In this document: positions 1 to 64,000 of the stretch, in pieces | How positions within the stretch are numbered: position 1 is the stretch's first letter | How the letters are laid out: every line of letters starts with the position of its first letter | Source: Leifsonia xyli subsp. cynodontis DSM 46306 | Lineage (GTDB): Bacteria; Actinomycetota; Actinomycetes; Actinomycetales; Microbacteriaceae | Direction of reading: 5' to 3' | DNA: 64,000 bases | Assembly: GCF_000470775.1 (NCBI RefSeq) | Contig: NC_022438.1 | Span: forward strand, 2,232,001-2,296,000 | The notes under the pieces: model-generated | Databases searched by the model: none | What the model was told of the DNA's origin: nothing | Seen by the model: only the letters and a program-made list of their open reading frames with translations | Made by a program: the position numbers and the translations under genes

Positions 1-1930
<1,930 letters not shown>

Positions 1931-2003
1931 GGCACTCCAGAAGTCACGGGAGTTCCCATCCTACCGGCCGGGGGTATGCCTGGGCGTTCATGTGACGATG
2001 GCG

Positions 2004-2600
2004 TCAGGAGACCTGACGCCGGCCCTCGAACGCGCGGCCGAGGGTGACCTCGTCGGCATACTCCAGATCGCCGCCGACCGGCAGACCGGAGGCGAGACGC
2101 GTGACGCGGACCTCCAGCGCGGTCAGCAGGCGGCTGAGGTAGGTCGCCGTCGCCTCGCCCTCGAGATTGGGGTCGGTCGCGATGATGACCTCCTGCACGG
2201 TCCCGTCGGCGAGACGCTGCATGAGCTGCCGGATGCGGAGGTCGTCGGGGCCGACGCCATCGATTGGGCTGATGGCGCCGCCGAGGACGTGATAAAGCCC
2301 ACGGAACTCGCGCGTGCGCTCGATGGCGACGACATCCTTCGCTTCCTCCACGACACAGATCAGCGCCGGGTCGCGACGCGGATCGCGGCAGATGGAGCAG
2401 GTGGCCTGCTCCGAGACGTTGCCGCAGATCTCGCAGAACCGCACCTTGTCGCGCACTTCCAGCAACACCTCGGCCAGCCGGGTGACATCGAACGCCTCGG
2501 TCTGCAGGATGTGGAACGCGATCCGCTGCGCCGACTTCGGCCCGATCCCCGGAAGGCGTCCGAGTTCGTCGATCAGCTCCTGGACGATGCCCCCGTACAC
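2004..2600 (-). CDS. recR: Recombination mediator protein RecR
   Basis: Acts with RecF/RecO to load RecA on gapped DNA. The 198-residue length is standard. In order: an N-terminal helix-hairpin-helix (about residues 14-32, [17 protein letters not shown]), a four-cysteine zinc finger (Cys56, Cys59, Cys68, Cys71), and a Toprim domain starting near [14 protein letters not shown] (about 83-96). The start is GTG at 2600, three bases after the dnaX stop, so it is co-transcribed and probably translationally coupled with dnaX, a widespread bacterial arrangement. Intact. Confidence 0.95.
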
Positions 2601-2603
2601 GGG

Positions 2604-5081
2604 TCACCGCGTCCCCGGGTTGGACGGAGCGGGCTGCTCCTCGAGGAAGGTCGCCCCCAGGATCTCGCGGACGACAGCCTCGCCATAGCGCTGCGGGGCC
2701 TGGAAGGTGGGGGTGCGCGTACCGGTGGCCGGTGCGGCCGCAGGAGCGGTGCGCAGCGCCGGATGCTGCGCCGGAGCCGTGGACGGGGCAGGAGCCGAGC
2801 CAGCGGGAGGAGGAGGGACAACCGCTCCGTCTTCGTCGGGCTCCTTTGGGAAGTCGGGCTCCTCCGGGAAGTCGGGCTCGAACGGCGGCTCGGTCTCCTC
2901 CGGCGGAACATCGTCGGAGAGAGGCGTGTCACCGCGGGGCGGGATGCCGGCTCGGGATGCGACTGGAACAGCGGCGGGCTCGGGCCGTTCGAGGGTCACG
3001 ACAGCGGACGCCGCCCCCACCGGTTCCGCAACAGGAATGGCGACGGTCGCCCACTCAGTCACTGGCCCGGAGGACGGCGCGGCGGCCGAACGCGATGCCG
3101 CCCGGGCGGCTCCCGACGCCTCCGCGCCAGCGTCCGCCGCGACGCCGGACCCGGAGATCTCGGGCGGAGCCTTCGCCGACGGCGACGCACCGGGCGCCGG
3201 GCGTCCCGACACCGGCGATCCCGAGGACAGGTCTTCGGAGGCGAGGCGATCGGGAACGCCGTCCGACGGTCCCCCGCCCCCGTGCGGCGCAGCGCCGGGG
3301 CCGCCCGCCCCGGGCCAGGCCTCGGCCGCGGGAACCGCCTGCGCACCCGGGCCCGACGAACCGGAACCGCCGTCGGCGCGGGCGATGAACTTCACCCGGA
3401 TTCCCAGGATGTCCACGATGGCCTGGCGGAGATACTCGCTGACGCCCTGGGTGCCCGGCGACGGAGGCTGCCGGAAACTCTGGACGTCGTTGTCGCTCGG
3501 GAAGGACAGCGTGAGCACGTCATCGCTGAGGGCGCGCACCTGTGCGGTGAAGACGACCATCCAAGCGCTGCGTTTGGCGCGCTGGACAGCATCCAGAATC
3601 TGCGGCCAAGAGTCCTTGACCTGCTGCGTCGTCACCGGACCGATCGGCGGCGCGGTGACGGCTTCGGCCGGAGCGACCGCTGCAGGCTCCGGCTGTGGTT
3701 CCACCACCGCATCCGGCTCCGGCGCAGCTTCCTCGGCCCTCGCCGGCTGCTCCGTCCTCGCCGGCGGCTGCACCCCCGCAGTCGGCTCCGCCTTCGCAGC
3801 AGGCTCCGCCGCACGAATCGCCGGGGGCTCCGGAGCGGGCGCGCTGCGGGTCGCCGGCGCCGCAACCGCAGGCGCCGTGCCCCTCGTCGGCCCACCGCCC
3901 GCGGCATCGCTCACGCCCACCCGGCGCTCCAGCCGCTCGACCCGGGCCAGCGCACCGCGCTCGGTGTCGTCGCCCGACGGCACCAGCACACGGGCGATCA
4001 TGAGCTCCAGGTGCAGGCGCGGCGAGGTCGCGCCGGTCATCTCGGTCAGCGCGGCGTTCACGATGTCGGCGGAGCGGCTGAGCTCGGCCGCACCGAACAT
4101 CATCGCCTGCATGCCCATCTTGTCCAGTTCGTCGGCGGGGACGCCTCGGAGGACGGCGGCGGCGCCCTCGACGCTGGTCGCCGCGACGACGATCAGATCG
4201 CGCAGACGTTCGAGCAGGTCGTCCACGAAGCGGCGCGGGTCCTGTCCGGTCTGGATGACGCGGTCGACGGCCGCGAAGGCCCCGGCCGCATCCCGGGCGG
4301 CAATGGCGTCCACGACCTCGTCGAGCAGAGCCGCGTGCGTGTAGCCGAGGAGCGCGACGGCCCGCTCATACTCGATGGAACTGCCCTCGGAGCCCGCCAT
4401 CAGCTGGTCGAGCAGCGAGAGGGTGTCGCGGGGCGAGCCGCCGCCGGCGCGGACGACGAGCGGGAGCACGCCGGGCGCGACGGTCATCCCCTCGCTGTCG
4501 CAGAGGCCCTGGACGTACTCGAGCATCTGCGCAGGGGGGACGAGCCGGAACGGGTAGTGGTGCGTCCGGGAGCGGATGGTGCCGATGACCTTCTCCGGCT
4601 CCGTGGTCGCGAAAATGAACTTCACATGCTCCGGCGGCTCCTCCACGATCTTCAGCAGCGCATTGAAACCCTGCGGCGTGACCATGTGCGCTTCATCCAG
4701 GATGAAGAGCTTGTAGCGGTCGCGCGCCGGCGCGAAGATGGCGCGCTCGCGGATGTCGCGGGCGTCGTCCACACCGTTGTGGCTCGCGGCGTCGATCTCG
4801 ACCACGTCGAGCGAGCCGCCGCCATCGCGGCTGAGTTCGACGCAACTCGGGCAGGTGCCGCACGGGGTGTCGGTGGGCCCCTCGGCGCAGTTGAGGCAGC
4901 GGGCCAGGATGCGCGCGGAGGTGGTCTTTCCGCACCCGCGCGGCCCGGAGAACAGATACGCATGATTCACCCGGTTGGTGCGCAGCGCCGTCCTGAGCGG
5001 ATCGGTCACCTGCGACTGGCCGATCATCTCGGTGAAGGTGTCCGGCCGGTAGCGGCGATAGAGAGCGGTGACCACCCCCAC
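2604..5081 (-). CDS. dnaX: DNA polymerase III subunit gamma/tau
   Basis: Clamp-loader ATPase of the replisome. The 825-residue protein has the AAA+ Walker A motif GPRGCGKT (residues 46-53), the zinc-binding cysteines of the family (Cys65, Cys74, Cys77, Cys80) and Walker B with LDEAH. After about residue 380 comes a very long Pro/Ala/Glu-rich tail typical of actinobacterial tau, interrupted by the conserved PolC/DnaB-binding segment (about 480-560). The start is GTG at 5081; a second GTG two codons later gives the more usual VTALYRRYRP start. First gene of the dnaX-recR unit. Confidence 0.95.
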   Translation of the reverse strand: MGVVTALYRRYRPDTFTEMIGQSQVTDPLRTALRTNRVNHAYLFSGPRGCGKTTSARILARCLNCAEGPTDTPCGTCPSCVELSRDGGGSLDVVEIDAASHNGVDDARDIRERAIFAPARDRYKLFILDEAHMVTPQGFNALLKIVEEPPEHVKFIFATTEPEKVIGTIRSRTHHYPFRLVPPAQMLEYVQGLCDSEGMTVAPGVLPLVVRAGGGSPRDTLSLLDQLMAGSEGSSIEYERAVALLGYTHAALLDEVVDAIAARDAAGAFAAVDRVIQTGQDPRRFVDDLLERLRDLIVVAATSVEGAAAVLRGVPADELDKMGMQAMMFGAAELSRSADIVNAALTEMTGATSPRLHLELMIARVLVPSGDDTERGALARVERLERRVGVSDAAGGGPTRGTAPAVAAPATRSAPAPEPPAIRAAEPAAKAEPTAGVQPPARTEQPARAEEAAPEPDAVVEPQPEPAAVAPAEAVTAPPIGPVTTQQVKDSWPQILDAVQRAKRSAWMVVFTAQVRALSDDVLTLSFPSDNDVQSFRQPPSPGTQGVSEYLRQAIVDILGIRVKFIARADGGSGSSGPGAQAVPAAEAWPGAGGPGAAPHGGGGPSDGVPDRLASEDLSSGSPVSGRPAPGASPSAKAPPEISGSGVAADAGAEASGAARAASRSAAAPSSGPVTEWATVAIPVAEPVGAASAVVTLERPEPAAVPVASRAGIPPRGDTPLSDDVPPEETEPPFEPDFPEEPDFPKEPDEDGAVVPPPPAGSAPAPSTAPAQHPALRTAPAAAPATGTRTPTFQAPQRYGEAVVREILGATFLEEQPAPSNPGTR

Positions 5082-5327
5082 ATGCTACTTGCCACGACCG
5101 ACAATGGGGTCAGTCTGAGGGGACCCGCCGACCTCGAAGGTGGTATCCGCGCCGCGCTAGGAGTTGTCACCGACAAGCGGCTCCTCCGTCGCCATATCCC
5201 CCTCTATCCAATCCTGCCGCGTCCAATAGATCCGGGATTTGTGCGATTGATTGACTACGCCAATCCAGAGGAATGGACATCAAAGTCAATGACCTTAAAG
5301 CCTGATTTACTCTTAGTAATAGAATAA
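5082..5327 (+). other. Inter-operon gap with a weak 81-codon open frame
   Basis: Between the dnaX start and the convergent barstar gene there is one open frame (ATG 5082 to stop 5327) with no recognisable domain. Its ATG overlaps the dnaX start region and no ribosome site is visible. GC content drops sharply after about 5170, continuing into the barstar gene. It may be the tail of a lost gene or simply non-coding DNA brought in with the toxin tip. The coding call is weak. Confidence 0.2.
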
Positions 5328-5345
5328 ACCCAAGGCAATTCAGGT

Positions 5346-5804
5346 TCAGTCGATCTCCATTTCTCGGACTAAATCAAGCGTGGCTTTATTTTCGTGTTCA
5401 CCTACTGCCAGCACAGTAATAAAAGCCAGGGCGGCGTGACCCCACCATCCTCCCTGATTCACCGGGTTCGCCCACGATTGTTGAGCCGATCTTATCGACT
5501 GGCCGAGCATCGGGCGCTTTTCTGGCTCATCTACCAGAAGCCGTGAGGGACAATCAATAACGAGGACTATTCCTGATCGAAAATCAAGCTCTACTGGGTC
5601 GGAAAGAAGCTCATCGAAGGCATCCCAATTTCTCCCAAAGTAGTCAGGGAAACGCAATGCACGTGAGAACTCTTCGAACATGTCTTTGACAGTCACACAC
5701 TCCATCGCTGAGAGTTGGACTATAACAAGACCGTCGCGGTGAGCGTCGGCAAGAAAACCATCCAACTCCAACGATGATTTGTGAAAGATAAGAATCGGCT
5801 TCAT
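5346..5804 (-). CDS. Barstar-family immunity protein
   Basis: Predicted cytoplasmic inhibitor of the RNase tip encoded just upstream. The 152-residue protein carries the barstar signature FPDYFGRNWDAFDELLSD (about residues 52-69) after an N-terminal beta-strand/helix segment, and is longer than classical barstar (about 90 residues) at its C-terminus. Its ATG (5802-5804) begins one base after the Rhs stop codon and follows a G-rich ribosome site (GGGGGG), so it is coupled to the toxin. GC content is near 47%, far below neighbouring genes, suggesting the toxin tip and immunity gene arrived as a cassette. The family match is by eye; partner specificity is inferred from position. Confidence 0.85.
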   Translation of the reverse strand: MKPILIFHKSSLELDGFLADAHRDGLVIVQLSAMECVTVKDMFEEFSRALRFPDYFGRNWDAFDELLSDPVELDFRSGIVLVIDCPSRLLVDEPEKRPMLGQSIRSAQQSWANPVNQGGWWGHAALAFITVLAVGEHENKATLDLVREMEID

Positions 5805-5805
5805 A

Positions 5806-8800
5806 TTAGCCCCCCGCAGCACTAGGAAATTTAACAAATGAATTGTAGTGATCGGGCGTATAGTAAGCGCTTCCATCGCTACCTGTGACTGAACGCTGCC
5901 CTCCTCTGTCAACATCCGGGATCCGGGGATTTACGTCCCCCTCCCGATAGCTAGGGCCGTCTGGCAACGCGCCCTCCCTATTGCTAAAGTTTCGGCCTCC
6001 CGCATATCCAGACGGCGGCTTCCCTGTGCTCTCTACAACGTCATCAACCATGGCCGCCTTCGCAGTGGCTGGGCCAAGAGGTGTCGGGGGATTTCTAACA
6101 GGAGCCCTCACGCTGCTAGCAGCGGTTTCTGCTTTTGCGGCTGTGTTCCCAGCGGTGTTGGTTATGACTTTGGATGCGACCGCGCTGAGGGCTTTCCCAG
6201 CCACAGCACCCACAGCCCCACCAACAATACCGCCGACCGCGCCACTCGCGACCGCTGAAGCGAACCCCGCCCCGGTCTTCTTCCCGGGCTTCAACCCGTA
6301 GGTAACCGCACCACCAACCGCACCAGCACCCAGGATCACCGCCCCACACACCCCGAACGTAACCGCAACACACCCCGCCGCACCCGCGATCGCCGCACCA
6401 ACCGCAACAGCCGCCACAACACCCGCACCGATCGCGGCGGCTTTCTGCCAGGTCTTCGGGCTCCAGCTCCAGGGGTTCCACCATTGCTCGGACTTCTTAC
6501 CCGAGCTGCCCTTCGCGCTGGACTTGTCCGTCTTCGAACCACCCGCCACGGCTTTCGGCTTCGATTTCGCGCCGGCCGATTTCGCTGCCGCAGGTTTCCC
6601 CTTGGACTTGTTCGTCTTGGGTTTCAGCCCAGACGGGTCACTGGTAGTGACCGGGTTGTTGTGGGAGTAAGAGTACCCGTTCGACTGCTGCGGGTCGGTC
6701 ATGTCCAGGATCGGGTCGACGGAGAGGAACTTCCCGATCACCGGGTCATACGCCTGAGCACCCAACTGCGTAAGCCCAGTCATCACACTGGTGGGCTTGT
6801 TCAAATACCCATGCTGGCTCCCCCACACGGTTTGAGGCCCGCGCGCGTTGCCGTAGGGGTCAGCGAAGCGGCGGGTGACCTGCCCAGTGGACTGATTCAC
6901 CGCGAGATCCTGCGTACCGTTCATGTCACCGGACAGCCACGTCACAGTGCTGCCGGACACCCCAACCTTGGTGGAGCGTTCCGCAACAGTCACCCCCGCC
7001 ACCGAATACGTCCGGGTCGCGGACGCCGCACTCGCGCCAGGCGCGAGCGTCACTTCGGTCTCCCCCACGAACAGGGTCGTCCCAGCCTTCGGATCCGTCT
7101 GCAGCAGCACGTTCCCGTCAGCGTCATACACCCGGGACTGGGTACCGTCTTTCGTGGACACCGAGGCGAGCTTCCCGGACTCATCCCACGTCAAGGTCTG
7201 CCCCGGACGCGTCACAGTGTTCCCGGCTGCGTCGTAGTCGTACTGTCCACCGGCCACACTCGTCACCGCGTGCGGACGCGCGGCACCCGCCGCCGGATAC
7301 GTGTAGCTGGTGGTGGTGTCCCCGGCTGTGGTGTGCGCGGTGGTGGAGGTGCGGTTCCCCGTCAGCGGGTCGACCGTGTAGCTCGTCCAGTACGGCGCCG
7401 CCCCACCCAGCCCGGCCGTGGTGGGGGTGGGTGCGCAGTCGCTGCTCTTCGGCGTCCACGCTTCGGTGAGCTGGTGGAGGTAGTCATAGCGGAAGCACTG
7501 CGTATCCGCGCCGGCCGCGCCGGTGGTGGAAGAGGTCGGTTTGCCCTTAGCCAACGTGTCGAACGACCACGACGCCAGCAACGCACCACTGGTAGAATCG
7601 GAGTATTTCGCCGTCTTCCGGTTCAACTGGTCATACGTGTACGCCAACACCTGCCCGCGCGCGTCCGTGGTGGACAGCACATTCCCCGCCAGATCATAGA
7701 CACTCACCGTGCGACCGGAGTCCGGGTCGTCGGCGACAACCTGGTTGCCTTTCAGGTCGTACTGCCACGCCCACCTATTGCCCGCAGGATCGACCATGCC
7801 GGTCATCTTCCCGCCCGGGTTGTACTCATACGTGGTGGCCAACCCGGCACCAGCGATCCCCGCTCCCTGGTACTGGACCAGCTTCGTCTTCTCCCCCCGC
7901 GAGTTCGTGAACGTACTCGTCGGGGTGCCCCCAGCCGGTGGCACCATATCGGTGCGATCCGCCCCCGGATACGCATACCTCGTCCGGGACGTCTCATCCC
8001 CATACGTATACAGAACACTCGCGGTAGTCCGCCCCGCCGCATCGAACACCGTGTCCGTGCGGGAAGGCACCTGAGCCATACTCGTCGGCACGAACAGCTT
8101 GCCATTCGGCGCCTCGGTCGCCCAATACGGCCTCGTGGTCGACACCGTCCGACCCTGGGAATCATAAGCCGTGTCCGTGTTCACCCCACCGGAACCGACC
8201 GCGGGCGCCTGCGACTGCACCAGACGGCCGAGACCATCGACCACCTCGATCGTGGTCTTCGTCCCACCCGGGATCAGCGTCTTCGTCGTCACCGTCGATG
8301 CCTGCGTCTGCGACACCCCATAGGCGAACGCGCTCGACGGGGAGGAGGCGTTGTCCGCCTGCGCCCGGTTCGGGAGCCAGACTGCGGTGCGGCGGCCGAG
8401 CGCATCGTACGTCGCCGAGGTGACCTTCCCGTTTTCATCCGTCACTGACAACTCCGCGCCGCGTGCCGGATCCAGCACCGTGCTCGATACCCACCCGACC
8501 GGATTCGTGGTCTCCACCCTCGTCGTCGGGCCCCCCGTAGTGGCGGGCGTGTAGGCGGTCTTCGACACCCGCCCCAACACATCCGTCACCTCAACCGGCC
8601 GCCCCAGGCCGTCGTACACGCTCGTGGAGGCGACCGTCCACGTCTTCGCCGCACCCGACATCTCGGTGACCGCCTCGGTCATGGTCACCTCCCCCCGCGT
8701 CGGCGCCGCACCGACCGCGGCCCCGTCGTAGGCGGTGCGGACTCCGCTGATCAGCCGATCCGCACCCACCGTTCCGGACTGATCACACGCCCCGGAGGTG

Positions 8801-11738
8801 GTCAGCACCTCGGAAACTGAACCGACCAGGTTCGCCGCCGCGTTCACCGCCGCATACACCGTCGTCGCACACGTCGCAGGCGCGTCACTGGACACCACCT
8901 GCTGCGTCACCGACAACCCCCACGCCCCCGCGAACGCCGTGGACGACGTCGTCGTCCGGCTCCCCCCAGTGGACACCGGCTCGCTGGTCACCACCGTCGC
9001 CTCACCGGTATACCACGCGGAATGGTAACCATTGCTCGCCGTCGCCGCCGACATCCACGGCGTCGTCGTGGTCGACACCACCGGACCCCCCCACCCCCAA
9101 CGTGGTCACCTGCTCCCGGACCCGCCCCGCAAAGGGACGCTCATCCGGCACACCCAACACACTCACGGCTTTCGCGCCGCCCGCGGGGGCGGCGCGGTCG
9201 CCGTTCAAGCCGCGGAAAAAGGTGTACTTCGTCACAGCCTGCCCCGCCGGATTCCCCGCACTCCCGACCCGCACCTCGGTGGAATCGAACCCAGCGAAAA
9301 CCGACCAGGAGCGCTTGTCCGCCGCAGACAGCGGGGAGTCGTTGTACCGCCACGCCGGCGTGCCATACAGGTAGGACTTCTCAACCGCGGGAGACCCCGC
9401 ACCACCGTGTTCGGGTTATCGATCACACTCGTGACCACATACTTATGGAACAGATCCTGCTGAACTGCTTGCGGCGGCGTCACCGCCGGACTCCACCACT
9501 GCGAGTAGCAGCGTTTCGTATTATTCTGCGGATTCGCGAAAATCGCCGCCCGATCCCCCGGCACACACTCCTGCCCCGAATAATTCACGCTCACCGTCGC
9601 ACCCAGCTCGGTCTTGATCGAAGAGATCCGCCACTTATCCAACGGCACCAACCCGTCGATCGCCCACACCCGATTCTGCATCGTCGTCCCCGCAAAACTC
9701 ACGGTCGGCTCCGTCAGTGACGTGCCGTTGCTGTAGCCGGTGTGGGTGATGCTGTCCAGCCACAACGCCGCCGACGTGCCATCGCCGGGGGCGGGGAACG
9801 ACTGCTTGAGCTCCTAGGAATCCACATCCTTGTACGACCCACCCGTGAGGACCTGGGTCTTCACGCTGGCGAGCTTCGAGGTGGTCCAGAACGTCGGGGA
9901 AATCTGGGTCGCGCACGAACCCGAGGTGCAGAGCTGGTCGAACGGGACATCCGGATACGCCGCCGCATTCACCGGCTTCACCGCGTTCCCGGCTGTCGGC
10001 TGGGCCATGCACGACTCACCACCCGGATCCGAGCAGCGACCATTCCTGTCATAGGTGTCATAGGAGAAGAACACCTTCCCGCTGGCCGCGTTCGCCCCAT
10101 AGACGGTACGGTGCTGGAGGTCAGGCCGTACTCGATGTGCTCCAACTCACCGCCCCGCGTATAAGCGGTCGCCGTCGACCCGTTTTTGGCGTAGAGGTTC
10201 GTTTGCGCGTTGTAATAGAACGCCTCCGCATTGCCGTGAGTGTCCACCACGTAGTCGAGGTTCCACCGCCACCCCAAGGTGCAGGACGACGCCGCGTGAC
10301 ACGGCTCCCCGACATCGTTCCCGAACACCGGAACACTCCACGCACTATTCGTCACCGGCTTCCCCGCACTCCAGCCAGGAAGCTGATTCAGGCCGAAGAA
10401 ATACTGGGTCCCGTCCGTGGTCGTCATCTGCCAACACGCCGTGTCCGAGGTGCCATTCGCGGCACACAGTCCACCCTTGAGCTCCGTGAAGCGAGTGCCG
10501 TCATCATTGCCCAACCGGTACTGATTCGACCCCGCAACCTGGATCAACTCACCCGAATGCCCCGCGAACGACACTGACGCATTCGCGTTCTTCCAACACA
10601 GGTCCCCACTCGTCCTCACCGCACCACTCGGCCCATCATCCACCGCACACCCCACATAAGAACGCTCGATGAACCCACCCCCCGCCAAAGACCACCCCTC
10701 ACCGACCGCCGACGGCTGATTATTCGTCGACCCCGTCAACCCATCCACCGACTGCGAATCATACGACAACGAAAGATCCGGAGAAGGACCAGCCGCAACC
10801 GGCGGCACCCGCAACGGATACTCCCACGTGAACGTCCCCGTCTGCGCCGACACATCCCACTCACTCGACGGCCTCAACGACGTCGCCGTGAAATCCCCCG
10901 TCCCCCTCCCACCAACCGGCGCCGCCAACGGTATCAACAACACCGGCGCCGAAGACAACACCGGCGCAAGCACCACATCCCCACCCTTCGCCTGGACAGA
11001 CGAGGGGACCGAGTCGGCTGCCTCCACCACCGCCTTCGCGGACTCCGGCGGCTTCACCCCGTCCACCTGCACCCACCGGGCACGCGAAGCATAATCCGCA
11101 CCAAACACCGCATCCAACAACCGCGACGGAACACGCACCCCCACCGACGCCTCACCCTTGCCCCCATCCACCCGCTTCAACTGAACGACCGGGCCGGACA
11201 CACCGAGCTTCTTCGCCCGCTCAGCACTCAAAAACCGTGCCTCAACCTTCCCCGCACTATCCCTCGCCGCAGCCTTCGCCTTCCCCTTACGGGAGACATC
11301 GAGTTGCTTCCTCGCATCCCGAACCGCAACAGGATCCCCCGCCGCAGCCACCGCCACCCCCGACCCACCCAACTCACGCCACGCACCATCCACCACCGTG
11401 GCCCGACCACCACCAACAGAATCGACAACCACCGCACCCAAACCCGCCGAACCATCAGTGACAACCTCATACACCCCCGACAACGCCTCAGCAGACACAA
11501 CTGGCGCCGACACCGGAGAAACACCACCCCCAACCTCGACCCCCGACGCCAGAGAACCCTTCACAACCTTCTCCGACACCAACGGAACCGGCCTCTCACC
11601 AGCAAACACCGGCACACCCTGCACAATCGCCACCACCAACGCCGCAACAGTCGCAACACCGATCGCAGCACGGCGACCAACCACCCCACGGCGACCAACC
11701 ACCCCACGGCGAATAGAACGAGAAGAATCACGCTTCAT
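5806..11738 (-). pseudogene. Rhs-repeat polymorphic toxin with guanyl-specific RNase tip, disrupted
   Basis: A single long Rhs/YD-repeat gene read in four pieces. ATG at 11738 opens a twin-arginine-like, hydrophobic N-terminus (an 18-bp unit repeated at 11671-11706 encodes RRGVVG twice). The frame shifts near 10110, meets TAG at 9814-9816 (SYKDVDS-stop-ELKQ, where Trp is expected), shifts near 9400 and again near 9090, then stays open for 1091 codons to TAA at 5806. That last piece has many YD repeats, the Rhs core end (DPIGKFLSVDPILD-like DPVIGKFLSVDP), hydrophobic glycine-rich segments and a C-terminal microbial RNase domain with catalytic Glu in SNREGALP, Arg in GGQRSVTG and His in YYTPDHYNSF. 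In the RNase Sa/barnase fold these three residues cut RNA after G. The tip is intact although the secretion and shell parts are broken. Confidence 0.88.
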
Positions 11739-11781
11739 TAGGAATCTTTCTGAACTCAACGAAATCACGCAGGAAAACAGG

Positions 11782-14700
11782 TCACGGTTGGGGGACAGGA
11801 CGCTGACGCAACGTCGAATCCGGCAACGCAGCCGGATACACAGAGACATCTGCGACAGCGCCATCGAAGAACTGCGTCGGAATCCCACCGGTGAGAGCCG
11901 AGCCGACCACGACAGCGCCCAAAGCCGGAACATCATCCACCGGAAGCGAGAAGAACACCCGGTTCACAGTGAGGACATCATCCGCGTAAACCACAATCCC
12001 CAACTGCCGATTCACCGCATCCCAGACACCCGAAACCGTCACGAAACCCGGTGTGGTCGAAACCGCCGGTCCCGTCACGCACTTCGTCACCGCCGTGGGG
12101 CCCTGGGCGCGCAGACAGAACTGCCAATTCATTCCCGCCTGCAAAGAGAACCCTGAATCACTCACCCCGCTCCCCGAGACAACCGCCTGCGCCTCCGTCT
12201 GCCCCGACGTCTTCACCCGCGCCGAGACCGTGAACGATTTCGTCGTGTCCACCACACCCGGAGCGGTGGCCGTCGGCTGATACTTCGCCAGGAACCCCCG
12301 CGAGCCCTCGTTCACCGCCCCAGAAGGACAGGCAGAAGTCGTTGTCGTGAAGTAGTCGTTCCCCACCCGGCAGCGGAAGATCTCCACCGCCGTGTACCCG
12401 GCCGGCAGCGCCGAGGCCGAGGCCCACACATACCCGAGAGGCCGCCCCGTTGGACCAGCGCCGTCGCAGTTCGCGGCGCGGGAGAGCATGTTCCCCGCCC
12501 CATACGCGCACGCATACAGCACCTGCGTCCCGGACGGCTGCACAGCACCGGAACCGTACCGGGCAAGCTGCCCGATGGTGGACTCAAGGACGAACCCCGG
12601 CAGGGAAGCAGCGTCCTTCTCTGTTGCGTGCCCCCCACCCGGCTTCGCATAACCGTTCAGCGAAACCATGCCGAGGAACCTCAGCTGTGGGTCCTCACCG
12701 TCCGCACTCGCCCACCCGGCATTCCCGCCGACCGGAATCGACGCCGCTCCGACCCGGTCCGTCAAGGTCATCGCATCCACATCATCCGCACTCCAGACGT
12801 GACCGGTCGACAGATCCGGCAGTTCCGCCCGAACCTCCAGCCCCGCCGCGGACGCCTTCGACACCGAATCGTACGAAACGTTCCCCGCCCTGTCGTATGC
12901 GGCAACCCACAACGTCGAGAGGTCCTCGACCGGAGCGACCCGAATCGTCGTCCGTCCCGACGGATCCGCACAGACAACACGCACCGCGCCCGCCTGTCCC
13001 AGCCCACAATCCGGCAACGCCGACGTGTAACTGGTCACCGGCGCGGCAGGGCTCATCACCGGCCTACCGCCGTTGGTCCACCACACCTGATACCCGGCGA
13101 TGGCGGGTTCCGCAGCAGTGACCACCACATCGAGCGGGCTGCCGACCGTCGCGCCCACCGCATCCACGCTCACCGTCGGCAGTGCCGGTTTCGTGGAATC
13201 CGCCACGAAATAGCACCTCGGGGAAGCAGCCGAATAGTTGATCGTGTCGAAGCCCACCGCCGACCACGCGTATTTCTCCCCGTCCACCAAACAGTTCGCC
13301 GGGATCGTGTACGTCAGGTTCGCGCCCTGAGCCTGGAAAGCCGTCCCCGGGACATCCTGCACCCCATTGGACAGCCGCGTGATCGTGAAGATCGCCGCCG
13401 TGTTCTGCGGGTCCGGGTCCGTCACCGTGACCCCGATCGTCACCGGCGCGCCACCGTAAACATAGACCGGATTGTTCGCATCCGTGCTGCAGGACCGTGC
13501 GGGAGCCGTGAACGCAGGAGCGGCTGGCGTGTTCGGGCGTGAGTTGTACGTCACGATCAACTGGGCATCCCACCGGTAATGTTTACCGGTGAGGGAGCTG
13601 CCCTCATTCTCCGCCCGCAGCGCGAGAGTCTGATACGGGAGCCCCGCGGCAGCAGCATCCTGAATCGCGACAGTGGCCGAGAAACCCACCCACTGCGGGT
13701 CCCGCTGGCACGGACCACCGACGTTGTAAGCCTGCCCGTCGATCGCCCGCACCCACTGCCCCGGGTCGGAATTCCAGGTGAAGCCGACACCGGAGGGCCC
13801 GTACTGCCACAACTGCATCCACGTGCTCGCACAACTGTTCGCCCACGTCTGAACGACATTGAAACGAGCGTTCTGAATCGCCTTCCCGGCAAGGAAACTC
13901 GTATCGAACCGGTAGAACGCCCGAGAGAGGTAGCCGACACCGCCCTGGACCCCGTAGCCGGCGCTGTTCTCCGGCGGATTCAAGTAAGACTGATTCGGAT
14001 ACGCACGATCCGTATACCAGTCGTACTGCAAATAGCCACTCCAATCCGGGTCCACATACAACGGATACGTCACATCACCATCCGTGATCGCACCAATGTC
14101 AAGAACCGACTCCGCACCCGACACGGAACTGGCAACCGCACGCGGCTCCGAACCCCCCGGACTCTCCTCGCTCGCCGCCTCGTGCGACGAGTCCCACCAC
14201 AGCGGCGTCGCCGCCAGAACCGGCTCACCCTCGGCAGGATGCGCCTCCAACGCTCCCGTCTCGGCCGACTCGACCAGGCGCGCACCCGTGACCGTCAAAC
14301 GCAAAGCCGACAACCGCTCATCCGCAGCAGCTTCCGCGTTCTTGACGACCAAAACTTCCCGCATGCCCGCTTTGGTCGCGGTGACCCACAGATTCACACC
14401 GGGAAGAACATCCTTGAACACCGCCGCGTTCTTCTTGACCGTGGGAACAGGAAGGTCACCGTAGGGCCAAGTCTCCGTGATCCACTCGCCCGACACCGAG
14501 CGAACCGACACGATCTGATCCGTGCCACCCCGCCCGATGCGGACCGGAACCGCAGCCACCTTCGGCTCGAACCACTCATCCTCCTCGACCAGCGTCGTGT
14601 CGAGCGTGGTCCACTTCCCCTTGACTTTCGCCTGCTCCGGAACCTGACTGGTCACCGCCTCCATGAGACCGTCAGCACGCACCTTCACCAGCAGGTTCGG

Positions 14701-14946
14701 AGAGCTCTGAGAATCGACCACGACATCATGGCCATACGCCTCCGCGACCGCCCGCGCCGACACCTCATCCGCGGCATGATCCGCATCCACGACCCCCGCC
14801 GACTGCTCAACCGCCGCACCAACCGGCACATCGACAGCCACAAGGCCCGCACACACCACCAGCGCCGCCACCCCACCAGCCACCAACCGAGACCACCCAC
14901 GACCGGACACACATGCCGGAACCCAGCGACTTCTACGAATTTTCAT
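11782..14946 (-). CDS. Secreted DNRLRE/LamG-like protein paired with Rhs
   Basis: Large exported protein of about 1054 residues. A basic N-terminus and hydrophobic stretch (VAGGVAALVVCAGLVAV) form a signal peptide. A DNRLRE-type beta domain follows (about residues 300-430, with DRAYPNQSYLNP and RAFYRFDTSFL), then fibronectin/Ig-like segments, and a C-terminal LamG/concanavalin-like domain (about 910-1050) ending DGAVADVSVYPAALPDSTL. In actinobacteria such proteins commonly precede Rhs genes and are thought to be surface or spike partners. It lies 43 bases before the Rhs start. ATG 14946 is preferred over GTG 14955, though neither has a strong ribosome site. Open throughout, so it may outlive its broken partner. 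Confidence 0.75.
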   Translation of the reverse strand: MKIRRSRWVPACVSGRGWSRLVAGGVAALVVCAGLVAVDVPVGAAVEQSAGVVDADHAADEVSARAVAEAYGHDVVVDSQSSPNLLVKVRADGLMEAVTSQVPEQAKVKGKWTTLDTTLVEEDEWFEPKVAAVPVRIGRGGTDQIVSVRSVSGEWITETWPYGDLPVPTVKKNAAVFKDVLPGVNLWVTATKAGMREVLVVKNAEAAADERLSALRLTVTGARLVESAETGALEAHPAEGEPVLAATPLWWDSSHEAASEESPGGSEPRAVASSVSGAESVLDIGAITDGDVTYPLYVDPDWSGYLQYDWYTDRAYPNQSYLNPPENSAGYGVQGGVGYLSRAFYRFDTSFLAGKAIQNARFNVVQTWANSCASTWMQLWQYGPSGVGFTWNSDPGQWVRAIDGQAYNVGGPCQRDPQWVGFSATVAIQDAAAAGLPYQTLALRAENEGSSLTGKHYRWDAQLIVTYNSRPNTPAAPAFTAPARSCSTDANNPVYVYGGAPVTIGVTVTDPDPQNTAAIFTITRLSNGVQDVPGTAFQAQGANLTYTIPANCLVDGEKYAWSAVGFDTINYSAASPRCYFVADSTKPALPTVSVDAVGATVGSPLDVVVTAAEPAIAGYQVWWTNGGRPVMSPAAPVTSYTSALPDCGLGQAGAVRVVCADPSGRTTIRVAPVEDLSTLWVAAYDRAGNVSYDSVSKASAAGLEVRAELPDLSTGHVWSADDVDAMTLTDRVGAASIPVGGNAGWASADGEDPQLRFLGMVSLNGYAKPGGGHATEKDAASLPGFVLESTIGQLARYGSGAVQPSGTQVLYACAYGAGNMLSRAANCDGAGPTGRPLGYVWASASALPAGYTAVEIFRCRVGNDYFTTTTSACPSGAVNEGSRGFLAKYQPTATAPGVVDTTKSFTVSARVKTSGQTEAQAVVSGSGVSDSGFSLQAGMNWQFCLRAQGPTAVTKCVTGPAVSTTPGFVTVSGVWDAVNRQLGIVVYADDVLTVNRVFFSLPVDDVPALGAVVVGSALTGGIPTQFFDGAVADVSVYPAALPDSTLRQRPVPQP

Positions 14947-15107
14947 AATCGACACTCATCATTGCTTAAAACAAATGCGAAATGAAAATTTCAGAAATAC
15001 TTACATTCGACCCGTAAAGGGTGACAACACCACCAGAGAGCGAACACAGAGGGAAACGAGAGAACGAGCGAGAGCGAACCGCGTCGCCGCGTCCCAGGCC
15101 GAACCGC
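14947..15107 (-). promoter_or_regulatory. AT-rich leader of the Rhs locus
   Basis: The 161 bases between ackA and the DNRLRE/LamG gene are much more AT-rich (14947-15010) than the flanks and contain no gene. They most likely hold the promoter of the toxin locus; no confident -35/-10 pair is assigned. Confidence 0.4.
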
Positions 15108-16301
15108 TCAGCCCGCGGCGACCGCCCGCAAGGATTGCCGCGCGATCTCGAGTTCCTCGTTGGTCGGCACGACCAGCACCGTCACCGCAGAGCCGTCCGC
15201 TGAGACGATCCGCGCGCCCGGCGACCGGGCCGCGTTCCGCTCCGGGTCCAGCTGGATGCCGAGCACGCCCAGTCCCTCGCACGCGGCCGCGCGCAGATCG
15301 GGGTCGTTCTCGCCGACGCCGGCCGTGAAGGTCAGCGCGTCGAGGCCGCCCAGCAGTGCGGTGTAGGCGCCGATGTAGTGCTTGAGCCGGTGCGCGACGG
15401 TGTCGAGCGCGAGCCGGGCCGAGACATCCCCCGACTCCACCGCCCGATGCACATCGCGCATATCGCCGTGGCCGGTGAGCCCCAAGAGGCCGCTGCGCCT
15501 ATTGAGGAGCTCATCCAGTTCGTCGATGCCGAGACCGGCGCGGCGGGCCAGATGGAACAGCACCGCCGGGTCGAGATCGCCGGAGCGTGTGCCCATCACG
15601 AGCCCCTCGAGCGGCGTCATCCCCATCGAGGTGTCGATCGAGCGACCGCCATCGACCGCGCACGCCGAGGCGCCGTTGCCGAGGTGGAGCACGATCTGCT
15701 TGAGCTCGCCGAGCGGGCGTCCGAGCACCTCCGCCACCGCTCCCGAGACGTACTTGTGGGAGGTACCGTGGAAGCCGTAGCGGCGCACACGGTGCTTCTC
15801 GGCGAGCGCTGCGTCGATCGCGTAGGTGTACGCGGCCGGTCCGAGCGTCTGATGGAACGCCGTGTCGAAGACAGCGACGTGCGGCACCTCCGGGAACGCC
15901 TGCTTGGCGGCGCGGATACCTTGCAGGTTCGCCGGGTTGTGCAGCGGGGCGAGGTCGGCCAGGTCCTCGATGTTGATCTCGACCAGGGGGGTCACGATGG
16001 TCGGCTCGAAGAAGCGCTTGCCCCCGTGGACGACTCGGTGCCCGACAGCGTCCAGGGGATGCTCGGCCAAGCTCGGCCCGTCAGTCTCGAAAGCCGCCAG
16101 CATCGCGCGGAAGGCCGCGATGTGGTCCGGGATCGCGAGCGTCCGCTCGCCAGAGCCGCCCGGTCCGCGGTGACGGATGCGCCCCGCGCCCTCCCCGATC
16201 CGCTCGATGAGACCGGTCGCGAGCGCTTCCTCGCTCTTCGCGTCGATCAGCTGGTACTTGAGCGACGACGAGCCGCTGTTGACGACGAGGACGGCGCTCA
16301 T
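15108..16301 (-). CDS. ackA: Acetate kinase
   Basis: Interconverts acetyl phosphate and acetate with ATP formation. The 397-residue length is standard. The ASKHA-fold N-terminal motif VNSGSSSLKYQL (residues 6-17), the substrate region RVVHGGKRF and the phosphate-binding LGNGAS motif are visible. Its ATG overlaps the pta stop by four bases (ATGA at 16298-16301), so the two enzymes of the acetate overflow pathway are translationally coupled. Intact. Confidence 0.96.
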   Translation of the reverse strand: MSAVLVVNSGSSSLKYQLIDAKSEEALATGLIERIGEGAGRIRHRGPGGSGERTLAIPDHIAAFRAMLAAFETDGPSLAEHPLDAVGHRVVHGGKRFFEPTIVTPLVEINIEDLADLAPLHNPANLQGIRAAKQAFPEVPHVAVFDTAFHQTLGPAAYTYAIDAALAEKHRVRRYGFHGTSHKYVSGAVAEVLGRPLGELKQIVLHLGNGASACAVDGGRSIDTSMGMTPLEGLVMGTRSGDLDPAVLFHLARRAGLGIDELDELLNRRSGLLGLTGHGDMRDVHRAVESGDVSARLALDTVAHRLKHYIGAYTALLGGLDALTFTAGVGENDPDLRAAACEGLGVLGIQLDPERNAARSPGARIVSADGSAVTVLVVPTNEELEIARQSLRAVAAG

Positions 16302-18427
16302 GACAGAGCCGCCTGGATGGCCGTGATCGCGACCGTGTTGACGATGTCCTCCACCGTCGCCCCGCGCGAAAGGTCGTTGATCGGTTTCCCGAGCCCCTGA
16401 AGCACCGGGCCGATGGCGACGGCCCCGGCGCTGCGCTGGACGGCTTTGTAGGTGTTGTTCCCGGTGTTCAAGTCCGGGAAGACGAACACCGTCGCACGGC
16501 CGGCCACCTCCGAGCCGGGCATCTTGGCGGCGCCGACCGCCGCGTCCGCCGCGGCGTCGTACTGGATCGGCCCGGCCACGGGGAGCTGGGGAGCCCGGTC
16601 GCGGACGAGCGCCGTCGCGGTGCGCACCTTGTCCACATCCGCCCCCGTGCCAGAGTCGCCGGTCGAGTACGAGAGCATCGCCACCCGCGGCTCGATCCCG
16701 AACTGACCGGCGGTGAGCGCCGAGGAGACCGCGATGTCGGCGAGCTGCTCGGCGGTCGGGTCCGGGATGACCGCACAGTCGCCGTAGACAAGCACCCGGT
16801 CGGCGAGTGCCATCAGGAACACGCTCGACACGACCGAGACGCCCGGACTGGTCTTGATGATCTCGAACGCCGGACGGATGGTGTGCGCCGTCGTGTTCGC
16901 GGCCCCCGACACCATGCCATCGGCGAGCCCGGCGTGGACCATCATCGTGCCGAAGTAGGACGGGTCCGTCACCGTGTCCGACGCCTGATCGATCGTGATG
17001 CCTTTATGCGCGCGCAGTTCGGCGTACTCGTGCGCGAAGCGCAGCCGCAGCACGTCGTCGAACGGACTGAGCACCTCCGCACCGGAGATGTCCAGACCGA
17101 GCTCGATCGCGCGCGAACGCACCTCGAACGGCTCGCCGAGGATGGTGAGCCGGGCCACGCCGCGGGCCAGCAGGGTCGCAGCGGCGCGCAGGATGCGATC
17201 GTCCTCCCCCTCGGGCAGCACGATGTGCTTGTCGGCGGCGCGGGCGCGCTCGATCAGGTCGTACTCGAACATCAGCGGTGTCACAACCTCGTGACGGGTG
17301 ACATCGAGGCGCGCGAGCAGGGCCCCGGCGTCCACGTGCCGCTCGAACAGGGCGAGCGCCGTGTCGTACTTCCGCTGCGAGTCGGCGGCCAGCCGGCCGC
17401 GCGCGTGTGTGATGCGGACCACCGTGTCGTAGGTGTCGAGTCGTGTTCGCACAATCGGCAGCGGCGAGCGCAGGCCCGCCAGCAGGCGCTCGATCGGCTC
17501 GGGCAGCTCGAAGCCGCCGTTGAGCACGATCCCAGCGATCGACGGGAACGTTTCGGACGCGTTCGCCATCAGCACGGCGAGCAGGACCTCGGTGCGGTCG
17601 CCGGGGACCACCACGACCGCCCCCTCCACCAGGCGAGGCAGCACATTGTTCATGGACATGCCCGCCACGACCACGCCCAGAGCCTCACGCGCCAGCAGCT
17701 CACGGTCACCGGCGAGCAGCTCGCCGTCGGTCACCTCCATGATCGAGCGGATGCTGGGCGCGACGAGGAAGGGGTCTTCCGGGATGGCCCACACCTGCGG
17801 CCGGTCGCCCTGAGCCGGGGCGCCTGTGGCCACCGCTTCGCCCACCGCTTCGACGATCGCCTCCAGCCGCTCGCTGTCCGCGCGGTTCGCGACCACCGCG
17901 AGCAGTCCGGCGTGCTCGGCGCGAAGCTCGGCCACGGCGAGCTCCGCCAGCTGCCGCAGCTCCTCCGGCGAGCGCGGGTCGGCCTGCCCGAGGCGCTCCC
18001 CGAAGCCCTGGCCGATCCGTCCACCGAGCACGAGCAGCGCCGGGGCGCCCAGATTCGCGGCGATGCGCGCGTTGTAGCCGAGCTCGGTCGGGCTGCCGAC
18101 ATCGGTGTAGTCCGAGCCGAGGATGACGACGGCGTCGGCTTTCGCCTCCACCGCGCGGAACCGCCGGACGATCTCGCCGAGCGCCGCGTCCGCGTCCGCG
18201 TGGACGTCCTCATAGCTGACGCCGACCGCCTCCTCGTAGCCGATCCGCACCGTCACGCGAGTGAGCAGCAGGTCGAGCACATAGTCGCGCTCGACCGTGG
18301 AGCGGGCAATCGGACGGAACACCGCGACCCGTTCGACCGAGGGCCGCAACGCCTCCAGCACGCCGAGGGCGACCGTCGATTTGCCGGTGTGCCCCTCGGC
18401 CGAGGTGATGTAGAGCGACCTCACCAT
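16298..18427 (-). CDS. pta: Phosphate acetyltransferase, long form
   Basis: Converts acetyl-CoA and phosphate to acetyl phosphate, feeding ackA. The 709-residue protein is the long architecture: an N-terminal BioD-like P-loop domain (SAEGHTGKST near residues 9-18), a central DRTGG domain (about 220-330) and the C-terminal PTA catalytic domain (about 385-705, with SNTTAHTIRP-like AANTTAHTIRP and SYSTGDSGTG). The start is ATG at 18427, one base after the stop of a small upstream frame. Intact. Confidence 0.96.
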   Translation of the reverse strand: MVRSLYITSAEGHTGKSTVALGVLEALRPSVERVAVFRPIARSTVERDYVLDLLLTRVTVRIGYEEAVGVSYEDVHADADAALGEIVRRFRAVEAKADAVVILGSDYTDVGSPTELGYNARIAANLGAPALLVLGGRIGQGFGERLGQADPRSPEELRQLAELAVAELRAEHAGLLAVVANRADSERLEAIVEAVGEAVATGAPAQGDRPQVWAIPEDPFLVAPSIRSIMEVTDGELLAGDRELLAREALGVVVAGMSMNNVLPRLVEGAVVVVPGDRTEVLLAVLMANASETFPSIAGIVLNGGFELPEPIERLLAGLRSPLPIVRTRLDTYDTVVRITHARGRLAADSQRKYDTALALFERHVDAGALLARLDVTRHEVVTPLMFEYDLIERARAADKHIVLPEGEDDRILRAAATLLARGVARLTILGEPFEVRSRAIELGLDISGAEVLSPFDDVLRLRFAHEYAELRAHKGITIDQASDTVTDPSYFGTMMVHAGLADGMVSGAANTTAHTIRPAFEIIKTSPGVSVVSSVFLMALADRVLVYGDCAVIPDPTAEQLADIAVSSALTAGQFGIEPRVAMLSYSTGDSGTGADVDKVRTATALVRDRAPQLPVAGPIQYDAAADAAVGAAKMPGSEVAGRATVFVFPDLNTGNNTYKAVQRSAGAVAIGPVLQGLGKPINDLSRGATVEDIVNTVAITAIQAALS

Positions 18428-18428
18428 G

Positions 18429-18668
18429 TCAGCCGGCCCTTTCGATCGTCCCGAGGGCCCCGAACCGGTATACGGTCTCCGGCGGCGCCTCGGCCGTCCT
18501 GTGGTCTTGGCTCGGCCGGGTCGCGTTCATGGTGATAGTCAGTCCTCCGTCAGAGGGGATGCGATGGACCGCGAGCCACTCCGGATCGAGCACGGCCGGG
18601 GACCCGGCGGCGAGCGCGTCGGTCAGCCGCTCACCCAGTACCTGCCCAATGATTGCCTGTCCGGTCAT
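18429..18668 (-). CDS. Small hypothetical protein upstream of pta
   Basis: A 79-codon frame (ATG 18668, TGA 18429-18431) ends one base before the pta ATG, a spacing typical of coupled genes. The sequence begins MTGQAIIGQVLGERLTD and matches no family I recognise. It has no membrane segment. A GAGG about seven bases upstream could serve as ribosome site. It could be a real small pta leader gene or a remnant of a longer one. The palindrome at 18697-18713 lies just upstream of its start. Confidence 0.4.
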   Translation of the reverse strand: MTGQAIIGQVLGERLTDALAAGSPAVLDPEWLAVHRIPSDGGLTITMNATRPSQDHRTAEAPPETVYRFGALGTIERAG

Positions 18669-18696
18669 TCCTGCGCCTCGACTCGTCGGAGCTTCA

Positions 18697-18713
18697 TTCT
18701 ACAGAATGTAGAA
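18697..18713. promoter_or_regulatory. 17-bp perfect palindrome, probable operator
   Basis: TTCTACA-GAA-TGTAGAA is a perfect 7-bp inverted repeat with a 3-base centre, 29 bases upstream of the small frame preceding pta. Its TACA...TGTA half-sites resemble BlaI/CopY-type operators (which have a shorter spacer), so a repressor site for the pta-ackA unit is plausible. No cognate regulator gene is adjacent. The symmetry is seen directly; the function is inferred. Confidence 0.5.
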
Positions 18714-18773
18714 CAGTGGCGTCGCCGTCCGCACTCGACACGGTGCCCGCGACCGCGACCCGCACGGAAAAGA

Positions 18774-18857
18774 CCCCCCACGCACCCGCCAGAGCCCGGT
18801 TGCCCTTGCTGCGTTTCCGCCCTGGGGGAGTTGGCCTGGATGGCGCCACGTGGGGAG
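18774..18857 (-). ncRNA. ffs: Signal recognition particle RNA (4.5S type)
   Basis: The minus strand contains the conserved SRP Alu-less hairpin core: CCAGGGCGGAAACGCAGCAA with the GGAAAC apical loop and the asymmetric internal loop. Outer arms CCCCACG (5') and CGUGGGG (3') pair to close a rod of about 85 nt. A short T-run (TCTTTT on the minus strand, about 18768-18773) follows as terminator. It binds Ffh and targets nascent membrane proteins. In many actinobacteria it lies next to dnaX; here about 13 kb separates them. Confidence 0.88.
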
Positions 18858-18960
18858 CCGACGATCAGTGTAGCGGGTCCGGCTGGGAGGAGCGGCAACG
18901 AGCACGACCCAGCGTCCGCTAAGATATTCGGAGCCGTCACCGCCAGGTGGGGGCGACCCA

Positions 18961-19045
18961 GGAGAATTCGCCTAGTGGCCTATGGCGCACGCTTGGAAAG
19001 CGTGTTGGGTGCAAGCCCTCGGGGGTTCGAATCCCCCATTCTCCG
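18961..19045 (+). tRNA. tRNA-Ser (anticodon GGA)
   Basis: An 85-nt tRNA with acceptor arms GGAGAAT / ATTCTCC, anticodon stem CACGC/GCGTG around TTGGAAA (anticodon GGA), a long variable arm typical of class II tRNA-Ser, the T-loop GGTTCGAATC and discriminator G at 19045. CCA is not encoded. It lies close to the SRP RNA on the opposite strand, as in related genomes. Confidence 0.95.
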
Positions 19046-19122
19046 CCCAGAGCCGAGGAGGCCATCGGGCACCGCCCCACCCCGTGGAGCCCGGGCTTCG
19101 TCGCAGACGTTACCTCTTGACC

Positions 19123-19368
19123 ATGACTAAGAAGATGTTCGCTCAGCTGTGCGCCACCGGGGCGATCGCCGCGGTGACCCTGTTGATCGGCAGGAACCTG
19201 CACGACACCGCCACGGTGGTGCTGTTCGCGGTCGGGGTGCTCGCGACCATCCTGTCGGCCTTCCGGGTGCGCTCGCTGCGGGCGCGAGAGGTTGCCGAAC
19301 GCCGCCGCCAGGTCCGTGTCCCCCAAAATACCGCTACCGAGTCGGAGGCCGATCCGTCAGGCTCGTAG
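19123..19368 (+). CDS. Small membrane protein, hypothetical
   Basis: An 81-residue protein starting MTKKMFAQLCATGAIAAV with two predicted transmembrane helices (about residues 9-25 and 31-48) and a basic, then acidic C-terminal tail. No family recognised. It is followed after two bases by the disrupted membrane gene at 19371, so they probably formed one transcript. No clear ribosome site precedes ATG 19123. Confidence 0.5.
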   Translation: MTKKMFAQLCATGAIAAVTLLIGRNLHDTATVVLFAVGVLATILSAFRVRSLRAREVAERRRQVRVPQNTATESEADPSGS

Positions 19369-19370
19369 CG

Positions 19371-19917
19371 ATGAGCGGACGGAAAGAAGTCGGACGGACC
19401 GCAGAGACGTTGCGGGTGACGGTGCTGCATCCCTTCCAGCGCCTGTACGTCCGCGGTCTGCTGGCCGCTCTGGCGCTGACCACGCCGGTTTTCGCCCTGC
19501 TCTACTGGCTGACCGTCCCCGACGACGCGCACATCGTTGTGACCGGTCTCACCGCCCTGGGGATCTACGCCTTCTTCAGCACCCGCATCTCCCTCGGTCC
19601 GGATGGGGTCAGCGAGCGCCGTTTCTTCGGGAGGACGGTGCTGACACGACCGGGCGAAGCCGGGGCGATCCTGCTCGTTCGGCTCTACGACGGGAATACG
19701 CTCGACACCCTCCCGGAGCTTCTTCGTGACCGGACACAGCGGCCGGGTGCTCATCCGCATGCGCGGCCGATTCTGGTCACTGGAGGATATGGAGCGTGTG
19801 GCTGAGGAGCTGGATGCTTCGGTCACCCGCACCGAGGAGCCGATGACGCGCACTCACCTCCGGAGGAGATCCCCGGAACTCCTCTCCTGGTTCGAGCGCG
19901 GGCTCCACCGGAGCTGA
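19371..19917 (+). pseudogene. Two-helix membrane protein, frameshifted
   Basis: Frame one begins MSGRKEVGRTAETLRV at ATG 19371, with two hydrophobic segments (LLAALALTTPVFALLYWL and a second near residue 60) and a PH-like beta region (RISLGPDGVSERRFFG). Near 19715-19730 the frame shifts: the natural continuation FVTGHSGRVLIRMRGRFWSLEDMERVAEELD is in another frame and ends at 19917. Total length about 181 codons if repaired. No specific family named. Likely inactivated by a one-base change. Confidence 0.6.
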
Positions 19918-19929
19918 GCAGCCGCGGCG

Positions 19930-21027
19930 CTACCGCGCGACGGTCTGCCACGCGACGAGCCTGGATTCCTCCAGTGTCGCGACGGCCGAAGCGGCCAAGG
20001 ACGCCGCTGAACCATCGGCCGGAGCCCCCAGATGTTCCTCCAGACCGGCGACGATCTCGGACATCGTCCGCGGACGGTCGAGCAGACGCCAGATCTGCGC
20101 GCCGAGCCCATGCAGCACCCGGGCGATGCCGTCGCGCAGGAGCACAAGGTCGCCGTCGACGGTGAGTTCGTCTTCGACATCGGCACGGGTCAGCGCCTCG
20201 ATGAGCGCGTCGTCGGAGAGCAGCTCGGCGACGACGGGGACGAAGCCGGCCGCCTCGCTGTAGCGCACCGCGAAAGCGCCACCGCAACGGTCGAGGGCGG
20301 CGGCGAACGCCGCCAGCGGCCGCCGGCCCCGGACAAAGTAGCTGGTCTGCGGCAGGATGTGCTCGACCGCTTCGCGGAAGAGAAGCGGTCGCAGTTCAGG
20401 GGCGCCGGTGTGCGAGGGCTCGCGATCGAGGACGAGAATGCGGCGGAGGCGGGCGCCGGCGGCCCCGCTGCGCAGCATCCCGAACTCCTGCGGCGACGCC
20501 TGCCGTTTGAACGGACGGCCCGGAACCTTGATCGAGACGGGCTTCTGGTAGGAGAGCACCCTGCCGCTGGACGTCACAGCCACGGATTCGTCCGAACAGT
20601 AGACCAGTTCGCGCCCGAGCGCCTGGGACACCGTGCTCTTGCCCGCACCCGATGGGCCGACCAATGCCACGGCCGCCCCGGTCACGGGATGCGCGAACCC
20701 GGCGGCGTGGAGCAGCAGCCGCCCCTCGGGCTGAGACGCGAGCGCGATGTGCGTGACCGCGACCGTGAGCCGTTCCGCCAGTTCGTCCAGGCTGCGTGCG
20801 ACGACCTCAGTGGGCACGTCCCCGCCATCCCCGACGGAGACGCGGAAAGCGCCTTCCGGGTCGAGGACGCCGCGGAGAACGCTGTACGCCGCCGTTCCGA
20901 CCGGGGCCCGGCACCAGTCCCATGACTCCACGAGAGGAGCGAGATCCTGTCCCGGCGCCGCGGTCGCGTCAAGGCGCAGCTCGATAGGAGACCCGAGGGC
21001 CATCACGGTGAGGCGAAGTTCGTTCAT
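19930..21027 (-). CDS. HPr-kinase-like P-loop protein with C-terminal PqqD-like domain
   Basis: A 365-residue cytoplasmic protein. It has a Walker A GPSGAGKST (about residues 124-132) inside an HprK-like kinase core, and a C-terminal PqqD-like winged domain (about 295-360, LLRDGIARVLHGLGAQIWRLLDRP). Such fusions occur in peptide-modification and polysaccharide loci, but no precursor peptide or modifying enzyme is visible nearby, so the substrate is unknown. It converges with the disrupted membrane gene at 19917. Its upstream side is occupied by an IS30 insertion 24 bases from the start codon, which may have removed its promoter. Confidence 0.65.
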   Translation of the reverse strand: MNELRLTVMALGSPIELRLDATAAPGQDLAPLVESWDWCRAPVGTAAYSVLRGVLDPEGAFRVSVGDGGDVPTEVVARSLDELAERLTVAVTHIALASQPEGRLLLHAAGFAHPVTGAAVALVGPSGAGKSTVSQALGRELVYCSDESVAVTSSGRVLSYQKPVSIKVPGRPFKRQASPQEFGMLRSGAAGARLRRILVLDREPSHTGAPELRPLLFREAVEHILPQTSYFVRGRRPLAAFAAALDRCGGAFAVRYSEAAGFVPVVAELLSDDALIEALTRADVEDELTVDGDLVLLRDGIARVLHGLGAQIWRLLDRPRTMSEIVAGLEEHLGAPADGSAASLAASAVATLEESRLVAWQTVAR

Positions 21028-21050
21028 GTCTGTGGTTCGACATTAGCCCC

Positions 21051-22359
21051 GGTGGGTTCTAACAGTGGTCGCAACACCGGCTAGTTTCGGGAGTTGTTAT
21101 GACACTTGTAAGGACGTCGCAGAAGATGACCGGGCCGGCACCGATGTCGGCCGAGCGTGCATGATATATCGAGTTGTGGCGGCAGGGAATGAACACCTCC
21201 GAGATCTGCCGGATGCTCGGGATTCGCCGCAAGCTGGGCAACAACTGGCGGAACGGGTGGAAACATCGCGACCTGGTCACGGGCAAAGTGCGTTACTATC
21301 CGCCGATCGATGAGGTTCCGGTGGTGACGACGGTCTCGGCCCGGTTCTTATCGGAGGACGAGCGGGTGAGGATCGCCGACCAACTCAGGACGGGCGCGAG
21401 CATCCGCAGTATCGCAGCCGACCTGGGACGAGCACCGTCGACAATCAGCCGGGAAGTGCGCCGCAATCGCGGGATCACTGGGGAAGTATCGACCGTTCCA
21501 TGCGCACCGGCTCGCGAGGAGTCGCCGTGCCCGTGACCGGCCGGGGAAGATCGCCTCCAACCCCCGATTGCAGCAGGAGATCCGTGGGCTGTTGAAGAAG
21601 TATTGGAGTCCCGTTCAGATCTGTCAGCACCTGCGTCAGCAGCATCCTGACGATCCGAGCATGCGCGTGGTGCATGAGACGATTTACCGCGACCTCTACG
21701 ACTACCGCGGCGGCGCACTCCCGCGCGAACTCTGCCGAATGCTGCGCACCAAACGCGACAGACGCAAAGCACCCCGCGTGATCGCCCGGCGCAGGATCCG
21801 ATTCAACGCTGCGCTCACGATCCATGACCGTCCGTTCGCGCCCACGGACCGCAGCGTCCCCGGAGCCTGGGAAGGCGACCTCATCATGGGGCTCGGCAAC
21901 CGTTCGGCGATTGCCACACTCGTCGAGCGAACGACCCGGTTCACTCTCCTGTTGCCTGTTGACGCTGTCAACAGATCCGAGAGCCTCCGCGATCAGCTCG
22001 TCCCTGCTCTCGCGGCGCTCCCGCCCGAACTACGCCGCTCAATCACCTGGGACCAGGGCTGGGAAATGGCGAGACATGAAGAGATCAGCCGCGCAACAGG
22101 AACGAGAATCTACTCCTGCGACCCGCACTCGCCCTGGCAGCGCGGCAGCAACGAGAACACGAATCGGCTCTTGCGGGACTACTTCCCCAAACGCACCGAC
22201 CTCAGAACACACACCCCGAAAGAGCTCGCCCTCGTCGCCGCCGAACTCAACAACCGACCCCGCAAAATCCTCGGCTGGAAGACCCCGAACACCCTCTTCA
22301 CTACGCTGCTAGAACAAACACACCATCCATGAGTGTTGCGACCACTGTTAGAACCCACC
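21051..22359 (+). mobile_element. IS30-family insertion sequence, degenerate
   Basis: A 1309-bp element bounded by perfect 27-bp terminal inverted repeats at 21051-21077 and 22333-22359 (outer sequence GGTGGGTTCTAACAGTGGTC). Flanks CCC/CCC may be the short target duplication. It holds one DDE transposase gene broken by a stop and a frameshift, so it needs help in trans to move. It sits between the HprK/PqqD-like gene and a broken MFS gene. Confidence 0.88.
21126..22332 (+). pseudogene. IS30-family transposase, disrupted
   Basis: ATG 21126 opens MTGPAPMSAERA, then TGA at 21162-21164 interrupts the frame, which resumes YIELWRQGMNTSEIC with the N-terminal HTH. A second HTH (IRSIAADLGRAPSTISREVRRN) is followed by a one-base insertion in a G run at 21480-21483. 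The DDE core continues in the next frame: D in GAWEGDLIMG, D in TWDQGWEMA, E in WQRGSNENTN. Translation could restart at ATG 21189, but the frameshift still separates DNA binding from catalysis. Repaired length is about 400 residues. Confidence 0.85.
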
Positions 22360-22532
22360 CCCAATTCCCCTGGACCGTGACAAACGTCGCGTATTGGGTG
22401 GCGTTCAGCGCGAGAGCTCAGGCGAACGGCTCCCACGGCGGGACAGCGATGATCACGCCGAGCCCGACCGCGACAGACGCCGGGACCATCGGCCAGCGGC
22501 GCGGGCGCCGCTGGCGTGCCGCCGTGGCGGCG
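22360..22532. other. Gap between IS30 and the MFS remnant
   Basis: No complete gene. On the minus strand a short frame reads MVPASVAVGLGVIIAVPP before TGA (about 22429), one hydrophobic segment without a plausible start, probably the tail of a lost small membrane gene. Confidence 0.3.
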
Positions 22533-23664
22533 TCAGTGCGCGAGTTCGGGAACCGTCCGCGGCCGGACGACGAGCCACAGGGACGCGATCGACACCAGCG
22601 CGCACACCGCCATCACCGCGCCCATCGGCACGGCGCTGCCGGTGCCCAGGATGCCGACGATCGGCGAGACGATCCCGGCGATCCCGAAGTTCAGAGCGCC
22701 GAGCAGGCTCGCGGCCGTGCCGGCTTCGTGGCCATGGGCGCTCAGCGCGAGGACCTGCACACAGGGGAAGCCGAAACCGCAGGCGGCGATGAAGAACCAC
22801 AGCGGGACGACGACACCCCACAGGCCGGCCTGCGCCTGGTCGAGCAAGACGATGAGGAGAGAGGAGACGAGCATGACCACGGTCGAGACAGCGAGTATCC
22901 ACTGCGGCCCGACATACTTCGTGAGGCGCGAAGCGGACTGCACACCGATGATGATGCCGATCGAGTTCACAGCGAAGAGCAGGCCATACTCCTGCGGGTT
23001 GAACGAGTAGATCTGCTGGAAGACGAACGAGCTCGCGGAGAGGTACGAGAAGAGCCCGGTGAAGTTCGCGGCGCCGACGATCGCGATGCCGACGAAGACG
23101 CGGTCGCTGAGCACAGACCTGTAGCGCTGGCCGACGGTCGCGTGCCCGGCGTCGTGCCGCCACGCCCGCGGGAGGGTCTCCGCGATCCAGAGCGAGACGC
23201 AGACGACGAACAGGCCGTAGCAGGCGAGCGCGACGAAGATGCCGCGCCACGGCATGACGAGGAGCAGCCAGGAGCCGATCACCGGGGCGAGGACGGGGGC
23301 GAGACCGTTGACGAGGGCGAGGCGGCTCAGCATCCTGACCAGCGGCCGGCCGCCGAACAGGTCCCGGACCATCGCCATCGCGACCACACCGCCGGCGGCG
23401 GCGCCGATGCCCTGCAGCGCGCGGGCGGCACCGAGCAGCTCCACATTCGGCGCCACTGCGGCCGCGAGACAGGCCACACGATGTGTACCGCCGTCGCGAC
23501 GATCAGCGGTGTGCGCCGTCCGATCTTGTCCGACCACGGCCCGACGAGCAGCTGTCCGACGCCGAACCCGATCGTGGTGGCCGTCAGCGTGAGCTGGATC
23601 GCGGCCGTCGAGACGCCGAAGTCGGCTTCCAGCGTCGGCAGCGCCGGAAGGTTAGGTGTCGATG
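22533..23664 (-). pseudogene. Bcr/CflA-type MFS drug efflux transporter, truncated and frameshifted
   Basis: Twelve-helix drug:proton antiporter remnant. The 5' piece starts abruptly at NLPALPTLEADFGVSTAAIQ (about 23664) without helix 1 or a start codon and includes the MFS motif A-like DKIGRR. The frame shifts near 23474 and the rest (ACLAAAVAPNVELLGAARAL to the C-terminus at 22533) is open. Promoter and start are missing, so no functional product is expected. It converges on the IS30 element across 173 bases that hold only a short C-terminal-like remnant. Confidence 0.8.
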
Positions 23665-23761
23665 GTGAACGGCCCTGGGCAGCACATCTAGCCAGCGCCC
23701 GGGAGCCGGCTATAGGTTCATCCGGACGACACATCGCCGACGAGGCCGGAGGACGACCATC

Positions 23762-24952
23762 ATGAGGCTCACCCCCACCCGGGCTGACAAGTTCTCGTTC
23801 GGACTGTGGACCGTCGGCTACACCGGCGCCGACCCGTTCGGCGGCGCGACCCGGCCACCGCTCGACGTGGTGGAGGCGGTGACGAGGCTGAGCGAGCTGG
23901 GCGCTTACGGGCTCACCTTCCACGATGACGACCTGTTCGCGTTCGGCTCGGCCGACGCGGAGCGGCAGAAGCAGATCGACCGGCTGAAGCAGGTGCTCGC
24001 GGACACCGGGATCATCGTGCCGATGGTCACAACGAACCTGTTCAGCGCCCCGGTGTTCAAAGACGGCGGCTTCACCTCCAACGACCGCGCCGTGCGCCGG
24101 TTCGCGCTGCGGAAGGCGCTGAGGAACCTCGACCTCGCCGCCGAGCTGGGGGCGCAGACGTTCGTGATGTGGGGTGGCCGCGAAGGGGCGGAGTACGACT
24201 CCGCGAAAGATATCCGGATGGCGCTGGAGCGCTACCGCGAGGCCGTCGATCTGCTCGGCGACTATGTCACGGACAAGGGCTACGGCATCCGGTTCGCCCT
24301 GGAGCCGAAGCCGAACGAGCCGCGCGGCGACATCCTGCTCCCGACCGTCGGCCACGCGCTCGCGTTCATCTCATCGCTGGAGCGGCCCGAGCTGGTGGGG
24401 CTCAACCCGGAGGTCGGGCACGAGCAGATGGCCGGGCTCAACGTCGCCGCCGGAATCGCTCAGGCGCTGTACCACGGCAAGCTCTTCCACATCGACCTCA
24501 ACGGGCAGCGCGGCGTCAAGTACGACCAGGATCTGGTGTTCGGGCACGGCGACCTGCAGAATGCCTTCGCGCTGGTCGACTTGCTGGAGAACGGCGGCCC
24601 GAACAACGGCCCCGCCTACGACGGCCCGCGCCACTTCGACTACAAGCCGTCCCGCACCGAGGACATCACGGGCGTCTGGGAGTCGGCGGCGGCGAACATG
24701 CGCACCTACCTGCTCTTGAAGGAGCGCGCGGCGTCGTTCCGCGCCGACCCCGAGGTGCAGGAGGCGCTGGCCGCGTCGCGCGTCGCGGAGCTGTCGCAGC
24801 CGACGCTCGGCCCGAGCGAGAGCTACGGGGACCTGCTAGCCGACCGCAGCGCGTTCGAGGACTTCGACGCGGGCGCCTACTTCGGCGGCAGGGGCTTCGG
24901 CTTCGTGCGTCTTCAGCAGCTGGCACTCGAGCACCTGCTCGGCGCACGCTGA
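23762..24952 (+). CDS. xylA: Xylose isomerase
   Basis: Isomerises D-xylose to D-xylulose in the cytoplasm with two divalent metals. At 396 residues it matches the short actinobacterial class. Catalytic and metal residues are all present: His in LTFHDDDL, Glu/Lys in [12 protein letters not shown], Glu/His in [12 protein letters not shown], Asp in HIDLNGQRG and Asp/Asp in [12 protein letters not shown]. The start is ATG 23762 after a GGAGGACGACC ribosome site. Xylulokinase follows after ten bases but is broken, so the pathway to xylulose 5-phosphate is interrupted here unless another kinase exists. Confidence 0.96.
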
Positions 24953-24962
24953 GGGACTTGCT

Positions 24963-26392
24963 GTGACGCTGGTCGCCGGGGTCGACTCCTCGACGCAGAG
25001 TTGCAAGGTCGTCGTGCGCGACCTCGGTTCGGGCACGCTCGTGCGCTCCGGACGGGCGGCGCATCCTGAGGGCTCCGAGGTGGACCCGGCAGCTTGGCGG
25101 TCCGCCCTGACCGAGGCGGTCGCAGCGGCGGGCGGGCTGGACGACGTGGCCGCGGTCTCGATCGCCGGGCAGCAGCACGGGATGGTCGTGCTGGACGCCG
25201 ACGGCCGCGTCATCCGCGACGCCCTCCTCTGGAACGACACCCGCAGCGCGGGGGCCGCACGCGACCTCATCGCGGAGGTGGGAGCCGGCGCCTACGCCGC
25301 CCGCGCCGGCGTCGTTCCGGTCGCATCGTTCACCGCGACGAAGCTGCGCTGGCTGCGGGACGCCGAACCGGAGAACGCCGGGCGCGTCGCGGCCGTCGCA
25401 CTCCCCCACGACTGGCTGACCTGGCGGCTGCGTGGGTACGGCCCCGCGGACGAGAGCCCGCTCGGGCCGGACCTCGAAGCGCTGACGACCGATCGCTCCG
25501 ACGCGAGCGGCACGGCGTACTGGAGCGCAGCGACAGGAGCCTACGACCTCGACCTGTTCGAGCGGTCCCTCGGGCGGGCCGGGAAGCCGGAGACCCCGGC
25601 GACGGCGTCGTCCTGCCGCGGGTGCTCGGTCCGGCCGAGAGCGCCGGCCGCACTCCCACCGGGGCACAGCTCGGGCCGAGCGCCGGTGACAATGCCGGGG
25701 CCGCACTCGGGCTCAGCGCTGCGGACGGCGATGTCGTCGTCTCGATCGGGACGAGCGGCACGGTCTTCGCGGTGACCGGGACGCCGGTCTCGGACGCCAG
25801 CGGGACGGTCGCCGGATTCGCCGACGCGAGCGGCCGGTGGCTGCCGCTGGTGGCGAATCTCAACGCCGCACGCGTCCTCGATGCGATCGCGGGCGTGCTC
25901 GGCGTGGACCACGCCGGTCTCTCCGCCCTCGCGCTCACGGCCGAGCCGGGTTCGGGCGGGGCTGTCCTGGTGCCGTACTTCGAGGGCGAACGGACGCCGA
26001 ACCTGCCGGACGCGACGGCCAGCGTCCACGGTCTCACTCTGGCCTCGACCCGGCGCGAGAACCTGGCCCGCGCGGCGATCGAGGGGATGCTGTGCGGGCT
26101 CGCCGACGGGCTCGACGCCCTCCGGGCGTGCGGCGCGCGGGAGCGGCGCGTTCTGCTGATCGGCGGCGCGGCGCAGAGCCCGGCCGTCGCGACGATCGCG
26201 GCGCAGGTGTTCGACGCCGTCGTCGTCGTGCCGTCGCCGGGCGACTACGTCGCGGACGGCGCGGCCGTCCAAGCGGCCTGGGCCCTCACCGGACAGCGGC
26301 CACGGTAGGCGGTCGCGACGTCCAGGACGTTGCGCGTGGACACGCGCACGATCATCCGCCAGCAGTACGCGGCGGCGCGGACGGTGGGCTGA
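24963..26392 (+). pseudogene. xylB: Xylulokinase, frameshifted and with premature stop
   Basis: FGGY-family kinase for D-xylulose. GTG 24963 opens [21 protein letters not shown] with the family's N-terminal phosphate loop and [11 protein letters not shown] base is lost from the C-run at 25593-25596; the remainder ([42 protein letters not shown]) is in another frame. TAG at 26306-26308 replaces an expected Trp, after which the same frame continues AVATSRTLRV and ends at TGA 26390-26392 with QQYAAARTVG. Two independent lesions make it a clear pseudogene in the xylAB pair. Confidence 0.88.
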
Positions 26393-26416
26393 CACCCGGC
26401 CGGCCGGGGCACGCGC

Positions 26417-26628
26417 TCAGAACTGCGCGGCCAGGGCCGCACCGGCGGCGCGGGCCCAGCGCGCGGCGTCGGCGGTCGCGGCGGCGATGAGGACGGGGAG
26501 GGCGAGAGCGTCGCCCACCGCAGCGGCCCCCGCCACGAGAGCGGCGCCCCCGGACAGGAGGCCGAAGCCGGCGTCGAGCCCTTGAACGAGTCGGGGGCGA
26601 GGACGATAGTGGCGGAAACGGCGCCCAT
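26417..26628 (-). pseudogene. Glycerate kinase remnant
   Basis: ATG 26628 begins MGAVSATIVLAPDSFKG, the characteristic N-terminus of glycerate kinases of the GlxK type. Immediately after it the frame changes and a short alanine-rich tail ending ADAARWARAAGAALAAQF follows to TGA 26417, resembling the family's C-terminus. About 300 residues are missing, so this looks like a large internal deletion. Only the N-terminal match is convincing. Confidence 0.5.
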
Positions 26629-26771
26629 CTCCTCACACTGGCACAGGATCGCACCACCCGGCCGCATCGCTCGATTTGCGAAAAAGAGCGTCCTCCCCGA
26701 AATCCTTCGCGTCTCCCGGTGTCTCCCTCTGTGTAAGGGATCGCGCCGCCCGTTCCCAGAGGAGGGACACC

Positions 26772-26993
26772 ATGAGCACACCGATCATCGTGGACGACGA
26801 CTACACCACAATCCCGTACCTGCTGCGGCAGGGGCAGCGGATCAATCTGATCCACTGGCACCAAATCGACGAACGCTGGACGTACGAGACGATGCATGGA
26901 AACTACTGCGGGCGCAACCAGTCCAGTTGGCTGCTCGAGGTCAACGGCGAGCCCCGCGCCGTCTCCCGTGCGATGTGGGCGTTCTTCACCTAG
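26772..26993 (+). CDS. Small uncharacterised protein, paralogue of 34978-35184
   Basis: A 73-residue soluble protein starting MSTPIIVDDDYTTIPYLL at ATG 26772, with ribosome site GGAGGG (26761-26766). It shares a pattern with the protein at 34978: GQ-I-L--W------W--ET----Y-G----W--E--GE, ending in an aromatic tail (R-MWAFF here, WAQFAF there). Tryptophan-rich, no signal peptide or membrane helix. No function recognised. The pattern of spaced Trp and Gly suggests a compact beta domain. Confidence 0.7.
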   Translation: MSTPIIVDDDYTTIPYLLRQGQRINLIHWHQIDERWTYETMHGNYCGRNQSSWLLEVNGEPRAVSRAMWAFFT

Positions 26994-27121
26994 ACCGAAC
27001 GGGGGGCGCTGTCCCAGGGCGGCGACCGTCTCGGGAGAGCGGCGCCGCCCGGTGACGTGTCGTTGCGCGCATGGTTTGATACCATATTTCACATACTGTA
27101 CTCGGTTTGTGGAGGTGGTCG

Positions 27122-29152
27122 GTGCCGGGCGACGGTGTGCCGTTGGTCTTCGATTTCGAGGCGGCGGACGCGCTGGCGGTCGGGGCGAGGGTGGCGGCGG
27201 CGATCGAGGTGCGGACGCCGGTTCGTTCGGGTGTTGTCGCGGTCGCGTCGGCGGAGTTCCGTGGCGGGTTAGCCCGCGCGTTCGCACGGAATGGTGAGCA
27301 TGCGGCGGCCGGCGGGCGGGCGGGCGCGGCGGGGTTGCGGAGCCTGGCCGGGTTCGCGGACGAGATCGCGGAGAGCGCGCGGGCGGAGAAGGTCCGGCGT
27401 TCCCGGGTCCGGGAGTGGGAGTATCGGCGGAGTCGGCGGGAAGCGCAGGCGGTGGCGCTGGGGATCGCGGCGGCGGTGTCCTTCGAGGTGTGGGACCCCC
27501 GGCCAGCGGCGGGGCCCCCGCCGCTGAGACGGGCTGTGGAGCCGGTGTCGGTGCGGCGGGACACCCCGCCTGCCACCATGAGCGACAGCGGCAGCGGTGG
27601 TGTGTCGTCGGCGCGGCCGGGGGATCTGCGTGCGTATGCGAGCATGTGCGGGACGCTGGACGCGGAGCTGGCCGGGTATCTGCACCGGGTCCGGCAGGCG
27701 GTGGACGCCTTCGAGCGGGGGTGCCGGTGGGGTGACCTCGACGCCTCGGCTGTCCTGACCGGGTTCCAGCGCTGGCTGGACGGCAACCGGGCGGACGCTG
27801 CCTGGGCGGAGGGGACCGCTGCGGGTTTCGAGACCGCCGGCGGCGGGGCGAGCGGGACGGTGTGGGCGGTGTACGATCCGGTGCGGAAGGGGTGGGCTGC
27901 GGCCACCCCCGCTGAGCTCCTCGGCCTCCTGCGATCCCTCACCGCCGCCGAGCTCGCCCGGCTGCTGCGGAACAACCCCGACCTCGCCCAGACCTTCTGG
28001 AACCATCCCCCCGACCCCGTCCACGTCGCGGACTGGTGGGCGGGCCTGACCGCGAAACAACAGAACGCCCTCGTGAAGACCGCGCCGGTGATCATCGGCA
28101 ACCTCCCCGGCCTGCCCTACCGCATCCGGGACACCGCGAACCGGGCCACCTACGCCCACTGGCTGCGCCACCTCGACGAACTCACCGAAGACCAACGGAA
28201 AGTCATCCAAGCCCTCAGGAAAGCCCTGGCCACTCCGGAGGACGGCGTCCCGGTGCGGTTGGTCGCCCTGAACCTCTTCGCCACCACCCCGCCGGTCGCG
28301 GTCGGCTACGGCGACCTCGACCGCACCAGCCACACCACCTGGTGCGCCCCCGGCATGGACTTCGACGCGAAAGACGCCCTCGGCACCTGGAGCGATGCCG
28401 CGAAGAACCTCTACCGGACCCAGCACACCACGAAGGTCGGCACTCCCGGTGTGGTCGCGTGGATGGGCTACGACACCCCGGGCCTGCTCGGGGTCGCCTT
28501 CGGGGCCGCGGCGGAATCCGGCGGCGCCCGCTTCGCGTCCGAGATCGACAGGAACAGCGCGGCACGGGCAGCCGGTGAGGCCGGGCCGGCGAGCATCGCC
28601 GTCGTCGCGCACTCCTACGGCACCACCATGGCCTCGTACGCGCTCACCCAGACGACCACCAGGATCGACTCGCTCGTGATGGTCGGCTCCGCCGGGATCG
28701 ACACCGGTCTTGTGCCCTCGCTCTCCCGTGTCCACGCCACCACCGTCTACACCACCCACGCCACCGGCGACCGCCTCGCCCCCTTCGGCTCCCCCCTCGC
28801 CCACCGCGCCGAACCCAACCCCGAAGCCGCCGGAGCCACCGACCGGGCCATCGGCGGGGCCCACGCCTTCTCCTCCGAAGGCAACGGCCGCGACCTCGCC
28901 GGAGTCGATGGCCACAACCCCCTGGGCGAACCCCACCGCACCGCCCCCGGCGGCCTCCTCAACGCCGAACCCAGCAGAGGACACGGCTACTTCAATCTGG
29001 ACACCCAATCGCTCTGGAACACGTCCGCGACCGCCCTCGGCCGGCCCGATCTGATCGATGGGGACCTGACCTCGACCACCGCCGGCGCCGACGCCCACAA
29101 CCAGCGGGCCGAGAAGATCACAGAACGCCAGCGACAAAAGGCCCTGCCATGA
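27122..29152 (+). CDS. DUF1023-type alpha/beta-hydrolase with helical N-terminal domain
   Basis: A 676-residue protein. The first 240 residues are alanine-rich and helical, like WXG100/type VII-associated segments. The C-terminal part has an alpha/beta-hydrolase domain with nucleophile motif AHSYGTT (about residue 500), an acid Asp in THATGDRLAP, and a late His in VDGHNPLG. The start GTG 27122 is preferred because GGAGG (27112-27116) lies five bases upstream. It ends overlapping the ATG of a lipoprotein gene by four bases, so they form one unit. DUF1023 proteins of actinobacteria are often surface-associated; the substrate is unknown. Confidence 0.7.
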   Translation: MPGDGVPLVFDFEAADALAVGARVAAAIEVRTPVRSGVVAVASAEFRGGLARAFARNGEHAAAGGRAGAAGLRSLAGFADEIAESARAEKVRRSRVREWEYRRSRREAQAVALGIAAAVSFEVWDPRPAAGPPPLRRAVEPVSVRRDTPPATMSDSGSGGVSSARPGDLRAYASMCGTLDAELAGYLHRVRQAVDAFERGCRWGDLDASAVLTGFQRWLDGNRADAAWAEGTAAGFETAGGGASGTVWAVYDPVRKGWAAATPAELLGLLRSLTAAELARLLRNNPDLAQTFWNHPPDPVHVADWWAGLTAKQQNALVKTAPVIIGNLPGLPYRIRDTANRATYAHWLRHLDELTEDQRKVIQALRKALATPEDGVPVRLVALNLFATTPPVAVGYGDLDRTSHTTWCAPGMDFDAKDALGTWSDAAKNLYRTQHTTKVGTPGVVAWMGYDTPGLLGVAFGAAAESGGARFASEIDRNSAARAAGEAGPASIAVVAHSYGTTMASYALTQTTTRIDSLVMVGSAGIDTGLVPSLSRVHATTVYTTHATGDRLAPFGSPLAHRAEPNPEAAGATDRAIGGAHAFSSEGNGRDLAGVDGHNPLGEPHRTAPGGLLNAEPSRGHGYFNLDTQSLWNTSATALGRPDLIDGDLTSTTAGADAHNQRAEKITERQRQKALP

Positions 29153-29773
29153 CCCACGCCCGCACGCTCACCGCCGCCCTCGCCCTCGTGGTCACCGTCT
29201 CGCTTGGAGGCTGCACCATGACCCCACCACCACAACCCGGCACCCAGAAAACCGGCCTCCACCTGCGCGACCAACTCCTGGACTACATCCACGACTCCCT
29301 CGCAGCAAGCGGCCTCCCCGACGGCTGGCGCTACAACCAAGAACCCGGGAGCGAAGCCTGGGACCCCGCCACCTCAGAATTCATCGGCAGTTCCTGCTAC
29401 GTCGGCTCCACCAACAGCAAACGACTCAGCATGGACCTCTTCCACGACCCCGTCGGAGCAGCCCCGGACTTCGCCGCCACCATGAGCGACTACTGGACCA
29501 GCCGCGGCTACACCGTCATCGTCGCCACCAAACCCGCCGCCTCCGGCCACCACACCCGTCCTCCGCGCCGACCTCCCCAACGAGGCACGGCTCAGCGTGA
29601 CCGCCCACGACGACTTCTTCGTCCTCGGATTCCACACCGAATGCTCCACCAGCCCCACCCTCGACGACTTCGCCGGACCCCACGGCTACCGCACCTGGGA
29701 CCCCACCAACCCCGACGACCCCTACAACGCACCCACCGAAACCGAAACCGACGCCGACACCAACACCGAGTGA
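29149..29773 (+). pseudogene. Lipoprotein, frameshifted
   Basis: MTHARTLTAALALVVTVSLG followed by GC forms a lipoprotein signal with lipobox LGGC. The mature part begins TMTPPPQPGTQ and includes YIHDSLAASGLPDGWRYN. Near 29540 the frame shifts; the rest (RADLPNEARLSVTAHDDFFV, HTECSTSPTLDDFAGPHG, ending TETDADTNTE) is in the next frame to TGA 29771-29773. Repaired length is about 207 residues. Coupled by ATGA overlap to the DUF1023 hydrolase. Whether the shift is a mutation or a sequence error cannot be told here. Confidence 0.7.
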
Positions 29774-29928
29774 GCACCGGGCACCCGCCGAGACCGGCTG
29801 CGGTGAGCGAACGCCTCGATCCCAGCGCCAGTCGCGGGACGTCACGGCGACCGAACTCGGCGCAGTCCTGCCGCGCGCCGCCGGTATCGGCATCCCGACG
29901 CCGGCGGCGCGCCGCCCGGACGGGGTGG

Positions 29929-31722
29929 CTACTGGGTCAGGTCGTACAGGGTGACCCCGTCGACCGTCTTCGCCGTGAAGCTCCGCTCCACCCAGCTCGC
30001 GATCGCGCTCGACGAGCCGCTGCCGCCGCTCGCCCGGCCGATACCGCCCGCGATGAAGTAGTGGATCTTCCCCGCGGCGACATCCTCTTTAAACTGCGCC
30101 AGCGTCGGCGACGGGTCGGACCCGTTGAAGCCGCCGATCGGCAGGACGCTCTCCTGCGTGGCGAGCTGGTAGCCGCCGCCCGCGCGCCCGCCGCCGCCCG
30201 GCCCGCCCATCGACCCGGCGACCGTCGGGCCCGCGGTGACGATCGAACCGCTGTGCGCGGTCGTCACCGTCTGCAGCGTGTATGCGGTCGGCGCGAGCAG
30301 TCCGGCCACGAGCACGACCCCGATGGTCGCACGCGGCAGCGCCCGGGAGCGACCGGCCACGCTCGGAGGGAGCAACAGCAGCGCGCCCGCCGCGAGGGCG
30401 ACGACCAGAACGACGACCCTCAGCCAGGGCAGCCAGTCCGGCGCGCGGTCCAGCAGCGCCCAGGCCCACACGCCCGTTCCGAGCGCGGTGGCCGCCGAGA
30501 GGATGCGCACCCACAGGCGGCCCCGGGCGGCCCAGGCCGCCGACGCTCCGATCGCGACGGTCCCGGCGAGCGCGGGCGCGAGCGCGACCGTGTAGTAGGC
30601 GTGGAAGATGCCGGCCATGAAGCTGAACGCCAGAGCCGTGACGATCAGCCAGCCGCCGAAGAGCAGCAGCGTCGCCCGTCGGGCGTCGGTCCGGGGAGCG
30701 CGCCGTCCGAGGACCAGCGCGAGCAGCACGAAGGCGGCCGGGAGCACCCAGGCGATCTGGCCGCCGAGCTCGTTCTCGAACAGGCGCAGGACACCGGTCG
30801 AGCCCCACATCCCACCCCCGGCCGCGCCGCGGCCCGTGACGCTGCCGGTCTCGTCTCCGGTCAGCCGTCCGAAACCGTTGTAGCCGAACGTCAGCTAGAG
30901 AAAGCTGTTCGTCTGCGAGCCGCCGATGTACGGCCGCATCGAGGCCGGGACGAGCTCGACGATCGCGACCCACCATCCGGCGGAGACGATCACGGCCCCG
31001 AGCGCCGCGAACAGGTGCCCGAACCGTCTGCCCCACGACACCTTCGCCGCGAGAAGATACACGCCGGCGAGCACCGGGAGGATGAGGAACGCTTGCAGTT
31101 GCTTCGTCAGGAATCCGAACCCGATGGCCACGCCCGCCCCGATCACCCACCGGATGCGGCCGGACTCGATCCCGCGGAGGGTGAGGAAGGTGGCGAGGGT
31201 GAGCAGCAGGACGAGGAGGGCGTCCGGGTTGTTGAACCGGAACATCAGCGCGGCGACCGGCGTGAGAGCCAGCACGCCTCCGGCGAGCAGAGCCGTGCGT
31301 GCCGTGAAATTCCGCCGCACGATCGCGTAGACGAGGCCGACGGTCGCGACTCCCATGAGCGCTTCGGGGAGGAGGATGCTCCACGGGCTCAATCCGAAGA
31401 TCCGCACCGAGAGCGCCATGATCCACAGGCTCGCCGGCGGTTTGTCGACCGTGATGGAGTTCGCGGCGTCGCTGGAACCGTAGAAGAAGGCTTCTCCGTC
31501 CACCGACCCCGCCTGCACGGCGGCCGAGTAGAACGAGTTGGCCCAGCCGCTCGCCGCGAGGTCCCAGCTGTAGAGGAAAGCCGTGGCAACCAGCAGGCCG
31601 AGCAGCGCCGGCCGCTCCCAGGCGGCGGAGCGCCGTGCGGAGCCGGCCGGACGGCTGGGTCGGCACGGGAGAAACGCCGGGCGCGGAGATGGAGGGGGCA
31701 CGGGCACGGTGGTGACGGACAT
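29929..31722 (-). pseudogene. GT39-type membrane glycosyltransferase with one nonsense codon
   Basis: Polytopic mannosyl/arabinosyl-type transferase: an N-terminal proline-rich tail, about ten membrane helices, the catalytic-loop pair SITVDKPPASLW, and a glycine-rich C-terminal extracytoplasmic domain (GGPGGGGRAGGGYQLATQ). The single lesion is TAG at 30895-30897 after GGSQTNSFL, where the same frame continues LTFGYNGFGRLTGDE; Glu (GAG) is expected at the stop. Everything else is intact, about 597 codons. It sits two bases downstream of the GT2/GtrA gene, as in many actinobacterial cell-envelope pairs. Confidence 0.85.
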
Positions 31723-31724
31723 GA

Positions 31725-33056
31725 TCACTGCTCCGTTTCGGTGAGGGTCAGCACGAGAGGGGTTCCGGAGGCCGGTTCCGGCGCCGGGGGCAGGGCGGCG
31801 GGAAGCGCAGCAGGGGGAAGCACAGCGGGCGCGGGCGGCGCCCCCGTGGTGGCCCGCGCCGTCTCCCGCCGTCGCGACGCCCGGAACACCCACAGCCGCA
31901 GCAGCGCGAAGCGCAGCAGCGTTGCGGCGAGGTTCGCCGCGGTCAGCACCAGCAGTTCAACCCGCGAGGAGGCCCCCGGCGCGAGCGTGTGAAGCAGCGC
32001 GAGGGAGCCGCCGGTGAGCGCCCAGGCGATGCCGAACACGATCAGCCCCTGGAACTGATGCCGCGCCATCCCGGGACATCCGCGCACGCCGAACGTGAAG
32101 CGGCGGTTCGCCCCGGTGTTGGCGACCGCGGTGATGAGCAGCGCCGCGAAGTTCGCAGTCTGTCCACCGACCAGGCCGGAGAGAAGCAGGTAGAGCACCG
32201 CGTAGGCCGCGGTCGAGAGCGCCCCGACGACCGCGAAGCGCACAACCTGGCCGAAGAAGCCCGGCTCCCGGGCCGGGGCGAAGGGGCGCCGCCCGAGTTC
32301 CACGTACACGGACTCCAGCGGCATGCGGCCCCGCGCGATGTTCGTGCCGACGCGCAGCATCCCTTTGAGGTCCTCGCGGGCCGTGCGCACGATGTCGACC
32401 GAACTGTGGGGGTCGTCGACCCAGTCCACCGGGATCTCGTGGATGCGCAAACCCGCCCTCTCGGCGAGGATGAGCAGTTCGGTGTCGAAGAACCAGCCGT
32501 CGTCCTCCACGAGGGACAGCAGCCGCTGGGCGGCCTCTCGGCGGATCGCCTTGAAGCCGCACTGCGCGTCACTGAACCCGACGGCCATGCTGCGGCGCAG
32601 CAGCAGGTTGTAGCTGCGGGAGATGAACTCGCGTTTGCCGCCGCGGGTGACCCGGGCGCTGCGGCCGAGCCGCGTCCCGATCGCGAGGTCGGAGTGCCCG
32701 GAGAGCAGCGGGGCCACCAGCGGCGGCAGGGCGGCGAGATCGGTGGAGAGATCCTCGTCCAGATAGACCAGCACCTCGGCCGGGGAAGAGCCCCACACCC
32801 CTTTCAGGGCGCGGCCCCGCCCTTTGAGGGGCAGATGCACCGCGGCCACCCGCGGCAGCTCGGCCGCGAGGGCGTCTGCAAGGGCGGGTGTCGCGTCGGT
32901 GCTGGCGTTGTCGGCGATCGTGATCCGCCAGCTCGCCTGGACCGCGCCGTTCAGGTAGGCGTGCAGCCGGCGGAGGGACGTCTCGAGCGTCGCCTGCTCG
33001 TTGTACACGGGCACGACGATGTCGAGCGCCAGGGATGGAGTGGATGAGTTCGACAT
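31725..33056 (-). CDS. Polyprenyl-phosphate glycosyltransferase (GT2) with GtrA domain
   Basis: A 443-residue membrane protein. The N-terminal GT2 domain (about residues 8-240) has VVPVYNEQATLE, the DxD-type VYLDEDLSTD and a DGWFFDTELL region typical of dolichol-phosphate-mannose-synthase-like enzymes. A GtrA flippase-like domain of four helices follows (about 275-395, VVRFAVVGALSTAAYAVLYL), then a proline-rich tail. It probably makes a polyprenyl-linked sugar used by the adjacent GT39 enzyme, which is now truncated by a stop. Intact. Start ATG 33056. Confidence 0.85.
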   Translation of the reverse strand: MSNSSTPSLALDIVVPVYNEQATLETSLRRLHAYLNGAVQASWRITIADNASTDATPALADALAAELPRVAAVHLPLKGRGRALKGVWGSSPAEVLVYLDEDLSTDLAALPPLVAPLLSGHSDLAIGTRLGRSARVTRGGKREFISRSYNLLLRRSMAVGFSDAQCGFKAIRREAAQRLLSLVEDDGWFFDTELLILAERAGLRIHEIPVDWVDDPHSSVDIVRTAREDLKGMLRVGTNIARGRMPLESVYVELGRRPFAPAREPGFFGQVVRFAVVGALSTAAYAVLYLLLSGLVGGQTANFAALLITAVANTGANRRFTFGVRGCPGMARHQFQGLIVFGIAWALTGGSLALLHTLAPGASSRVELLVLTAANLAATLLRFALLRLWVFRASRRRETARATTGAPPAPAVLPPAALPAALPPAPEPASGTPLVLTLTETEQ

Positions 33057-33250
33057 GATCGCAACCCTGCCGACGGCGCATAATCGTGACCTGTCGTGGG
33101 CTGAGGTCTTTCCCCTGCGTTTCCCGCTGTGTTCCGATGCGTCTCCTGTGCTTTCTCTCTGCGCCGGGCCCTGCCTCGCCCTCGCGCCGGAATGCGCGGG
33201 GACGCTCTGCCGTTGTCAGGAGAAGACATCGTCCACCGCAAGGAGCATTC

Positions 33251-33628
33251 ATGGCCACCGTCGAGCTGACCGCGCAGAACATCGAAACCCAGATCGCCGG
33301 GAACGGCATCGTTTTCGTCGACTTCTGGGCGGAGTGGTGCGGGCCCTGCCGCCAGTTCGGACCCGTCTTCGAGAGCACGTCCGAGCAGCACTCCGATGTC
33401 GTGTTCGGCAAGGTCGACACCGAAGCCGAGCAGGCCCTCGCAGCGTCGGCGCGGATCACGTCCATCCCGACGCTGATGGCCTTCCGCGACGGCCTCCTGG
33501 TGTTCTCCCAGCCGGGTGCGCTGCCCGCTCCGGCGCTGGAGGACCTCATCGGCCAGGTGAAGGCGCTCGACATGGACGCCGTGCGCGCGTCGATGGCGGA
33601 GGGGCAAGCGGCGCAGCCCCGAGCGTAG
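33251..33628 (+). CDS. trxA: Thioredoxin
   Basis: Cytoplasmic disulfide reductase, 125 residues. Active site WCGPC at residues 29-33 and cis-proline loop SIPTLM at about 76-81. Compared with standard thioredoxin (about 107) it has a short alanine-rich C-terminal extension. Start ATG 33251 follows the ribosome site AAGGAGC with a 7-base gap. Divergent from the GT2 gene, with about 190 bases of promoter region between. Confidence 0.93.
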   Translation: MATVELTAQNIETQIAGNGIVFVDFWAEWCGPCRQFGPVFESTSEQHSDVVFGKVDTEAEQALAASARITSIPTLMAFRDGLLVFSQPGALPAPALEDLIGQVKALDMDAVRASMAEGQAAQPRA

Positions 33629-33829
33629 CGCCCCAGGACGAGCCCGACGCCCACCGCTCCCGCCCACCGGGGGCCCTTCTCCCGAGCAGGCGTCGCACAC
33701 CACCCAGTGATCTCGCGATCGCACTCATTCAGACGCTGAGGCTGCCACCGGCCACGGATGGCCGGCCGATCCCCGGCCTAACATGACCTCGATCGCACAG
33801 GAGCTTTCGATGGGGAATGGGGTGTGTCG

Positions 33830-34825
33830 ATGTCGTTCAATCCGATCAGAGGCCGATCCGGCCGGGCGGTGGCCGCCCTCGCGACCATGGCGGTCGCCGG
33901 CGTCGTCGCACTCGTGCCCCACGGTGTGCCGGGAGCCTCGGCGGCGGAGCCGGTGAGGGACATGGCCGGTGCCGTCCTCCAGTCCCCGCCCGAGCCGAGG
34001 GCCGCGATACCGCATCGCTCGTCGTCCCCGGACTCCGATCCGCTCGGCTACTGGACCGCCGACAGGATGCGGTCGGCGGTGAGGGCCGGGTCGCCGGCCG
34101 GCGCCCGTGCCGAAGCGACAGCCGGGAACTCCGCGTCCGGGCATCCGATGCAGACCGTCGGAAAGCTCTTCTACGTCGACGCGAACGGCCAGGACAGCTG
34201 GTGTACCGCAGCCGTGATCAACGGTTCGTCGCACAACCTGGTGGAGACCGCCGGACACTGCGTGTACACGTACGGGCGGGGCTGGAACACGAAGTTCGCT
34301 TTCGCTCCCGGATACGACAACGGCAGGGCGCCGTACCTGGTCTGGGACTACTCGCGGGCCTTCACCCTCTCAGCCTGGGCTCTGCACCAGGACGACGAGC
34401 ACGACCAGGGGTTCGTCGCCTTCCAGCGGCGCCTGGTGTACACCCATCGACCGTACTGGGCCTACCTCACCGACTGGGTCGGCGGCAACACGCTGAGAAC
34501 GGGCCTGGGCAACGATGTTAAGAAGGTGACGGTGGTCGGCTATCCGACCTACTGGCCCCTCACCGGGGAGAGCCAGGGCACCTGCACCGGCGACGCGGAG
34601 CCGTTCCCCGGCTTCACCGAGCACGCCACGGTGCTGCACGGGTGCCGGATGACCCCTGGCTCCTCCGGCGGCCCCTGGTTCAGCACGATGACGTCCGCCG
34701 ATTCCGGAGAGGTGTTCGCCGTCACCACCCTGGGCAGGTTCCTCCTGCCCGACCCGTACGCTCTCGCGGTTCCGAACGATTGGGAGGTCTGGTGCATGTA
34801 TCTCATCGCCAGCGCGCGAAGCTGA
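33830..34825 (+). CDS. Secreted trypsin-fold serine protease
   Basis: A 331-residue exported protease related to the V8/glutamyl endopeptidase group. A basic start, hydrophobic core (VAALATMAVAGVVALV) and ASA cleavage region form the signal peptide, followed by a propeptide-like stretch of about 80 residues. The triad is visible: His in VETAGHCV, Asp in DDEHDQGF, Ser in TPGSSGGPWF. Cysteines WCTAAV/GHC probably form a disulfide. Start is ATG 33830 or GTG 33824. An out-of-frame ATG at 33810 has a better ribosome site (AGGAG), so the start region may have been altered. Confidence 0.8.
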   Translation: MSFNPIRGRSGRAVAALATMAVAGVVALVPHGVPGASAAEPVRDMAGAVLQSPPEPRAAIPHRSSSPDSDPLGYWTADRMRSAVRAGSPAGARAEATAGNSASGHPMQTVGKLFYVDANGQDSWCTAAVINGSSHNLVETAGHCVYTYGRGWNTKFAFAPGYDNGRAPYLVWDYSRAFTLSAWALHQDDEHDQGFVAFQRRLVYTHRPYWAYLTDWVGGNTLRTGLGNDVKKVTVVGYPTYWPLTGESQGTCTGDAEPFPGFTEHATVLHGCRMTPGSSGGPWFSTMTSADSGEVFAVTTLGRFLLPDPYALAVPNDWEVWCMYLIASARS

Positions 34826-34977
34826 CGAGGCCGGGAGGAAGACGCCCCGCGATCCGACCCCGCATCCCCGCCGCCCCTGTTCGGAAGAACTACTTGTACC
34901 CCCACCCTGTACCCCACTATTGTCGAGGGCAGAACCTCCCAGCGGGGGGATGCCGCACAATCGGGAGGGGGTGCTGC

Positions 34978-35184
34978 GTGACAACCCACGAGACGCCCAT
35001 CGGCAACACGCCGAAGACAGGTCAGGCCATCCATCTGGTGCGCTGGATTCGCTCGGCGGACGGCTGGAGCAGCGAGACCGTGCTGTGTACCTACCTCGGC
35101 GGCACCCCTCAGCACTGGATCGTGGAGCAGCACGGCGAACGCGTCCGGCTGGAACGCCAGGAGTGGGCGCAATTCGCGTTCTGA
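34978..35184 (+). CDS. Small uncharacterised protein, paralogue of 26772-26993
   Basis: A 68-residue soluble protein starting GTG 34978 (MTTHETPIGNTPKTGQAIHL), with a G-rich ribosome site GGGAGGGGG about seven bases before. It aligns without gaps to the 26772 protein over its last 54 residues: GQAIHLVRW...WSSETVLCTYLGG...HWIVEQHGE. No signal peptide or membrane segment. The two genes are 8 kb apart in otherwise unrelated contexts. Function unknown. Confidence 0.7.
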   Translation: MTTHETPIGNTPKTGQAIHLVRWIRSADGWSSETVLCTYLGGTPQHWIVEQHGERVRLERQEWAQFAF

Positions 35185-35288
35185 GCTTGGCTGTCCGGCG
35201 ACAGCGGCGGGTCGGCGCCCCGCACCCCGACGATCCAGGCGCCGGCTGAAGCGGGGGATGCGGGGGCCGGTCACCCCGATGTGCCCCG

Positions 35289-36443
35289 CTAGAGCGACGC
35301 CCGCCCCAGCGCCTGCTCGACATCCGCCAGCAGGTCTGCGATGTCCTCGATCCCGACCGACAGGCGGACCACATTGCCGGGCACGTCGAGTTCCGTACCG
35401 CGCACGGAGGCGTGGGTCATCTCGGCCGGATAGCCGATGAGGGACTCGACGCCGCCGAGCGACTCCGCGAGCTGGAAGACTTCGGTGGACTCGGCGAACC
35501 GGCGTGCCGTCGCGGCGCCGCCGGTGAGGGTGACGGAGAGCATCCCGCCGAAGCCGCTCATCTGGCGGGCGGCGAGAGCGTGGCCAGGATGCGTCGGCAG
35601 TCCGGGGTAATAGACGGCCTGGATGCCGGGGCGGCCGAGGAGGGCGTCTGCGATCGCCTGCGCGTTCTCGGTGTGGCGCTGCATGCGGACGGCGAGGGTC
35701 TTGATGCCGCGGATGGTGAGCCAGGCGTCCATCGGCGCGGAGACGGCCCCGGCGGCGAACTGGACGAACCGTGCTTTCTCGGCGAGCTCCTCGCCGGCGA
35801 AGACGAGCGCTCCGCCGATCACGTCGGAGTGACCGCCGAGGTACTTGGTGGTCGAGTGGACGACGACATCCGCGCCGAACGACAGCGGCTGCTGAAGCGC
35901 GGGCGAGGCGAAGGTGTTGTCCACGACGACGAGCGCACCGGCGCTGTGGCCGAGGGCGGCCAGGGCGGCCAGGGCGCTGATCTTCATGAGCGGGTTGCTC
36001 GGGGTCTCGATCCAGAGCAGGCGGGTACGGCCGGTCGCGAGGGCGACGCCCACAGCGTCCAGGTCGGTCAGGTCGACCGTGGTGTTGCGCACGTCCCAGG
36101 CGCCGTGGATGCGGTCGATCAGACGGTGCGTGCCGCCATAGACATCGTTGCCCAGGACGACATGGTCGCCGGGTCTGAGCACGGCGCGCAGCAGGGCGTC
36201 TTCGGCGGCGAGGCCGGAAGCGAAAGACAGCGCGGAGACGCCGCCTTCCAGGGAGGCGAGCAGCGACTGCAGGGAATCCCGGGTGGGGTTGGCGGCGCGG
36301 CCGTACTGGTAGCCACCGCGCAGACCGCCGATGCCGTCTTGGACGAAGGTCGAGGTCTGGTGGATCGGCGGAATGATCGCGCCCGTCGTCGGGTCGGGCT
36401 CCTGGCCGATGTGGATGGGGCGAGTGGAGAAACCGTGTGTCAT
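35289..36443 (-). CDS. metB: Cystathionine gamma-synthase
   Basis: PLP-dependent enzyme joining cysteine to an activated homoserine to give cystathionine, in methionine synthesis. The 384-residue length is normal. Features: N-terminal THGFSTRPIHIGQEPDPTTG, the YxRxxNPT-type YGRAANPTRDSL, PLP-binding lysine in HSTTKYLGGHSD (about residue 200), and C-terminal ESLIGYPAEMTHASV. PLP-fold gamma-lyases are close relatives, but the overall pattern favours synthase. Preceded by a hairpin-forming leader (36471-36517). Intact. Confidence 0.92.
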   Translation of the reverse strand: MTHGFSTRPIHIGQEPDPTTGAIIPPIHQTSTFVQDGIGGLRGGYQYGRAANPTRDSLQSLLASLEGGVSALSFASGLAAEDALLRAVLRPGDHVVLGNDVYGGTHRLIDRIHGAWDVRNTTVDLTDLDAVGVALATGRTRLLWIETPSNPLMKISALAALAALGHSAGALVVVDNTFASPALQQPLSFGADVVVHSTTKYLGGHSDVIGGALVFAGEELAEKARFVQFAAGAVSAPMDAWLTIRGIKTLAVRMQRHTENAQAIADALLGRPGIQAVYYPGLPTHPGHALAARQMSGFGGMLSVTLTGGAATARRFAESTEVFQLAESLGGVESLIGYPAEMTHASVRGTELDVPGNVVRLSVGIEDIADLLADVEQALGRASL

Positions 36444-36470
36444 CAGTTTTTTCCTGTGCTCTGTCGTCTT

Positions 36471-36517
36471 GCGGGGCTCTTCGCTGAGGAGAGGAGCCTC
36501 TGCCGCGGGAGCCCCGC
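36471..36517 (-). promoter_or_regulatory. Hairpin-forming leader upstream of metB
   Basis: In the 5' leader of metB, a perfect 9-bp inverted repeat (GCGGGGCTC at 36471-36479 and GAGCCCCGC at 36509-36517) encloses 29 bases that include a smaller AGAGG/CCTCT repeat. This could be an attenuator or riboswitch-like element, but I do not recognise a SAM-riboswitch core. There is no T-run after it. Confidence 0.4.
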
Positions 36518-36735
36518 CCCGTGCTGCCTCTTGCCAGCTCCACGATGGCCCCCCGCCGCAGCAGCTACCCGGCCCTCTCCGTCGCGTGGATGGTCTCCGC
36601 GTGCCTCACGGGGTCCACCGTAACAGGGCAGCTGAACAAGCGCGCGAACACTTCCCGCACCGCATTCTGCGCCTCCCACACACAGCGCACGGCTGTGGCG
36701 CCGCAGCCGCGGAAGCGCCCGCCTAGGCTGCCACC

Positions 36736-37770
36736 ATGCGTATCCTCGGGGTCGACCTGGCGCGCGGTGTGGCGCTGCTGGCCATGTTCGTCGCACACAC
36801 GGCACCGCTCACGAGGGAGTCGCCCTTCCCGCTCAAGCTCCTGACCTTCTCAGACCACTTCGCGATGCCGCTGTTCGCGGTGATGATCGGGGTCTCGGCG
36901 GGTCTCGCGTCCCGGAACGCCCTCGCCGACGGCCAGAGAGCGTCGCAAAGCCGGTTCCGCAACGGGTTCGCCATCCGGGGGCTGCTGCTGATCGCCCTCG
37001 GCATCCTGGCCGGGTTCTTCGGGGCGCAGGTGTACCCGATCCTGCACTACTGCGGAGCCGTCTGCTTGCTGCTCTTGCCGTTCCTCTTCGTCCGCGCACG
37101 CTGGCTCGCGGGAGCGACCGTCGCGGCCGCGGTCGTCAGTTCCGCGCTGATGCCGATCATCGCAGACGGGACCCTGGCGTTGTGGAGCATGCACGGAGCG
37201 CTCCTTCCGCGTCTGCTGACGATGGTCGCCGGGTTCTTCTTCTTCGATCCCGCCTACCGGGTCACCTCGGTTCTCGCCTTCGCCCTCGTCGGACTCGCGA
37301 TCGCGCGCACCGGTTTCCGCACACGCGCCATGCTCACGACCGGAGCGGCCGGGGCCGCGCTCCTCGCGGCGGGTTTCGTCTCCGCTTCCCTCTTCGGCGT
37401 CGCGGTCTCCCCGCATTCCGGCACCCTGCCAGAACTCAGCGTCTCGACCGGGTGGGCGCTCATCGTCCTCGCCGTCTGCGCTCTGACGGGAGAGATCGCA
37501 GCCCGGCCGGGCTCGACCCTCGGCAGAGCCCTCTCCCCCGTCGCCGCCCTCGGTTCGATGACCCTGACCTTCTACATCGCCCAGCTGGCCGTTCTGGGCG
37601 TCTGGACCCGCTTCTTCTCACCGTCCGACGATCACTGGTGGATGCTCGCGCTCCTGAGCGGCGGTTCGCTCGCCGGGGCCGTCCTCTTCCGCCGCTTCCT
37701 GGGCGGCGGACCTCTGGAGCGGATGGTCGCCGTGATCGCCTACGGCGGTCGCCGCGCACGTCCAGCGTGA
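36736..37770 (+). CDS. DUF418/DUF1624-like polytopic membrane protein
   Basis: A 344-residue integral membrane protein with about ten hydrophobic helices. The opening MRILGVDLARGVALLAMFVAH matches the conserved start (D-RG-A---M---H) of heparan-alpha-glucosaminide acetyltransferase-like and DUF418 proteins, suggesting transfer of an acyl group across the membrane. C-terminal MTLTFYIAQL is also typical. The acceptor is unknown. Followed after 33 bases by a DtxR-type regulator in the same direction. Confidence 0.7.
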   Translation: MRILGVDLARGVALLAMFVAHTAPLTRESPFPLKLLTFSDHFAMPLFAVMIGVSAGLASRNALADGQRASQSRFRNGFAIRGLLLIALGILAGFFGAQVYPILHYCGAVCLLLLPFLFVRARWLAGATVAAAVVSSALMPIIADGTLALWSMHGALLPRLLTMVAGFFFFDPAYRVTSVLAFALVGLAIARTGFRTRAMLTTGAAGAALLAAGFVSASLFGVAVSPHSGTLPELSVSTGWALIVLAVCALTGEIAARPGSTLGRALSPVAALGSMTLTFYIAQLAVLGVWTRFFSPSDDHWWMLALLSGGSLAGAVLFRRFLGGGPLERMVAVIAYGGRRARPA

Positions 37771-37803
37771 GGCCTCCCTCCTCGCAGAGCCTAGAATCTG
37801 ACC

Positions 37804-38472
37804 ATGCCCGTGTCCTCCCTCTCCGCCGTTGCCCAGGACTACCTGAAGGTCATCTGGTGCGCGACCGAGTGGGAGGGCGACCCCATCACCGTCAAGCAGC
37901 TGGCCGAGCGGATGGGCGTCCGGGCAGCGACGGCCTCCGACAGCATCCGCCGTCTCGCCGACCAGGGCCTGCTCGTACACGAGCCGTACGGCGGCATCGA
38001 ACTCACCGACGCCGGCCGCCACGGCGCGGTCGCGATGGTCCGCCGGCACCGGCTGATCGAGACGTTCCTCGTGGAGGAGCTCGGCTACGGCTGGGATGAG
38101 GTCCACGACGAGGCCGAGGTGCTCGAACACGCGGTCTCCGACGAACTGGTCGACCGGATCGACCGGCGCCTCGGCTACCCGGCGCGCGACCCGCACGGAG
38201 ACCCCATCCCGACCGCCGACGGCACAGCCCGCCGACCGGACGCAGAGCCCCTGCTCACGGCACGCACCGGCGTAGCACTCCAGATCGTCCGCATCTCGGA
38301 CGCCGATCCCGCGATCCTCCGCTACCTCGGCGAGCGCGGCATCGGGCTGGATGCGGAGGTCACGGTGGACGAGCATCGGGAGTTCGCGGGGGATGTGACG
38401 GTCCGCCTCCACGGCGAGCCGATGGTTCTCGGCTCGGCAGCTGCGGGGGCGGTCTGGGTGACCACCCGCTAG
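37804..38472 (+). CDS. DtxR/MntR-family metal-dependent transcriptional regulator
   Basis: A 222-residue repressor. N-terminal winged helix (about residues 1-65, ITVKQLAERMGVRAATASDSIRRL), dimerisation and metal-binding domain (HRLIETFLVEELGYGWDEVH, EVLEHAVSDELVDRI), and a C-terminal SH3-like FeoA domain (about 148-220). Family members use Mn2+ or Fe2+ as corepressor for metal uptake genes. The Cys of iron-type DtxR is not obvious, so a manganese role is plausible but not shown. Confidence 0.85.
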   Translation: MPVSSLSAVAQDYLKVIWCATEWEGDPITVKQLAERMGVRAATASDSIRRLADQGLLVHEPYGGIELTDAGRHGAVAMVRRHRLIETFLVEELGYGWDEVHDEAEVLEHAVSDELVDRIDRRLGYPARDPHGDPIPTADGTARRPDAEPLLTARTGVALQIVRISDADPAILRYLGERGIGLDAEVTVDEHREFAGDVTVRLHGEPMVLGSAAAGAVWVTTR

Positions 38473-38610
38473 AGGGGTCGCGGGAGCACGGGTCGGGCAG
38501 CCCCGTGCGCGCAATTCCATCCGGACCGCACTGAAGGAGCGGCCGTCTGCCCTACGGTGAACCGCGGCGCTCGATTCTCGCGTGTCCGACCCCCCATAAG
38601 GAGCCCCACC

Positions 38611-39348
38611 GTGACGTCTCAGCCTGCCCCCGGAACGCCGCAGCAGCCCGAGTCCGCCCAACCCGAGTCCAGCCAGCCCCAGCCGCTCCAGCCTCAGCAG
38701 GCAGTGCCGCCCCGGCAGCCGGCCACCCACCTCGCCTCCTCAATCGTCTCCACCGCGCTGTTCTGGCCGGTCGGCATCGCCGCAATCCTCAAGTCGGTCG
38801 CCGCGCGGCGCGCGCTCGCGGCCCAGGACCTCCCGGCGGCGACCGCGGCCGGCAAGAGCGCCCGCACCCTGGCGATCGTCGGCACCTGCATCGGGTCCGT
38901 GCTGTTGCTGGTCTCGGTCGTCATGACGATCGCGGTCACGACAGCCTCCCTCCATGCCGCCGAGAGCGAAGACGCCGTCTCGGACGCATCGATCGATGTC
39001 GAGGACCTCGACGTCGGCGACTGCCTGGCGCTCCCGGCCAGCGGCATCGCGAGCACCGTCGAACTCCTCGACTGCGCCGGGCCGCACACCGCCGAGGTCT
39101 TCCACACCTTCGAGATGGCCGGCGCCGCCGCGTTCCCCGGTGCCGAGGCCGTGAAGCAGGCGGCCAGCGAAGCCTGCACCGGCGAAGCGTTCGCGCAGTA
39201 CATCGGAGCGGAGACCGACGCTTCGGGCTACTCGATCAACTACTTCGGCCCGACGTCCGCCTCCTGGTCGATGCAGAATCGCGGCATCACCTGCTTCCTC
39301 GTCTCCGCGGAAGAGGGCGGCGAGCTCACCGGTTCCGCCCGCGGCTAG
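38611..39348 (+). CDS. DUF4190-type membrane protein
   Basis: A 245-residue protein with a proline/glutamine-rich cytoplasmic head (about residues 1-35), two membrane helices (ASSIVSTALFWPVGIAAIL and LAIVGTCIGSVLLLVSVVM), and an extracellular C-terminal domain with paired cysteines (GDCLALPA, LLDCAGPHTAEVFHTF, EACTGEAF, ITCFLV), resembling septum-formation-type domains. GTG 38611 is chosen because AAGGAG (38598-38603) lies seven bases before it. Function unknown. Confidence 0.72.
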   Translation: MTSQPAPGTPQQPESAQPESSQPQPLQPQQAVPPRQPATHLASSIVSTALFWPVGIAAILKSVAARRALAAQDLPAATAAGKSARTLAIVGTCIGSVLLLVSVVMTIAVTTASLHAAESEDAVSDASIDVEDLDVGDCLALPASGIASTVELLDCAGPHTAEVFHTFEMAGAAAFPGAEAVKQAASEACTGEAFAQYIGAETDASGYSINYFGPTSASWSMQNRGITCFLVSAEEGGELTGSARG

Positions 39349-39378
39349 GCGTCGATCAGCGCCGCGAGCGCCCGGTCC

Positions 39379-39480
39379 GGCGCCAGCCCGGCGACGGCGC
39401 CAGCCCGGCGACGGCGCCAGCCCGGCGACGGCGCCAGCCCGGCGACGGCGCCAGCCCGGCGACGGCGCCAGCCCGGCGAC
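39379..39480. repeat. Six tandem copies of a 17-bp unit
   Basis: GGCGCCAGCCCGGCGAC is repeated six times head to tail without variation (102 bp), followed at 39481 by the same first ten bases, which form the arm of the large hairpin. The array lies between two convergent genes, so it seems to have grown by duplication from the terminator arm. Confidence 0.95.
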
Positions 39481-39526
39481 GGCGCCAGCCCCACCGGACG
39501 GTCGTCCGTCCGGTGGGGCTGGCGCC
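39481..39526. terminator. Bidirectional terminator-like hairpin, 21-bp perfect stem
   Basis: Bases 39481-39501 are exactly complementary to 39506-39526 around a TCGT loop. It lies between the convergent DUF4190 gene and ABC exporter gene, three bases from the exporter's stop, so it could end both transcripts. There is no T-run, common for high-GC actinobacteria. Confidence 0.75.
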
Positions 39527-39529
39527 CCG

Positions 39530-41410
39530 TCAGGTGTCGAGCAGTGAACCTTCGATCTGCTCCCAGTACAGCCGCGCGTAGACGCCCCCGGCTTCCAGCA
39601 GTTGCCGGTGGTTCCCCCGCTCCACGATCCGACCGCGGTCGACGACGAAGATGATGTCGGCCGCGACGATGGTGGAGAGGCGGTGAGCGATCGCGATGGT
39701 CGTGCGGCCGCGCGAAGCCGTGTCCAACGCCTGCTGCACCACGCGCTCCGAAATGCTGTCGAGCGCACTGGTCGCCTCGTCCAGGATCAGAACGGCGGGG
39801 TCCTTGAGCAGGACGCGCGCGATGGCGATCCGCTGCTTCTCGCCTCCCGAGAGCCGGTAGCCGCGTTCGCCGACCACCGTCTCGTAGCCGTCTGGGAAAC
39901 CGACGATGGTGTCGTGGATGTTCGCCCGCCGCGCCGCCGACTCCACTTCCTCCGGCGTCGCCTCGGGCCGGGCGTAGCGCAGGTTCTCGGCGATGGTCGC
40001 GTGGAACAGATAGGTTTCCTGGCTGACCACGCCGATGTGCGAGACGAGCGACTCCTGCTGGAGCGCGCGCAGGTCTGTGCCGCCGAACAGGATGCGGCCG
40101 CTCGTGGTGTCGTAGAACCGCGGGATGAGGTACGACACAGTGGTCTTCCCCGCCCCGCTCGGACCGACGAACGCCGCGAACTCGCCCGGCTGGATCACGA
40201 ACGAGACGTCGTCGAGCGTGTTCCGCTCCCCGTCCCGCGCATCCGGGTAGCGGAAGGCGACGCGGTCGAACTCGATCCGCCCGAGTTCGCGCTCGGAGTC
40301 GACCGGCACCGCATCCGGCCGGTCCACGATGGCCGGCTTGAGGTCGAGGTATTCGAAGATCCTCGCGAACAGCGCACCCGACGTCTGGAGGTCGAGCGCC
40401 ACCCGCATGAGGGCGAGCAGCGGGAAGAGCAGCCGCGCCTGCACGGTCGTGAACGCCACGATCGTGCCCGCGGTGATGTCGGTCGCACCGCCGAGCACCA
40501 GCCAGCCCGAGACGAGGTAAACGATCGCGGGGATGGACGAGAGGAAGATGTTCACCATCGCGAAGAACCACTGGCCGCTCATCGCCTGCGAGACCTGCAA
40601 GCGGATCTGGGTGCGGTTCTCGTCGGAGTAGCGCTCGACTTCGGCGCGCTGCCGGGTGAAGCTCTTCGCGAGCAGGATGCCCGACACGCTCAGCGTCTCC
40701 TGTGTGATCGCGGTCATGTCCGACAGCGACTCCTGCGTCTTCGTCGCGATCCGCGCCCGCGCCTGCCCGACCCGCCGCTGCGCGATCACCAGAATGGGCA
40801 TGAGGATCACGGCCACGATCGTCAGCTGCCCGTTGAGGAGCAGCATCGCGACCAGCGCGGCGATCACCGTGACCGTGTTGCCCAGGACGCTCGACACCGT
40901 GTTCGTGAGGACGTTCGCGACCCCGCCGACATCGTTCTGCAACCGCGACTGGATGATGCCCGTCTTGGTCTTCGTGAAGAAGCTCAGCTCCATCGACTGC
41001 AGGTGCGAGAACAGCCGCACCTGGAGCGCCCCCATCACCCTGTTGCCGACCGCCGAGGTCAGATACGTCTGCGCGACCCCCAGCAGCGCCGAGGAGACGA
41101 ACACCACGATCATCAGCGCCACGATCTCGATCAGCGTCGGCAGGTCCGGCTTCCCCGCCTTCGGGAACAGACCATCGTCGAAGGCCCGCTGCGTCAGCAG
41201 CGGCGGGATCACCGACAGCGCGGCGCCGATCAGCACCAGCGCCATCATCAGCACGATCGCGGCCCGGTGCGGCGCGAAAAGCGCCATGATCCGCCGGAAC
41301 AGATGCGGGATGCGGGGCGCTGTCGCGTTCAGTGCCTTCTGCGCTTCGGCGTCCCCGCCGCTGACGCGCGACCGCATCCCACCGCCGCCGATTCCACGCA
41401 TCCCACTCAT
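39530..41410 (-). CDS. ABC exporter, fused membrane and ATPase domains
   Basis: A 626-residue half-transporter of the multidrug/lipid type. Six transmembrane helices (about residues 45-335) precede a nucleotide-binding domain with Walker A GPSGAGKTT, Q-loop SQETYLF, signature LSGGEKQR, Walker B VLILDEATSALD and H-loop AHRLST. ATG 41410 (MSGMRGIGGGGM) is preferred to upstream starts because the extra sequence is not protein-like. Forms a homodimer or pairs with another half; substrate unknown. Intact. Confidence 0.9.
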   Translation of the reverse strand: MSGMRGIGGGGMRSRVSGGDAEAQKALNATAPRIPHLFRRIMALFAPHRAAIVLMMALVLIGAALSVIPPLLTQRAFDDGLFPKAGKPDLPTLIEIVALMIVVFVSSALLGVAQTYLTSAVGNRVMGALQVRLFSHLQSMELSFFTKTKTGIIQSRLQNDVGGVANVLTNTVSSVLGNTVTVIAALVAMLLLNGQLTIVAVILMPILVIAQRRVGQARARIATKTQESLSDMTAITQETLSVSGILLAKSFTRQRAEVERYSDENRTQIRLQVSQAMSGQWFFAMVNIFLSSIPAIVYLVSGWLVLGGATDITAGTIVAFTTVQARLLFPLLALMRVALDLQTSGALFARIFEYLDLKPAIVDRPDAVPVDSERELGRIEFDRVAFRYPDARDGERNTLDDVSFVIQPGEFAAFVGPSGAGKTTVSYLIPRFYDTTSGRILFGGTDLRALQQESLVSHIGVVSQETYLFHATIAENLRYARPEATPEEVESAARRANIHDTIVGFPDGYETVVGERGYRLSGGEKQRIAIARVLLKDPAVLILDEATSALDSISERVVQQALDTASRGRTTIAIAHRLSTIVAADIIFVVDRGRIVERGNHRQLLEAGGVYARLYWEQIEGSLLDT

Positions 41411-41469
41411 GAGTTCAGGGTAACTCGCCGGGCCGTCCTCCCCGCCACCGCCGCAACGCGACGACGCCG

Positions 41470-41523
41470 GCGGAAAAGGAGGAGTCATCGCACAGAGTCC
41501 GCGCGAACTCCTCCCTTTCCCGC
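41470..41523. repeat. Near-perfect 16/17-bp inverted repeat at a gene breakpoint
   Basis: GCGGAAAAGGAGGAGT (41470-41485) pairs with ACTCCTCCCTTTCCCGC (41507-41523) with one mismatch and one bulge, around a 21-base centre. It sits exactly between the exporter start and the 5' end of the truncated permease, so it may mark the deletion junction or be a hairpin in the exporter's leader. Confidence 0.6.
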
Positions 41524-41921
41524 GAAACAGCCGCGTCCTCGCCGGCCTCCAGGTCATCCTGGAGGACGTCTACGAGGCGGCGAAGGTGGACGGCGCGAGC
41601 ACCGGGCAGCGCTTCTGGCGGGTGACCCTCCCGCTGCTCAAACCGGCGCTCATGGTCGCGATCCTGTTCCGCGTGCTCGACGCTCTGCGCATCTACGACC
41701 TGCCGCAGATCCTCACCGGCGGCGGAGGCGGCACCGGGTACGCGACGACGACGCTGTCGATTCTCGTCGTCGATCAGATCCGGCAGGGCTTCAACAGCGC
41801 GGCCGCCCTCTCGACCATCACATTCATCATCGTCTTCCTGGTGGCCTTCGTCTTCGTGCGGTTCCTCGGCACGAATGTGGTCAGGACACAGGAGGCGCAG
41901 CAGAAAGGAGCGAAGGGATGA
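41524..41921 (+). pseudogene. Sugar ABC transporter permease (MalF type), C-terminal fragment
   Basis: Only the last 130 or so codons remain. They contain the ABC-permease EAA loop (VYEAAKVDGASTGQRFWRVTLPLLKP) and the last two helices, ending QEAQQKGAKG at TGA 41919-41921. Upstream there is no start codon in frame and no earlier helices; the sequence joins unrelated DNA near 41524. It precedes the partner permease with an ATGA overlap, the normal malF-malG arrangement. The binding-protein gene is absent from the window. Confidence 0.8.
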
Positions 41922-42846
41922 CCGCCGTCGCCGGCCCCCGGGCCTCCACCTCCCCTCCGGAGGCGAACGCACACCCCCGACCGCAGACGAAGAGCCGCAC
42001 GAGGCAGCGGCGCCGGAGCGCCGGAGCGCCGGCGTCCGCACCGGCGTCCAGGCCCTCGCGATCGTCCTCTGGTGCCTCCTCCCGTTCTACTGGATGGTCG
42101 TCACCTCGTTCCGCGACGTCGGCTACACGAACGACAACACCCCGTGGATCGCCCACTTCACGTGGGACAACTACGTGACGGCTCTCTCCACCAACCTGGG
42201 CAAACACCTGGGACAAGCGCTGCTGAACTCGCTTTTCATCGGCCTCTGCGTCACGGTCATCTCGCTGGTCGTCGGCATTTTCGCCTCCTACGCGCTCGCA
42301 CGGCTGGACTTCCGGTTCAAGGGCATCGTCCTCGGCGTCATCCTCGCCGCCTCGATGTTCCCGGGGGTCGCGCTCATCACGCCGCTGTTCCAGCTCTTCA
42401 CGAACATCGGCTGGATGGGAACTTACCAGGCGCTGATCATCCCGGAGATCTCGTTCGCGCTGCCGCTGACCGTCTACACGCTCACCTCGTTCTTCCGCGA
42501 GATGCCCTGGGACCTGGAGGAGGCCGCCCGGATCGACGGCTGCTCGCAAGCGCAGGCGTTCCGGAAGATCATCCTGCCGCTGGCCGCGCCCGCGGTGTTC
42601 ACCACCGCCATTCTGGCGTTCATCTCCTCGTGGAACGAGTTCCTGATCTCCAGCCAGCTGTCCAGCGACGCGACGCAGCCGGTCACGGTCGCCATCGCCT
42701 CGTTCACCGGCAGCCAGCCGCACCAGGAGCCGTACACGGCGGTCATGGCGGCCGGCACGATCGTGACCGTCCCGCTCATCATCCTGGTGCTGATCTTCCA
42801 GCGCCGGATCGTCGCGGGCCTCACGGCCGGCGGCGTGAAGGGCTGA
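41918..42846 (+). pseudogene. Sugar ABC transporter permease (MalG type), frameshifted near the N-terminus
   Basis: ATG 41918 (overlapping the previous stop) opens MTAVAGPRASTSPPEANAH, but this frame fails near 42030-42045 in a GGAGCGCC repeat. The body is in another frame: VRTGVQALAIVLWCLLPFYW, six helices, the EAA loop EEAARIDGCSQAQAFRKIILP, and the C-terminus RIVAGLTAGGVKG. The body is free of stops and could be made only from a non-native start. With the damaged MalF-type gene, the importer is non-functional. Confidence 0.7.
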
Positions 42847-42850
42847 GCGG

Positions 42851-43084
42851 ATGCACTTCTGGCGCCCGCTGGAACTCGTCGACGTCGGACTCGGCTTCGT
42901 CGGGTTCTTCGGGTTTGCGTTCTTCGTGGTCACCGCCGTCTGCGAGCTGACCGGTCAGCCCGCCCTCGGCTGGGCGCTCACGACGCTCACGCTCGCGGTC
43001 GCCTTCATCGCGCTGTTGCAGGCGCGCCGCCGCATCACGACAACGCGACTGCCCGCGCAGTCGCGTCCGGAGCGGGACGCCTGA
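42851..43084 (+). CDS. Small two-helix membrane protein
   Basis: A 77-residue protein (MHFWRPLELVDVGLGFVGFF) with two transmembrane helices (about residues 10-33 and 39-57) and a basic tail. It begins four bases after the permease stop and ends six bases before the lacI-type gene, so it belongs to the sugar uptake operon. Small membrane proteins at this position are common in actinobacterial sugar operons; function unknown. Confidence 0.6.
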   Translation: MHFWRPLELVDVGLGFVGFFGFAFFVVTAVCELTGQPALGWALTTLTLAVAFIALLQARRRITTTRLPAQSRPERDA

Positions 43085-43090
43085 GCGGTC

Positions 43091-44098
43091 ATGACCGGCA
43101 TCGAGGAGGTCGCCCGGGCGACCGGTGTCTCCACAGCGACGGTCTCCCGGGCGCTGCGGGGGCTCCCGAACGTGTCCGACAAGACCCGCGACGCCGTGCG
43201 CCGGGCGGCGGACGAGCTCGGCTACGTCGCATCGTCCAGCGCGTCGGGACTGGCGAGCGGGCGCACGCTCGCTCTGGGCGTGGTCGTCCCCTCGGTCAGC
43301 CGGTGGTTCTACGCGCAGGTGCTGGAGGGCGTGGATGCCGAACTCCGGGCGGCCAGCTACGACATGATCCTCTTCAATCTGGGCGCGCACCGCGGCAACC
43401 GCGAGCGGGTGTTCCACCGCAGCATTCTGCGCAAGCGCACCGACGCGCTCCTCGCGCTCTGCCTGGACTTCACTCCCGATGAGCGCAAGCAGCTCGCCTC
43501 TCTGGGCCATCCGACCATCGTGGTCGGCGGCTCGGTGATGGGGCTGCGCAGCATCGGCATCGACGAGCGATCGACCGCCCGCCGGGCCACGGAGCACCTC
43601 ATCGGTCTCGGGCACACGCAGATCGCCCACCTCGGCGGCGAGGACGAGGAGGGGCTCAACAGCAACGTCCCACTGAGCCGGCTGCGCGGCTTCGAGCAGG
43701 CGATGACGGTGGCGGGGCTGCCCGTGCGGCCGGAGTGGGTCGTCCCGGGCGGCTTCTCGCTTCCGCGAGCACGCGCCAGCATGAGCCGGCTGCTCGACCG
43801 GCCCGGTCCGCGACCGACGGCGGTCTTCGCCAGCTCGGACGAGATGGCGATCGGCGCCATCCTCGCCGCGGGCGACCGCGGGCTGCGCGTTCCGGAGGAC
43901 CTGTCGGTCATCGGGATCGACGACCACGACTTCGCTGCGTGCTTCGGTCTGACGACGATGGCACAGAACCCGTTCGAGCAGGGTGCGACGGCCACACGGA
44001 TGCTGCTCAAGGAACTCGGCGGTGGGGAGCCGCGTACACGCTCGGTGAGCGCGGCGGCGACGCTCGTCGTCCGCAGCTCCACCGCTCCCCCGCACTGA
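43091..44098 (+). CDS. LacI-family transcriptional regulator
   Basis: A 335-residue repressor with an N-terminal helix-turn-helix (residues 3-22, IEEVARATGVSTATVSRALR), hinge helix, and periplasmic-binding-protein-like effector domain (TLALGVVVPSVSRWFYAQVL, VFASSDEMAIGAILAAGDRG, PEDLSVIGIDDHDFA). It presumably controlled the sugar importer whose permease genes precede it. It remains intact though the transporter is broken. The sugar cannot be deduced. Start ATG 43091. Confidence 0.92.
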   Translation: MTGIEEVARATGVSTATVSRALRGLPNVSDKTRDAVRRAADELGYVASSSASGLASGRTLALGVVVPSVSRWFYAQVLEGVDAELRAASYDMILFNLGAHRGNRERVFHRSILRKRTDALLALCLDFTPDERKQLASLGHPTIVVGGSVMGLRSIGIDERSTARRATEHLIGLGHTQIAHLGGEDEEGLNSNVPLSRLRGFEQAMTVAGLPVRPEWVVPGGFSLPRARASMSRLLDRPGPRPTAVFASSDEMAIGAILAAGDRGLRVPEDLSVIGIDDHDFAACFGLTTMAQNPFEQGATATRMLLKELGGGEPRTRSVSAAATLVVRSSTAPPH

Positions 44099-44262
44099 CA
44101 CACGGAATCTTCAGACGATCTCCGTCAAATCAGCCATCATGCACCGCAGAACGCTCACGTTTTGGAATAATAGGTCCGTTGGCCGCTGGCCGATCGCGCC
44201 TTTCGGGTAGGCACGATCGCCAGCCGACGGCCGCCCGTTGCCGAACTCTTGAGCTCCGGAAT

Positions 44263-44301
44263 GCGAAGAGCCGCCCTGACTAGGACAGGGCGGCTCTTCG
44301 C
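44263..44301. terminator. Strong hairpin between convergent genes
   Basis: GCGAAGAGCCGCCCTG (44263-44278) pairs perfectly with 44286-44301 around a 7-base loop. It lies 18 bases past the stop of the minus-strand MFS fragment and about 165 bases past lacI, so it can end both. The rest of 44099-44262 shows no gene. Confidence 0.8.
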
Positions 44302-44319
44302 ATCGTGCGGGCTGCGCGT

Positions 44320-45100
44320 TCAGCCGGCGTCGGCCAGCGCCAGCACTTCGGCTTCCTGGTCCGCCGACTCCTGCGGTGCGTCCACCCGCTTCAGGTGCTT
44401 GTGTCCCAGCACGATGAGAGCGACCGCGATGAGCACAGACACGCCACCGGCGAAGAACGGCATCGCCGGGCTGATCGTGTCGGCCAGCAGCGTCGCCGCC
44501 GGTGGGGCGATGGCTCCGCCGAGGAACCGCACGCCCGAGTATGCGCTCGACGCGACCGGGCGGGGCAGGTCCGTCGCCTCCATCACGCACTCGATGAGCA
44601 CGGTGTTCAGGATGCCGAGCAGCAGACCGCCGACGATGACACAGACGATCAGCGCGACCAGCGACGAGCTGAAGATCCCCGCGGCGATCAGATCGAGCGC
44701 GAGCAGCGGCATCACCGTCCAGAGCACTCGTGTGCGCGGGATGCGCGCGGTGAGCAGCGGCGCCACCCAGACCGACGTGACGGCGAGCGAGACGCCCCAG
44801 CCGAAGAAGACCAGGCCGAGCGCGATCGCGGATTCGACGCCGAGCGGCACCAGGGCGAACGGCGTGTAGGCCAGGAGCACGAAGAAGCCGATGTTGTAGA
44901 ACAGCGCCGCAGCGGCCAGGAAGCCGAGGGCCGGGATGGCCAGCGCGCGGAACGGAGCGGAGAGCTTCGTCGGGGAGGGGCTGCTCGGGGTTCTTCTTCA
45001 GCAGCACGATGATCGCGACGAAGCCGATCGCCATCAGCGTGGCGGTTACGAAGAACGGCCCGCGCCAGCTCCAGCTGCCGAGCAGCCCGCCGAGCAGCGC
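44320..45100 (-). pseudogene. MFS transporter, C-terminal half, frameshifted
   Basis: Sequence from about 45100 reads GGLLGSWSWRGPFFVTATL and KKNPEQPLPDE, shifts frame near 44965, and continues KLSAPFRALAIPALGFLAAA and LLAYTPFALVPLGVESAIAL to a hydrophilic tail at 44320. This is helices 5-12 of an MFS transporter. The N-terminal half is at 46817-47212, on the other side of an oxidoreductase fragment and an IS481 element. About 30 residues at the break are missing. Confidence 0.82.
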
Positions 45101-45102
45101 CG

Positions 45103-45699
45103 TTGGACGCCGTCACGGCCGCCCTGGCGCTGCGGGCAGCGGGACCGGCCCCGCGCATCCTCGTGCAGGGGGCGACGGGGGCGGTCGGTGCGCTGGCCGT
45201 GCAGTTCGCGCTGCGCGAGGGCCGGATGGTGGTCGGAACGGCATCCCGAACCGACAGCTCCGCCATCCCGATCGTGGACTACCGCGCCGAGGGCTGGCCC
45301 GCCGCCGTGCGCGCAGCCGCGGGCGGTGCGGTGGATGCGGCGATCGACCACACAGGATCGGTGCGCGCCGGCGAGGCGCTCGCGGCGGAGGGCGTCCTCG
45401 TCCACACCGCTTGGGCCGGACGACCCGGGCACGAGCGCGCGGACGCGCTGCGCGGCGCGGTGGACGCACTGCGCAAGCGGAGGGAGCGCGTGGTCTCCGT
45501 CCCGGCGTTCGTGCGGTTCGCGGACGTACACTATCGCCGTCTGCTGGCGGGACTGCTCGCCGATGCCGCGGAGGGCCGGCTGCGCGCGCCGGAGCCGGTC
45601 CAGTATCCCTTCGATGAGCTGTGGAGCGCCTACCGCACGGCCGCACGGCGGGAGCCAGGGCGCAAGACGGTGCTCAGGATGCCGGGCGCGGCTGAGTGA
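45103..45699 (+). pseudogene. Zinc-type alcohol dehydrogenase/quinone oxidoreductase, N-terminally truncated
   Basis: A 198-codon fragment of the MDR superfamily: Rossmann motif ILVQGATGAVGALAVQFA, substrate-side region DAAIDHTGSVRAGEALA, and a normal C-terminus (FDELWSAYRTAARREPG). The N-terminal GroES-like domain (about 120 residues) and start are missing at the junction with the MFS fragment at about 45101. The 3' end is intact and ends six bases before the IS481 target site. Confidence 0.8.
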
Positions 45700-45704
45700 C
45701 CGGC

Positions 45705-46703
45705 CTAGGTGTGTTTCTCAGGGACGTTGGTCAATCTGCTGATGGGTGGCTGGCTGCCGATGGCGGTGTGGGGCCTGTGGTGATTGTAGGAGTGCAGCCA
45801 GGCCGGGAGTGCGTTGCGGCGGGCTGATTCGGAGTTGTAGTGCCGGGCGTATGCCCAGCCGTCGGCGAGGGTGCGGTGGAAGCGTTCGATCTTGCCGTTC
45901 GTCTGCGGATGGTAGGGCCGGGTGCGTTTCGGTTGGATGCTGAGCTCGGCGCAAGCGTCGCGCCAGGCGTATGAGCGGTATGCGGAGCCGTTGTCGGAGA
46001 GCACCTGTTCGACGGTGACGCCACGGCTGGCGAACCAGCCGACCGCTCGACGCAGAACAGCGATTGCAGTGGCGGCGGTTTCGTCGTCGTGGATCTCGGC
46101 GTAAGCGACACGGGAGTGATCGTCGATGACGGTATGAACGAACGCTGTGCCGGTGATCATGTCGCCGGTGATCCCGTGTTTCCCGGTCCGCTTCGCGGTG
46201 ATGGCCTTGTTCCGCTCTCCCTGGAGACGTCCGACGTAGCGCCAGCCGCCACCGTCGGGGATGTTGCCGAGTTTCTTGATGTCGACGTGGATCATCGATC
46301 CGGGATGCTCGTGCTCGTAGCGGCGGGCGGGTTCGCCGGTGCGGACGTCGACGTGGCTGGGCCGATTGATCCGGCACCGGGAGAGGACCGTGTGAACGGT
46401 CGAGGCGGGCATGCCGAGCTGGGCGCCGATACCGACTGGTCCCAGCCGCTTCTTCCACCGCAGATGCACGACCTTGCGGACCAGTCTTCGCGGGGTCTTG
46501 TTCGGGCTGTGATGCGGCCGTGACGAACGGTCCAGCATTCCCGCCTCGCCCATCTCCACGTAACGACGAGCCCATCGGTCCGCGGTGCGTCAGGACACTC
46601 GGAAGTAGGTCGCCGCCGCAGCAACGGACCAGCCGTCGTCGACGACTTGGCGGGCCAGGCGGAGGCATTCGCGAGGAGTCAAAGCAGCATTAGCGTGGGT
46701 CAC
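45705..46703 (-). pseudogene. IS481-family transposase, copy 1, with internal TGA
   Basis: GTG 46703 follows a perfect AGGAGG with a 5-base gap and encodes an HTH (MTHANAALTPRECLRLARQ, VAAAATYFRVS). TGA at 46590-46592 interrupts codon 38; the same frame resumes RTADRWARRYVEM and continues with the DDE core (D in IHVDIKKLGN, D in VLSDNGSAYR, E in TNGKIERFHR) to TAG 45705-45707, which is supplied by the CTAG target. Without readthrough only a 284-residue product lacking the first HTH could be made from ATG 46559. Confidence 0.85.
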
Positions 46704-46820
46704 GAGGACCTCCTAAGTCATCGAGTGCAGGGAAACTAGACAGCCCCACTCTCGACCGGGAGGTCCTCACCCATCTATCGCGTCACACCTCAACCAACGT
46801 CCCTGAGCAGCACAACCTAG
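45705..46820 (-). mobile_element. IS481-family insertion sequence, copy 1
   Basis: A complete element: 1108 bp (45709-46816) flanked on both sides by CTAG (45705-45708 and 46817-46820), a 4-bp target duplication. Its imperfect terminal repeats share CTCAGGGACGTTGGT near each end. One transposase gene reads on the minus strand. A coding-identical copy lies inverted at 55360-56455. It interrupts a previously rearranged MFS/oxidoreductase junction. Confidence 0.9.
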
Positions 46821-47212
46821 CCCGCACCGACGATCGTCGCCAGCGCGGTCGAGATGAACAGAGCGTTCCCCAGGCCCCAGCCGGAACGGAAACCGATGAT
46901 CGACTCCACATTCTGCGAGAGACCGGCAGCGAGCGTGAACGCGACGATCAGAGCGAGGCCGATCAGCAGCGTGCGTTTGGCGCCGATGCGGCTGGAGATC
47001 CAGCTCGTGAAGAACATGGCGAGGCCCGTGATGAGCAGGTAGCTCGTGAAGAGCATCTCGGTCTCGGTCGGTGTGGCCTTCAGGCTCGCCGCGATGGCGG
47101 GGAGGATCGGGTCGACCAGGCCGATGCCCATGAAGGCGATGACCGACGCGAACGCGACGGCCCAGACGGCTGTGGGCTGTTTGAGGATGGTGTCGGGCTT
47201 CTCGTGGGACAT
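46817..47212 (-). pseudogene. MFS transporter, N-terminal half
   Basis: ATG 47212 opens MSHEKPDTILKQPTAVWAVA with helices 1-4, including GLVDPILPAIAASL, motif A-like SRIGAKR and FRSGWGLGNALFISTALATI, then stops at TAG within the CTAG next to the IS element (VGAG-stop). The C-terminal half is at 44320-45100. It lies downstream of, and probably under control of, the marR gene. A drug-efflux role is likely from this pairing. Confidence 0.82.
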
Positions 47213-47271
47213 GAAGGGCAGTGGCTCCTGAGGATTCGGAAAAAAGGGGACGGGGATGCGGCGCCGGGCCG

Positions 47272-47763
47272 TTAGCGCCCCGAGACGGCCGCGCCGGCCG
47301 CCGTCGAGAGCTCGACCCGCGAAACGATGACCTCGACTGTGCGGCGCAGGGCGGCCAGCTCGTCGACGCTGAGGTCGGCGAACATCGGGACCAGCGCGGC
47401 GGAGAGGGCGTCCCGCCAGTCCTGCAGCGCATCGGCGCCCTTCGACGTGATCGCGATCTGCCAGGCGCGGGCGTCGTCGGTGTCGGCGATGCGCTTGACC
47501 CATTCCGCCTCGACGAGGTTGCGGACGAGTTTGGTCATCGTCGGCTGCGAGACCCGGCTCTGGGCGGCCAGCTCGCCGAGCCGCAGCGGGCCGGTGGTCT
47601 GGAGGACGCTGAGCGTGCGCCAGGTCGCGGGGGACTCGGCGCTGCCTGTGGCACGGGCCGCGAGGCGGGTGAGCCGGTGGCTCGCGACGACGAGGTCGCC
47701 CAGGGTCTGCCGCAGGGCGGCGTTGTCGGTCTCGGTGATGATCGTCTCGGCCACGACATCCAC
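47272..47763 (-). CDS. MarR-family transcriptional regulator
   Basis: A 163-residue regulator with the MarR winged helix (about residues 50-115: LRLGELAAQSRVSQPTMTKLVRNL recognition helix, and wing DTDDARAWQIAITSKG). It is followed after 59 bases by the broken MFS efflux gene, its likely target. The start GTG 47763 is only two bases from the palindrome at 47766-47784, which suggests leaderless translation and autoregulation. Intact. Confidence 0.9.
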   Translation of the reverse strand: MDVVAETIITETDNAALRQTLGDLVVASHRLTRLAARATGSAESPATWRTLSVLQTTGPLRLGELAAQSRVSQPTMTKLVRNLVEAEWVKRIADTDDARAWQIAITSKGADALQDWRDALSAALVPMFADLSVDELAALRRTVEVIVSRVELSTAAGAAVSGR

Positions 47764-47765
47764 TA

Positions 47766-47784
47766 TATATAGCTAGTCTATATA
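47766..47784. promoter_or_regulatory. MarR operator/promoter palindrome
   Basis: TATATAG-CTAGT-CTATATA is a perfect 7-bp inverted repeat immediately upstream of marR. It is extremely AT-rich for this genome and contains TATA-type -10 sequence, so MarR binding would cover the promoter. Autoregulation is inferred from symmetry and position, as usual for the family. Confidence 0.7.
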
Positions 47785-47929
47785 AATCAAGCGCTCGGAC
47801 CGGCGCTGAGCCGCCAGCAAAGCCCGAAGCGCCGGCGACAGTGCGATGCGCGCCCACACACCGAGCACGCGGCAGGCGCGACCGGGCGCTCGGTGGACGA
47901 GCGTTCCGCGCTACCCGGGTTAAACACGC

Positions 47930-47964
47930 GAGGGCGTCGCCCCCGTGACGGGAGCGACGCCCTC
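47930..47964 (-). terminator. Terminator of the rplJ-rplL operon
   Basis: GAGGGCGTCGC (47930-47940) and GCGACGCCCTC (47954-47964) form an 11-bp stem with a 13-base loop, about 90 bases past the rplL stop. On the minus strand it is followed by a short GTGTTTAA stretch. The remaining 47785-48050 shows no gene. Confidence 0.7.
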
Positions 47965-48050
47965 TATACCGTGGAACGCCCTCTGGGTGTGAGGAGTCCG
48001 CGTCGTGTGGCCATCAGCCTGCGGTAGAAGAGCCCCGGATGGGGCGCCGA

Positions 48051-48449
48051 CTACTTGAGGACGATGGTGGCGCCAGCCTCTTCGAGCTTGGCCTTCGCAT
48101 TGTCGGCGGTCTCCTTGTTGGCGCCTTCGAGCACGACGGTGCCCGCGCCGCCGTCGACAAGGGCCTTCGCCTCACCGAGGCCGAGGTTGGTGAGAGCGCG
48201 GACCTCTTTGATGATCTGGATCTTCTTACCGAGATCGATGGCCTCGAAGACGATGTCGAACGAGTCCTTCTCCTCCGCCTCCTCGGCAGCGGCGCCGGCG
48301 CCACCGGCGGCGGGGGCCGCGGCGACGGCGACGGGGGCCGCGGCGGTGACCTCGAAGGTCTCCTCGAACTTCTTCACGAATTCGCTGAGCTCGATCAGGG
48401 TGAGGTCCTTGAACGCCTCGAGCAGCTCGTCAGTCGACAGCTTTGCCAT
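48051..48449 (-). CDS. rplL: 50S ribosomal protein L7/L12
   Basis: Stalk protein that recruits translation GTPases. The 132-residue length is typical for actinobacteria. N-terminal dimerisation domain [20 protein letters not shown], a flexible Ala/Gly/Glu hinge (about residues 38-62), and a C-terminal domain with [20 protein letters not shown] and [17 protein letters not shown]. Follows rplJ after 68 bases. Intact; essential. Confidence 0.98.
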
Positions 48450-48517
48450 GATTTTCTCCTTAGTGTGTGTGGTTACTCACCGCGTGCGGGACCCGAGGGC
48501 CCTGATCCTCGAAGGAT

Positions 48518-49033
48518 CTACGCAGCGGACTCCTGCTTCTCGCGCAGCGCGTCGACCGTGCGAACGGCCTGCGACAGCGGCGCGTTGAACAGATATGCGG
48601 CTCCGAACAGCGAGGCCTTGAAGGCGCCGGCCAGCTTGGCCAGCAGAACCTCACGGGACTCGAGATCGGCGAGCTTGCCTACCTCTTCGGCAGTCAGCGG
48701 GTTACCGTCGAAGTAACCGCTCTTGACCACCAGCAGAGGGTTTGCCTTGGCGAAGTCACGCAGCGACTTCGCGACGGCGACCGGGTCGCCATGCACGAAG
48801 GCGATCGCGGACGGACCGACGAGATCCTCGTCGAACGACGAGATGCCCTTCTTGTTGGCCGCGATCTTGGTCAGCGTGTTCTTCACCACGGCGTACGTTG
48901 CGTGCTCACTGATGGACGTGCGCAGCGTCTTGAGCTGAGCGACAGTGAGACCGCGGTACTCGGTCAGCAGAACGGCGGTCGAGCTGTCGAACAGGTTCTC
49001 CAGCTCGGCGACCGTAGCTTCCTTGTTCGCCAT
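48518..49033 (-). CDS. rplJ: 50S ribosomal protein L10
   Basis: Base of the ribosomal stalk, binding 23S rRNA and several L7/L12 dimers. The 171-residue length is normal. N-terminus [20 protein letters not shown], with [13 protein letters not shown] and [10 protein letters not shown] typical of the rRNA-binding domain, and a helical C-terminal tail ([20 protein letters not shown]) for L12. The long leader holds an attenuator-like hairpin (49106-49129). Intact. Confidence 0.98.
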
Positions 49034-49105
49034 GGCCTACTCCTCTAATCTTCTTCGTCGCACACCGCGGGAGCGATGTGCGCCTCGACCGCGGGCAAAA
49101 GAAAA

Positions 49106-49129
49106 AGCTCCGGCGCAGGGCACGGAGCT
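49106..49129 (-). terminator. Attenuator in the rplJ leader
   Basis: On the minus strand AGCTCCG and CGGAGCT pair around a 10-base loop and are followed by TTTTTCTTTT (49097-49105), an intrinsic-terminator form rare in this GC-rich window. It lies about 73 bases before the rplJ start, within the region where L10 leader RNA structures act in other bacteria. Control of rplJL by premature termination is inferred. Confidence 0.75.
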
Positions 49130-49266
49130 GGCGACGCAGAGAACTGCGAGACTTGCTTCTTTACCTGCGCAGGCCCCCACCGAAATGGGTCTTCGGTCGT
49201 GCAAGCACGACAACCAGCGGTCTTTGGCTCCGACCAGGGTACGGGATGGGCGGGCGGATGCGCAAA

Positions 49267-50052
49267 TCACCCCGCCTGCTGCGTCCGCCGCAGGAACGCG
49301 GCGATGTCGTCGGCGAACCTCGGATGCAGCGGGACGCCGCCGTGCGTCCGGTCCCGGTAGACGATGTGCGTGGCGCGTGGCATCCTCACCGCCGTCTCGC
49401 GACCGAGGTCGGCCGGGTAGAACACATCCCGCCCGCCGGAGAGGATGAGCGTCGGGGCACCGACCCGACCCAAACGGTCCCGGACATCGAACCCGTCTTC
49501 TGCGCGCAGGATCGTCAAGAGGCTCTCGATGTCATCGGGCGCGGGAAGAAGCCTCGTCGCCGCTCGCACCAGCGGGTCCAGGCGCCGAGACGACATCGTC
49601 GCGCTCGCCAGCTCCGCCGCAGCCCGGTGGCCCCCCGCCGCCAGCATCGCCGCGTACCGGCGCTGCACGGCCCGGCCCCGCGGACTGAGGCATCCGGCGC
49701 CCGCGGCGACGACCAGGCTGTCCACGAGCTCGGGATGGTCGGCCGCGAGCTGTAGGGCGACGCTCGCGCCCGTCGACATCCCCATCAGGGAGACCGGCCC
49801 GTCGAAACGCCTCCGCACGACGTTGGCGTACACCTCGGCGAGCCGCGACATGTCCGCATCCAGCGGCAGCGACATCGGGCGTCCGACCGCGTAGACGGAG
49901 CGTTCGCGCGTCGGCCCGCGCAGCACCCACCGCTCGAGCGCCCGTCCGAAACCGCGCGGCTGGCGGCTCTCAGCGGGAAGAGCGCGGATATAGAGGAGAG
50001 GTGGAGCGGAGGACGAACCATACTCCGTCGCGACCACGAGCGTCGGTGTCAT
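49267..50052 (-). CDS. Alpha/beta-fold hydrolase
   Basis: A 261-residue soluble hydrolase. The nucleophile elbow GMSTGAS (about residues 91-97) fits GxSxG; the acid residue is in ILSGGRDVFYP, and the late His in YRDRTHGGVPLHP. No cap-domain family is obvious, so the substrate is unknown. Its start overlaps the stop of the upstream sensor kinase gene by four bases (50049-50052), placing it in the two-component operon. Confidence 0.78.
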   Translation of the reverse strand: MTPTLVVATEYGSSSAPPLLYIRALPAESRQPRGFGRALERWVLRGPTRERSVYAVGRPMSLPLDADMSRLAEVYANVVRRRFDGPVSLMGMSTGASVALQLAADHPELVDSLVVAAGAGCLSPRGRAVQRRYAAMLAAGGHRAAAELASATMSSRRLDPLVRAATRLLPAPDDIESLLTILRAEDGFDVRDRLGRVGAPTLILSGGRDVFYPADLGRETAVRMPRATHIVYRDRTHGGVPLHPRFADDIAAFLRRTQQAG

Positions 50053-51704
50053 GGCGCGTCCCCCGCCCCCGGCTCGGTCTCCGGAGCCATCTGGTTTGCG
50101 GCTGCGTCTTCTGTTGCGGCTCCGGCATCGGCTCCGTCCGCCGTCGCCTGCTCGGCGGCGCGCGCCAGCGGCAACCGCACCGTGAACACGGTGTCACCCG
50201 GCCGGCTCTGCACAGACACCGTCCCGTCGTGCGCCACCACGACGGCCTGGACGATCGCCAGCCCCAGGCCCGTCGAGCCCGTCGTCCGGGCCCGCGAGCT
50301 ATCGCCGCGTGCGAACCGCTCGAACAGCGTGGATTGCAGCCCCTCCGGGATGCCGGGACCGTCGTCCGCGATGGTCACAACGGCCTGCCCGGCCTCCGCA
50401 TCCACCGTCAGCGACGCCACGACCTTCGTCCCCTCCGGTGTGTGCAGGCGCGCGTTCGCCAACAGGTTCGCCACGACCTCATGCAGCCGCTGCGCGTCGC
50501 CCGGCGCGTCGACGGGCTCCTCCGGCAGGAGGATGCTCCAGGCGTGGCCGGGCCCGGCGGCGTGGGCGTCGCTCAGCGCGTCCACGAGCAGCAGTGAGAG
50601 ATCGACGGGGTCCCGGTCGAGCTCGCGGCCCTCGTCCAGGCGGGCGAGGAGGAGGAGGTCCTCGACGAGCGAGGTCATCCGGGTTGCCTCCGACTCGATG
50701 CGGCCGAGCGAATGGGTGACATCGCGCGGCAGCTCGTGCGGGGAGCGGCGGGTCAGCTCGGCGTACCCGCGGATGGACGCCAGCGGCGTGCGCAGCTCGT
50801 GACTCGCGTCGGCGACGAACTGGCGCACCTTCAGCTCGCTCGCCTGCCGGGCGGTCAGGGCCGACGCGACGTGCCCCAGCATCCGGTTGAGGGCCGCGCC
50901 GACTTTGCCCACCTCGGTGTGCGCGTCGGTGTCCTCCTCGGGGACACGGACGGAGAGCGCCACATCGCCGCGGTCGAGCGGCATGTGCGCCACCTGCTCG
51001 GCCGTCCCCGCGACACGCTCCAGCGGGCGCATGGCCAGGCGGATCACGAAGCTCGCGAGGAGAAAGGCGAAGACGATCCCGGAGAGGGCGACCAGGACGA
51101 TGACGAACGTCAGCCGGCCCACGGTCGCCTGCACATCGCTGAGCGGCAGGCCGATGATCACGGAGTCGCCGTTCTCGAGCGGGTACGCGGCGACGCGGTA
51201 GTCGCCGTAGGCGGAGCCGAAGTCGATCGTGCGCGGATTGGCGTCCGCGGGCAGAGAGCGGAGCTGATCGCCCGGGATGAGCCCGACGACCCGCGGCTCC
51301 GCCGGGTGGTTGTCGGAGCTGCCGGCCGGACGGTCGGTGAGGATGACCGGGAAGAGGAACTGGTTCCCGCTGCGAATGGTGCCGAACGTCCCCGTCGGCT
51401 GGCCGGGGACGGCGACGATGCGGATGCCCTCGGGCCCGGTCGGCGACACGCCGAACAGGCTGTCGGCGGTGTGCGCACCCCGGGAGAGCGCGCTCGTGAG
51501 CTGCCCGTCGAGGCGCTGCATCAGGTAGGTCTTCAGCGCGAGGACGCTGACCGTCCCGATCACCGCGCCGAGAACCGCGAGCATCGCGACGACGACGAGA
51601 ACCACCCGGCTGCGGAGGGTCCACGAACGGAATGGACGGATGTTCGCGAACCAGCCGCGCACACGGCCGGCTCTCGGGGCGCCTGCCGAGCGGGCAGCGG
51701 TCAT
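50049..51704 (-). CDS. Sensor histidine kinase, HAMP type
   Basis: A 551-residue membrane kinase. Two helices (VVLVVVAMLAVLGAVIGTVSV and VIVLVALSGIVFAFLLASFV) enclose an extracellular sensor of about 150 residues. HAMP, the phosphoacceptor His in FVADASHELRTPLASIRGYA, and the ATPase domain (N-box VVANLLANARLH, G1 IADDGPGIPEGL, STGLGLAIV) follow. Resembles TrcS/MprB-type actinobacterial kinases. ATG 51704 overlaps the regulator's stop (ATGA), so the pair is coupled. C-terminal tail is Ala/Glu-rich. Intact. Confidence 0.92.
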   Translation of the reverse strand: MTAARSAGAPRAGRVRGWFANIRPFRSWTLRSRVVLVVVAMLAVLGAVIGTVSVLALKTYLMQRLDGQLTSALSRGAHTADSLFGVSPTGPEGIRIVAVPGQPTGTFGTIRSGNQFLFPVILTDRPAGSSDNHPAEPRVVGLIPGDQLRSLPADANPRTIDFGSAYGDYRVAAYPLENGDSVIIGLPLSDVQATVGRLTFVIVLVALSGIVFAFLLASFVIRLAMRPLERVAGTAEQVAHMPLDRGDVALSVRVPEEDTDAHTEVGKVGAALNRMLGHVASALTARQASELKVRQFVADASHELRTPLASIRGYAELTRRSPHELPRDVTHSLGRIESEATRMTSLVEDLLLLARLDEGRELDRDPVDLSLLLVDALSDAHAAGPGHAWSILLPEEPVDAPGDAQRLHEVVANLLANARLHTPEGTKVVASLTVDAEAGQAVVTIADDGPGIPEGLQSTLFERFARGDSSRARTTGSTGLGLAIVQAVVVAHDGTVSVQSRPGDTVFTVRLPLARAAEQATADGADAGAATEDAAANQMAPETEPGAGDAP

Positions 51705-52471
51705 TGCACGGCCTTCACCATATAACCGGCTCCGCGGACGGTGTGGATCATCGGGGTGCGCCCCGCGTCGATCTTCTTGCGCAGGTACGAGATGTACAGC
51801 TCGACCACACTGGAGGACCCCCCGAAGTCGTAGCTCCACACCCGGTCGAGGATCTGCGCCTTGCTGAGCACGCGCCGCGGATTCCGCATGAGGAAGCGCA
51901 GCAGTTCGAACTCGGTGGCCGTCAGCTGGATCGGCTCGCCGTCGCGATGCACCTCGTAGCTGTCCTCATCCAGCACGAGGTCGCCCACGACGAGAACAGG
52001 GTCGTCCTGATCGGCGACCGCGGCGCGTGACCGGCGCAGCAGGCCGCGGAGGCGGGCGACCAGCTCCTCCAGGCTGAACGGTTTCGTGACGTAGTCGTCT
52101 CCTCCGGCGGTGAGACCGGCGATGCGGTCGTCCAGCGAGTCTTTCGCGGTGAGGAAGAGGACGGGAGCCTCATTGCCGTCGGCGCGCATCCGGGAAAGCA
52201 CCTGCAAGCCGTCGATGTCGGGGAGCATGATGTCCAGAACCACGACATCCGGCCTGAACTCGCGGGAGAGCTGGAGAGCCTGCTGACCGTTCGAGGCGGT
52301 CTTCACCTCCCAGTCCTCATAGTGGAGGGCCATGGCGAGCAGATCCGTCAGCGTGGACTCATCATCGACGACCAGGACGCGGATGGAACTGCCGTCCGCG
52401 CGGCGCAGAAGGGTTCGGGGCTGAGTGGAGGGGCCGGAGGCGGCTCGGGTATTGGTGGTCACCTTTCTCAT
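51701..52471 (-). CDS. OmpR-family response regulator
   Basis: A 256-residue DNA-binding response regulator. Receiver domain with acidic pocket VVDDES, phosphoacceptor Asp in VVVLDIMLPDIDG, and Lys in TKPFSLEELVA; winged-helix C-terminal domain with TEFELLRFLMRNPRRVLSKA and TVRGAGYMV. Start ATG 52471 (MRKVTTNTRAASG) is chosen because upstream codons are not conserved-like. Divergent from a MacB-type exporter across about 150 bases, which it probably controls. Confidence 0.92.
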   Translation of the reverse strand: MRKVTTNTRAASGPSTQPRTLLRRADGSSIRVLVVDDESTLTDLLAMALHYEDWEVKTASNGQQALQLSREFRPDVVVLDIMLPDIDGLQVLSRMRADGNEAPVLFLTAKDSLDDRIAGLTAGGDDYVTKPFSLEELVARLRGLLRRSRAAVADQDDPVLVVGDLVLDEDSYEVHRDGEPIQLTATEFELLRFLMRNPRRVLSKAQILDRVWSYDFGGSSSVVELYISYLRKKIDAGRTPMIHTVRGAGYMVKAVQ

Positions 52472-52623
52472 TATCAAGAGAGGCCTTGACGGTGTCTCTG
52501 AGGAAACCATGGACATCCTGAGAAGCCTCCGCTCGGCAGAACCATAGGTTCGCCACAGCGTTCCGAAAACGCCCCGGCCTACTTTCCCTCCGTAGTCATT
52601 CGACCCGAGAGAAGCGGAAACCA

Positions 52624-54171
52624 ATGTTCGGGACCTATCTGCGGCGTGAGCTGCTCAACCGCCGCAAGCAGACAGCCATCATCGCCATCGGCATGGCCCT
52701 CGCGATCGCGCTCGTCATCATCGTCAACGCCGTCTTCGCCGGGGTCAAGGAAGCCCAGGCGAGCGTCCTGCAATCCGTCTACGGTGTCGGCACCGACATC
52801 ACGGTCAGCCAGCCGGCCACCGCGCAGACCGCGAACGCGCAGCGGGGCCCCGGGGGCGGACCGCGCTTCGACTTCGGCGCCGAGGCGGGCACCGACACCG
52901 GGAGCGGCCGCCAGGTCGACACCTCCCGTCTAGAGCCCACCCGCGGCGCGACCGTGATGGACGCCAGCACGCTGGCGACCGTGAAGAAAGTCGAGAACGT
53001 CTCCGCCGCCGCGTCGGTGCTGTCGCTCACGAACACCAGTTTCAGCGGCACCCTCCCCGACTTCCAGCAGATGCGCGAACAACGGCAGGCCGGAGGGAGC
53101 GGGAGCGGCCAGACCGAGACCACGCCGCCGCCGACAGGCGGCGCGGACGGCGCCGGCGGCAGTTCGTTCACCGTGGACTCCTTCTCGGTCATCGGTCTCG
53201 ACCCGGCCGGCGAATCGGTCGGACCGCTCGCCTCGGTGTCGCTGTCGAGCGGCCGCACCTTCACCGCCGCCGACAAGGGCGCGGATGTGACGATCCTGGA
53301 CGCCGCATACGCCAAGACCGCGAACAAGGCCGTCGGCGACACGATCGCCATCGGCGGCACCGATGTCAAGGTGATCGGGATCGTCTCCGCCACCGGCGCC
53401 GACTCGACGACCGCGGCCAACGCTTATCTCCCCCTGGATGTCGCACAGACCCTCTCGGGCCAGTCCGGCAAGATTTCGTCGGTCTTTGTCACGGCCGCCT
53501 CCTCCAGCGACATCGATCAGATCAAAGCCGATCTGACCAAAGCGCTCCCCGACGCGACGGTCAGCACCCAGGCCGACCTGGCGTCCACGGTCTCCGGCTC
53601 GCTCGGCAGCGCCGGGCAGCTGATCGCGAACCTCGGCACTTGGCTCTCGGTCATCGTGCTCGCGGCGGCTTTCCTCATCGCCATCCTGTTCACCATCTCC
53701 GGCGTCACCCGGCGCACCCGCGAGTTCGGCACCCTGAAGGCGATCGGCTGGTCCAACCGCCGCATCGTCGGGCAGGTCGCGGGAGAGTCGGTCGTGCAGG
53801 GGCTCATCGGCAGCGTCATCGGTGTGGCGGTCGGCCTCCTCGGCGTGCTCGTGGTGAACGTGATCTCCCCGACTCTGACCGGCAGCATCGGTGCCGGCTC
53901 AGCCGAGGCTGCCGGCCGGGGAGCGGGCGCCACACCCGGCGGCCCCGGCACGGGCACCAGCGCCGAGGGCGGCTTCGGCGGCGGGGGCTTCGAGGGTCTC
54001 CGGGCCGCCTCGCGGAGCACCGCCGACATCTCCCTCCACGCCCCGGTGACCGTCTGGATCGTCATCGGTGCCGTCGGCCTCGCCCTCCTCGGCGGTCTGA
54101 TCGCCGGAGCCATCGGCGGGTGGCGCGCCTCCCGTCTCCGTCCCGCGGCCGCCCTGCGGTCGGTCGCCTGA
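52624..54171 (+). CDS. MacB/FtsX-type ABC transporter permease
   Basis: A 515-residue permease. One N-terminal helix (TAIIAIGMALAIALVIIVNAV), a large extracytoplasmic MacB-PCD domain with a Gly/Pro/Thr-rich insert (about residues 65-195), then three C-terminal FtsX helices (LSVIVLAAAFLIAILFTISG, VVQGLIGSVIGVAVGLLGVL, VWIVIGAVGLALLGGLIAGA). A glycine-rich loop (about 430-460) separates the last two. Followed after 16 bases by its ATPase. Likely exports a peptide or drug under control of the divergent two-component system. Confidence 0.88.
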   Translation: MFGTYLRRELLNRRKQTAIIAIGMALAIALVIIVNAVFAGVKEAQASVLQSVYGVGTDITVSQPATAQTANAQRGPGGGPRFDFGAEAGTDTGSGRQVDTSRLEPTRGATVMDASTLATVKKVENVSAAASVLSLTNTSFSGTLPDFQQMREQRQAGGSGSGQTETTPPPTGGADGAGGSSFTVDSFSVIGLDPAGESVGPLASVSLSSGRTFTAADKGADVTILDAAYAKTANKAVGDTIAIGGTDVKVIGIVSATGADSTTAANAYLPLDVAQTLSGQSGKISSVFVTAASSSDIDQIKADLTKALPDATVSTQADLASTVSGSLGSAGQLIANLGTWLSVIVLAAAFLIAILFTISGVTRRTREFGTLKAIGWSNRRIVGQVAGESVVQGLIGSVIGVAVGLLGVLVVNVISPTLTGSIGAGSAEAAGRGAGATPGGPGTGTSAEGGFGGGGFEGLRAASRSTADISLHAPVTVWIVIGAVGLALLGGLIAGAIGGWRASRLRPAAALRSVA

Positions 54172-54187
54172 ACCTCTGGAGCATCCC

Positions 54188-54859
54188 GTGTACACCCTGA
54201 CGAACGTCACCAAGAAATACACCCGGTCCAAGCGGGAGGTCATCGCCCTCAAGGATGTGACCCTCGACATCCCCGACGGTCAGCTCGTCGCCATCCAGGG
54301 CCCGACCGGCGGCGGCAAGTCGACGCTGTTGCAGATGCTGGGAGCGCTCGACCGCCCCAGCTCGGGCGATGTCTCGCTCGGCAAGTCGAGCCTGTCGACG
54401 CTCGGGGACCACAAACTGACCGCCCTCCGCGCGAGCGAGATCGGCTTCGTCTTCCAGGGCTTCAACCTCATTCCGACGCTGAGCGCCCAGGAGAATGTCG
54501 AGACCGCTCTCGCCCCGCTCCGCATCAGCGCGGGGGAGCGCAAACGCCGCGCGGCCGAGGCACTCGCGTCAGTCGGCCTCGCGGATCGCGGCAACCACCT
54601 CCCGTCCGAGCTCTCCGGCGGCCAGCAGCAGCGCGTCGCCATCGCCCGGGCACTGGCGAAGAACCCGGGTGTCCTCCTCGCGGACGAGCCGACCGGAAAT
54701 CTGGACGAGGAGACCCGGGACGAGATCATGGACCTCCTGGAGGGCCTGTGGCGCGACCGCGGACTGACTGTGGTGATCGTGACCCACGACACCGCCGTCG
54801 CCAAACGTGCCCAGCGGCGGCTGAACATCAAGCACGGTGAGGTGAAAGAGATCGCCTAA
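54188..54859 (+). CDS. MacB/LolD-type ABC transporter ATP-binding protein
   Basis: A 223-residue ATPase with Walker A GPTGGGKST (about residues 38-46), Q-loop VFQGFNLIPTL, signature LSGGQQQRVAIARAL, Walker B VLLADEPTGNLD and switch His in VTHD. The third residue of the P-loop is Thr instead of the common Ser, a usual variant. Starts with GTG 54188. Pairs with the permease just upstream. Intact. Confidence 0.94.
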   Translation: MYTLTNVTKKYTRSKREVIALKDVTLDIPDGQLVAIQGPTGGGKSTLLQMLGALDRPSSGDVSLGKSSLSTLGDHKLTALRASEIGFVFQGFNLIPTLSAQENVETALAPLRISAGERKRRAAEALASVGLADRGNHLPSELSGGQQQRVAIARALAKNPGVLLADEPTGNLDEETRDEIMDLLEGLWRDRGLTVVIVTHDTAVAKRAQRRLNIKHGEVKEIA

Positions 54860-54880
54860 GCGGGCGGGCACGCGGGCGGC

Positions 54881-54904
54881 GCGGGTGTGCGAGAACACAC
54901 CCGC
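54881..54904 (+). terminator. Terminator after the ABC exporter operon
   Basis: GCGGGTGTG (54881-54889) pairs with CACACCCGC (54896-54904) around CGAGAA, 22 bases past the ATPase stop. No T-run. Confidence 0.7.
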
Positions 54905-54965
54905 GGCGCTCCCACCCGGATGGCCGTCGCGCGCAGAAGCCGGTCAGCCAGCTCCGGCGCACGGC

Positions 54966-55359
54966 TCAGTCCTGATTGCTGAACGCCGCGTCGAAGGATG
55001 CCGTCGGCAGCTTCCAGAGGAGCGAGCGGATGTAACCCACCGCTTCCCTCGCTCCGTGCAGACGGTCCATCCCGGCGTCCTCCCACTCGATCGAGATCGG
55101 GCCGGTGTAACCGATCGACTCGAGGGCACGGAATGATTCCTCCCAGGGCACGTCGCCGTGCCCGGTGGAGACGAAGTCCCAGCCGCGACGGGGGTCCCCC
55201 ACGGGAGGTGCGAACCGAGCACACCGGCGCGGCCGTTCTTCGGACGGAGGCGAGTGTCTTTGCAATCGACGTGGTAGATCCGGTCCTGGAAGTCGACGAT
55301 GAAATCGACCGGGTCGATGTCCTGCCACATCATGTGCGACGGGTCCCAGTTGAATCCGA
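54966..55359 (-). pseudogene. Sugar phosphate isomerase/epimerase, C-terminal fragment
   Basis: TIM-barrel (IolE/xylose-isomerase-like) fragment. It begins at the IS copy-2 junction with TFGFNWDPSHMMWQDIDPVD and continues VDFQDRIYHVDCKDTRLRP with the metal-binding His/Asp/His pattern. It shifts frame near 55200 and ends WEESFRALESIGYTGPISIE ... AAFSNQD at TGA 54966. The first half and start are missing, cut by the IS481 element or a deletion from its end. Confidence 0.8.
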
Positions 55360-56455
55360 ACGTTGGTTGAGGTGTGACGCGATAGATGGGTGAGGACCTC
55401 CCGGTCGAGAGTGGGGCTGTCTAGTTTCCCTGCACTCGATGACTTAGGAGGTCCTCGTGACCCACGCTAATGCTGCTTTGACTCCTCGCGAATGCCTCCG
55501 CCTGGCCCGCCAAGTCGTCGACGACGGCTGGTCCGTTGCTGCGGCGGCGACCTACTTCCGAGTGTCCTGACGCACCGCGGACCGATGGGCTCGTCGTTAC
55601 GTGGAGATGGGCGAGGCGGGAATGCTGGACCGTTCGTCACGGCCGCATCACAGCCCGAACAAGACCCCGCGAAGACTGGTCCGCAAGGTCGTGCATCTGC
55701 GGTGGAAGAAGCGGCTGGGACCAGTCGGTATCGGCGCCCAGCTCGGCATGCCCGCCTCGACCGTTCACACGGTCCTCTCCCGGTGCCGGATCAATCGGCC
55801 CAGCCACGTCGACGTCCGCACCGGCGAACCCGCCCGCCGCTACGAGCACGAGCATCCCGGATCGATGATCCACGTCGACATCAAGAAACTCGGCAACATC
55901 CCCGACGGTGGCGGCTGGCGCTACGTCGGACGTCTCCAGGGAGAGCGGAACAAGGCCATCACCGCGAAGCGGACCGGGAAACACGGGATCACCGGCGACA
56001 TGATCACCGGCACAGCGTTCGTTCATACCGTCATCGACGATCACTCCCGTGTCGCTTACGCCGAGATCCACGACGACGAAACCGCCGCCACTGCAATCGC
56101 TGTTCTGCGTCGAGCGGTCGGCTGGTTCGCCAGCCGTGGCGTCACCGTCGAACAGGTGCTCTCCGACAACGGCTCCGCATACCGCTCATACGCCTGGCGC
56201 GACGCTTGCGCCGAGCTCAGCATCCAACCGAAACGCACCCGGCCCTACCATCCGCAGACGAACGGCAAGATCGAACGCTTCCACCGCACCCTCGCCGACG
56301 GCTGGGCATACGCCCGGCACTACAACTCCGAATCAGCCCGCCGCAACGCACTCCCGGCCTGGCTGCACTCCTACAATCACCACAGGCCCCACACCGCCAT
56401 CGGCAGCCAGCCACCCATCAGCAGATTGACCAACGTCCCTGAGAAACACACCTAG
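55360..56455 (+). mobile_element. IS481-family insertion sequence, copy 2, left end eroded
   Basis: Coding-identical to copy 1 but inverted. The right end is complete and flanked by CTAG (56452-56455). The left end lacks the outer 16 bp of the terminal repeat and the CTAG, and joins directly to the isomerase fragment at 55359/55360, next to the shared bases ACGTT. It is therefore probably immobile. Confidence 0.9.
55457..56455 (+). pseudogene. IS481-family transposase, copy 2, with internal TGA
   Basis: Same gene as copy 1: GTG 55457 after AGGAGG, TGA at 55568-55570 in the context TCC-TGA-CGC, then an open frame from RTADRWARRY through the DDE residues to TAG 56453-56455 lying inside CTAG. 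The shared TGA shows the stop predates the duplication. ATG 55601 would give the 284-residue C-terminal product. Confidence 0.85.
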
Positions 56456-57173
56456 AGCGCGCCACCGAGCGTGGACCGGTAAAGAATCTCTGGTCTTCCG
56501 GGCGTTCCATATCTTTGCTCCCGCACAGCGAGGCTTGCTCCCGCACAGCGAGGCCGTCGTCGCACAGGTGTTCCAGGTAGCGCCTCGCCGTGACCCTCGA
56601 CAGTCCCAGCAGCTCCGCCGCTTCGGAGGCGGAAAGCGGGCTGGGCGTTCGACGCAGGAGGCCCGTCACCGACTCCAACGTGCTCGACGTAAGACCTTTC
56701 GGCAGTCCAGGACGGCCCGACGGGCGAAGGCTCGAGAACACCGCGTCCACTTCCTGCTGGGTGGAATGACCGTGGTCGCCGGCGAGAAGAGCGCGATAGC
56801 GCAGATAGCCGCCGAGCTTCTCGCGAAACAACGCGAAGCCGAAGGGTTTGATCAGGTATTGCACAACACCAACGCCAAGAGCTGCCTGCACGGTGTCCAT
56901 CTGGCGTATCGCGGTGATGGCGATGAAGTCGATCGGCATTCGGGCTGCGCAGAGGGCCCGGGCCAGTTCGAGCCCGCTCGCGTCCGGCAGAGTGATGTCG
57001 AGCAGGATCAGATCGACGGGTTCCGATCGGGCTTGGGCACGAGCGATCTGAGCCTGGGCTTGCCGAGCGGAATGCGCGATCCCCGCCAGTTCGAAACCGT
57101 CGAGGCGCGTGAGGTAATCGGCGTGGGCTTCGGCGGCGATCGGCTCGTCGTCGACCACAAGAACGCGGATCAC
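56452..57173 (-). pseudogene. CitB/DcuR-type response regulator with C-terminal frameshift
   Basis: Receiver domain with LVVDDEP, Asp in DLILLDITLPDASG and Lys in YLIKPFGFALF, then a helical linker and a C-terminal HTH (ASEAAELLGLSRVTARRYLE). A 20-bp tandem duplication (56515-56534, 56535-56554) changes the frame after DDGLAVREQ, so the native tail RYGTPGRPEILYRSTLGGAL, ending at TAG 56452-56454, is lost. The mutant frame reads through the IS boundary to 56418. The DNA-binding part is kept, so partial function is possible. Overlaps the kinase stop by four bases. Confidence 0.78.
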
Positions 57174-58747
57174 GATGCCCCGGCCGGCAGGGTGACGACC
57201 ACGGTGGTCGGCTTACGGCGAAAATGAATGGTGCCGCCGTGCTTCTCAACCGTCTGTCGCACGAGGGCCAGTCCGATGCCGTGGGCCGTCGCTGTGTCGG
57301 TCTTCGTGGTGGCGCCCATCTCGAAGACGTCGAACTGGTCCGGAACTCCCGCGCCCGTGTCCGTGATCTCGAGCAGCGTGGTTCCGGTGGACCGGGAGAG
57401 TGTGAGACCGACCGCTCGCGGGTGCTCTTTCGCCATGACGGCGTCGAAAGCGTTGTCGAGGAGATTGCCCAGGACGGTGACCAGTTCCTTGCCGGAGAGA
57501 GGAAGCCGCGCCTTGTCTTCGAGGTCTACGCGAAAAATGATCCCGCGCTCGCTGGCCGTGGCGGATTTCCCCAGGAGCAACGCAGTGAGCACCGGATCGC
57601 CGACGCGGTTGCGGAGCGAATCCGTCAGATCCTGACTCGTGTGCGACATCCCGGCGATCAGCGCCTTCGCTTCGCCCGCTCGATTGAGTTCGAGCAGGGA
57701 AGCGATGGTGTGGAGGACATTGGCGTGCTCATGAGAGTGCGACCGCAGGGCGTCGGCCAGGGTGCGCACCGACTCAAGCTCGCCCAAAAGGACCTGAAGG
57801 GCACTCTTGGTCGCGAATCGTCATCACGGCCCCCTGTCCGGCCTTCGCTATCCGGCCCACGGGCGCCGCGGACTCCTGGTTGACGAGCAGCATGCGCCCC
57901 TGGGCGATGTGGGTCTCTTCGACCACGCGACGGCCGGAGTCCAGCAGGACGGCGACATCCTCATCGATGCCCAGCTCCGCCGCGGCACGGGCCGGGGCGT
58001 TCTCCGATGCGGGAGGAAGACCCAGGAGGTCCGCCGCTTCGTCGTTGTAGAGGACGACTCTGCGCCGCCCATCGGTGAGGACCACTCCCTCGCGAACAGA
58101 GTGGAGCACAGACTGAACTGAACCATCCGAGCCATCTGCTCGGGCAGCATCCGGCCGATCATCCGGCTCAGGGAGCGCCGGGTGACAGCAGCCGCAGCTC
58201 CCGGCAACGCCACGACAGCCAAGACGCCGATGAGGAACGGGACCCGGGGCAGCACTTCGCTCCCGAGGCTCGCCGTCCTCACACCCGCGGAGACGATGCC
58301 AACGAGCTGCCCGTCTCGAAGGATGGGCACGACGGCGCGCACCGACGGGCCGAGCGTGCCTGTGTAGGTCTCGGTGATGGTCCTGCCGGCTTGAGCCTCG
58401 CTGATCGTGCCGAGGAAACGCCGGCCGATCTGATTGGGATGGGGGTGGGTGAAACGGATCCCTTTCGGGCTCATGATCGTGACGAAGTCGACGCTGGCCG
58501 AGCCGATCACAGCCAGCGCATACGGCTGCAAAGCCGCAGTGGGATCGTGAGCGAGCAAAGCGTCTCTCACAGACGGATCGGAGGCGATGGTCTGGCTGAC
58601 GGCGAGGCTCTTCTGGGCCGCGTCTTCGGTGACGGCGTTCTGGGCGTCGAGAACGACGACGACCGTCAGGACCGAGCCGGTGACGAGCAGGGCGATGACC
58701 TGCACGCCGAAAACCCGCCCGGCCACGCTCCACGCACGCCTGCGCAT
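57170..58747 (-). pseudogene. CitA/DcuS-type sensor histidine kinase, twice frameshifted
   Basis: ATG 58747 opens MRRRAWSVAGRVFGVQVIAL with helix 1, then a PAS-type (CitA-like) extracellular sensor (SVRDALLAHDPTAALQ, FVTIMSPKGIRFTHPHPNQI, AVVPILRDGQLVGIVSAG) and helix 2. A 5-bp tandem duplication (CTGAA at 58113-58122) shifts the frame before the cytoplasmic PAS (VREGVVLTDGRRRVVLYND); a one-base insertion at 57803 shifts again before the kinase core (SHSHEHANVLHTIASLLELN, NLLDNAFDAV, HGIGLALVRQTV). In this family it senses citrate or C4-dicarboxylates and controls the divergent transporter. Confidence 0.88.
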
Positions 58748-58903
58748 CCTCGCACCTCCGGCTCCAAGTATGGGCTGCCGGAGCGGGAAGGGTCGCGAAC
58801 AGTATGAACACAACAGGGGCTTTCCTCCCGGAGGTCAGCAGGCTGGGGAGATCACACGCGGAGGGTCGCGACGCGGACGTCACGACCAGATCGGAAAGAC
58901 CTC

Positions 58904-60336
58904 ATGGCAATGGCGCACAAAGCTCCACACAGGATGGATCGGAACCACTACCTCTACCTCGCCGTCATCGTGGCGGTTGTCGCTGGCGCTGTCTTCGGCC
59001 TCACTGTCCCCGATCTCGCCAAGAGGCTCGCCCCGATCGGCACAGGGTTCATCGCCCTCATCCGCATGATGATCGCCCCGGTGATCTTCTGCACGATCGT
59101 CATCGGGGTCGGGTCCATTGCGAAGGCCGCCACCGTCGGAAAAATCGGAGGGCTGGCGCTCGGGTACTTCCTGGTGATGTCGACGCTCGCGCTCGGCATC
59201 GGCGTGCTGGTCGGCAATATCATCCATCCCGGTGAGGGACTCGACATCGCGGGTGCGACGTACACGGCGACCGCAAAGCCCGTCAGCACTCAGGATTTCG
59301 TGCTCGGAATCGTGCCGACCAGCCTGTTGTCACCGCTCGCATCCGGCAACGTGCTCCAGGTTCTGCTTGTCGCGCTCCTGACCAGCTTCGCGCTTCAGTC
59401 GCTCGGCGAGAGGGGCGCGCCCCTCCTCGCCGGTCTCAAGAACCTGCAAGCGCTCGTGTTCCGCATCCTGTCGATGATCCTCTGGCTGGCCCCGATCGGC
59501 GCGTTCGGCGCCATCGCGGGCGTGGTCGGATCGACCGGCTGGGCGGCCATCGTCAGCCTCGCGACCCTCATGGTCGCCTTCTACACAACCTGTGCGGTGT
59601 TCATCGTCGTCGTCCTCGGGCTGCTCCTCAAGCTCGTCACGGGAGTGAGCATCTTCAGACTCATGGGCTACCTCGGCCGCGAGTACCTCCTGATCGTCGG
59701 CATGTCTTCGTCAGAGGCCGCCCTGCCCCGCCTCATCGCCAAGATGGAGCACGTCGGAGTCTCCAAACCCGTTGTGGGCATCACAGTGCCGGCCGGCTAC
59801 TCGTTCAACCTCGACGGCACGGCGATCTACCTGACCATGGCGTCGCTCTTCATCGCCAATGGGCTGGGAACGCCGATGTCGATCCCCGAGCAGTTCGGGC
59901 TCCTCGCGTTCATGATCATCGCCTCGAAGGGGGCAGCCGGAGTCACCGGCGCCGGCATCGCCACGCTCGCCGCGGGCTTACAGACCTACCGGCCCGATCT
60001 GGTGAACGGCGTCGGCATCATCGTCGGCATCGACCGCTTCATGTCAGAGGCCCGCGCCGTGACGAACTTCACAGGCAACGCGGTGGCCCTCTGCTCATCG
60101 GCACCTGGACACGACAGGTGGACCATCAGCGCGTCGCTGAGGTGCTCGCGGGCCGCCTGCCCTTCGACGAGGCTCGTTTCACCGGTCGTCAAGAAACCGA
60201 GCCGCCCCAGCGACCGGTGAGCAGCGCGATGAACCAGTCGACGCGAACTGACGCCGGGGAAGCCCGCCAGATTCGCTGTTGCGGAATCTCATCTGTGGCC
60301 AGTCCAGTGGCGGTGACGGACAGCGATGATTCCTGA
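58904..60336 (+). pseudogene. dctA: C4-dicarboxylate:cation symporter, frameshifted near the C-terminus
   Basis: DAACS-family uptake protein for succinate, fumarate and malate. ATG 58904 gives MAMAHKAPHRMDRNHYLYLA, eight helices and two hairpins, with the family motifs SSSEAALPRLIAKME, TVPAGYSFNLDGTAIYLTMA and GVGIIVGIDRFMSEARAVTN. After NFTGNAVA the frame shifts near 60088; the native tail LLIGTWTRQVDHQRVAEVLA continues in another frame to about 60336. Most of the transport core is intact, so residual activity cannot be excluded. Confidence 0.82.
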
Positions 60337-61689
60337 GGCGAGGAGCAGGAGCGCGGCGAGAGGGCCGAGGAGTCCGATCGTCGAGCCTGTCGCTGCAAGG
60401 TCTCCTGTGGCGACGGCCAGCGGGGCCGGGGACGAGATCGAGGGTGCTGGTGTCGGTGGGGTCGGGGGCGGTGGCGTCGGCGTCGCGATCGTGATGGTGG
60501 CCGGTGTCGTTGTCGCGGTGCCGAGGGCGTTGGCGAACACTGCCCGATACGTCTGGCTCGTCCGGATCGGGTTTGTCTTGTACTGGGGCGCTGTCGCGTC
60601 CGGGATGTCCGCCCAGTTTCCGTCGGGTGTTCGGCTCTGCCAGCGAACGGTGGGGGTTTCGTCGCCGTCGGCGGCTGCTGTCAGTGTGAGCGAGTCTCCG
60701 GGACTCACGGTCTGGGAAGCCGGGTTCTCCGTGACGACCGGGGCCTTGCCGAAGGTGAAGCTCCCAGCGGTGAGGCTCTTCCGCTCTCCGAACTGCGTGT
60801 AGGAGACGGAGAGGGAGACGGTGCCGCTCCGATGCGCGGGAGATGTGACCGTCCACGTCTTCCCACCCTGACTGCTCACAGCAGTGCCGGGAAGCGAACC
60901 GAAAAGGACGCCGGTCACCTCCACTCCGGCGGCGACCTCGACGGGGGTGCGAGCGTTGGCGGTGTCGCCCCTGCCGAGCTGACCGTAATCGTTGTCGCCC
61001 CAGGCATAGGTATCGCCATCCTGACCACGGGCGTAGGCCGACCCGCTTCCTCCAGCGACAGAGGCGAACCTCACCCCGGCCGGGACCGCGACGGTTACCG
61101 GGGCGTGAGCGTTGGCGGTGCCACCCGTCCCGAGCTGACCATAGTCGTTGTCGCCCCAGGCATACGTCTTGCCGTCATCCCCCAGCGCATAGGCAGAGAG
61201 GCTCCCCGCAGAGACGGTGGTGAACCTCACGCCAGCAGGAAGGGCGACGGCGACCGGAGCATGAGCATCGAGAGTCGTGCCCGTGCCGAGCTGACCGTAG
61301 CCGTTGAATCCCCAAGCGTACGTCTTACCGTCATCGCCCACGGCGTAGGCCGACGGGCCGGCGGCGGAGACAGCGGTGAAGCTCACCCCGGCCGGAGCCG
61401 TGACTTTGACCGGAGCATGAGCATCGACGGTCGTGCCGGTCCCGAGCTGACCGTATTCGTTGTCGCCCCAGGCGTACACAGCGCCATCGTCGCCCAGCGC
61501 ATAGACGGACGAGGTTCCCGCGGAGACAGCGGTGAACGTCACCCCCACGGGGCCGATCCGAAGACGGGTGCCGCCAGCGGTCGGACCGGCATCGGGGGTG
61601 GGTGTCGCGGCCGCGACGGGGTTCGCGCCGAGGGAGAGAGCAACGGAGACGCCGACAGCGGCGAACAGAGAGATCAGGGTCTTTTTCAT
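60289..61689 (-). CDS. Secreted RCC1-repeat surface protein
   Basis: A 466-residue exported protein. Signal peptide MKKTLISLFAAVGVSVALSL at ATG 61689, with GGAG about seven bases before. Four RCC1-like repeats (about residues 45-250; each contains YAWGDNxYGQLGTG) form most of a beta-propeller. Then an IPT-like segment, an Ig-like domain (PASQTVSPGDSLTLTAAADG) with WQSRTPDGNW, a Pro/Thr linker, and a C-terminal LAATGSTIGLLGPLAALLLL helix with RHRH tail: an LPxTG-like sorting signal with LAATG. A related protein is at 63472-64000. Confidence 0.85.
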   Translation of the reverse strand: MKKTLISLFAAVGVSVALSLGANPVAAATPTPDAGPTAGGTRLRIGPVGVTFTAVSAGTSSVYALGDDGAVYAWGDNEYGQLGTGTTVDAHAPVKVTAPAGVSFTAVSAAGPSAYAVGDDGKTYAWGFNGYGQLGTGTTLDAHAPVAVALPAGVRFTTVSAGSLSAYALGDDGKTYAWGDNDYGQLGTGGTANAHAPVTVAVPAGVRFASVAGGSGSAYARGQDGDTYAWGDNDYGQLGRGDTANARTPVEVAAGVEVTGVLFGSLPGTAVSSQGGKTWTVTSPAHRSGTVSLSVSYTQFGERKSLTAGSFTFGKAPVVTENPASQTVSPGDSLTLTAAADGDETPTVRWQSRTPDGNWADIPDATAPQYKTNPIRTSQTYRAVFANALGTATTTPATITIATPTPPPPTPPTPAPSISSPAPLAVATGDLAATGSTIGLLGPLAALLLLASGIIAVRHRHWTGHR

Positions 61690-62077
61690 AGAGAGAGCTC
61701 CGGGGTCACAGCACGCAGATCCGTATCGCGAGTCGAGCGCGATTCGAGGCGGCTCAGTGCAGCTGAACAGTGCCAGCGGAACACCGAAAATCCGAAACGG
61801 GTTGGGAGAGAGGGACACAAGCAATCGAAACACTAGAGGACGAACCGCCGGAATGAGTGGTGCGGGACGCATTTAGGTGGCGCCGAAGTTCCCCTAGGCA
61901 TCGGGGGACATCCGTGCCGGCAGGTCAGGCCGCACCGATGAGCGACGACAGTCCCGGCCCTCTCGAGCGGCTCACGAAGCTCCGACGGGACGGCAGGAGC
62001 CCGTCGACCGCTCGAGGAAGTGCTGCGAGGGATTCTCGGCATGACCAAGACGGCCCTCCCCTCCCTGCGCAGCGCAG
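61690..62077. other. Gap with nested inverted repeat
   Basis: No gene supported in 388 bases. It holds the promoter and leader of the RCC1 gene at its left side. At 61962-62016 there are nested repeats: CTCGAGCGG...CCGCTCGAG (61962-61970, 62008-62016) enclosing GACGGG...CCCGTC (61984-61989, 62000-62005). This could be the terminator of the upstream signal-peptidase gene or a structured RNA. Confidence 0.5.
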
Positions 62078-62650
62078 TCAGGGAGAGGCGCTGTGTCCGC
62101 CAGAGCCGGAGCCGACCAGATCGAGGAGGCCGTCGAAACGGTCGTCGTCCATTTGGTGTGCCCAGCTTTCGTGAGTGGTTTCTTCCCCGGGTTCGTCGTC
62201 GACAGGAATCCAGTCGTAAGCGTGATCGAGGCGGGTTCCCGCGATGAGGACGATCGCGGCGATAGCGAGGAGCGCGAAGAAGAGGTAATTGTGCTCGGTG
62301 AAGGCTTTCACCGGGATGCCGATCCCGGAGACACGGAGCACTCCGACGCCGTGGACCGTGTTCGCGGTGACCTGTGAGGAGTCGGAGCGGGCGTTCGCGT
62401 CGCCTTTGGTGGTCAGGGTGTCGCCCTGGATCTTCACCAGCCGATGCAACCGCAACCGGCCGGCATGGTCGGGGTCGTCGAACTGGACCACCTGCCCCGC
62501 CCGGAGCTGATCGGCCGACACCGGACGCACGACGGCGAGATCCCCCGCCGCGATCCCCGGCGACATGGAGTCCGACATCACCGTGGTGGCGTGCCAGCCG
62601 ATCGCGAACGGAGCGATCACCCACACCAGCAAGCCGACCAGGTACCACAC
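62078..62650 (-). CDS. SipW-like signal peptidase I
   Basis: Membrane peptidase of the archaeal/ER-like S26B class, 190 residues. First helix YLVGLLVWVIAPFAIGW, catalytic Ser in VMSDSMSPGIAAGDLAVV, His in LRLHRLVKI replacing the bacterial Lys, Asp in TTKGDANARSD, and a second helix LFFALLAIAAIVLIAG. Bacillus SipW of this class processes TasA. Start taken as GTG 62650; the codons before it in another frame (VARVITANVCRR) look protein-like, so a frameshift near the start is possible. It lies between the TasA-like and RCC1 genes. Confidence 0.82.
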   Translation of the reverse strand: MWYLVGLLVWVIAPFAIGWHATTVMSDSMSPGIAAGDLAVVRPVSADQLRAGQVVQFDDPDHAGRLRLHRLVKIQGDTLTTKGDANARSDSSQVTANTVHGVGVLRVSGIGIPVKAFTEHNYLFFALLAIAAIVLIAGTRLDHAYDWIPVDDEPGEETTHESWAHQMDDDRFDGLLDLVGSGSGGHSASP

Positions 62651-62778
62651 GGTTACGTCTGCAGACGTTCGCTGTGATCACACGGGCGACCACCTCACCC
62701 CGAGAGACGCGTCTCGCGCCGGGGAGTGCTGAGCGTGGATGTCCTGGGGAGGGCTCGAGCGATACCTGGTGGATCATC

Positions 62779-63405
62779 TCAGCTCGCCGCCGAAGGCTGG
62801 ATCTCCCAGGTGAGATCCGCAGAGAGCGTCTTGCCCTGAACAGGGTTGGGAGCGCTCGCACTGAACGTCCAGGTGATCTGGTAAGTCTTCGTCGTCGCGC
62901 TGGTCGGCTTCCAGTTTCCGACGCCGGTCGAGTAGGAGGTGTCCTGCGTCAGGAACTTCCCGAGGCTGTCGTTGTAGACGGTCCCGTTCTGATCGGGAGT
63001 GAACGTGCCGCCCGTCAGCGACCCCTCCACGATGGTGACCGTGAAGTACTGAGCGATCGACGAGAGATCCGACGCGTTCGTCGCGTAGGCCTTGACCCCT
63101 CCGGTGATACCGGCGCCATTGGTGATCGTGATCGTGTTGCTGGCGGATTGACCGGGAACGATGTTGGTCGGCGTGAACAGTGGGGTGGTCACGTTGGACG
63201 TGAGGCTCAAACTCGCCGTCTTCCACGAGTTTCCGGTGTTCGAGACCGAAGAGCTGAACGCCGAGTACGACGCCTGGGACACCGAGAAGCCGCTCACCGC
63301 GAGCGCGGCCACGACGGCAGCGGCGCGAAAGATGCGTGCGCGCCGCGACAGGCGAACCTTCTTCTGCAGGAGACGACCGTCACGGCGGGTTTTGAAAGCT
63401 TTCAT
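62779..63405 (-). CDS. TasA/camelysin-like SipW-dependent secreted protein
   Basis: A 208-residue exported protein. Basic N-terminus and hydrophobic core (ARIFRAAAVVAALAVSGFSV) followed by SQASYSAFSSSVSNTGNSW, matching the start of the M73/CalY/TasA family that SipW-type peptidases cleave. The mature part is beta-rich, with PGQSASNTITITNGAG and YQITWTFSASAPNPVQGKTL. TasA forms biofilm fibres in Bacillus; a fibre role here is inferred from the adjacent SipW gene. ATG 63405. Confidence 0.8.
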   Translation of the reverse strand: MKAFKTRRDGRLLQKKVRLSRRARIFRAAAVVAALAVSGFSVSQASYSAFSSSVSNTGNSWKTASLSLTSNVTTPLFTPTNIVPGQSASNTITITNGAGITGGVKAYATNASDLSSIAQYFTVTIVEGSLTGGTFTPDQNGTVYNDSLGKFLTQDTSYSTGVGNWKPTSATTKTYQITWTFSASAPNPVQGKTLSADLTWEIQPSAAS

Positions 63406-63471
63406 TTGTGAATTCCTTAACTATTTGGATGGATGGTTGTTGACGTCGATGGGTCAGAGCTTGTGTTTCGT

Positions 63472-64000
63472 TCAGGTGGTGTATGCGAATCCTCCGGAAT
63501 AAGTGAGAGTGGGTCCGGGAGCGCCGGACTTGGTCTGTGTGGTCACGGTGATATCGGTCGCACCGGCGGCATGGGCGGGCGTGGTGAAGATCACAGTGAG
63601 TTCGGGGCAATCCGCCATGACGATATCGGCGGCGGCGCTGCCTCCCACGGCGACCCCGGTGGCTTTGCCCACGGTCCTGTCGGCTGCTTTCACCTGCACC
63701 GGGGCGAGGGAGTTCACGGTGGTGCCCTCGCCCAGCTGCCCGTAGAGGTTGTATCCCCACGCCCAGACAGCGCCGCGGGAGGCGAGGGCGAGGGTGTGGT
63801 CGAAACCGTCGGCGAGAGCGGCGATGGTCTTGCCCTCGAGCCCCTGCACCGGAGTGCCGGAGTCCGCGGCGACGCCATTGCCCAGCTGACCTTGTTTGCC
63901 GTACCCCCAGTCCCAGACCGTCCCATCGGAGGCCAACACCGTGCTGCGATTGCCGCCCGCAGCGATCGCCGCGATGGTCTTCCCCTCGAGACCCTTCACC
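63472..64000 (-). CDS. RCC1-repeat protein, partial
   Basis: The C-terminal 175 or so residues of a gene that continues beyond the right edge. It contains at least two RCC1-like repeats (VLASDGTVWDWGYGKQGQLG and ALASRGAVWAWGYNLYGQLG) and an IPT-like domain ending (CPELTVIFTTPAHAAGATDI) with the final TGA at 63472. It lacks the Ig domain and sorting signal of the 60289 protein, so it is probably released or bound otherwise. It precedes the TasA-like gene by 66 bases on the same strand. Confidence 0.82.
   Translation of the reverse strand, partial: VKGLEGKTIAAIAAGGNRSTVLASDGTVWDWGYGKQGQLGNGVAADSGTPVQGLEGKTIAALADGFDHTLALASRGAVWAWGYNLYGQLGEGTTVNSLAPVQVKAADRTVGKATGVAVGGSAAADIVMADCPELTVIFTTPAHAAGATDITVTTQTKSGAPGPTLTYSGGFAYTT

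What the first reader, a model, noticed from the sequence alone, without database searches (positions are those of the whole stretch)
5346..6120. Rhs-delivered guanyl RNase tip with a barstar immunity gene
The last part of the Rhs frame has the RNase Sa/barnase catalytic set (Glu in SNREGALP, Arg in GGQRSVTG, His in TPDHYNSF). The next gene, one base away, carries the barstar signature FPDYFGRNWDAFDELLSD and a 60-residue C-terminal extension. This is an actinobacterial contact-dependent toxin/antitoxin pair in a plant-associated lineage.
Basis: partly seen in the sequence, partly recalled or inferred. Interest (0 to 1): 0.8.

Follow-up and report, generated by a model that had tools for sequence, protein, structure and literature searches.

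The report
Broken Rhs gene, intact RNase-barstar pair
A grass-inhabiting bacterium keeps an intact RNA-cutting toxin tip and its matching antidote gene at the end of a weapon gene whose delivery part is broken; the toxin-antidote pairing is of a known type.

Summary
The last ~87 residues of the minus-strand Rhs ORF (9081..5806) are a barnase/RNase Sa-type domain (PF00545, E 2.2e-8). The gene one base downstream (5804..5346, 152 aa) is a barstar (PF01337, E 3.3e-16). A barstar homologue lies just downstream in 23 of 23 related tip loci. The pairing, Rhs-linked and in actinobacteria, was catalogued in 2012 (PMC3482391, passages).

Corrections: (1) the Glu in SNREG is the guanine-binding one; the general base is the Glu in SYREG. 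(2) There is no 60-residue C-terminal extension: in a predicted model the barstar fold spans residues 26-133. (3) The Rhs shaft is broken: three frame changes and an in-frame stop lie upstream of the tip ORF, while three relatives have single open frames of 2091-2113 aa. Delivery by this gene is therefore unlikely.

By exact length the genome is Leifsonia xyli subsp. cynodontis. A 6,988-bp stretch holding the broken part is repeated without mismatch 174 kb away, beside a different tip. Best reading: a decaying polymorphic-toxin locus with tip and antidote still intact.

The parts
5346..5804 (-). immunity gene, 152 aa, barstar family (PF01337 at residues 29-113; barstar fold at model residues 26-133)
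5809..6069 (-). guanyl-RNase tip (residues 1005-1091 of the ORF): NRE Glu at residue 1036, general-base Glu at 1047, Arg at 1059 and 1063, His at 1078
5806..9081 (-). open 1091-aa ORF: YD/RHS repeats, Rhs core (residues 741-819) and RNase tip; no N-terminal delivery part in this frame
9083..10137 (-). broken stretch of the Rhs shaft: homologous text changes frame at about 10.1, 9.4 and 9.1 kb, and there is an in-frame stop at about 9.8 kb
10107..11738 (-). N-terminal Rhs piece; signal-peptide-like start by eye, not tested with a predictor
11782..14955 (-). preceding 1057-aa ORF with DNRLRE (NF033679) and Laminin_G_3 (PF13385) domains; a similar ORF precedes the Rhs gene in three relatives
7414..14401 (.). 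6,988-bp stretch repeated with 0 mismatches and 0 gaps, same orientation, at G000:C1:2413437-2420424
5137..15078 (.). stretch with no counterpart between ackA and dnaX in the 2.58-Mb sister genome G018, which has 188 bp there

Best explanation
This is a decaying Rhs polymorphic-toxin locus. Its C-terminal cassette, a barnase/RNase Sa-type guanyl RNase tip followed by a barstar-type immunity gene, is still open and has its catalytic residues. The shaft that would carry the tip out of the cell is broken. In an unbroken relative the protein would be exported, the tip would enter a neighbouring bacterium and cut its RNA, and the barstar would block the active site in the producer and its kin. In this genome the tip probably cannot be exported. 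The barstar has either outlived its toxin or still protects the cell from leaky tip or from kin that deploy the same tip. Shown: families, residues, gene order, broken frames, duplication. Inferred: activity, delivery, protection.
For: Families and residues. Linkage: 23 of 23 related tip loci have a barstar homologue right downstream, and so do 5 of 7 plasmid records holding a related tip. Breakage. Polymorphism: a second own-genome locus shares 6,988 identical bp and has a different tip. Foreign cassette: G+C 0.497 (immunity) and 0.571 (tip) against 0.665 for the rest of the ORF, with third-position G+C 0.497/0.527 against 0.832. Reduced genome: 2.69 Mb, against 3.6-5.1 Mb in 26 of the 27 other same-genus genomes. 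Parallel: in G011 a barstar ORF follows a broken tip remnant.
Against: No close relatives were available for a test of selection on the tip or the immunity gene. The broken part lies in an exact repeat longer than the mean PacBio read (4,729 bp), so copy-specific sequence could have been blurred in assembly. The tip model is low confidence (pLDDT 67.6). No activity or expression data exist here.
Confidence: 0.72

Rival explanations
1. A working Rhs contact-dependent toxin; the frame changes are sequence or assembly errors in a repeat.
For: The breaks lie inside a 6,988-bp exact repeat, where read correction can blur copies. Five relatives hold open Rhs frames of 2088-2120 aa (G014, G015, G019, G026, G053).
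Against: Three frame changes plus a stop in a genome built from Illumina, PacBio and Sanger BAC data (PMC3820779). Two other same-genus genomes also have split Rhs genes (G005, G018). The paper reports 80 pseudogenes.
Confidence: 0.1
2. With the shaft broken, the tip ORF is translated inside the cell and the pair acts as an RNase/barstar toxin-antitoxin module.
For: Tip and antidote are both open and one base apart. In Salmonella, Rhs toxin-immunity pairs are reported to act as type II TA loci through internal expression (PMC7043789, abstract and section list).
Against: No expression evidence. No sigma-70-like site was found in 5000-9500, but shuffles average only 0.8, so this says little. A tip at the end of a 1091-aa ORF would be made in small amounts.
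Confidence: 0.12
3. A silent tip reservoir: recombination with another Rhs copy could put the RNase tip on a working shaft, as reported for orphan Rhs tips in Salmonella.
For: A 6,988-bp identical stretch is shared with a second Rhs locus carrying a different tip. Orphan-tip recombination is described in PMC3967940 (passages).
Against: The second copy has the same broken stretch and an IS-type integrase ORF inside its Rhs gene, so it offers no working shaft in this genome.
Confidence: 0.06

Closest known systems
Tox-Barnase / Imm-Barstar polymorphic toxins (Zhang et al. 2012, PMC3482391; passages read)
   Same: Barnase-fold RNase tip, adjacent barstar immunity gene in toxin-immunity order, RHS repeats, actinobacterial host
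   Different: Here the shaft is broken by frame changes and a stop
Barnase-barstar of Bacillus (1brs, 2za4) and RNase Sa/Sa2/Sa3 of Streptomyces
   Different: Toxin is the tip of a large Rhs ORF rather than a free secreted RNase; immunity protein has 25 extra N-terminal and 19 extra C-terminal residues
Rhs and barstar pair in Leifsonia-group genome G011 (L040)
   Same: Tip 46% identical and barstar ORF 21 bp after the Rhs stop
   Different: Open 2543-aa Rhs frame with a different shaft (PA14 domains)
Enterobacterial plasmid Rhs tips, e.g. NZ_AP019818
   Same: Tip 46% identical, followed by a barstar-family gene 27% identical over 99% of the 152 aa
   Different: Gram-negative hosts; annotated CDS is open
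Orphan rhs tips of Salmonella (PMC3967940 passages; PMC7043789 abstract)
   Same: Toxin tip plus immunity gene without a working delivery part
   Different: There the fragment is displaced next to a main rhs gene; here the gene itself is broken in place

Membership tests
Barnase/RNase Sa family (PF00545) | Profile score over the curated cut-off | tested here: met
   35.0 bits against 24
Barnase/RNase Sa family (PF00545) | General-base Glu, phosphate-binding Arg, general-acid His | tested here: met
   Aligned with barnase; the Glu, one Arg and the His are invariant in 18 of 18 aligned tips, whereas the NRE Glu is present in 10 of 18. Roles recalled
Barnase/RNase Sa family (PF00545) | Microbial RNase fold | tested here: inconclusive
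Barnase/RNase Sa family (PF00545) | Guanyl-specific RNase activity | not testable with these tools
   needs an assay
Barstar family (PF01337) | Profile score over the curated cut-off | tested here: met
   59.5 bits against 23.4
Barstar family (PF01337) | Barstar fold | tested here: met
Barstar family (PF01337) | Acidic pair of the barnase-binding helix (barstar Asp35 and Asp39, recalled) | tested here: met
   Asp61 and Glu65 lie at these places by the alignment (NWDAFDE against NLDALWD)
Barstar family (PF01337) | Binds the toxin and covers its active site | not testable with these tools
   No complex prediction offered
Working Rhs polymorphic toxin | RHS repeats and Rhs core before a C-terminal tip | tested here: met
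   PF05593 5.1e-27; TIGR03696 3.6e-14
Working Rhs polymorphic toxin | Same shaft with different tips | tested here: met
   Second own-genome locus
Working Rhs polymorphic toxin | One open frame from export signal to tip | tested here: not met
   Three frame changes and one in-frame stop
Working Rhs polymorphic toxin | Contact-dependent killing | not testable with these tools
   needs a competition assay

The most novel reading that the evidence does not exclude
Decay of the shaft has turned an exported Rhs weapon into an intracellular guanyl-RNase/barstar toxin-antitoxin pair in a xylem-dwelling actinobacterium with a reduced genome, and this is why tip and antidote stayed open while the shaft broke.
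Probability: 0.12. Interest if true: 0.5.

Novelty: new member of a known kind. Interest (0 to 1): 0.27.

Why it matters
The pair is one more case of a catalogued toxin-immunity type. The useful part is the state of the locus. It offers a case to test whether an immunity gene outlives the delivery part of its toxin, and whether a stranded RNase tip becomes an internal toxin-antitoxin pair. It also warns that a tip-and-immunity pair read from sequence does not by itself show a working contact-dependent weapon.

Tried and rejected
Rejected as likely: a working delivery protein.

Led nowhere or little: the protein database search with the tip (region 995-1091) gave 1 match among 190 candidates, the own genome's entry; with the immunity protein 1 match among 39 candidates, differing at one residue. 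Length limits of that tool may hide others. The PADLOC scan gave no family for either protein. The promoter scan was uninformative. NCBIfam gave no family for the immunity protein. Near-identity DNA search in plasmids gave one 38-bp match. Paper searches: 'Leifsonia' with 'barstar' gave 0 papers; 'Rhs', 'Leifsonia', 'pseudogene' gave 2, seen as a listing only. I make no claim beyond those searches that the locus is undescribed.

Full report
Observation. On the minus strand, ORF 9081..5806 (1091 aa) carries RHS repeats (PF05593, E 5.1e-27), an Rhs core (TIGR03696, E 3.6e-14) and, in its last part, a Ribonuclease domain (PF00545, residues 1017-1084, 35.0 bits, E 2.2e-8). One base after its stop begins a 152-aa ORF matching Barstar (PF01337, residues 29-113, 59.5 bits, E 3.3e-16). 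The own genome has one barstar match and one PF00545 match, both here.

Linkage. A genome-contig scan found 23 loci encoding relatives of the tip, in Planctomycetes, Nitrospira and other MAGs, Variovorax and Streptomyces-type actinobacteria. In 23 of 23 an ORF matching the window's immunity protein (phmmer, E 4.4e-8 or better, against a small set of downstream ORFs) lies right downstream; where a start was called (22 of 23) the distance is -13 to 27 nt. In plasmids, 5 of 7 records with a related tip have a barstar hit directly after it; 4 are enterobacterial Rhs genes. In genome G011 of the same genus an open 2543-aa Rhs frame ends in a tip 46% identical to this one, with a barstar ORF after it. 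Only 6 of 23 scanned loci show a long frame with several YD-like motifs upstream (crude pattern, loci cut at 4 kb), so the tip is used on other carriers or alone as well.

The shaft is broken. Three relatives have single open Rhs frames of 2091, 2107 and 2113 aa (stop to stop). Mapped on the window, each runs through four reading-frame segments: about 11.6-10.1 kb, 10.1-9.4 kb, 9.4-9.1 kb and 9.1-6.6 kb, that is three frame changes. An in-frame stop lies at about 9.8 kb. About 160 residues of the relatives are also missing near 7.5 kb, in frame. The export-signal-like start near 11.7 kb (by eye) is thus cut off from the tip. Rhs genes are also split in G005 and G018, and open frames of 2114-2120 aa and 2088 aa occur in G015 and G053.

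Host and second copy. The genome length, 2,686,418 bp, equals that published for Leifsonia xyli subsp. [quoted passage not shown] G018, at 2,584,158 bp, is shorter by exactly the 102,260 bp that the paper gives for subsp. xyli. Window 7414-14401 recurs with 0 mismatches over 6,988 bp, 174 kb away, including the broken stretch. Beyond it the second locus has a different tail: an IS-type integrase ORF inside the Rhs gene, a further Rhs core piece with a tip that matches no Pfam family, and a 143-aa ORF without a family that looks hydrophobic. One shaft with two tips is the mark of a polymorphic toxin. The repeat is longer than the mean PacBio read reported (4,729 bp), so exact identity, and whether both copies truly carry all breaks, need new long reads.

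Origin. In G018, ackA and dnaX lie 276 bp apart, and window 5137-15078 has no counterpart there. Five other same-genus genomes have 2.7-4.1 kb of other sequence at this place, without match to the Rhs, DNRLRE or immunity proteins. The immunity gene and tip have much lower G+C (0.497, 0.571) than the rest of the ORF (0.665) or dnaX (0.727), and third-position G+C near 0.5 against 0.83-0.90. The cassette therefore looks acquired later than the shaft.

Mechanism. From established knowledge of barnase and barstar, an active tip would cut RNA after guanine, and barstar would block the active site with an acidic helix; Asp61 and Glu65 stand at its key places (alignment). In this genome delivery is unlikely. 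I think a decaying locus with an antidote not yet lost, or kept for protection, most likely (0.72). An internal toxin-antitoxin role (0.12) has precedent in Salmonella (PMC7043789, abstract and section list). A tip reservoir (0.06) has precedent too (PMC3967940, passages), but the second copy here offers no working shaft.

Parallels. In G011 a second barstar ORF follows a broken tip remnant. Among 10 Streptomyces-type loci, 5 keep one open frame through the shaft part held, 1 has an in-frame stop, 2 spread over several frames, and 2 match only near the tip (draft assemblies).

Novelty. Tox-Barnase with Imm-Barstar, with RHS repeats and in actinobacteria, is listed by Zhang et al. 2012 (PMC3482391, passages). 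This is a new member of that kind, in a broken carrier.

Noticed in passing
L039 1955-4623 (G000:C1 about 2409954-2412622): Second Rhs locus of the same genome: an integrase-core (PF00665) ORF lies inside the Rhs gene, then a tip without a Pfam family and a 143-aa hydrophobic-looking ORF that may be its immunity gene.
   Followed up: partly
window 7414-14401 and G000:C1:2413437-2420424: 6,988 bp identical at two places 174 kb apart: recent duplication, gene conversion or assembly blurring.
   Followed up: partly
L041 1415-2066 (G011): Barstar ORF of 162 aa kept after a broken RNase-tip remnant: an orphan immunity gene.
   Followed up: partly
G019:C1:850594-850857: A barstar match on the opposite strand about 1.5 kb beyond an open Rhs frame that has a different tip.
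   Followed up: no
window about 7520-7536: About 160 residues present in three relatives are missing here, in frame, between similar repeat segments.
   Followed up: no
window 11782-14955: DNRLRE/Laminin_G ORF directly before the Rhs gene; a similar ORF ends just before the Rhs frame in L043, L044 and L045, so the two may work together.
   Followed up: no
L066 and L071 (Streptomyces): Rhs shafts spread over several frames while tip and barstar stay open, as in the window.
   Followed up: partly
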